IMG/VR virus record: IMGVR_UViG_3300048591_001383
Location: 1 to 23,017 of that record
Reading direction: 5' to 3' (one strand)
Length of the DNA: 23,017 nt
Origin: a virus
Shown here in pieces: positions 1 through 23,017 of this stretch. Positions within the stretch are counted from its first letter, which is position 1. Each line of letters begins with the position of its first letter. The translations under genes and the position numbers were made by a program. Under the pieces are notes generated by a model. That model worked only from the letters and a program-made list of their open reading frames with translations. It did no database searches and was not told where the DNA came from.

Positions 1-517
1 GCCAGAACGAAACAAGCTCTTTTATAAGTTTTTTTATGTAGGCAGCGTCTTGTTTTACTATAACAAGATGTCCCGATTCGCCGTCGAACGAATAATAGTG
101 AGCTTCTTTTGCGCCTGTTACCAAAAGTTGATGTTGTAATTGCGGGTAATATTTTTCTGGAACCTGGCCATTTTTAGCCAGTTCATGATCATCTTTTCCA
201 GGGCATTTAATTTCAAGTATGCGACTAGCGGCTTCATTATATCCATCGAGCGAGGCACGAATAAACGGATACTCGTCATTTTCGACCAGTACGGCGGGCA
301 TGTCGATATCGTTCATGAGTTCATAATGAGCCCTAGCTTTTGGTTCCAAACGGTTGCCACGATCGGTTGCCCAATTGCCTTTGTTATAACTTTCTTTTAA
401 TAAAGGTCCGGTCTTTTCTTCCCAAAGTTGGTATCTTGTTTTCCAAGGTGAAACGCCCATAATTATCGGAGAATCTGATGCTCCTAGGCCGTTGTGACGC
501 CATTCTTGCCAATCCAT
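1..517 (-). CDS. YqaJ-type viral recombinase/exonuclease (3' end beyond window)
   Basis: The leftward frame opens with ATG at 517 and stays open for 172 codons to the window edge, so the C-terminus is missing. The product starts MDWQEWRHNGLGASDSPIIM and has the YqaJ/lambda-exonuclease fold signatures in order: GASDSPIIMGVSPW, the metal-binding ASLDG aspartate, the catalytic LEIKCP (E-x-K), and YYPQLQHQLLVTGA, the Q-x-x-x-Q helix. Such enzymes resect double-stranded ends 5' to 3' to give single strands for annealing. It is transcribed away from the Sak4-type ATPase and SSB-like genes, with which it would form a recombination set. The call is firm by motif; the exact subfamily is not determined. 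Confidence 0.9.
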   Translation of the reverse strand, partial: MDWQEWRHNGLGASDSPIIMGVSPWKTRYQLWEEKTGPLLKESYNKGNWATDRGNRLEPKARAHYELMNDIDMPAVLVENDEYPFIRASLDGYNEAASRILEIKCPGKDDHELAKNGQVPEKYYPQLQHQLLVTGAKEAHYYSFDGESGHLVIVKQDAAYIKKLIKELVSFW

Positions 518-591
518 AAAAACCTCATTTACTTTTTGTTATAACTGATTTATAACCATGCATCAAGTTTTTTAAAATCGCAAGAGGGGTT
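518..591. promoter_or_regulatory. Divergent control region with GTTATAA inverted repeat
   Basis: This 74-base gap lies between the leftward YqaJ gene and the rightward HTH gene. At 538-556 there is a perfect inverted repeat, GTTATAA-ctgat-TTATAAC, with 7-base arms and a 5-base spacer. Its position between divergent genes, next to a gene for a small HTH protein, is typical of a repressor operator. TGTTATAAC also fits an extended -10 element. A ribosome site (gagggg) precedes the 592 start. Operator function is inferred. Confidence 0.5.
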
Positions 592-798
592 ATGGACGCA
601 AATTTAGCAAAGCTCAGATATTGGATGAGCCTCGATGAGCGAAAAAATACGACCGTGAGGCTCGCGCAGCTTCTTGAATATAAAACAGATAACACAATTC
701 GCATGTGGTTTACGCGTGGGCATATCCCGCAGCGCGAATTAAAAAACGTAATGGAGATCATCGATGGCGAAATTAATCAGTCAAATCAAAAAAGGTAA
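592..798 (+). CDS. Small helix-turn-helix protein, Cro/YdaS-like
   Basis: This 68-residue product carries one HTH-like segment at about residues 20-50: RLAQLLEYKTDNTIRMWFTR followed by GHIPQRELKNVMEII. The pattern of a small helix, a turn, a recognition helix with R/W/R, and a P-x-R start of the next helix is that of Cro/YdaS or KorB-like mini-repressors. It is the first rightward gene and abuts the palindrome at 538-556, so autoregulation and control of the divergent YqaJ gene are plausible. The ribosome site is AGAGGGG just upstream. Its last 35 bases overlap the ATPase gene, suggesting coupling. Family assignment is from pattern only. Confidence 0.6.
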   Translation: MDANLAKLRYWMSLDERKNTTVRLAQLLEYKTDNTIRMWFTRGHIPQRELKNVMEIIDGEINQSNQKR

Positions 799-1669
799 GA
801 TAAAAAAGCCGCATCTTATTTTAATTTATGGTCCAGACGGTTGCGGAAAATCAACGTTTGCCTCGCAGTCGCCAAACCCTATTTTTTTAGGGTCTGAAGA
901 GGGTTCTAACAATCTCGACGTGGCAAGGTTTCCATCGTTTAAAGATTGGGATTTAGTAACTGCTGCTGTTGATGAGCTTTTAACTGAAAAACATGATTTT
1001 AAAACCCTTGTTATCGATTCACTTGATTGGCTTGAGCCAGTGCTGCATGAAAAAATATGTTTACGCCATGGTGTAAGATCAATTGAGCTTGCCGCTGGCG
1101 GTTATGGCAAGGGATACACAGAAGCCGTCAACGAATGGTCGAAGTTTTGTCAAAAACTTGCAGCCCTTCGTGATCAAAAAGGCATGAATATTATTATGAT
1201 TGCACATGCAGAAGTTATTAAGTTTAACGATCCATCGACTCAAAGCGAATATGACCGTTACCAGCTTAAACTTTATAAAAAATCTGCTGCCATGTTTCGT
1301 GAATTTGTCGATGCTGTTTTGTTCGCCAATTTTGAAATCTTTGCAAAAAAAGATGGATCAAAAACAAGAGCCTATGGTGACGGAGTTCGTGTCGTATTTA
1401 CTGAACGTCGTCCAGGTTTTGACGCGAAAAATAGATTTGGTTTGCCGCTTCAACTTCCCATGCTTTGGGCGGAATATGAAACAGCTCTTGAATCTAGCAA
1501 TCCTATGGACCCAGACTATTTAAAAGCATCAATCATGAATATGCTGTCCGAAGTAAAGGATGAAGAACTCAAAGCAAAAGTTATAGAAACCGTTGAAAAA
1601 GCTGGTTCCAATGCGGCTCAGCTTGATTTAATAAAAAATAAACTAGCAATAAGGATTAATGAAGCATGA
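764..1669 (+). CDS. Sak4-like RecA-fold ATPase (AAA_24), recombination
   Basis: This 301-residue protein has a Walker A loop GPDGCGKST at 23-31, a Walker B-like KTLVIDSLDWLEP near residue 85, and IIMIAHAEV resembling the sensor strand of RecA-like cores. This order and size match the phage AAA_24/Sak4 family, single-strand annealing or recombinase ATPases that act with an SSB. The gene directly upstream of an SSB-like protein and opposite a YqaJ nuclease supports that reading. The ATG at 764 follows GGAG and overlaps the HTH gene by 35 bases. The stop overlaps the SSB-like start by 4 bases (ATGA), indicating translational coupling. It could also be called simply a phage nucleotide-binding protein. 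Confidence 0.8.
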   Translation: MAKLISQIKKGKIKKPHLILIYGPDGCGKSTFASQSPNPIFLGSEEGSNNLDVARFPSFKDWDLVTAAVDELLTEKHDFKTLVIDSLDWLEPVLHEKICLRHGVRSIELAAGGYGKGYTEAVNEWSKFCQKLAALRDQKGMNIIMIAHAEVIKFNDPSTQSEYDRYQLKLYKKSAAMFREFVDAVLFANFEIFAKKDGSKTRAYGDGVRVVFTERRPGFDAKNRFGLPLQLPMLWAEYETALESSNPMDPDYLKASIMNMLSEVKDEELKAKVIETVEKAGSNAAQLDLIKNKLAIRINEA

Positions 1670-2175
1670 ATCAACAAGCACTAGTTCCAGCAGGCGATCA
1701 TTTAGCAAAAGTTATTGACTATGCAGTAACGGAAACGCAAACAGGGAAACCGATGATTGTGGTTAGGTTTTCGACTGATAACGGTGAAGTTTTTTGGAAT
1801 GGGGTCTTACAAGAAGCCCCTGAAGGAAAAAGAAATTTCACGGTTGAAGCCTTAATCGTTATGGGTATGAACTCGATTCAACAACTTGAAATGCTTGCCG
1901 ATGGCCCTGATTCAAACGTTTTAAACATGGAAGAAGAGTTTTCAATCAAGGTTGTTCATGAAGAATATAACGGAAAAATTTACGCAAAAGCGGCGTTTGT
2001 AAATAAAGCCGGTGGCGGTAAATTTAAAAACGCTATGGACCGTGGAGCATTGAAAACAAAACTGGCCTCTCTTTCTGGTTTAAGAGCTGATTTTGCTCAA
2101 GCTTGGCAAGAAGTTGGTCCAGTAAAAGCATCTCCTAAAAAACAAACTGTGAATGTTGACAACATTCCTTTTTAA
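1666..2175 (+). CDS. SSB-like single-stranded DNA-binding protein
   Basis: This 169-residue protein ends in VDNIPF, the amphipathic tip typical of bacterial SSB proteins (D-x-I-P-F), which recruits replication and repair partners. The first 115 residues are beta-rich (DHLAKVIDYAVTETQTGKPM, then alternating hydrophobics) as expected for an OB-like fold and resembling DUF669-type phage proteins found beside Sak4 ATPases. It overlaps the upstream ATPase gene by 4 bases. The expected role is to coat single strands made by the YqaJ nuclease or at the fork. The fold is inferred from pattern; the C-terminal tip is directly visible. Confidence 0.7.
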   Translation: MNQQALVPAGDHLAKVIDYAVTETQTGKPMIVVRFSTDNGEVFWNGVLQEAPEGKRNFTVEALIVMGMNSIQQLEMLADGPDSNVLNMEEEFSIKVVHEEYNGKIYAKAAFVNKAGGGKFKNAMDRGALKTKLASLSGLRADFAQAWQEVGPVKASPKKQTVNVDNIPF

Positions 2176-2184
2176 GGATGAAAC

Positions 2185-2346
2185 ATGAACCCTTTAATTG
2201 AACGGTTAAAAAAGATTCTTGAATTTTATGCTGATGAACGACGTTACTTTATAAGTCATTCAAATCCAATTCAAGAAACCGATCGTGGGCGCACAGCTAG
2301 GGAAGCCCTCATGGAACTTAACGAACATATTCAGGAATATCATTAA
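2185..2346 (+). CDS. Small hypothetical protein, 53 residues
   Basis: The frame begins MNPLIERLKKILEFYADERR and ends EHIQEYH, with TAA at 2344-2346. A good ribosome site (AAGGA) lies 8 bases upstream of the ATG, and the stop overlaps the next ATG by one base, both typical of a translated member of this operon. The product is mainly helical and charged, with no recognisable motif. No function can be given. Confidence 0.65.
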   Translation: MNPLIERLKKILEFYADERRYFISHSNPIQETDRGRTAREALMELNEHIQEYH

Positions 2347-2660
2347 TGATTGCCGGTGAATGGGTCTTACTGCAAGGGAAGCGGTTTTATTTAGTTGAAA
2401 AGCCGCTTCCCATTTATCTTTTGCCGCAAGCCTTAGATAATGTTCGTCCGGCTGTTCGTCTTTTAAGATCTTATGAAGTTCAGCGCATGAAGACCGAAGG
2501 TTTTTCGTTTGAGCAATTGGATATCGTTGGCGAGTTTTGGACTTCAACAAGGCAATCGTGTTCAATCATGATCGTTTGGAATATTAGCGAAACAGGAATT
2601 GAAGGACCAAAGGGATGGGATAAAACTTTCAGTGCTTGGATTTTAGGGGTTGAAAAATGA
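2346..2660 (+). CDS. Hypothetical phage protein
   Basis: The product has 104 residues, with a compact mix of strands and helices (GEWVLLQGKRFYLVEKPLPI near the start, MIVWNISETGIEGPKGWDK near the end). No enzymatic motif, signal peptide or membrane segment is visible. It starts one base inside the preceding stop and its own stop overlaps the next ATG (ATGA), so it is embedded in a run of coupled genes. Family not recognised. Confidence 0.7.
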   Translation: MIAGEWVLLQGKRFYLVEKPLPIYLLPQALDNVRPAVRLLRSYEVQRMKTEGFSFEQLDIVGEFWTSTRQSCSIMIVWNISETGIEGPKGWDKTFSAWILGVEK

Positions 2661-2881
2661 AAGCCATACTAGAGTTCAACATGCCGGAAGACGAAAAACA
2701 GTTTAACACTGCTTTTAATGGTGGGAAATATCAAGGTGTAATGGAGCGTTTTGCTAACGTGCTTAGAATGGAGCTTAAATATAATGATGCTCTAAATGAT
2801 GATGAAAAAAGAATTTATAGAGATATTCAAGATAGATTTTTTCGTTGCATGAATGAAGAAGGGGTTTCTTTATTTGAATGA
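2657..2881 (+). CDS. Conserved small phage protein, unknown function
   Basis: The 74-residue product begins MKAILEFNMPEDEKQFNTAF and continues with a helical middle (MERFANVLRMELKYN) and an acidic end. The opening K-A-x-L-E-F-x-x-P-E-(D/E) pattern followed by an FNxAxNGxKY-like stretch is one I recognise from many small uncharacterised phage proteins. It is held between ATGA overlaps on both sides. No biochemical role is known to me. Confidence 0.75.
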   Translation: MKAILEFNMPEDEKQFNTAFNGGKYQGVMERFANVLRMELKYNDALNDDEKRIYRDIQDRFFRCMNEEGVSLFE

Positions 2882-3072
2882 AACAAAATCAACTTTTTAT
2901 AATGAAAATCACTGAAACATTGCGCGTCGTACTTGAAGTAAACGCTATTTTTATAGGGAAAAGTGATTTTTTAACTCTATCCCTAGAAGAACTGATCGAA
3001 AACAAATGGGCGGTAAAAAAGATTATGCCTATAAATTTATGGGGAGTCCGGGAAGTGTTGGATGAAGAATAA
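2878..3072 (+). CDS. Hypothetical small protein
   Basis: The product has 64 residues. It begins at an ATG overlapping the preceding TGA; an internal ATG at 2902 (MKITETLRVV) is an alternative start, but neither has a strong ribosome site. The sequence VLEVNAIFIGKSDFLTLSLE suggests a small beta-alpha fold. No known motif. Coding is supported mainly by gene packing: it fills the gap and overlaps the next start. Confidence 0.55.
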   Translation: MKQNQLFIMKITETLRVVLEVNAIFIGKSDFLTLSLEELIENKWAVKKIMPINLWGVREVLDEE

Positions 3073-3244
3073 CGAAGTATATATCGGCGACGGTGTCTAT
3101 GCGAGTTACGATGGCTATCAATTTCTGCTTAGAACGAAGCGAGCGCATGGATGGGACGAAATTTATTTAGAGCCAAATGTGCTAGATGCTTTTGAAAGAT
3201 ATGTGAAAGGCGTGCGCGCAAAGGAGTTAGGTCTTGAAAATTGA
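3062..3244 (+). CDS. Conserved small phage protein, unknown function
   Basis: The 60-residue product has the pattern NEVYIGDGVYASYDGYQFLL, then EIYLEPNVLDAFERYVK. I recognise the G-D-G-V-Y-x-S-x-D-G-Y and YLEPxVLxA elements from small phage proteins of unknown function encoded in early gene clusters. It overlaps both neighbours by about 11 bases. No role can be assigned. Confidence 0.7.
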   Translation: MKNNEVYIGDGVYASYDGYQFLLRTKRAHGWDEIYLEPNVLDAFERYVKGVRAKELGLEN

Positions 3245-3587
3245 AGATATCAAGAGGATTGCTGATGATTACCCTGATTTTAAAAAAATCATAGATCAGC
3301 ATATACACGATATAATGCAGCAAAAGGAGAAGTTTATTGCATATCAAATACATATCAATGATCTTAACCCCCAAGATTATACGCTTTGCTATAACACTCG
3401 CGATGATGGTTCTACCCAAATTTGGCTTGAGAAGAAGGATCTAAAAATCGACAAACTGATTGCCGTGGTTGAGGCGGCGAAAGCCATAGCAGGATACACT
3501 TATTTTAACAGCACTAAGTTTGGGTATTCTTTTGGTAGAGACTTCGGATTGCTTAAAAAAGCTTTAGACGAATTGGAGGGGGAATGA
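3234..3587 (+). CDS. Hypothetical protein, modular paralogue of the 5470 gene
   Basis: The 117-residue product begins MKIEDIKRIADDYPDFKK and ends with LIAVVEAAKAIAGY, then LLKKALDELEGE. The gene at 5470-5814 has the same ends (MKLEDMKRIAEG; FIKLAEAAKSIFD; SLKKALEELEKE) around a different middle. The central segment here (residues about 18-75) has polar helical then strand character and no catalytic motif. The ATG lies inside the preceding gene's end, and the stop overlaps the MazG-like gene by 4 bases. It is likely a small adaptor or regulator; function unknown. Confidence 0.65.
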   Translation: MKIEDIKRIADDYPDFKKIIDQHIHDIMQQKEKFIAYQIHINDLNPQDYTLCYNTRDDGSTQIWLEKKDLKIDKLIAVVEAAKAIAGYTYFNSTKFGYSFGRDFGLLKKALDELEGE

Positions 3588-3886
3588 CACCATCTGAATA
3601 TCAAAAAGGCGTGCTGAGGACGCAGAAAACAGGATTAACCTTGCGGGATAGTCTATCCAATTGGGGACTTGGTTTAGCGGGTGAAACCGGGGAAGTCGTG
3701 GAGCATATCAAGAAACACCTGTATCACGGCAGGAAATTGAACCTAGATGAGGTAAAGCGAGAATTGGGGGATTGCCTTTGGTATATCGCAGCATTCTGCA
3801 ATGACCTTGGATTTAGCTTAGAGGATGTCATGCAAACCAACATTGACAAACTTAAAGAGAGATGGCCGGAGGGGTTTGGGAAGTGA
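3584..3886 (+). CDS. MazG-like nucleotide pyrophosphohydrolase
   Basis: This 100-residue, all-helical protein shows the MazG/all-alpha NTP pyrophosphatase signature: GLAGETGEVVEHIKKHL, giving E34-x-x-E37, then KRELGDCLWYIAA, giving E60-x-x-D63. These acidic residues bind the magnesium ions that catalyse NTP to NMP plus pyrophosphate. Size fits a single-domain phage MazG. Such enzymes clean modified or non-canonical dNTPs or act on alarmone-linked nucleotide pools; which one cannot be read from sequence. It overlaps the preceding gene by 4 bases. A second, degenerate relative is at 9055-9351. Confidence 0.85.
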   Translation: MTPSEYQKGVLRTQKTGLTLRDSLSNWGLGLAGETGEVVEHIKKHLYHGRKLNLDEVKRELGDCLWYIAAFCNDLGFSLEDVMQTNIDKLKERWPEGFGK

Positions 3887-3895
3887 GGAGAGAAG

Positions 3896-3958
3896 ATGAA
3901 CACATTTAAAGTTTCCATCAAAGGCATTACGCCGCTATCCTTCAATTTTGATTTTTAA
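3896..3958 (+). pseudogene. 20-codon remnant of a phage gene
   Basis: After a strong ribosome site (gaggagag) an ATG opens the short frame MNTFKVSIKGITPLSFNFDF followed by TAA. The start resembles the first residues of a longer phage protein type I recall (x-K-V-x-I-K-G-x-T-P-L-L-M). Here the frame stops after 20 codons and no continuation is obvious in the other frames before 4040. A truncated gene or a real micropeptide are both possible. The family resemblance is from memory. Confidence 0.4.
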
Positions 3959-4039
3959 CATTGTTAAACATGGGAGAAGTACCAGTAATTTGCTAGCAGC
4001 TGGTTATATATGGTTTTGGGAAAGAGGGAGGAATAACGA

Positions 4040-4381
4040 ATGAAAAATACAGATTATGTAGATACCGATATCATTTTAACGGAAGAAGAACGAGCAGCGT
4101 TTCGCAGACAAATCGCATGTAAATCTGCATGCGAAGAATTGATTAAACGTGTTGTCAAGGAATGGGAAGATGCATCAATGGTAGATAGCGTTCTTTGGAG
4201 ATTGGTTGAGGAGAAATACAATCTCAATTTTGAAAACTTCGATTATCAAATTTGTAATCTTACCGGAAGGCTTAAGAAAAGACATAAAGCCCAGACTGCT
4301 ATGCAAGAATTATCGGAAAAATTTGAAAAGCAGGATAAGGTTAAATCATATTTCAAAAGAGTGTTTGGAATGGAGAAATAG
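4040..4381 (+). CDS. Hypothetical protein, helical and charged
   Basis: The 113-residue product starts after a good ribosome site (GGGAGGA, 7 bases before the ATG). It is predicted to be almost wholly helical, with many charged residues (EEERAAFRRQIACKSACEEL; GRLKKRHKAQTAMQELSEKF), and may contain a coiled coil near the end. There are three cysteines, two spaced C-x-x-x-C (CKSAC), but no zinc-finger pattern. Function unknown. Confidence 0.7.
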   Translation: MKNTDYVDTDIILTEEERAAFRRQIACKSACEELIKRVVKEWEDASMVDSVLWRLVEEKYNLNFENFDYQICNLTGRLKKRHKAQTAMQELSEKFEKQDKVKSYFKRVFGMEK

Positions 4382-4440
4382 AATTGGCTCAAGCGGTGAG
4401 GGGCTGGGGAGAAAAGCTTTAGCATAGAGGAAATACCTAA

Positions 4441-4737
4441 ATGACAAAACTAGTAACCGGCATCGAGGCGATTCAGAGCGGGAAGCCGTTTAGATGGAAT
4501 AACCCTGAATCAGGAGTTATCAACCGATGGATTGATCCCAGAGATAAGGAAGAAATGATTAACGTGAGGTTACATGAATTGCTTGCGTGCAAATGGGAAA
4601 TCAAACAAGAGCCGAGGGAGTTTTGGATAGAGGTTAATTCGGTAGGGACACCTATAGTTGCAGATACTGAAGAATTTAATCCGTCTCACAGCGGCACAAA
4701 AGTAATCAAAGTCCGGGAGGTGATTAATGGAGAATGA
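4441..4737 (+). CDS. Hypothetical phage protein
   Basis: The product has 98 residues. The first half (GIEAIQSGKPFRWNNPESG, then LLACKWEIKQEPREFWI) resembles the layout of small phage proteins in which an AI-x-x-GKP-(F/I)-R strand-turn is followed by L-L-x-x-x-WEIK and REFW. Catalytic residues are not apparent. The ribosome site is AGAGGAA. Its TGA directly abuts the methyltransferase ATG, so the two genes are probably translationally linked. No function is claimed. Confidence 0.65.
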   Translation: MTKLVTGIEAIQSGKPFRWNNPESGVINRWIDPRDKEEMINVRLHELLACKWEIKQEPREFWIEVNSVGTPIVADTEEFNPSHSGTKVIKVREVINGE

Positions 4738-5466
4738 ATGTTAAATGGCTTGGATTTATTTAGCGGAATCGGAGGAATATCCTTGGCCTTGGCACCATGG
4801 GTCAGACCTATTGCCTACTGTGAAAGAGATCAATATGCCGCGTCCGTACTCATCAGCAGAATGTTATCAGGGGATCTGTCCGTCGCTCCAATATGGGATG
4901 ACGTGCGAACACTCAAGGGATGTTATCTTCCGCCGGACGGAGTTGACATCATCTACGGAGGTTTCCCCTGCCAGGATATTAGCATTGCAGGACATGGTAA
5001 AGGATTGGCAGGCGAGCGAAGTGGCTTATTTAGAGAGATCATTAGGCTTTGTCGCGAAATTCGACCAAGCTTCATATTCTTGGAGAACGTACCGGCAATT
5101 GCTTTTCGGGGGCTGGGAGACGTTGTCAGTGAAATTTCCGCGATGGGGTATGACTGTAGATGGACTGTTATGTCAGCCGGAAGCCTTGGAGCCTGTCACT
5201 TGCGTGAAAGATGGTGGTTACTTGCCTACTCCAATATTATCGGACAAAAAAAGGGGATTGAGAGGGACTCAGTGGGGTTATCAAACTTGCCCAACTTTAA
5301 GTCTGAAAGGAAATCTACCTGGACACCCAAAGGGTTTATTGAACCCAGAGTGGACCGAGTTGGCAATGGGATATTCAAAAGGTTGGACAGAATTGGTTCC
5401 CTTGGCAATGCAGTGGTTCCGATCCAAGCGCGGGAAGCATTCAAGTTATTGATGGGTATGAGGTGA
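4738..5466 (+). CDS. C5 cytosine-specific DNA methyltransferase
   Basis: The 242-residue protein has the ordered C5-methyltransferase motifs: I DLFSGIGG (6-13, AdoMet binding), IV GGFPCQD with nucleophile C78, VI FLENV with E116, VIII RERWW (R156-x-R158), and X GNAVVP (223-228). It transfers a methyl group from AdoMet to C5 of cytosine, most likely to shield phage DNA. The region between motifs VIII and X, where the target recognition domain sits, is only about 57 residues, so this is a short family member. GGAG lies 5 bases before the ATG. No cognate restriction gene is nearby. A second long frame (4745-5452) overlies almost the whole gene. Confidence 0.9.
   Translation: MLNGLDLFSGIGGISLALAPWVRPIAYCERDQYAASVLISRMLSGDLSVAPIWDDVRTLKGCYLPPDGVDIIYGGFPCQDISIAGHGKGLAGERSGLFREIIRLCREIRPSFIFLENVPAIAFRGLGDVVSEISAMGYDCRWTVMSAGSLGACHLRERWWLLAYSNIIGQKKGIERDSVGLSNLPNFKSERKSTWTPKGFIEPRVDRVGNGIFKRLDRIGSLGNAVVPIQAREAFKLLMGMR
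4745..5452 (+). CDS. Overprinted second protein inside the methyltransferase gene
   Basis: In the +1 frame relative to the methyltransferase an ATG 7 bases after its start opens 235 codons, ending 14 bases before its stop. The product reads like a real protein. It has SSTEVSPARILALQDMVKDW, then FDQASYSWRTYRQ, FPRWGMTVDGLLCQPEALEP, GGYLPTP, and LLNPEWTELAMGYSKGWTEL. I recognise the series (x-S-Y-S-W-R-T, W-x-x-x-P-R-x-G-M, L-P-T-P, LNPxWxExxMGxxxGWTxL) from phage proteins encoded with C5 methyltransferases and often annotated only as hypothetical. The shared GGAG ribosome site is 12 bases from this ATG. It may be translated separately, by reinitiation or by frameshift. Function unknown. Confidence 0.6.
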   Translation: MAWIYLAESEEYPWPWHHGSDLLPTVKEINMPRPYSSAECYQGICPSLQYGMTCEHSRDVIFRRTELTSSTEVSPARILALQDMVKDWQASEVAYLERSLGFVAKFDQASYSWRTYRQLLFGGWETLSVKFPRWGMTVDGLLCQPEALEPVTCVKDGGYLPTPILSDKKRGLRGTQWGYQTCPTLSLKGNLPGHPKGLLNPEWTELAMGYSKGWTELVPLAMQWFRSKRGKHSSY

Positions 5467-5469
5467 TTG

Positions 5470-5814
5470 ATGAAGCTTGAGGATATGAAGCGGATTGCTG
5501 AGGGTAGGACGCCGGGGAAGTGGGAGCATAGATTTGGTGACTACCATCATGGGGTTTATTTTGGTCAGTCAGAATCCCAGCATATTGCAAGATCAATTGC
5601 GGGTAGAGGCAACGGGGGAGTAAAAGAAGAAAAAGCAAATGCCGAAGTTATCGTCATGGCCATCAATCATCTTGATAAATTCATCAAGCTTGCGGAAGCG
5701 GCGAAATCCATATTTGACACGATGATGTTTGACGATAAGTTACAACATCACGTCGTTCCTGATGGCAGGTTGAATAGTTTGAAAAAAGCTTTAGAAGAAT
5801 TGGAGAAGGAATGA
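5470..5814 (+). CDS. Ead/Ea22-like hypothetical protein, paralogue of the 3234 gene
   Basis: The product has 114 residues from ATG 5470, which has GAGG 6 bases upstream; a TTG at 5467 is less likely. Order: MKLEDMKRIAEGRTPGKWE, a G/H-rich strand region (FGDYHHGVYFGQSESQHIAR), KANAEVIVMAINHLDKFIKL, and LKKALEELEKE. The T-P-G-x-W near the start and the N-A-x-x-I-x-x-A-x-N-x-L pattern resemble Ea22/Ead-type phage proteins of unknown function. Its ends match the 3234-3587 product. It lies right after the methyltransferase (TGA at 5464-5466). Confidence 0.7.
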   Translation: MKLEDMKRIAEGRTPGKWEHRFGDYHHGVYFGQSESQHIARSIAGRGNGGVKEEKANAEVIVMAINHLDKFIKLAEAAKSIFDTMMFDDKLQHHVVPDGRLNSLKKALEELEKE

Positions 5815-6075
5815 GTTGGCAACGTTGCCCAAAATTTGAGGGCGTCACCTGCCCTAGCACCAAGTGGTGAGCTGGCCGCTGGCCAAAATTTTGAATTGTC
5901 TCATGCAGACCAGTTTGGTCGGAAGTAGAAAGTGGTGCAACTCCACCCGCCAAGCTGTGCTGTGTAGCTACCTTGAGACAGTCATCCTGAGCATGGATGT
6001 AAAAAGGCTTACCGTCGCAAGGGTTTCATGCGCCGTCCGCCCCACGTTACGGGGTACTTTAACAAAGGAGAAATT
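5815..6075. other. GC-richer, hairpin-dense stretch without a convincing gene
   Basis: Several short perfect inverted repeats follow one another: GGCAACGTTGCC at 5818-5829, GGGC/GCCC at 5840-5854, CACCA/TGGTG at 5858-5869, and a GTGG/CCAC stem with a 7-base loop at 5932-5946. The stretch GGTGCAACTCC then CCCGCC and CTGTG (5934-5959), with GGAAG at 5921, loosely resembles the core of cobalamin riboswitches, but no B12-related gene follows. A 19-codon frame begins at 5811 (MSWQRCPKFEGVTCPSTKW) after a good ribosome site and may be a gene remnant. The GTG-started 71-codon frame at 5864 looks non-coding. A structured RNA or decayed gene is the best reading. Confidence 0.3.
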
Positions 6076-6279
6076 TTGAAAAAAGACATTCACTATATAA
6101 TTTCAAAATATATAGAATTTAAACTTGAAGCATTAGATGAGTTTTTGGATTTCGTGATTGAAAGAAAATGTTCTTGTGAGTTTTGTAAAGGTGTAATGGC
6201 CGGTATAAAAATTTCTCAAGATATACTTGAATCTGACAAGAGATCAAAAGAACCAGAAGTTGGTTTTACTTATGATTAA
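6076..6279 (+). CDS. Hypothetical protein with Cys cluster
   Basis: From TTG 6076, with AAAGGAG 5 bases upstream, the product has 67 residues; an in-frame ATG at 6028 (also preceded by AAGGG) would add 16 residues (MRRPPHVTGYFNKGEI). The body is helical, with a cysteine group ERKCSCEFCKG (C-x-C-x-x-C) that could bind metal. The TTG start is preferred because of its stronger ribosome site and because non-ATG starts occur elsewhere in this window. Function unknown. Confidence 0.6.
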   Translation: MKKDIHYIISKYIEFKLEALDEFLDFVIERKCSCEFCKGVMAGIKISQDILESDKRSKEPEVGFTYD

Positions 6280-6571
6280 ATCTATTTATGGTTTATTGCA
6301 CGGCAAAAAAATTATTCCTTGTGACATGGAAACTTGGGCTACCTCTTTCAGAAAAGATGAGAGTCATATTTTAAGAAAAACCAAGATCGGAGAAAAAACT
6401 GTTTCTACTGTTTTTCTTGGAATAGACCATGCTTTTTGCAACGACATTCCTTTATGGTTTGAAACCATGGTTTTTCCTGAATCTGATATTTGTGAGCGAT
6501 ATACTACATATGAAGAAGCCATTGACGGGCATGAAAAAATAGTGAATGAATTAGGAAACATTCACGGATAA
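6272..6571 (+). CDS. Conserved phage protein, unknown function
   Basis: The 99-residue product begins MIKSIYGLLHGKKIIPCDME at an ATG that overlaps the previous gene by 8 bases; an upstream in-frame TTG (6227) is less likely. The series TWATSF, then TVSTVFLGIDHAFCNDIPLW and FETMVFPE, then RYTTYEEAIDGHEKIV is a pattern I recognise from a widespread small phage protein family (V-S-T-V-F-L-G-x-D-H-x-F-x-D, F-E-T-M-x-F, Y-x-T-x-E-E-A-x-x-G-H). No role is known. Confidence 0.8.
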   Translation: MIKSIYGLLHGKKIIPCDMETWATSFRKDESHILRKTKIGEKTVSTVFLGIDHAFCNDIPLWFETMVFPESDICERYTTYEEAIDGHEKIVNELGNIHG

Positions 6572-6579
6572 ATTTAAAA

Positions 6580-7266
6580 ATGAATATCTTGCCCGTTCTC
6601 CTGCTTGCTTGCCCTCAAGTCAAAATCTCTAATCTTCCACCTGGTGGTTATCTTAATGTTCGTTCAGGCGACGACATAACGTTTCCTGTGATCGACTATG
6701 TTAGGCAAGGCGACACGCTCGAAACAAACGGACCAAAAACCAACAACAATTGGTTTCACGTGAAACATAATGGAAAAACTGGTTATGTTTCAGGGAAATA
6801 TGCGGAATGCCAAAACGAAGAAAAACGCTATGTTTGGACAGTGCCAAAAGGTTATGTCTGCCAAGCGTTCGGTAAAAAAATAAGCTACCAAACATGTGGG
6901 TTTCATACGGGCTTGGATATTTGTGCGGCTCAAGGTGAGGATATCCTTGCCCTTGCCGATGGCCTAGTCATTCACGTTGGTCCCCTTTGGTACGACGCGC
7001 CCGGAACTGGACGCGGACCATATAGCGTTGTTGTTGATCATGGAAACGGTTTTTATTCAACATATGGTCATAATTCAAAGACGATTGTAAAAGTTGGTGA
7101 TAATATTATCGTAGGACAAAAAATAGGCGAAATCGGAAATCTTGGTTTTTCTTACGGGCCGCATCTTCATTTAGAAGTTTTGGAAAACGCAAAATGGACG
7201 GGTGATTGGCGACGACCGTTTAAGGATGCTTGCGGTAAGTACAAAAATCCTTTGAATTACAAATAG
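6580..7266 (+). CDS. SH3b + M23 peptidase, putative endolysin
   Basis: The product has 228 residues: a short hydrophobic start, an SH3b-like wall-binding domain at about 16-75 (GGYLNVRSGD, then W-F-x-V and GKTGYVSGKY), then a LytM/M23 zinc peptidase at about 85-225. M23 ligands are visible: H109-x-x-x-D113 (FHTGLDI), H164 (TYGHNSK) and H195-x-H197 (HLHLE). Such enzymes cut peptide crosslinks in peptidoglycan. Residues 8-11 (LLAC) fit a lipobox, but the leader is only ten residues and has no positive charge, so membrane anchoring is uncertain. The ribosome site is weak. It lies beside a secreted glycosidase, suggesting a cell-envelope degrading pair. Confidence 0.85.
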   Translation: MNILPVLLLACPQVKISNLPPGGYLNVRSGDDITFPVIDYVRQGDTLETNGPKTNNNWFHVKHNGKTGYVSGKYAECQNEEKRYVWTVPKGYVCQAFGKKISYQTCGFHTGLDICAAQGEDILALADGLVIHVGPLWYDAPGTGRGPYSVVVDHGNGFYSTYGHNSKTIVKVGDNIIVGQKIGEIGNLGFSYGPHLHLEVLENAKWTGDWRRPFKDACGKYKNPLNYK

Positions 7267-7289
7267 ATATTACTAGAGGTTAGTAGATC

Positions 7290-8816
7290 ATGAAATTTTT
7301 TCTTTTATTGCTACTCGCGTTTTCAAGCCCATCATTCGCTCACAAGATCGGCCCTCACCTTCTTGATTTCAATTTAAGCGGAGAATATGAGAAGATTGTA
7401 TCGCGTATAAAACCAAGGGTTATTAAGCTTGTTGATGCCAACGCTGAGCGCATCAACAAGTATTATTCCATTTCCCCAAAATCAATCTTCGTGATCCGAA
7501 ACCATCCCTTGTCAGAGCAAAAGTCAGACATGCAAAAAGATCCAGTTGGCACTGGCAGACGTCATGCTGACGAATGGGCAAGTAAGTCAAAATCTTACAG
7601 CATTCCTAAAAACCAAATGATCTTTTTAGGCATCAATGAACCAGCGATTTGGTCGGGGGACGCATATGAAGACGCAACAATCAAATACACAGTCGCCTTT
7701 TTGGACCGTCTTAAAGAACATGGGCTTAGAGGTGGCGCACTTAACCTTAACACCGGACATCCAAGAACCAGTGGAGGACGACCAAACTGGACTTCACTTG
7801 ATCCTATACGAGAGGCAATTATTCGGGGTGATCATGTCCTGATGATTCATGAGTATTGGGATAAACGCGGACCAGATGCACAGTGGCAGTGGAATCCTGG
7901 ACGGTTTCAAACTCACAATAAAACTTGGAACGTAAAAGTCATTGTCGGCGAAACCGGCATTGACGAAGTCGTGAACGGTGCGCCGAAGCATTCCGGTTGG
8001 CGAAATCATATTTCCGCAAGCGAATATCGCAAACAGCTCATGCGCTACAGTGATTTAATAAGCCAAGATAAACGAATCATTGGTGCGGTCGTTTTTACGG
8101 CGGGCGGCAACAACGATTGGACGACATTCGAGACACTTGAAGCATTAAAAGATTTTCCAGTTAACGACGAATTCGGAGAACCAGACTTAGGGAACCCTGG
8201 CCCAACGCCAGTTCCAGGCGTCACTTCAATTCCAGGAGCGCCTTGGACCAAAATAACATCTGCTTCAGGTTCAAAAGTTTGGAAGCTAGCAAAAGCTGAA
8301 TTCCTAGATGAGAAAGCTAGCGGGGGCAGACACCATATTTTTTCTGGCAATGGTGTGACCATGGTTGCAACCAATGCCAATGGTGCCGTAACGAAATCGA
8401 GCGGTGATATCCCTATGTGGTCGCAAGATGAGTATTGCGTAACCGCTGAAGGTCAAGGCGTTACAGTCAGCGATAAGGTTTGCGGCCTTCGAATGGAACC
8501 TAAGAATCACCACGTTAGCTATCGTTTATTCTTTGAATTATCATCTGGTTCAAATCCAACACCTGCACCAAGCGGACTTGAACAAGCTTTGATTAACGAG
8601 GCGCAAGCCAAACAAGTGATTCAGTTCAACCCCAACGCCGCACTGCAAAAAGCAATCTTTGCTGCTGGCTTTGTTCCAAACTCGGGAGAGTTTAAAATAA
8701 ATGTATCAGGGACTTTCTATGTTGCTCAGCGCGCAGAGCATCTAGTTACAGGCGAAGTGAGAGTTTACTACTGCAAGGATGGAGTTTGGAATGATGTCAA
8801 TTTCGTCAAAAAATAA
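7290..8816 (+). CDS. Secreted glycoside hydrolase-like protein (clan GH-A-like barrel)
   Basis: The 508-residue product has a clear signal peptide, MKFFLLLLLAFSSPSFA, with cleavage likely before H18. Residues about 20-290 look like a TIM barrel: FLGINEP places E117 after Asn, as in the acid/base of clan GH-A enzymes, and VIVGETG places E221 as a candidate nucleophile. A proline/glycine linker follows (about 300-320, PDLGNPGPTPVPG), then two C-terminal segments separated by a second Pro-rich linker near 425 (NPTPAPSG). These are probably binding modules. Substrate is unknown; a peptidoglycan or surface polysaccharide is likely given the M23 neighbour. The ribosome site is AGAGG. The exact GH family is not determined. 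Confidence 0.7.
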   Translation: MKFFLLLLLAFSSPSFAHKIGPHLLDFNLSGEYEKIVSRIKPRVIKLVDANAERINKYYSISPKSIFVIRNHPLSEQKSDMQKDPVGTGRRHADEWASKSKSYSIPKNQMIFLGINEPAIWSGDAYEDATIKYTVAFLDRLKEHGLRGGALNLNTGHPRTSGGRPNWTSLDPIREAIIRGDHVLMIHEYWDKRGPDAQWQWNPGRFQTHNKTWNVKVIVGETGIDEVVNGAPKHSGWRNHISASEYRKQLMRYSDLISQDKRIIGAVVFTAGGNNDWTTFETLEALKDFPVNDEFGEPDLGNPGPTPVPGVTSIPGAPWTKITSASGSKVWKLAKAEFLDEKASGGRHHIFSGNGVTMVATNANGAVTKSSGDIPMWSQDEYCVTAEGQGVTVSDKVCGLRMEPKNHHVSYRLFFELSSGSNPTPAPSGLEQALINEAQAKQVIQFNPNAALQKAIFAAGFVPNSGEFKINVSGTFYVAQRAEHLVTGEVRVYYCKDGVWNDVNFVKK

Positions 8817-8970
8817 AGAAAAAATAGCAAACAGGAATAAAGACTTGCTTGATAGAATAAGTAAAGGCGATAGTGGATCGTTATTTACACAACAAGCAAG
8901 TGCATGGCAACCACGTCCACTTATAAAAAAAGATAAAAAAGCTATATCTAAACTTTATAAAGATCGTTAA
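8791..8970 (+). CDS. Small basic hypothetical protein
   Basis: From ATG 8791 (GGAG 6 bases upstream) the product has 59 residues; ATGs at 8779 and 8794 are alternatives. It is lysine-rich (MMSISSKNKEKIANRNKDLL; LIKKDKKAISKLYKDR) with a polar middle (SGSLFTQQASAWQPRP). The start lies inside the glycosidase gene, overlapping its end by 26 bases. Function unknown; basic charge could suit nucleic acid binding, but no motif supports that. Confidence 0.5.
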   Translation: MMSISSKNKEKIANRNKDLLDRISKGDSGSLFTQQASAWQPRPLIKKDKKAISKLYKDR

Positions 8971-8971
8971 A

Positions 8972-9058
8972 ATGCTTTTTTTACAAGCTCTTGGTTATAT
9001 TTTATTTATGTTTTTACTTATTTTATCTTTGATTTTAGTCGAGGATAAAAATCAATGA
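8972..9058 (+). CDS. 28-residue single-membrane-span peptide
   Basis: A short frame encodes MLFLQALGYILFMFLLILSL followed by ILVEDKNQ. It is one continuous hydrophobic span of about 22 residues ending in an acidic/polar tail. Its TGA overlaps the ATG of the next gene as ATGA, the coupling arrangement used repeatedly in this window. The ribosome site is weak. Position right after two cell-envelope enzymes makes a lysis or membrane accessory role possible, but length alone cannot establish this. Confidence 0.4.
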   Translation: MLFLQALGYILFMFLLILSLILVEDKNQ

Positions 9059-9351
9059 ACATAAAAGAATATCAAAAAACAGTTTTTGAGCTTGTCGTCG
9101 ACAAAAAAACACTTCAAGAACTCGGCCTTGGGTTTGAACAAGAATCCGCTAAAGTCACCAATCACCTGAAAAACTACTCGAAGCACGGAAAACCAATCTA
9201 TCTACCTGAAATTATGGGAGAAATTGGAGATTCATTGCTTTATCTGACCGCCATATCCACAATGCTTGGCATTAAGATGGAAGACATACTATTAGCCAAT
9301 TGGGTAAAAATTAAACGTGCTTCGTCCCTACCAACAACAAGCGATCAATGA
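9055..9351 (+). CDS. Degenerate MazG-like protein
   Basis: The 98-residue helical product aligns by eye with the MazG-like protein at 3584-3886. The N-terminus is NIKEYQKTVFEL, then GLGFEQESAKVTNHLKNY against GLAGETGEVVEHIKKHL, then PEIMGEIGDSLLYLTAISTM against KRELGDCLWYIAAF, then a shared L-G-x-x-x-E-D-(I/V) end. The second metal-binding pair E56-x-x-D59 is kept, but the first has become E28-x-x-S31, losing a ligand. It may be inactive, have changed specificity, or act as a regulator. The stop lies 35 bases inside the helicase gene. Confidence 0.7.
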   Translation: MNIKEYQKTVFELVVDKKTLQELGLGFEQESAKVTNHLKNYSKHGKPIYLPEIMGEIGDSLLYLTAISTMLGIKMEDILLANWVKIKRASSLPTTSDQ

Positions 9352-10762
9352 AATTCGTACGAAGTACGCTAGTGGTCAAAAGAAAATTCTTTTGCACGCT
9401 CCAACCGGGGCTGGAAAAACCGTCGTCTTCTGTGAAATTTTAAAAGCAGTAAAAGAAAAAGGTAGCCGCGCTCTTATGGTCGTGCGTGGCAGGGCGCTTG
9501 TCGATCAAGCTTCGAAGCGCCTTGATCAAACGGGTGTCGAGCATGGGGTTTTGATGGCCGGTCATTGGCGTAAACGCCCGTCAGAAGCCGTTCAGGTTTG
9601 CTCGATTGATACACTTTATTCGCGCCGCCTTGCTCCAAAGGCCGATATCCTCATAATAGACGAAGCTCATATGGCCACGAGCGACGGTTATAAATGGCTG
9701 GCCGAGGCTTACCCGTCGGCTTATTTTCTTGGTGTTACGGCTACGCCCTACGTTTCTGGATCGCTTCGACACGTGGCCGATGAAATTGTTAGGCCCATCA
9801 CGATAAGAGAACTTATCGCGCAAAACTTCCTTGTGCCGCCTGTTTACTATGCACCTTCGGTGCCAGATCTTACAGGCGTCGAGATAAGTTCCACGGGTGA
9901 TTATGTCATAGATTCGCTTGATAAGTTATTGAATCAAAATCATCCTATTGGCGACGTGGTTTCGTCGTGGATAAAACTTGGCGAAGGGCGTCCGACCCTT
10001 CTTTTTGCTGTTTCCGTTCGTCACTCGCAAAGTCTAGCGGCTGCGTTTTGTGCTGCCGGTGTGCCAGCCATGGCAATCGACGCTAAGAATTCAGACGCCG
10101 AGCGAAAAGATGCAGTCCAAAAGCTTGAAGCAGGACACATCAAGATCATTTGTAACGTTGGCATTTTTTGTACGGGCGTTGATATCCCATCGGCTTCCTG
10201 CCTTGTTATGGCTAGGCCAACGCTTTCTTATTCGCTTTATATTCAGCAAGCCGGGCGGTGTACGAGACCTGCTCCTGGTAAAAAAGATTTCATTCTTATT
10301 GACCATGCCGGAAACGTTCTTCGTCATGGTTGCATCCTCGAAGAGCGAAGCGGTTCGCTTGATCCAATTCAAAAGAATACTCTTCAAAAAATAGATGTTG
10401 GCCTTAAAACTTGCGCGGGTTGTTTTGCTGTTTTTTTAAAAAACGTTTTTATTTGTCCTGGTTGCGGCGAAAAGTCTGCGCCAATCGTTTCTTCTAAAAA
10501 CGAAAAAGCCATGGATCCGATCGAAGCTTCGATGGAAGTTGCCGACCCATTCCATTTAAAAGTCGTGGCTCGTCGCGGCGAACTGCGTGACATTGCGAAG
10601 CGCCGTGGTTATAAATCGGGTTGGGTCTACTACCGTTTAAAAGAAGAGTTTGGGGAAACTGTTGCCGATAAGTATGAAAAGAAAAAGAACGTCCCCGACT
10701 TTATCCGCGAAAAACTCCGCGCCGCAAAACAAATACTCAGCGCATCAAGCGCTCGTTCATGA
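9317..10762 (+). CDS. SF2 DEAH-box helicase with C-terminal zinc ribbon
   Basis: The 481-residue protein starts at GTG (LRPYQQQAI follows, a Q-motif-like element). Superfamily 2 motifs are in order: Walker A APTGAGKT (28-35), DEAH (115-118), TATP (141-144) and motif VI QQAGRCTRP. After the second RecA-like domain come two cysteine pairs, CAGC and CPGCG, spaced like a zinc ribbon. It would use ATP to unwind or remodel DNA in replication or recombination. It overlaps the MazG-like gene upstream and the VRR-NUC gene downstream. Helicase-nuclease adjacency is common in phages and suggests joint action. Confidence 0.9.
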   Translation: MLRPYQQQAINEIRTKYASGQKKILLHAPTGAGKTVVFCEILKAVKEKGSRALMVVRGRALVDQASKRLDQTGVEHGVLMAGHWRKRPSEAVQVCSIDTLYSRRLAPKADILIIDEAHMATSDGYKWLAEAYPSAYFLGVTATPYVSGSLRHVADEIVRPITIRELIAQNFLVPPVYYAPSVPDLTGVEISSTGDYVIDSLDKLLNQNHPIGDVVSSWIKLGEGRPTLLFAVSVRHSQSLAAAFCAAGVPAMAIDAKNSDAERKDAVQKLEAGHIKIICNVGIFCTGVDIPSASCLVMARPTLSYSLYIQQAGRCTRPAPGKKDFILIDHAGNVLRHGCILEERSGSLDPIQKNTLQKIDVGLKTCAGCFAVFLKNVFICPGCGEKSAPIVSSKNEKAMDPIEASMEVADPFHLKVVARRGELRDIAKRRGYKSGWVYYRLKEEFGETVADKYEKKKNVPDFIREKLRAAKQILSASSARS

Positions 10763-11054
10763 AATTCTTTTAGCCATAGGCTCGCGTGAAAACATTCGCG
10801 TTTGGAAAAACACCACGGGCGTGGGACGCGCCTTCGACTCGGACCGTATCATTTCGTTTGGTCTAAAAGGATCCGCCGATATCATCGGCATCATAAAGCC
10901 GCATGGTCGATTTTTAGCCATCGAGGTTAAAACGGGCGCGGCAAAACAGACCGCCGAACAACTTGCATTTGAGAAAATGGTTATAAAATTCGGGGGTGTC
11001 TATATTGTCGCACGCTCGGTTGACGATGTCTTAAAGGCCATCAGCGAAGCCTAA
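10674..11054 (+). CDS. VRR-NUC domain nuclease
   Basis: From ATG 10674 the product has 126 residues; a TTG at 10650 is an alternative. The VRR-NUC core is plain: WKNTTGVGRAFD, then LKGSADIIGI with D69, FLAIEVKTG with E84-x-K86, KQTAEQLAFE, and GGVYIVARSVDDV. These residues make the PD-(D/E)XK-type metal site of small phage nucleases that cut branched or structured DNA. The gene starts about 90 bases before the end of the helicase gene in another frame, implying coupled expression. Substrate preference is not readable. Confidence 0.85.
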   Translation: MKRKRTSPTLSAKNSAPQNKYSAHQALVHEILLAIGSRENIRVWKNTTGVGRAFDSDRIISFGLKGSADIIGIIKPHGRFLAIEVKTGAAKQTAEQLAFEKMVIKFGGVYIVARSVDDVLKAISEA

Positions 11055-11128
11055 GAGAATCTTGTTTTTAATGTTATAAAATTGTGTAAAAATGCGATCA
11101 GACACAATTAAAAACGAGGTTTCTTCCT
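11055..11128 (+). promoter_or_regulatory. Leader of the primase-helicase gene
   Basis: This AT-rich 74-base gap separates the nuclease from the primase. It contains GTTATAA (with TATAAA as a possible -10 element) around 11072-11080 and the ribosome site GAGG 8 bases before the TTG start at 11129. No good -35 element is seen. The GTTATAA core is shared with the palindrome at 538-556. A weak promoter is possible. Confidence 0.3.
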
Positions 11129-13630
11129 TTGCAAGAGCTCATCCATTTTGCTTCCAACTTGGGTTTTACTCCACCGGGCGGTTTCGAGCTTAACGGCAAG
11201 CTTGTTCGGTTTCCCCGCGACGCGAGGACGCCACATAAAAAGAATGCTTGGTATATCGGTTGGCAGCATTTCACCACAAAAACCGGCGAACCTTACAATA
11301 TTGCAATTTTTGGTGACTGGTCAACGGGCGATCGCCACGAGTATAAAGCGAGCAACGTAAAGTTTTCGCGCGAAGACCAAGAGATTGTAAAAAAGCGTTT
11401 AAAAGAGGCACGCGACCACGCCGAAGCGGATCGTCGCGAGCGTCAAGCCGAAGCCGCAAAGAAAGCTGAAAAACTAGTAGCCCTCATGCGTCCCGTAGCG
11501 GCGTCGCCCTACCTTGAAAAAAAACAAATTACCGATCTTCATGGCGCCGGAACCATTATGAACGAAATGGGCGAGCGCGTTATCGTTGTCCCCCTTCGCG
11601 ACGAGGACGGTAAGCTTTGGAGCGTGCAGCGAATCTTTCCGGATGGATCGAAACGTTTCTTAACATCGGGTCGCGTAGCCGGGTGTTTTCACGTCATGGG
11701 CGACGTCGAAGACGACGCGGTCTTTTTAGCCGAGGGTTTTGCGACAGCGGCAACCATCAGACAGGCAACCGGCCAAACCGTGCTGGTTTGTTTTAACGCG
11801 GCCAACTTGATCGACGTCGCAAAAGCAGTGCGTCGAAAATGGACAAACAAAGCCATCACAATTTGCGGCGACGACGACGCGTTTACCGACGGCAACCCGG
11901 GACGCACCAAAGCCGAAGAGGCCGCCAAGTTTGCGCTCGGCAAAACCGTGTTTCCAAAGTTTAAAAACAATTCTGAAACTGTCAAGTTGACAGACTTTAA
12001 TGATCTTCATTTGGCCGAGGGTATCGAGGCCGTTAAGGAACAGCTTCAAACGGGCGGCAAGCCAGAACCGGTTGGTTATATTTGCCTTGGCTTCGACGGC
12101 AACACGCATTTCTTTTTTGACATGAGTTCGAACGACATAAAAAAGCTGTCTAATTTTTCATCAACTGAACTGTTTGAGCTCATGCCTCTCGAGTATTGGG
12201 AGTCGACCTACATGGGCACGCGTGGCGTGCGGTGGGAAAAAGCAAAGTCCGATATTAAGCAGGTATCAAAAAACGTTGGTGCCTTCGATCCGTTTCGCGT
12301 GCGTGGAACCGGTGTTTGGTTCGACCGTGGGCGCACGATTGTCAACACGGGACGTAGCCTTATCGTTGATGGCCGACGAGCAACGATGAGTGACTTCAAA
12401 ACGAACTATGTTTATGTGGCAACCAGAAATAAGATGCCGGCAATTCATGCGAGTCCTTTAAGCGTTGCTGAAACAAAACCGCTGCTCGATGCTTGCGAGC
12501 TTTTGCAATGGCGCGACAACAAGGCTTGGGTTTTTTTGTCTGGCTGGATTGCCATTGCCCGCATTGCAGGAGCCATGCCAATTAGACCGCACCTTTGGCT
12601 CACGGGCGGATCGGGGACCGGCAAGTCGACGGTCATGGATAAAATCATTCGTCCAGCCCTTGGGTCGGAAGCCAGTCGCCTTTATCTGCAAGGTGGAACG
12701 ACCGAGGCGGGCATCCGCCAATCGATCAAGGCCGATAGCCTTCCCATCATCTTCGACGAGTTTGAAACTAACAACGAGGCCACCAAGGAGCGCGTACAAA
12801 ACTTGGTCGAGCTCCTGCGTCAAGCCTGGTCGCACACGCAAGGCCACGTCGTAAAAGGATCCGCAAACGGCGTGGCGTCTCATTATGCGCTTTCTTTCGC
12901 GGCCCTCGTTTCGTCTATTCGGGTATCCCTCGACAACGATGCCGACCGTTCGCGGTTTACCGTCGTCGAACTCGTGCCGCACGGATCGCGAAAGGAACAA
13001 TGGGCACAGATGAAAGAAACGTTGAAATTCATAACCGAGGATTTTGGCGAGCGGTTATTTTCGCGCATGATCAAAATGACGCCAATTGTCCTGCAATCCT
13101 ACGAGGTCGCTGCCGACGCGCTATCCAGTGTTGTGAACCAGCGGTTCGGGCAACAATATGGGATGCTTCTTGCCGGTTGGTATGCCCTCATGTCAGATAC
13201 GCCTTTAACCGATAAGATAGCCATTGATCTGGTGAATGAACTTGGCTTTTCTGACGAGCGCGACGAAGTAAACGAGTCGACCGACGAGCGCGACTGTTTT
13301 TCGCATCTTTGCACGACGAAAGTAACCGTCCAAGATCAATGCGGTTCTCGGTTTGAAAAAACCGTTGGGGAAATACTTAAGGGCGGTGCATGGTTTGAGA
13401 TTGAATCTCTTAAGAGTTATGGCATACTATGTGAACCAAATGAAAACTATATTTACATCGCCAACGAACATGCCTCGCTCCGCAAGTACATTTTTGCGCG
13501 CACGCGGTGGGAGCTTTGTTGGCGCAAATCACTTCTACGCCTTCCAGACGCTGCGTCAGCAGGACACCGTTGGTTCGGCGGAAAACAATCCAGGTCAGTT
13601 AAAATACCGAAATCTCTCCTGAATTCGTAA
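11129..13630 (+). CDS. Toprim primase-helicase, replication protein
   Basis: This 833-residue protein starts at TTG, with GAGG 8 bases upstream; no better in-frame start is present. The N-terminal ~110 residues (PGGFELNGKLVRFPRD; WYIGWQHF) resemble the DNA-binding region of phage/plasmid primases. A Toprim core follows: LAEGFATAATI (200-210) and CGDDDAF (246-252). The C-terminal ATPase has Walker A GGSGTGKST (493-501), Walker B PIIFDEFE (539-546), and DNDADRSRF as a likely arginine-finger region. It would lay primers and unwind the fork. It is the most GC-rich gene here, and the candidate origin begins at its stop codon. Confidence 0.88.
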   Translation: MQELIHFASNLGFTPPGGFELNGKLVRFPRDARTPHKKNAWYIGWQHFTTKTGEPYNIAIFGDWSTGDRHEYKASNVKFSREDQEIVKKRLKEARDHAEADRRERQAEAAKKAEKLVALMRPVAASPYLEKKQITDLHGAGTIMNEMGERVIVVPLRDEDGKLWSVQRIFPDGSKRFLTSGRVAGCFHVMGDVEDDAVFLAEGFATAATIRQATGQTVLVCFNAANLIDVAKAVRRKWTNKAITICGDDDAFTDGNPGRTKAEEAAKFALGKTVFPKFKNNSETVKLTDFNDLHLAEGIEAVKEQLQTGGKPEPVGYICLGFDGNTHFFFDMSSNDIKKLSNFSSTELFELMPLEYWESTYMGTRGVRWEKAKSDIKQVSKNVGAFDPFRVRGTGVWFDRGRTIVNTGRSLIVDGRRATMSDFKTNYVYVATRNKMPAIHASPLSVAETKPLLDACELLQWRDNKAWVFLSGWIAIARIAGAMPIRPHLWLTGGSGTGKSTVMDKIIRPALGSEASRLYLQGGTTEAGIRQSIKADSLPIIFDEFETNNEATKERVQNLVELLRQAWSHTQGHVVKGSANGVASHYALSFAALVSSIRVSLDNDADRSRFTVVELVPHGSRKEQWAQMKETLKFITEDFGERLFSRMIKMTPIVLQSYEVAADALSSVVNQRFGQQYGMLLAGWYALMSDTPLTDKIAIDLVNELGFSDERDEVNESTDERDCFSHLCTTKVTVQDQCGSRFEKTVGEILKGGAWFEIESLKSYGILCEPNENYIYIANEHASLRKYIFARTRWELCWRKSLLRLPDAASAGHRWFGGKQSRSVKIPKSLLNS

Positions 13631-13860
13631 CGGATGTAACAGACTGTAACGTTCTAACTTCCTGAAATCACGGGAGTTGTTACGCTTGTTACGCTTGTTA
13701 CGCCGGGGGAGAGATACATGAGAACAACACACAAAATACAAATAGATATATATATCTATATATATATATAAATATATGTAATGTATGTAACATGTGTAAC
13801 ATGTTGTGTGGTTGCAAGGGGTTAGGGCGTTACAAAACGCGTTACGCTCCGTTACGCAAA
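13621..13860. other. Candidate replication origin: GTAAC/GTTAC repeats around an AT core
   Basis: Eleven copies of GTAAC or its reverse complement GTTAC lie in about 230 bases. GTAAC starts at 13627, 13636 and 13646; GTTAC at 13679, 13688 and 13697. GTAAC recurs at 13787 and 13796, and GTTAC at 13829, 13841 and 13851. Spacing is mostly 9-10 bases, close to one helical turn. Between the two halves, 13740-13786 is almost pure A/T and includes the palindrome AGATATATATATCT (13744-13757), suited to strand opening. Placement directly after the primase-helicase gene supports an origin. Origin function is inferred. Confidence 0.55.
13677..13703 (+). repeat. Three perfect tandem copies of TTGTTACGC
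   Basis: Three uninterrupted 9-base units, TTGTTACGC, occupy these 27 bases. They are the most regular part of the GTAAC/GTTAC cluster and resemble iterons bound by replication initiators. Near-copies (CGTTACGC, CCGTTACGC) occur at 13840-13857 on the far side of the AT-rich core. Confidence 0.85.
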
Positions 13861-14129
13861 ATAATTGAAATGATTGAGCCAAAATTAGTATTCTTGGTAA
13901 CTGTTTTTAAATTTCACTAACCAGCAACCGATCAAAACGAGGCGCCAGGAGCCATAGGATATCTGGTTAATGCGAAACATGGGGGAAATGCTAAAATTGA
14001 TTTAAGAGCGGTTTTTGCTCTCTTAAAAACGTATGTACATTCTCGGCTATTTTGTTATAACATCAAGAAAACAAGTCGAAGTTATAAGCACTTATATTAA
14101 CATCTTGATATTACAGCGAAAATTCAGCC
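13861..14129 (+). promoter_or_regulatory. Non-coding leader of the deazaguanine operon
   Basis: No supported gene lies here. A hairpin can form at 14001-14027 (TTTAAGAG/CTCTTAAA around a T-rich loop), not followed by a T-tract, so it is not a clear terminator. GTTATAAC occurs at 14054-14061, matching one arm of the 538-556 repeat and an extended -10 element. ACTTATATTA and CATCTTGATA near 14090-14110 also occur in the control region at 19131-19166. This stretch probably holds the promoter for the ParB-dpdA-queCDE-folE operon, but no -35 box is convincing. Confidence 0.4.
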
Positions 14130-14693
14130 ATGCAAATTGTCACACTAAAAATCGAAGATTTGGTTTTTGACCCAAATAATGCTCGTAAACATGGTCAAAA
14201 AAACTTGGATGCCATAAAAGGATCACTGGTCAAATTCGGCCAGCAAAAACCAATTGTCGTAAATGAAAAAAATATCGTCCTTGCCGGCAACGGAACTCTT
14301 GAGGCAGCAAGACAACTTGGCTGGGATACGATTCAGTCCGTCGTGACCGATCTTGATAAGTTCAATCAGACGGCGTTCAGTTTGGCCGATAATCGTACTG
14401 CTGAGTTAGCTTCTTGGGATGAGGAGATTCTTGGTTCAAGTCTACGATCTTTACAGGGTGAGGAATATGACCTAAATGCCATTGGTTTTAGTGATGATGA
14501 TGTAATTGCGTTTTTGAGTGATTGGCATTCAGATATTGATAAAAATAGTAATGTTGAAAAAACAGATGAAAATCTCGACGGTATCACCTCGACGATAAAA
14601 ATTACTTGTCCACAAGAAATCAAAGATGAAGTTCTAATTTATTTAAAAGCAAAATTTTTGGAAGTTAGTTTCGAGGGTATTCACATTGGATAA
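14130..14693 (+). CDS. ParB-like (ParB/Srx fold) protein heading the deazaguanine operon
   Basis: The 187-residue protein has an N-terminal ParB/Srx domain at about 1-100. It shows DPNNARKHGQKNLDAIKGSL, FGQQKPIVV, LAGNGTLEAARQLGW (the nucleotide-binding GxGxxxAA loop) and SLADNRTAELASWDEEIL. This type often precedes or is fused to DNA methylases; here it stands alone with a ~45-residue C-terminal strand-helix module (STIKITCPQEIKDEV). Its stop overlaps the dpdA start by 8 bases. In bacterial dpd islands the ParB-like ATPase DpdB works with DpdA in inserting preQ0, so a DpdB-like role is inferred. A separate nuclease or partition role is possible. Confidence 0.75.
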   Translation: MQIVTLKIEDLVFDPNNARKHGQKNLDAIKGSLVKFGQQKPIVVNEKNIVLAGNGTLEAARQLGWDTIQSVVTDLDKFNQTAFSLADNRTAELASWDEEILGSSLRSLQGEEYDLNAIGFSDDDVIAFLSDWHSDIDKNSNVEKTDENLDGITSTIKITCPQEIKDEVLIYLKAKFLEVSFEGIHIG

Positions 14694-15507
14694 AGTGAAC
14701 ATCCTTGTTGGTTATCCCTATTTAAACAACAAACCATCACTTGAATTTTTTAAAAACAACATAAGCAGTATTAATTTATTGATTGATAGCGGCGCATTCA
14801 CAGCTTGGAAATCAGGAAAACCAATTAAAATTGACGACTATTGTCTTTTTTTGGAATCAATAAATTTTCCAACATTTGGTTATTTCACATTAGATGTGGT
14901 CGGTAATCCTCACGAAACAATGAAAAATTATGAAACAATGTTAAAAAGAGGATTTAAACCTATTCCTATTTTTACGCGTGGTGAAAGTTTATCGGTTTTG
15001 GAAGACTATTACAAAACAAGTGATATCGTGGCAATCGGTGGTTTGGTTCAAACTATTGGTAACAAGGGTTTTGTAAAAGGAATCATGAAACATGTAAACA
15101 AACGCAAGGTTCATTGGCTTGGTTTTTGTAACAAAGATTTTGTTAACCACTATAGACCGTTTTCGATTGATTCATCTTCATGGGAGTCTGGTGCTATTTT
15201 TGGATCCCTCGAGTTGTATATTGGAAAAGGAAAGTTTATTAGACTCGGGAAAAAAGATTTTTCACAAAAACCAAGGAAAGAAGTTATAGACCATATACAG
15301 TCTTATGGTTTTAAGATAAATGATTTTTCAAAAAATGAAAATTGGAGTGGTGGCAAATCCTTAAATAGGCAGCTTTGCGCAGCTAGTATTGTTCGTTATA
15401 TGTTGGATTTAAGAAAAATTTTAAATGTAAACTATTTTGCAGCAAGCGCCACAATGTTGGCTTTTACTTTGTTGTTAAATTCATTGGAAATGGAAAATAA
15501 TAAATGA
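14686..15507 (+). CDS. dpdA: DpdA-type DNA guanine transglycosylase
   Basis: The 273-residue protein starts at TTG, with GAGGG 8 bases upstream, inside the ParB gene end. It is a compact TGT-like barrel: LLIDSGAFTAW (D34), FGYFTLDVVGNP (D70), IPIFTRGE, VAIGGLV, HWLGFC, and FSIDSSSW (D162). The DSGAF and SIDSSSW signatures are those of phage DpdA proteins, which swap guanine in DNA for preQ0 or a derivative. It is shorter than tRNA TGT and lacks its C-terminal Cys zinc site. Which aspartates match the TGT base and nucleophile needs alignment. Overlap with queC is 4 bases (ATGA). The context of four preQ0 synthesis genes makes the call strong. Confidence 0.88.
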   Translation: MDKVNILVGYPYLNNKPSLEFFKNNISSINLLIDSGAFTAWKSGKPIKIDDYCLFLESINFPTFGYFTLDVVGNPHETMKNYETMLKRGFKPIPIFTRGESLSVLEDYYKTSDIVAIGGLVQTIGNKGFVKGIMKHVNKRKVHWLGFCNKDFVNHYRPFSIDSSSWESGAIFGSLELYIGKGKFIRLGKKDFSQKPRKEVIDHIQSYGFKINDFSKNENWSGGKSLNRQLCAASIVRYMLDLRKILNVNYFAASATMLAFTLLLNSLEMENNK

Positions 15508-16166
15508 AAACATTAATTGTTTTATCAGGTGGAATGGATTCGACCGTTGCTTTAGCGCAGTGTCTTGAGACAAATAATAAAGATAATATAGAGTCTATTA
15601 CTTTTAATTATGGTTCAAAACATAATGAAAGAGAAAACATTGCTGCAAAAAAAATATCGGATTTTTATGGAATAAAAAATAAATTGGTTTACCTTCCATT
15701 TATAAATGAGCTTTTTAAAAGTGATCTTTTATTAAGTGGCGGCAATATCCCAGAAGGTCATTATGCTGATCCAAGCATGAAAAAAACAGTTGTTCCATTT
15801 AGGAATGGCATCATGTTAGCTATTACTGCTGGCTATGCTGAATCAATAAACGCTAACAAAATCATTCTTGGAAATCATGTAGGTGATCATTCGATTTATC
15901 CTGATTGTACAAAAGAATTTACAGACCCAATGGCTGAAGCCATAAAAAACGGAACTTATACAAAAGTTGAATTGATAAATCCTTTTGGGAAAATAAACAA
16001 AACAGATATATGCAGAATTGGTTATAAATTAAATGTCCCGTTTGAATTAACTTGGTCATGTTATGTCGGCGGTGAAAAACATTGCGGTAAATGTGGCACT
16101 TGTTACGAAAGAAAAGAAGCATTTAATGATTCAGGAGTAAATGATGTCACTGAATATTCAGTGTAG
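15504..16166 (+). CDS. queC: QueC, 7-cyano-7-deazaguanine (preQ0) synthase
   Basis: The 220-residue protein has the PP-loop ATP pyrophosphatase motif SGGMDS (8-13), the family stretch VPFRNGIMLAITAGYA (97-112), GNHVGDHSIYPDC, and a zinc site C186, C194, C197, C200 (EKHCGKCGTC). It converts 7-carboxy-7-deazaguanine (CDG) with ATP and ammonia to preQ0. Length is normal for QueC with no fused amidotransferase domain, arguing against archaeosine-type (dG+) modification. The ATG overlaps the dpdA stop by 4 bases. Confidence 0.95.
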   Translation: MKTLIVLSGGMDSTVALAQCLETNNKDNIESITFNYGSKHNERENIAAKKISDFYGIKNKLVYLPFINELFKSDLLLSGGNIPEGHYADPSMKKTVVPFRNGIMLAITAGYAESINANKIILGNHVGDHSIYPDCTKEFTDPMAEAIKNGTYTKVELINPFGKINKTDICRIGYKLNVPFELTWSCYVGGEKHCGKCGTCYERKEAFNDSGVNDVTEYSV

Positions 16167-16578
16167 TAGAAAAATACATTTTTGTTCTGGGCATCGTGTT
16201 TTAAATCATGAAACCAAGTGTGCAAATCTACACGGTCACAATTATGTTGCTTGGTTTAATGCCGAGGCTGATTCACTAGACAGCATAGGTCGTATTATAG
16301 ATTTCTCTGTTTTAAAAGAAAAAATTGGTGGCTGGATAGATAAACATTGGGATCATACAACAATTATATTTCAAGACGATACTGACCTTATTAGCATTAA
16401 AGATAAATTGGAGAAAAATAAACCTGTTTGGATTTCCCCATTTAATCCAACCGCTGAAAATATGGCTAAATATCTTTTTGAAGTTGTTTGTCCGGACGTT
16501 TTAAAAGATACGGGTGTTTTTGTAACAGAAGTTATACTTTATGAAACAGAGAATTGTTATGCAAAAGTATCGTGTTAA
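16144..16578 (+). CDS. queD: QueD, 6-carboxytetrahydropterin synthase
   Basis: The 144-residue protein belongs to the PTPS/QueD family: HFCSGHR (H12, H17), C26 in TKCANLHGHNY with H30 and H32 as zinc ligands, DHTTI, and ETENCYA near the C-terminus. It converts 7,8-dihydroneopterin triphosphate to 6-carboxy-5,6,7,8-tetrahydropterin. Two ATGs in tandem (16141, 16144) are possible; AGGAG at 16133 lies 6 bases before the second, which is preferred. The start sits inside the queC end. Confidence 0.92.
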   Translation: MSLNIQCSRKIHFCSGHRVLNHETKCANLHGHNYVAWFNAEADSLDSIGRIIDFSVLKEKIGGWIDKHWDHTTIIFQDDTDLISIKDKLEKNKPVWISPFNPTAENMAKYLFEVVCPDVLKDTGVFVTEVILYETENCYAKVSC

Positions 16579-17185
16579 AGAAATATTTGGACCAACAATT
16601 CAGGGTGAAGGTTCCCAATCCGGAACTGTTGTTAATTTTTTGCGCTTTGCTGGTTGTAATCGATGGAACGGAATCTCTAGTTACAAAGAAAAATCTATTT
16701 GCAGTTTTTGTGACACAGATTTTGTTGGTGGAGTTAAGTTAACAAAAGAAGAAATTCTTATTAAGTTATCTCTTCTTGGTAATGTTAAAACTGTCGTTAT
16801 ATCAGGCGGAGAACCAACAATCCAACTAGACGAGACTCTTTGTCAATATCTAACAGATAACGGTTATATTTTACATTTAGAAACGAATGGCTCAAATAAC
16901 ATAGATCATATTTCTAAATATTTTTCACATATAACTGTCAGCCCAAAACAATCATTTACAGAGACAAAAATAAGCTTTGCTAATGATTTAAAAATACTTT
17001 GGCCAGCTATTTCCCCGGAAATAACCCCAGATCATTTTAAGGATTTTAAATCTAATAATAGATTTTTACAGCCTGTTTATGGAGATGTTTACGATCCAAA
17101 CTTAAAACAAACCATAGATAAATTGATTAGTATTGAAACTTGGCGGTTATCGTTACAAACACATAAAATTATAGGTGTTCAATGA
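16559..17185 (+). CDS. queE: QueE, 7-carboxy-7-deazaguanine synthase (radical SAM)
   Basis: From ATG 16559 the product has 208 residues; an in-frame ATG at 16541 would add six. 16559 puts YRVKEIFGPTIQGEG at the very start, as in known QueE. The cluster-binding cysteines are C33-x14-C48-x2-C51, the CX14CX2C variant found in QueE rather than the usual CX3CX2C of radical SAM enzymes. VISGGEPT supports AdoMet binding. It rearranges 6-carboxytetrahydropterin to CDG. It overlaps queD upstream and folE downstream (ATGA). Confidence 0.94.
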   Translation: MQKYRVKEIFGPTIQGEGSQSGTVVNFLRFAGCNRWNGISSYKEKSICSFCDTDFVGGVKLTKEEILIKLSLLGNVKTVVISGGEPTIQLDETLCQYLTDNGYILHLETNGSNNIDHISKYFSHITVSPKQSFTETKISFANDLKILWPAISPEITPDHFKDFKSNNRFLQPVYGDVYDPNLKQTIDKLISIETWRLSLQTHKIIGVQ

Positions 17186-17766
17186 TCAATGAAGAAAAAA
17201 TTGCAAGCCATTTCTTAGCTATAATGAAGGAGATTGGATTAAATACTGAAGATGATTCTTTGATTGATACACCAAAACGCGTTGCGAAAATGTACTCTAG
17301 GGAATTGTTTTATGGTTTGAACTCAGATAATTTTCCAAAAATAACTGTACAGGAAAATAAATTTAATTATGATCAAATGCTTGTGGAAAGCAATATAACA
17401 GTTAAGTCCCTGTGTGAGCATCATTTCGTTCCAATTATCGGAGCTTGTCATTTAGCTTATATCCCATCAAAAAAGATCATTGGTTTATCAAAGTTTAACC
17501 GTATTGTGGACTATTTTTCAAGACGACCTCAAGTTCAGGAACGTTTAACCAATGACATATTGGTTTGTTTAAAAGATGTTTTGGAAACAGATAATGTTGC
17601 TGTTGTTATTGATGCGGTTCATATGTGTGTAAAGTTAAGAGGGATTGAGCATAATAGCACTATAACTCGTACCAGTGCTATATCTGGAGTTTTTAAGAGT
17701 AGTGATGCAAGGTTTGAATTTTTTAATAGCATTCCCAAACCAAATAATCTTCATGATGTTATTTAA
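17182..17766 (+). CDS. folE: GTP cyclohydrolase I
   Basis: The 194-residue protein has DTPKRVAKMY (29-38), SLCEHHFVP with C78 and H81, a long conserved core (IGLSKFNRIVDYFSRRPQVQ), and VHMCVKLRG with C149. The zinc ligands C78, H81 and C149 keep the 71-residue spacing of E. coli FolE (C110/C181). It opens GTP to dihydroneopterin triphosphate, the first step of the deazaguanine route. It overlaps queE by 4 bases, and its 3' end overlaps the convergent gene on the other strand by 8 bases, so no classic terminator sits between them. Confidence 0.95.
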   Translation: MINEEKIASHFLAIMKEIGLNTEDDSLIDTPKRVAKMYSRELFYGLNSDNFPKITVQENKFNYDQMLVESNITVKSLCEHHFVPIIGACHLAYIPSKKIIGLSKFNRIVDYFSRRPQVQERLTNDILVCLKDVLETDNVAVVIDAVHMCVKLRGIEHNSTITRTSAISGVFKSSDARFEFFNSIPKPNNLHDVI

Positions 17767-18046
17767 GACTTTTTGAAATAAATCTAAGCCCGGATTCCAA
17801 GTTTTCCAAGATTTCCGCCTTGCGCTCAAGTTCTCTAGCTTCGCGCCAATGCTCGATTAACATCTGTGTTTCTTCCAAGAAGTTGACCCCTAGTTCTTCA
17901 AGTTCTTCGTTGTCGAAAAAACAATGCAGGTCAACGCCACCATCGTCTTTTATATAAGCCTTTATCCTTTCAATATGGTTATCCTGTAAGTTTTTTTTGC
18001 TTAAAAAAGTTTCTAGTTTTTCTTTGAAATAATTAGATATCATCAT
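17759..18046 (-). CDS. Hypothetical acidic protein, last of three leftward genes
   Basis: The 95-residue product begins MMISNYFKEKLETFLSKKNL and ends in a charged helix (IEHWREARELERKAEILENL). The middle is acidic (DNEELEELGVNFLEE). It looks helical and may coil. GGAGA precedes the tandem ATGs, which overlap the upstream gene's stop. Its 3' end crosses the folE stop by 8 bases. Function unknown. Confidence 0.65.
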   Translation of the reverse strand: MMISNYFKEKLETFLSKKNLQDNHIERIKAYIKDDGGVDLHCFFDNEELEELGVNFLEETQMLIEHWREARELERKAEILENLESGLRFISKSLK

Positions 18047-18288
18047 TCAAATTTCTCCAATTCGTCGCGGATTTCTTTTAGCATGATGCGTGCTTCTTGC
18101 GTTGCAATCTGGTTGCACGAATAACACATTTTCAAAAAATGATGAGCGCCTTCGGTTTCGGTATGTCTAAGCTTAGAAATCAGACCGATTAGTTTTTGGA
18201 TCTCTTTGTTCAGTGTGCCCTCAATCAGTTCACATACGCGAAGTTGACTTTCAAGGTCCATTAGGTTTTGTGATAAATCGTCGTTCAT
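18043..18288 (-). CDS. Hypothetical helical protein with a CxxC
   Basis: The 81-residue product is predicted all-helical (LMDLESQLRVCELIEGTLNK; IMLKEIRDELEKFE) with one C-x-x-C (MCYSC). GGAG lies 7 bases before the ATG. Its stop overlaps the start of the next leftward gene by 4 bases and it follows the first leftward gene after 2 bases, so the three form one small operon. Function unknown. Confidence 0.65.
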   Translation of the reverse strand: MNDDLSQNLMDLESQLRVCELIEGTLNKEIQKLIGLISKLRHTETEGAHHFLKMCYSCNQIATQEARIMLKEIRDELEKFE

Positions 18289-18290
18289 AA

Positions 18291-18506
18291 TTAACTCCAG
18301 TGTGCTGGTGGCATGATTCTTAAAAAATGTTCGTATTCATGGATTGATGTAAAATAAATGACCACTGCCTTGTCACCAGCAACCCATTCTGACTTTAATT
18401 GTAGACCTACGGTCAGACCGTAAATATGACTAGCTTCAGCTGGAGTCAGGTCTATTAAATCCAATGTTATTTCAACCCGTGGTTTTAGTGCTTTCATGTT
18501 ATCCAT
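18291..18506 (-). CDS. Hypothetical small protein, first of three leftward genes
   Basis: The product has 71 residues from ATG 18506, or 68 from ATG 18497; GGAAGGGAG lies just upstream of both. The layout VEITLDLIDLTPAEASHIYG, then AVVIYFTSIHEYEHFLRI, suggests a small alpha/beta fold. No motif identifies a function. It would be transcribed from the control region at 18507-18662. Confidence 0.6.
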   Translation of the reverse strand: MDNMKALKPRVEITLDLIDLTPAEASHIYGLTVGLQLKSEWVAGDKAVVIYFTSIHEYEHFLRIMPPAHWS

Positions 18507-18662
18507 CTCCCTTCCTGATATATATAATATATATCGGTCTTTTTTCTGAAAAACTTAATGATATCGCCTAAATACCTGAAACTATTGGCATATGTATGAT
18601 CATTTAATTTTGCATGCGAAAAACCCGATATGTTTTACATAAAACATAAAGGGAGACTGATT
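18507..18662. promoter_or_regulatory. Divergent control region with two perfect palindromes
   Basis: This 156-base AT-rich gap separates leftward and rightward genes. At 18517-18535 is GATATATATAATATATATC, with 9-base arms and a one-base centre, covering the likely -10 of the leftward operon. At 18629-18648 is TATGTTTTACATAAAACATA, with perfect 9-base arms and a 2-base centre, ending just before the GGGAG ribosome site of the 18663 gene. CATATGTATGATCAT lies at 18589-18603 and is related to a site at 19168. The second palindrome is a strong operator candidate; the first may be low-complexity chance. Confidence 0.55.
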
Positions 18663-18995
18663 ATGAGTAAGAAACAAAAAGACGTTTTAAAAGAAGTTGA
18701 AGCTAAGATTGTTAACTCTGTAATTGACGAGATGGCTAGCGAACTGCAATCACTTCGCGATGAAATGAAAATTTTACAAGAAAAAGAAGACAACATAAAA
18801 ACTGAAATCAAAGCCTTTATGGACGACATCGAGGCAAGCTGTGTGAGCGGGGAAAAGTTTACAATCACGGCTAAGATTTCAACGCGCTCTGGTTTGGACC
18901 GCGCAAAGATTTCTGAAATATTAAATGAAAAGCAAGTTGCCGCCTGTACGAAGGTCACACAGTTTGTTCAAATAAAGGTTTCAAGAAAAACCTAA
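18663..18995 (+). CDS. Hypothetical coiled-coil phage protein
   Basis: The product has 110 residues from ATG 18663, which has GGGAG 7 bases upstream; an upstream ATG at 18630 lies within the palindrome and is less likely. Residues about 5-60 form a long charged heptad-like helix (EMASELQSLRDEMKILQEKE). The C-terminal half is a beta-rich tail (KFTITAKISTRSGLDRAKIS; VTQFVQIKVSRK). The coiled coil plus R-x-x-L-D-x-x-x-(I/L) layout recalls small phage proteins of unknown function. It is flanked by operator-like palindromes and overlaps the convergent RHH candidate by 15 bases. Confidence 0.7.
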   Translation: MSKKQKDVLKEVEAKIVNSVIDEMASELQSLRDEMKILQEKEDNIKTEIKAFMDDIEASCVSGEKFTITAKISTRSGLDRAKISEILNEKQVAACTKVTQFVQIKVSRKT

Positions 18996-19133
18996 TGACT
19001 CACGGATGAGTTGCCCTATACTTTTCCTCTCCTGTTTCGCCCTCAACTTTATGGCCTTCATCTGAGACTTCGTGAACAAAATCGTTAAACGCTCGACCAA
19101 TTTATCTTGGTCTATTTTTTTGTTGTTTGCCAT
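18981..19133 (-). CDS. 50-residue ribbon-helix-helix (Arc/CopG-like) DNA-binding candidate
   Basis: The leftward frame from ATG 19133 encodes MANNKKIDQDKLVERLTILF, then TKSQMKAIKLRAKQERKSIG and QLIRESLGFS. A short strand (RLTILF), a helix starting T-K-S-Q, a turn (RKS) and a second helix (IGQLIRESL) match the RHH pattern, where the ribbon inserts into the major groove of operator DNA. It lies divergent to the terminase genes with repeat-bearing DNA between them. The ribosome site is weak (AAGAG, 11 bases upstream). It is too short for many gene callers. Function is inferred from pattern. Confidence 0.6.
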   Translation of the reverse strand: MANNKKIDQDKLVERLTILFTKSQMKAIKLRAKQERKSIGQLIRESLGFS

Positions 19134-19205
19134 CTTGATAAACTCTTATATAAAAACTTATATTATAATATGATCATATGTATCAAAATAGAGAGGATCA
19201 ACACA
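19134..19205. promoter_or_regulatory. Control region upstream of terminase genes
   Basis: This very AT-rich 72-base gap lies between the RHH candidate and the terminase small subunit. It holds CTTATAT as direct repeats at 19145-19151 and 19157-19163 (12 bases apart), the palindrome ATATGATCATAT at 19168-19179, and TATAAT-like -10 sequences at about 19161-19170 with TTGATA at 19135 as a possible -35 (spacing to the TTATAT/TATATT at 19158-19164 about 17-18). AGAGG precedes the ATG at 19206. A regulated late promoter is plausible. Confidence 0.5.
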
Positions 19206-19622
19206 ATGGCCAAAGGCATGAAAACTGGTGGGCGCAATTTTCAAAAAGGCGTTTCCGGAAACCCAAATGGACGCCCAAAACTGCCACCAGAAATAAAACA
19301 AATCCAAAAAATGTCGCCAACTTTCGTTCGCGCTATGATTAACAAGCTTTCCAGGATGACAAAAGATGAACTGGCTATCCATTTGAAGGATCCAAAAACA
19401 CCTGTCCTTGAAGTTACGCTTGGTTCAATCTATGCTAAAGCAATTAAAGATGGCGACTACATGCGTCTAAACTTCCTGCTCGACCGCACAATTGGCAAAG
19501 TAAAAGAAGAGGTCGATATCAGCGTTACCCCACAAATCACCTACAGAACAGCAATGACCGAAGACGGTCGACTATTACAAGAAGTTATTCGCGATGGAAT
19601 CGAGTCCCCAACAGATAGTTAG
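19206..19622 (+). CDS. terS: Probable terminase small subunit (DUF5681-type N-terminus)
   Basis: The product has 138 residues from ATG 19206, with AGAGG 10 bases upstream; the frame is open further up to 19107 but that part crosses the control region. It begins MAKGMKTGGRNFQKGVSGNP and NGRPKLP, the F-Q-K-G-x-S-G-N-P-x-G-R-P hallmark of DUF5681 proteins. A helical middle follows (FVRAMINKLSRMTKDELAIH) and an end typical of small terminase-like proteins. Its position directly before terL, overlapping by 29 bases, supports a role in recognising the packaging site. Confidence 0.7.
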   Translation: MAKGMKTGGRNFQKGVSGNPNGRPKLPPEIKQIQKMSPTFVRAMINKLSRMTKDELAIHLKDPKTPVLEVTLGSIYAKAIKDGDYMRLNFLLDRTIGKVKEEVDISVTPQITYRTAMTEDGRLLQEVIRDGIESPTDS

Positions 19623-21003
19623 AATCGAGCCACCAAAACCACATTCAACAAAGCAAGAGCTCATCATGCGGGCCTTCTTGTTTCAAGAGGTTCAAGAGGT
19701 TTTTGTTGCTTGTGGCAGTAAGTTCGGAAAAACAATCGGAGCAAGCGTTGCCCTAACAAACGGGGTGATGAACAAGACAGGTGCGCGTTGGCGTTGGATT
19801 GCTCCGATTTATCGCCAAGCCCTGATTGGGATGAGTTATTTTAAGGGCATCATTCCACCGCCACCGCATTCGGAAACCATTGAATCAAAAATGATCATTC
19901 GGTTTCCTTATATTAAAAGTGAAATCGAGTTTTGGCACACACAAAACCCGGTCGACCTTGAGGGTGCCGGCATTCATGGGCAAATAGGCGACGAAGCGGC
20001 AAAGATGCCATACGATGCCTATGTCTCAGCAAAAACCACGACGACGTTTACCCGCGGGCCTTCCATGTGGATTTCAACTCCATATGGTAAGAACTGGTTT
20101 TATAAAAAATACACAGAAGCCAAAGCTGAAATGGAGTGGGCTATTAGGAATGGCCGTTCCCCAAGGCAACTGGCTATCCACGCGCCAACGACTGATAACC
20201 CGTTTGTCTCAAAAGAAGTCATTGAGCAAGCTAGGCGAGACTTACCTGATAGACTTTTTCGCCAATACTACCTGGCCGAATTCATAGACGAAGGATCGGT
20301 GTTTCTTGGCTACCGCGAATGTGTTGACCAGTCGTTGCCAGAAATTGAAAAGAGCGCACGAACCGTCTGGTTTCATCCTGATGCAAAATCAAAGGCCGTG
20401 GTTATTGGAGCCGATTGGGCGAAACATAAAGATTTTACAGTTTTTTTTGCCATTGATTATGAATCAAAACCAAGACGCTGTGTTGGGGTAATGAAGTTTC
20501 ATGGCCTGGCCTACACGCAAGCTGTAAAAGAACTCTACCATTTTGCTAAGAACTTTCGCACCGTAGCTATTGCTTGGCACGATAAAACAGGGGTCGGCGA
20601 TGCAATTGATGACTTTTTAGCTCCCATACCCATACCATTTCATGGCGTAACGCTTACGAATTCGATAAAATCAAACTTAGTCAACACACTTGGTTTAACG
20701 TTTGAGAAAAAAGATATTGTTTTGCCAAACTGGCCGGACATGTTGCAAGAATTAGACGTCTTCGAGGTCGAAGTGTCCGAAACGGGGCTCATGCGTTACA
20801 ATGCGGCGTCAGGAAATCACGACGATATAGTTATGGCCATGGCCCTTGCAAATAGTGCGGCAGAAGAGTTTATGGGGTCGTCTTACGATATTCGGTTCAT
20901 CGAAGATTTGAAGGAAGATAAAAGTATTTTGACCCTCGACCGATATTACAAAGACTTGATCGAAGACGAAGATGACGAAGCGGCTTTGTTTGGCATTAAG
21001 TGA
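19594..21003 (+). CDS. terL: Terminase large subunit
   Basis: The 469-residue protein has both terminase activities. ATPase: a Walker A variant CGSKFGKT (40-47) and Walker B IGDE (D132, E133). RNase H-like nuclease: GADWAKHKDFT (D273), WHDKTGVGDAIDDF (D329, D335) and GNHDDIVMA (D409/D410). It cuts concatemeric DNA and pumps it into the prohead through the portal encoded next. The ATG lies inside terS without a strong ribosome site, so translation probably couples to terS. The C-terminal acidic tail (EDEDDEAALFGIK) is unremarkable. Confidence 0.92.
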   Translation: MESSPQQIVRIEPPKPHSTKQELIMRAFLFQEVQEVFVACGSKFGKTIGASVALTNGVMNKTGARWRWIAPIYRQALIGMSYFKGIIPPPPHSETIESKMIIRFPYIKSEIEFWHTQNPVDLEGAGIHGQIGDEAAKMPYDAYVSAKTTTTFTRGPSMWISTPYGKNWFYKKYTEAKAEMEWAIRNGRSPRQLAIHAPTTDNPFVSKEVIEQARRDLPDRLFRQYYLAEFIDEGSVFLGYRECVDQSLPEIEKSARTVWFHPDAKSKAVVIGADWAKHKDFTVFFAIDYESKPRRCVGVMKFHGLAYTQAVKELYHFAKNFRTVAIAWHDKTGVGDAIDDFLAPIPIPFHGVTLTNSIKSNLVNTLGLTFEKKDIVLPNWPDMLQELDVFEVEVSETGLMRYNAASGNHDDIVMAMALANSAAEEFMGSSYDIRFIEDLKEDKSILTLDRYYKDLIEDEDDEAALFGIK

Positions 21004-21050
21004 AACCATGTTATGTTTTGGCACACTGAAAAGATCGACGAAAGGCAAGC

Positions 21051-23017
21051 ATGGATAAGAAAGTCATTGAACTTAATCAATATATAGACCGTGTTATTGA
21101 CCGTTATGATCAAGACATTGATCTAGCGCAAAAGGCTTTTGATTTTTCACGCGATGCCGAGCCAGGTGGAGCTGTTTCAAATGATCTTTGGAGCGAAGAA
21201 ATCAAGGCTTGGGCCGATATGCTTACGATCGAATCTCTCTTTTACACAGAGGATTGGGTCTTTATTCTTATCGATTTAATGGCCGGAAAAATAAGTTCAC
21301 AGCCGCTTTACGTCATGTCGCGGCGTATGGTCGACGGCAAAGAAGTCATAGATTATGCCGATGCGCATCCGTTAAACGAACTGATTTCTAGGCCAAATCC
21401 TTATCAGGATTATCATTCCTGGATGTATAGCGTTGTCGTTCAGTTTGGCCTTTTAGGTAACGCTATTCAGTGGTACTCGAAAGCTAATAACTGGCTTATT
21501 CCATTAAGAACCGCACTGACATCACTTGAATTCGATACGAATGGATCGCCTAAAAACTATCTTTATTCGGTTGAATCTGACAGCGACTTGCCCGATAGGA
21601 CCAGGAACAATGTTCAAGTTTATGCTTTAAATGAAATTATCCATTTTAGGCGTCCAAATCCATCATCTCTTGTTTGGGGATTATCGCCGTTTATTCCTGG
21701 TCGAAAGTCGATTTTATTTAACAGATATTCAAGTGATTATCTGAATGCGTTTTATCTTCGCCAAGCCACACCAGGCATGGTTTTGGAAATGGATAGGCAA
21801 GTAAACGAGCAGCAGGCTCTGCGTCAGCTTCGTTCATTTGAGCTCGCATATACCGGAAGGAAGAATCAACGCCGGACAATGCTGTTGCCAAAAGGTGTTA
21901 AAGCATCGCCTATGACACATACGATTGCTGATCAAAAACTTCTAGAACTTGTGAACATGAATCGTGAAACGATTCTTAATTTGTTTCGAGCTCCAAAACA
22001 TGAATTTGGTCTTCAAACCGCTGGCTCACTTGGGTCTGAGGAATATAAGATTGCGCTCCGTAACTTCTGGGAAGCAACCCTAATCCCAACTTGTAAGATC
22101 ATTGAAGGTGGTTTAAATCTTTTCTTTAAGCAACAACTTGGTCAAAATTTCTTTTTAAAATTCGACCTTTCCGGTGTCGAAGCTTTAAAAGACGATCAAA
22201 TGAAAAAGGCAACTCTTGCAAAAGAGATGCTAGCAGGCGGCTTATCGATTAACGAAGTTCGCGCCGACGTTTGGGAAAAACCAGCAATCGAAGGCGAAGA
22301 ATATGAAATGCCGTTTGTCGCAAAACCTGCTCAGTCAGCGGCACCTAGCTTTTTTTCTTTTCCATCGGTTCAACAGACTCCTGTTATTGAGGCGCCGAAA
22401 CAAAATAGACTTAAATCTATTTTAGATAGTCGTCGAAACGGTTGGCATGAGTCTTCAGTTAAAGCCCTAGATGAAATTGTTGAAGAAAAAGAAGGGAAAA
22501 ATCTTTTTAACGCGGCTCTTGAAACTCTTGTAGCCATGGCCGAGGTAGCTGCGCCGATCATTAAGCGAAACTTAAAAGAAGTAAAAGCCGCTGATATTCC
22601 ATCGAAAACTAAATTAAAACGCGATTTGCAAAAAGCGTTTAACGAGTTTGAAGAAGTTTGGGTCGACGAATATACGAAAACTTTGTCGTCTGTCGTAAAC
22701 CTTGGTTATGACCAGCAGCTTGATCTTGTTTTTAATGAGCAAGATAAGACCAAGATTGAGGCTCTTCGGGCCCGTGATGGAAACCGTCGTCGACTTTTAC
22801 TTGAAGAGCGTGGCTTAGAATCGTTTGCTAACATATCTAAGACCCATACAGAAAGAATCATGTCGGCCATTTCAGCGGGCGTTGAGGAGAAATTAACAGT
22901 CGATCAAATAGCTCGCCGCATTGCCGATACGTTTGCTGATCCTATTGCCATGAGAGCAAAAGCTGAAACGATTGCCAGGACGGAAACACTAACAGCAGCT
23001 TCTATTGGTCAATCGGC
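21051..23017 (+). CDS. Portal protein fused to Mu gpF-like head protein (3' end beyond window)
   Basis: The frame starts at ATG 21051 and is open to the window edge, at least 655 codons. Residues about 1-430 match HK97-type portal proteins: a tryptophan-rich head (DDLWSEEIKAWADML), PLNELISRPNPYQDYHSW, an IIHFRRPNP strand, and LFRAPKHEFGL. After a P/S-rich linker (about 425-445) comes a helical domain ending in RAKAETIARTETLTAASIG, the arginine-threonine-glutamate signature of the Mu F/SPP1 gp7 minor head family. The portal forms the dodecameric DNA channel; MuF proteins sit inside the head. Both usually are separate neighbouring genes; here no stop lies between them. Confidence 0.85.
   Translation, partial: MDKKVIELNQYIDRVIDRYDQDIDLAQKAFDFSRDAEPGGAVSNDLWSEEIKAWADMLTIESLFYTEDWVFILIDLMAGKISSQPLYVMSRRMVDGKEVIDYADAHPLNELISRPNPYQDYHSWMYSVVVQFGLLGNAIQWYSKANNWLIPLRTALTSLEFDTNGSPKNYLYSVESDSDLPDRTRNNVQVYALNEIIHFRRPNPSSLVWGLSPFIPGRKSILFNRYSSDYLNAFYLRQATPGMVLEMDRQVNEQQALRQLRSFELAYTGRKNQRRTMLLPKGVKASPMTHTIADQKLLELVNMNRETILNLFRAPKHEFGLQTAGSLGSEEYKIALRNFWEATLIPTCKIIEGGLNLFFKQQLGQNFFLKFDLSGVEALKDDQMKKATLAKEMLAGGLSINEVRADVWEKPAIEGEEYEMPFVAKPAQSAAPSFFSFPSVQQTPVIEAPKQNRLKSILDSRRNGWHESSVKALDEIVEEKEGKNLFNAALETLVAMAEVAAPIIKRNLKEVKAADIPSKTKLKRDLQKAFNEFEEVWVDEYTKTLSSVVNLGYDQQLDLVFNEQDKTKIEALRARDGNRRRLLLEERGLESFANISKTHTERIMSAISAGVEEKLTVDQIARRIADTFADPIAMRAKAETIARTETLTAASIGQS

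Follow-up and report, generated by a model that had tools for sequence, protein, structure and literature searches.

The stretch of DNA that we analysed (the window, 23,017 nt) is a fragment of a tailed phage, with terminase, primase and helicase genes, and it carries two reading frames that occupy almost the same bases of the same strand. The frame-0 product, here termed alpha, is a C5-cytosine methyltransferase, and the product of the +1 frame, termed beta, is nested within it (Table 1). The first-pass annotation had pointed to the coincidence of a methyltransferase frame with a second frame of 235 codons, and its coordinates proved exact; beta begins 7 bases 3' of the alpha start and ends 14 bases 5' of the alpha stop, so that the overlap is near-complete. 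From the sequence, the GGAG upstream is likely to serve both starts, and a TAA in the beta frame (4742–4744) stands directly 5' of the beta ATG. A five-codon ORF, ATGGAGAATGAATGTTAA (MENEC), running from the ATG at 4727 to 4744, also ends directly 5' of the beta start and is preceded by GGGAGGTGA at 4715–4723. This short ORF could act as a leader that couples translation to beta; such a leader did not prove general among relatives, to judge from the sequence upstream of their genes. Elsewhere in the window, at 14686–17766, lies a cluster that by PHROGs matches resembles phage 7-deazaguanine DNA modification, and guanine replacement may be a second modification of the phage DNA besides cytosine methylation.

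Table 1. Positions in the window of the overprinted methyltransferase frames, their motifs and the modification cluster.
Feature	Position	Strand	Basis or content
Alpha, C5-cytosine methyltransferase large subunit (242 aa, ATG start)	4738..5466	+	Motifs I–VIII and X; without IX; almost no target recognition domain
Beta, proposed small subunit with motif IX (235 aa, ATG start, +1 frame)	4745..5452	+	phrog_1008 match; openness and conservation tests
Alpha catalytic domain, motifs I–VIII (FSGIGG; FPCQ; ENV)	4738..5241	+	Pfam, M.HhaI alignment, hhalign, AlphaFold
Conserved beta core, beta residues 66–168	4940..5248	+	Conserved beyond alpha-imposed expectation
Beta motif IX (most likely), LNPEWTELAMGYSKGW, beta residues 199–214	5339..5386	+	Positional profile scans
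Alpha motif X, RIGSLGNAVVPIQAREAFKLL region	5389..5454	+	Second hhalign alignment to canonical motif X; confident C-terminal helix
GGAG, likely ribosome-binding site	4729..4732	+	Sequence
TAAATG, beta-frame stop then beta start codon	4742..4747	+	Sequence
7-deazaguanine cluster: queuine tRNA-ribosyltransferase-like (transglycosylase); QueC; QueD; QueE; GTP cyclohydrolase	14686; 15504; 16141; 16541; 17182		PHROGs

Alpha contains the motifs of a C5-cytosine methyltransferase, namely I, IV (PCQ), VI (ENV), VIII and X, and lacks motif IX and almost all of the target recognition domain (TRD), which a complete single-chain enzyme has between motifs VIII and X. Its residues 3–193 match positions 2–181 of the 324 positions of Pfam PF00145 (E = 1.1e-32), and in the same type of search many ordinary enzymes match approximately positions 1–322. 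The sequence alignment to M.HhaI covers motifs I–VIII only and ends at residue 168, and hhalign against canonical enzymes recovered motif X as a second alignment. In the AlphaFold model of alpha (pTM 0.76) the large domain is confident, with blocks mostly above 90, residues 172–222 are disordered and the motif X helix at residues 228–239 is again confident. Only about 50 low-confidence residues separate motif VIII from motif X in this model, which contains no structured small domain. The best Foldseek matches of the model were M.HhaI (E = 2.4e-14) and M.HaeIII (E = 4.4e-14). Because the PF00145 and M.HhaI matches are partial and residues 172–222 are unstructured, alpha is, as modelled, a large domain that has no small domain.

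Beta has a core at residues 66–168, read over alpha motifs IV–VIII, with a predicted helix, hairpins and the short patterns W[RK]T, GM..DG and LPTP. At its C-terminus the block LNPEWTELAMGYSKGW fits the C5 motif IX pattern (LNPxWxExxMGxxxGW). LPTP and this ending had both been picked out in the first-pass annotation and lie at beta residues 160–163 and 199–214; the GWT end had also been placed over the methyltransferase motif X, and the beta C-terminus does overlie the LGNAVVP of alpha. At the level of the DNA the motifs run in the order I–VIII (frame 0), IX (+1) and X (frame 0). Beta matches phrog_1008 ('DNA methyltransferase') with an E-value of 4.5e-17, as do 95 of the 96 aligned beta relatives, in agreement with the earlier suggestion of a phage family found alongside C5 methyltransferases; the Pfam and NCBIfam models gave no match. 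The phrog_1008 label does not reveal that its members come from the +1 frame within a methyltransferase gene and are without catalytic motifs.

When a profile of the beta block was scanned over 25 ordinary C5 methyltransferases it fell at or over motif IX in approximately 19, with the best position at motif IX, just before GNAV/GNSV, in about 18 and one overlapping out of register. In the reciprocal scan of 96 beta proteins, the profile of ordinary motif IX picked out the beta block in 76. Using hhalign between beta and the 25 ordinary enzymes, motif IX was aligned only as a non-significant second match, and the assignment therefore rests on positional scans of a 17-residue motif and on its position. 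In Streptomyces phage Lilbooboo a beta-type block is located just before motif X in one chain (KLSPEFAEWLMGLEPGW...ERIGNGVVPHQAF), as in ordinary enzymes. Judged from these sequence comparisons, the LNPxWxExxMGxxxGW block of beta is most likely motif IX. The AlphaFold model of beta alone was poor (pLDDT 60, pTM 0.24), with only the motif IX helix confident, and Foldseek found no structural match for this low-confidence model. A chain that needs its partner in order to fold could give such a stand-alone model, but this is no proof.

It had been claimed that the second product is not random, and that homologous genes should be searched for stops and for a lack of excess conservation in the +1 frame. 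We permuted the synonymous codons of alpha 10,000 times, keeping the alpha protein and its codon usage. None of the shuffled genes was as open in +1 as the real one; the longest open stretch reached at most 0.79 of the gene, compared with 0.97 observed, and the shuffled genes had a mean of 12.5 stops in this frame. We also fetched 80 relatives with the alpha protein alone, so that beta played no part in the selection, and analysed openness in 79 ORFs of more than 200 codons (that of the window and 78 fetched via the alpha frame only). The +1 frame of these ORFs had a mean of 2.6 stops against 9.5 expected, and its longest open fraction averaged 0.956 against 0.327 expected. It was open over at least 85% of alpha in 77 of the 79, and the +2 frame in none; in this control frame 17.0 stops were observed and 15.9 expected.

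Conservation gave a similar picture. The +1 residues were more similar to those of the window than expected from synonymous shuffling in all 90 comparisons (z 4.1–10.2, mean 6.1). The +2 control also displayed mild excess conservation, with a mean z of 2.9, so common descent accounts for some of the +1 signal. The excess was highest over beta residues 196–235, which contain motif IX (mean z 4.48), followed by residues 101–165 (mean z 3.35, above 2 in 91% of comparisons); it was modest over residues 1–100 (mean z 2.1–2.3) and absent from the variable stretch at 166–195 (mean z 0.87). Substitutions were further counted by codon position in 94 close pairs. In the motif I–VIII region the proportions (0.29–0.30/0.16–0.19/0.51–0.56) were the same as in the flanking genes (0.29/0.19/0.52), making these counts uninformative there. 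In the C-terminal third the substitutions shift towards the third position of beta, reaching 0.39/0.29/0.33 in the variable region. The second product is thus not random, its frame being conserved beyond the constraint from alpha, and the check on homologues came out in its favour. Both frames are real and conserved.

The overprinted arrangement recurs in phages of many hosts, in prophages and in some archaeal contigs, with alpha and beta occurring together in a fixed geometry. In phages of Mycobacterium, Vibrio, Paenibacillus, Klebsiella, Lacticaseibacillus, Bacteroides and Synechococcus, every alpha match that was picked has the beta core and motif IX in +1. In all of 233 loci a +1 ORF free of stops spans 60% or more of alpha, and in 193 it spans 90% or more. 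In 147 of these loci the first +1 ATG follows the alpha motif I start at a distance of 4 or 7 nt, and a stop stands directly 5' of the first beta-frame ATG in 136. A further 80 bacterial and archaeal loci were selected by the beta motif and show association only; nearly all have alpha in the partner frame, with a few cut by contig ends or frame-disrupted. The genome scan for beta used an alignment of five sequences; the alignment of 96 sequences was without a conserved patch. In the full-length PF00145 loci tested, the beta motif IX was absent from every frame, and in the alpha-type loci of the same set (L255, L257 and L258) it was present, always in +1. The same layout is seen in a separate overprinted C5 methyltransferase lineage from Pseudomonas (L277/L280), with a very canonical motif IX, RWLSGSERLRMMGFASGW, in +1, and in an enterobacterial prophage type (L289–L291), the +1 product of which matches 200 phage records.

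Several relatives depart from this layout. A few have one frame disrupted (L007, L190, L215 and L232). In mycobacteriophage Llama and its close relatives (L007:1501–2260) alpha and beta both change frame at about position 1868, and one ORF, common to several phages, fuses the N-terminal portion of beta with the C-terminal portion of alpha. This locus is annotated as two 'DNA methylase' genes, and the frame change could be a programmed frameshift, a split or decay. In the M.AquI-like locus of a Streptomyces Vashvirus (L006:1820–2876) the first ORF has motifs I–VIII, and the second, in +1, encodes a single chain that combines the beta core with motifs IX and X; a locus from Spirochaetia (L251) has a similar layout. 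The beta motif IX was joined to motif X only in these two, as detected with a regular expression in the former and an HMM in the latter, and we found no single-chain fusion of alpha and beta in one frame. At two further loci (L149 and L151) alpha is interrupted by a single in-frame stop, which follows codon 78, and +1 stays open; the stop may be a nonsense mutation, a recoded stop or a sequencing error. In E. coli ECCTRSRTH03 (L292:2991–4160), RefSeq calls the prophage-type methyltransferase incomplete, in two pieces, and annotates no +1 gene.

We propose that the two frames encode two chains of one C5-cytosine DNA methyltransferase resembling M.EcoHK31I, a reading to which we give a probability of about 0.86. 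Alpha would be the catalytic large domain, providing motifs I–VIII with the SAM site and the catalytic Pro-Cys, together with the motif X helix, and beta would supply the missing motif IX together with the small-domain scaffold that goes with it. Both chains would be made from the same mRNA region by independent starts at ATG 4738 and ATG 4745, for which ribosomes would probably use a single binding site. Two features suggest separate initiation, namely the beta-frame TAA immediately preceding the beta ATG and the start spacing, which is conserved. Beta would then dock on alpha and complete the DNA-binding cleft, and cytosines within some recognition sequence of the phage (or host) DNA would be methylated by the pair. 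M.EcoHK31I, in which motif IX alone is found in the smaller polypeptide, is the model for assembly and for joint activity. Phage self-methylation is a common measure against restriction, and protection of the phage from restriction would be the simplest purpose. Separate initiation, complex formation, activity of the pair only, a role for beta in recognition and the anti-restriction purpose are what we infer for this enzyme.

Two other explanations of a translated beta were considered, and both appear very improbable. In the first, translation would begin on alpha and slip into the beta frame, yielding one chain with motifs I–VIII from alpha and motif IX from beta; the first-pass annotation had likewise offered beta as the downstream part of a frameshift product. 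The order of motifs I–VIII, IX and X kept in the DNA is as this would predict, and the Streptomyces Vashvirus and Llama loci do look like frame changes within one enzyme. However, openness and conservation of +1 extend over the motif I–VIII region, where a frameshift product would have no need of them, alpha retains its own motif X in frame 0, and the stop directly before the beta ATG and the 4 or 7 nt start spacing in 147 of 233 loci point to a start of its own. We therefore rejected the fusion on the stop and on the conservation over motifs I–VIII.

In the second, just as improbable, beta would be a separate accessory protein, such as a regulator, an anti-restriction factor or a host-takeover factor, that merely overlaps the methyltransferase gene. 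The lack of a structural match and of a Pfam or NCBIfam family would agree with this. However, beta bears motif IX, which is exactly what alpha is missing, and accompanies alpha-type enzymes without IX rather than complete ones. The earlier proposal of a specificity or accessory factor came closest to the role we favour, and beta would be better described as the motif IX-bearing small-domain subunit of the methyltransferase itself. That the +1 frame is an unexpressed by-product of the codon and composition constraints of alpha is more improbable still; residues imposed by alpha do shape the +1 product and part of its conservation follows from alpha, but the synonymous shuffles rule out a chance ORF, the excess similarity holds in every comparison, +2 is closed, and phages of very different hosts show similar +1 openness. 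Barring some DNA- or RNA-level constraint outside the model, the shuffles and the similarity comparisons already refute this reading.

The two-chain reading would bear on how such genes are handled. Automated annotation drops one half of the pair; phPA-G lists only beta, and the Salmonella, E. coli and Acinetobacter records that we checked list only alpha. Cloning or classifying the annotated ORF only would probably give a non-working methyltransferase, and this could explain phage C5 methyltransferases described as 'inactive'. In prokaryotes it is rare for two genes to overlap at length on one strand and for both of their products to be functional and to complement each other physically. The overlap described here is old and widespread, and it would also be a compact system for studying the evolution of two proteins in one stretch of DNA. 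It is also possible, at somewhat less than even odds, that these loci form a large phage and prophage class in which the small domain of a once single-chain enzyme, comprising motif IX and probably target recognition, moved into a second frame with the motif order kept. If so, interdependent subunits would share one gene, be inseparable by recombination and be made together. The variable regions of alpha and beta occupy the same DNA, and in such a class a mutation there would alter both chains at once. In a literature of which our coverage was incomplete we found no published description of this phage-wide arrangement.

Of the known split enzymes, M.EcoHK31I recognises YGGCCR and M.AquI CYCGRG. 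The small-chain gene of M.EcoHK31I is said to lie inside the large-chain gene in another frame, and the chains are reportedly of about 176 and 309 aa. The larger chain of M.EcoHK31I has motifs I–VIII and X, with only motif IX in the smaller polypeptide, whereas the second chain of M.AquI has motif IX, motif X and half of the variable region (PMC3404938). As in M.EcoHK31I, alpha has motifs I–VIII and X without IX, and motif IX, as located by the positional profile scans, is in a separate small chain, a likeness set by motif layout. Beta is embedded in the alpha gene in +1, as the small chain of M.EcoHK31I is said to be in its own large-chain gene. Unlike in that enzyme, the two frames coincide almost end to end (235 and 242 aa), and alpha appears to be almost without a TRD, which the large chain of M.EcoHK31I is said to contain. 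The enzyme described here is also a phage enzyme, and the genes next to it include no recognisable restriction endonuclease as a partner. With M.AquI it shares the natural split of a C5 methyltransferase and the placing of motif IX in a second chain, but motif X lies in the alpha frame and not in the second chain, so the M.AquI layout is not that of this locus; the Streptomyces Vashvirus and Spirochaetia loci are closer to it. The single-chain enzymes M.HhaI and M.HaeIII are matched by alpha in their large domain and differ from it in that a single polypeptide carries both the TRD and motif IX. C5 methyltransferases that are split in nature are already known, and what is notable here is the near-complete overlap of the two frames and the unrecognised breadth of the arrangement.

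Follow-up and report, generated by a model that had tools for sequence, protein, structure and literature searches.

A putative SaPI/PICI-type replication origin adjoins the primase-helicase gene of a tailed phage

PICI origins always consist of two iteron sets that flank an AT-rich region and lie directly 3' of the initiator gene (PMC6092414), and SaPI origins have the same place and the same anatomy, with iteron sets around an AT-rich region (PMC6092414, PMC7581432). In PMC9894130, repeats that face each other are proposed to serve the loading of a pair of hexamers, head to head. A 2018 statement held this layout to be common to no known bacterial replicon except PICIs, and plasmid maintenance conferred by initiator plus origin has been tested for EcCICFT073 (PMC6092414). 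In SCC elements, the C-terminal domain of Cch2 binds short repeats that follow the Cch2 gene directly; there are three AAGTG iterons at the putative SCCmec origin, and the primase is a separate polymerase of the A family (PMC7581432).

Iteron plasmids and lambda-type origins (lambda O) resemble the locus described here in having direct repeats beside an AT-rich melting region and an initiator encoded by the replicon. Their initiator is not a helicase and recruits host DnaB/DnaA, and the lambda iterons lie inside the O gene, whereas in the present locus the array lies outside the gene and the presumed initiator is the helicase itself. The alpha protein of satellite phage P4 is a fused primase-helicase that also recognises its own origin (ori/crr), and in this respect corresponds to the presumed origin recogniser here; in P4, however, the primase is of another type, the iterons are longer, and there are two sites apart from each other.

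The window, that is, the whole stretch of DNA analysed, is a virus record of 23,017 bp with terminase and portal genes at its right end, and is probably a fragment. Its candidate origin is an array of GTAAC/GTTAC pentamers next to the gene of a primase-helicase (Table 1), and we consider it very probable, from the sequence, a structural model and analogy with the described systems, that this array is a replication origin recognised by that protein. All eleven pentamers of the original prediction are present between 13627 and 13855. A spacing of 9–10 bp, which had been proposed for them, holds start to start for group A (9 and 10), group B (9 and 9), group C (9) and one step of group D (10), but the other step of group D is 12. 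The three TTGTTACGC tandems said to be perfect are indeed so, and occupy 13677–13703 in group B. For exact pentamers, the grouping into 3, 3, 2 and 3 sites of alternating orientation is also correct; a degenerate twelfth site, GTAAT at 13778–13782, 9 bp before 13787, turns it into 3, 3, 3 and 3, with the layout 3+3 / A/T core / 3+3. Read as GTAAC, the sites are three on the plus strand, three on the minus strand, the core, two plus (three with GTAAT) and three minus. The cluster was expected to start at the stop codon of the primase-helicase gene and starts even inside it, the first pentamer being G-TAA-C at 13627–13631 with the end of the open reading frame at 13630. One extra GTAAC, at 13897, lies outside the array. 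An open reading frame on the minus strand (13595–13882) runs across the array, and is not treated as a gene because its Pfam matches are all below threshold.

Table 1. Coordinates of the putative origin and of the adjoining primase-helicase gene in the window.
Feature	Position	Strand	Basis and details
Iteron group A, three GTAAC	13627..13650	+	sequence; starts 13627, 13636, 13646
Iteron group B, three GTAAC on the minus strand (plus-strand GTTAC)	13679..13701	-	sequence; starts 13679, 13688, 13697
Iteron group C, GTAAC at 13787 and 13796, degenerate GTAAT at 13778	13778..13800	+	sequence; 9-bp steps
Iteron group D, three GTAAC on the minus strand	13829..13855	-	sequence; GTTAC starts 13829, 13841, 13851
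A/T core, putative DNA-unwinding element	13733..13792	.	60-bp stretch with the lowest stability in the window, from nearest-neighbour energies
Primase-helicase, presumed initiator	11129..13630	+	Toprim_3 primase part, MCM/Cch-like AAA+ helicase, C-terminal DNA-binding-like domain
C-terminal domain, residues 684-833	13178..13627	+	winged-helix-like fold, then beta-hairpin; AlphaFold2 pLDDT 91.5
Terminal beta-hairpin, residues 809-827	13553..13609	+	predicted; strands 809-816 and 819-827; codon of residue 815 at 13571-13573

The density of the pentamers, for which a comparison with shuffled sequence had been suggested, was evaluated in 20,000 first-order Markov shuffles of the array region (300 bp); these contained 1.18 sites on average and 7 at most, as against the eleven observed. 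When the whole window was shuffled 500 times, the pentamers in any 240-bp stretch numbered at most 5. The least stable DNA of the complete genomes of Bdellovibrio phage phi1422 and Serratia phage MQ-4 is found at the place equivalent to the A/T core, within the iteron cluster. The change in base composition at the cluster, to which the original prediction drew attention, is real, with GC falling from about 50% to 32%, but it arises from a 7-deazaguanine gene cluster of low GC content, starting at 14130, and in itself is no evidence for an origin. The GC skew, also proposed as a check, is mostly positive across the window and does not switch at the array, either in the window or in phi1422; it is therefore uninformative as an origin test, and neither supports nor refutes the assignment.

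The genes from 14130 to 17766 (about 32% GC) encode a ParB-like protein, a tgt-like protein (phrog_887), QueC, QueD/PTPS, a QueE-like radical SAM protein and FolE; judged from these predicted products, they constitute a 7-deazaguanine DNA-modification cluster, with a GC content far below that of the primase-helicase gene. The first of them, and the first gene downstream of the array, is that of the ParB-like protein (14130–14693; phrog_620), and repeat arrays can be centromeres, so that the array might be the partition site of this protein. We regard such a role as scarcely credible. The ParB-like protein has the ParB_N part only and is grouped with QueC, QueD, QueE, FolE and the tgt-like enzyme; phi1422 and MQ-4 keep the array but contain no match to this protein or to the genes beside it, and the letters of the array co-vary with the helicase instead (see below).

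Elsewhere in the window, two open reading frames at 4738–5466 and 4745–5452 overlap almost fully in different frames, and both are protein-like. One is a C5 cytosine methyltransferase (Pfam E 1e-32; phrog_363), and the other matches phrog_1008 (E 4.5e-17). This overprinting seems to be conserved, since one and the same stretch of Salmonella phage S9-5 (32184–32840 and 32192–32902) has matches to the two frames. An open reading frame of 508 residues with a signal-peptide-like start and without a Pfam or PHROG match (7290–8816) adjoins an M23 peptidase with an SH3 domain (6580–7266). The window contains no tRNA and no member of an Rfam family.

The primase-helicase has 833 residues, contains a Toprim_3 domain at residues 198–299 (E 1.3e-10), and matches phrog_35358, DNA primase, with an E value of 6.5e-194. 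Its best named relative is the primase of phi1422, with 39.8% identity over the full length. The profile TIGR01613 (primase, P4 family) was touched by only one of 14 family members, with an E value of 0.06, and the similarity of the sequence to SaPI Rep is below profile detection. An AlphaFold2 model of residues 314–833 (pLDDT 93) has SCCmec Cch (5dgk) as its best whole-length structural match, with a Z score of 15.5 and a root mean square deviation of 8.1 Å over 419 residues. The next matches are MCM proteins and SaPI5 Rep, with Z scores of 12–13.6 (13.2 for SaPI5 Rep), and the presumed initiator thus has, by model, a helicase fold of the Rep/Cch type. When the C-terminal domain was searched alone, the top VIA-align match was the C-terminal domain of SaPIBov1 Rep (8tch; Z 4.9), and Foldseek returned nothing at E below 0.001. 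The SaPIBov1 Rep match is weak by itself and is consistent with the context of the modelled helicase. In the model, residue 815 is placed near the turn of the final beta-hairpin.

Conservation in related phages was a further check that had been proposed, and arrays do recur beside homologues that are 30–50% identical to the primase-helicase, with the layout kept and the letters changed. The window has no direct nucleotide matches among phages, and the window protein alone as a query found nothing in viral or genome contigs; scans based on an alignment were needed, and yielded several hundred relatives. In a first set of 68 homologues dereplicated at 90%, 40 have an array, and 34 of the 40 arrays start between -60 and +120 bp of the initiator stop codon. 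A further set of 118 homologues, also dereplicated, has 55 arrays, 46 of which start in the same interval. About half of the homologues (28 of 68 and 63 of 118) are without an array under the criteria used. An iteron-like pentamer embeds the initiator stop codon in 48 of 96 array-bearing loci. The pentamers found are GTAAC, GTTAC, GTGAC, GTTAG, GTGAG and GTAAG, more rarely GTAAT, GTATA, GTAGA and others.

Arrays of 5–15 sites, with more in a few loci, make up this collection. The iteron count has a mode of 12 and a median of 11, and the median core gap is 97 bp; twelve iterons are thus the modal and not a fixed number, the counts varying from 5 to over 15. In the non-palindromic classes, for which the orientation is unambiguous, 20 of 22 loci have the iterons next to the core directed away from it. 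A relative that is 41% identical (L021) shows the 3+3 / core / 3+3 layout of the window with GTGAC in place of GTAAC, and both L021 and L343 have three sites at the place of group C. Phage phi1422 has twelve GTTAC/GTAAC pentamers around an A/T stretch directly behind the primase stop codon. Such a cluster lies 1.7 kb downstream of the gene in MQ-4, just upstream of the gene in Acinetobacter phage Acjo_20, and directly behind the gene in an Atlantibacter plasmid; phi1422 and MQ-4 each contain one such cluster in the whole complete genome, at about 14.0–14.3 kb in phi1422 and about 41.4–41.7 kb in MQ-4.

The same module of initiator plus array occurs in prophage-like bacterial contigs (L343, L328, L374, L332 and L331) from Roseomonas, Hyphomonadaceae, Acidithiobacillus, Cyanobium and a beta-proteobacterium. 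The Arsenophonus nasoniae plasmid paNv_CH14 (L008), a small natural replicon of 8.2 kb, is linear and carries a protelomerase and the helicase; directly behind the helicase, at 3176–3450, it has a ATTACAAA/GTAAT iteron array around an A/T core. In another relative (L082), nine GTTAG form an additional cluster at 10872, which lies 4.2 kb beyond the stop codon of the primase-helicase gene; this cluster differs in class from the GTAAG-type sites at their usual position behind the stop codon, and is possibly a second or foreign origin.

Pentamers that bind a repressor or the helicase could form an operator array controlling the downstream operon or the helicase gene; the array does lie in a 500-bp gap before the next gene, at 14130, where gene-near arrays can regulate, and promoter-like matches are found in and near it. 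These matches are, however, at chance level (3 found against 2.6 expected). The array is 3' of the helicase gene in most relatives and 1.4–4 kb away or upstream in others, the downstream neighbours differ among phi1422, the Atlantibacter plasmid and the window, and an operator needs neither a melting core nor opposed iteron sets. Control of transcription as the function of the array is therefore judged very unlikely, and a regulatory side effect alongside an origin role is possible.

The letters of the iterons provide a connection between the array and the protein. The column of residue 815 had the highest normalised mutual information with the iteron class (0.67, as compared with 0.44 for the next column): Arg or Lys at this position accompanies C as the fifth base of the iteron, and Trp, Tyr or His accompanies G. 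The rule learned on the first set was applied to held-out loci, namely fresh loci with an array near the stop codon, and was correct for 34 of 34 C-ending and 7 of 7 G-ending arrays (41/41; Fisher 4e-8). When 535 columns were ranked on the held-out loci, residue 815 came out on top and was followed by residue 820, which belongs to that hairpin as well. Over both sets, Trp, Tyr or His is present at 815 in 20 of 20 G-ending arrays and in 1 of 57 C-ending arrays, and Arg or Lys in 54 of the 57 C-ending ones; the association of an aromatic residue or His with the fifth base has a Fisher value of 1e-17 when kinship is ignored. When kinship is taken into account, all nine independent contrasts in both sets agree (sign test, p 0.004), as do the four independent contrasts of the held-out loci alone, and the fifth base changes 12 times on the helicase tree. 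A Mantel comparison of iteron class with helicase or C-terminal-domain distance was null (p 0.46), because the letters switch faster than the family diverges.

The sole C-class array with an aromatic residue at position 815 is that of the window, which combines Trp815 with a C-ending iteron. The rule thus holds at the level of the family, and this phage departs from its simple form. Arg814 precedes Trp815 and may, as a guess, compensate for it. Recognition by arginine of the guanine that pairs with C would be a contact of a familiar kind. No residue stood out clearly for the third iteron base; the signals, at residues 820, 813, 814 and 825, were weak. We lean, by a little over an even chance, towards a simple code by which the specificity of a GTnAn iteron would change in step with that of the C-terminal hairpin in an MCM-like initiator, at a SaPI-like origin shared by tailed phages of many hosts; Arg or Lys at 815 would read C, Trp, Tyr or His would read G, and neighbouring hairpin residues would affect the third base.

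Linkage alone cannot name the binder, and with about half of the homologues lacking an array by the criteria used, the array could be an origin bound by another initiator and merely linked to the primase-helicase gene. This is exceedingly unlikely in view of the co-variation: at least nine independent switches, as well as the held-out loci, show the fifth base following a single residue in the helicase hairpin, and the two best of the 535 columns fall in that hairpin. The array moreover accompanies the helicase in phages, plasmids and prophage-like contigs. DnaA boxes (TTATNCACA, at most one mismatch), which DnaA-dependent iteron plasmid origins have, are absent between 11092 and 14605.

Recognition by the primase-helicase thus remains the preferred reading, and the candidate origin of the original prediction is supported by the recurrence of arrays in relatives, by the low stability of the core, by the co-variation of the letters with the helicase C-terminal domain, and by a model that is nearest to the self-loading initiators of SaPI and SCC elements. 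By analogy with those initiators, we infer a course of binding by the primase-helicase, double-hexamer loading, melting and initiation. The C-terminal domain would bind each pentamer (GTAAC here), and the four triplets, opposed across the A/T core, would gather two helicase rings head to head. The rings would melt the core, after which two forks would start, with the N-terminal Toprim part acting as the primase. The modal number of twelve sites fits the loading of two six-membered rings, with counts that vary.

SCCmec Cch and SaPI Rep, the initiators that the modelled helicase resembles most, have their origins immediately behind their own genes, in the form of iterons on either side of AT-rich DNA; the array is therefore read as a SaPI/PICI-type origin in tailed phages. 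As in SaPIbov1, SaPI5 and the E. coli PICIs (Rep or Pri-Rep), the array is directly 3' of the initiator gene, here with the stop codon inside the first iteron, and two iteron sets flank the least stable stretch. The SaPI/PICI initiator is a self-loading hexameric helicase, to which the likeness here is one of fold in the model. Its C-terminal domain binds the iterons, to which the co-variation of residue 815 with the fifth base would correspond, the window itself being exceptional. By contrast, the replicon here is a tailed phage with terminase and portal and not a satellite, and its iterons form four triplets of a GTnAn pentamer. The primases of SaPIbov1 and SaPI5 are of the AEP type, whereas the present one is Toprim_3, so the locus is not a SaPI replication module in the strict sense. 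With SCCmec Cch/Cch2, the modelled protein shares the overall helicase architecture, but twelve sites and a fused Toprim primase take the place of the three iterons and the separate polymerase.

Origins of this type have been described in satellites and SCC elements. To judge from the literature searched (a body to which the main papers on the SaPI origin and Rep structures do not belong), three points are new: the type extends across tailed phages whose primase-helicases are of the Toprim kind, its layout of twelve sites is combined with letters that switch, and a hairpin residue co-varies with them, a specificity position of which no description was found. The genome paper of phi1422 names no replication origin or iterons. 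The arrays thus supply candidate origins for a large phage group, phi1422 included, for which none was found described in the searched literature, and the layout that the 2018 statement (PMC6092414) reserved for PICIs is extended to phages. Since letter and residue have changed together in frequent, independent switches, single substitutions can be used to test how a self-loading helicase recognises its origin, and the switches form a natural series in which to study the evolution of new specificities in initiators and origins. If the code holds true, frequent switching would stop co-infecting phages and satellites from firing one another's origins.
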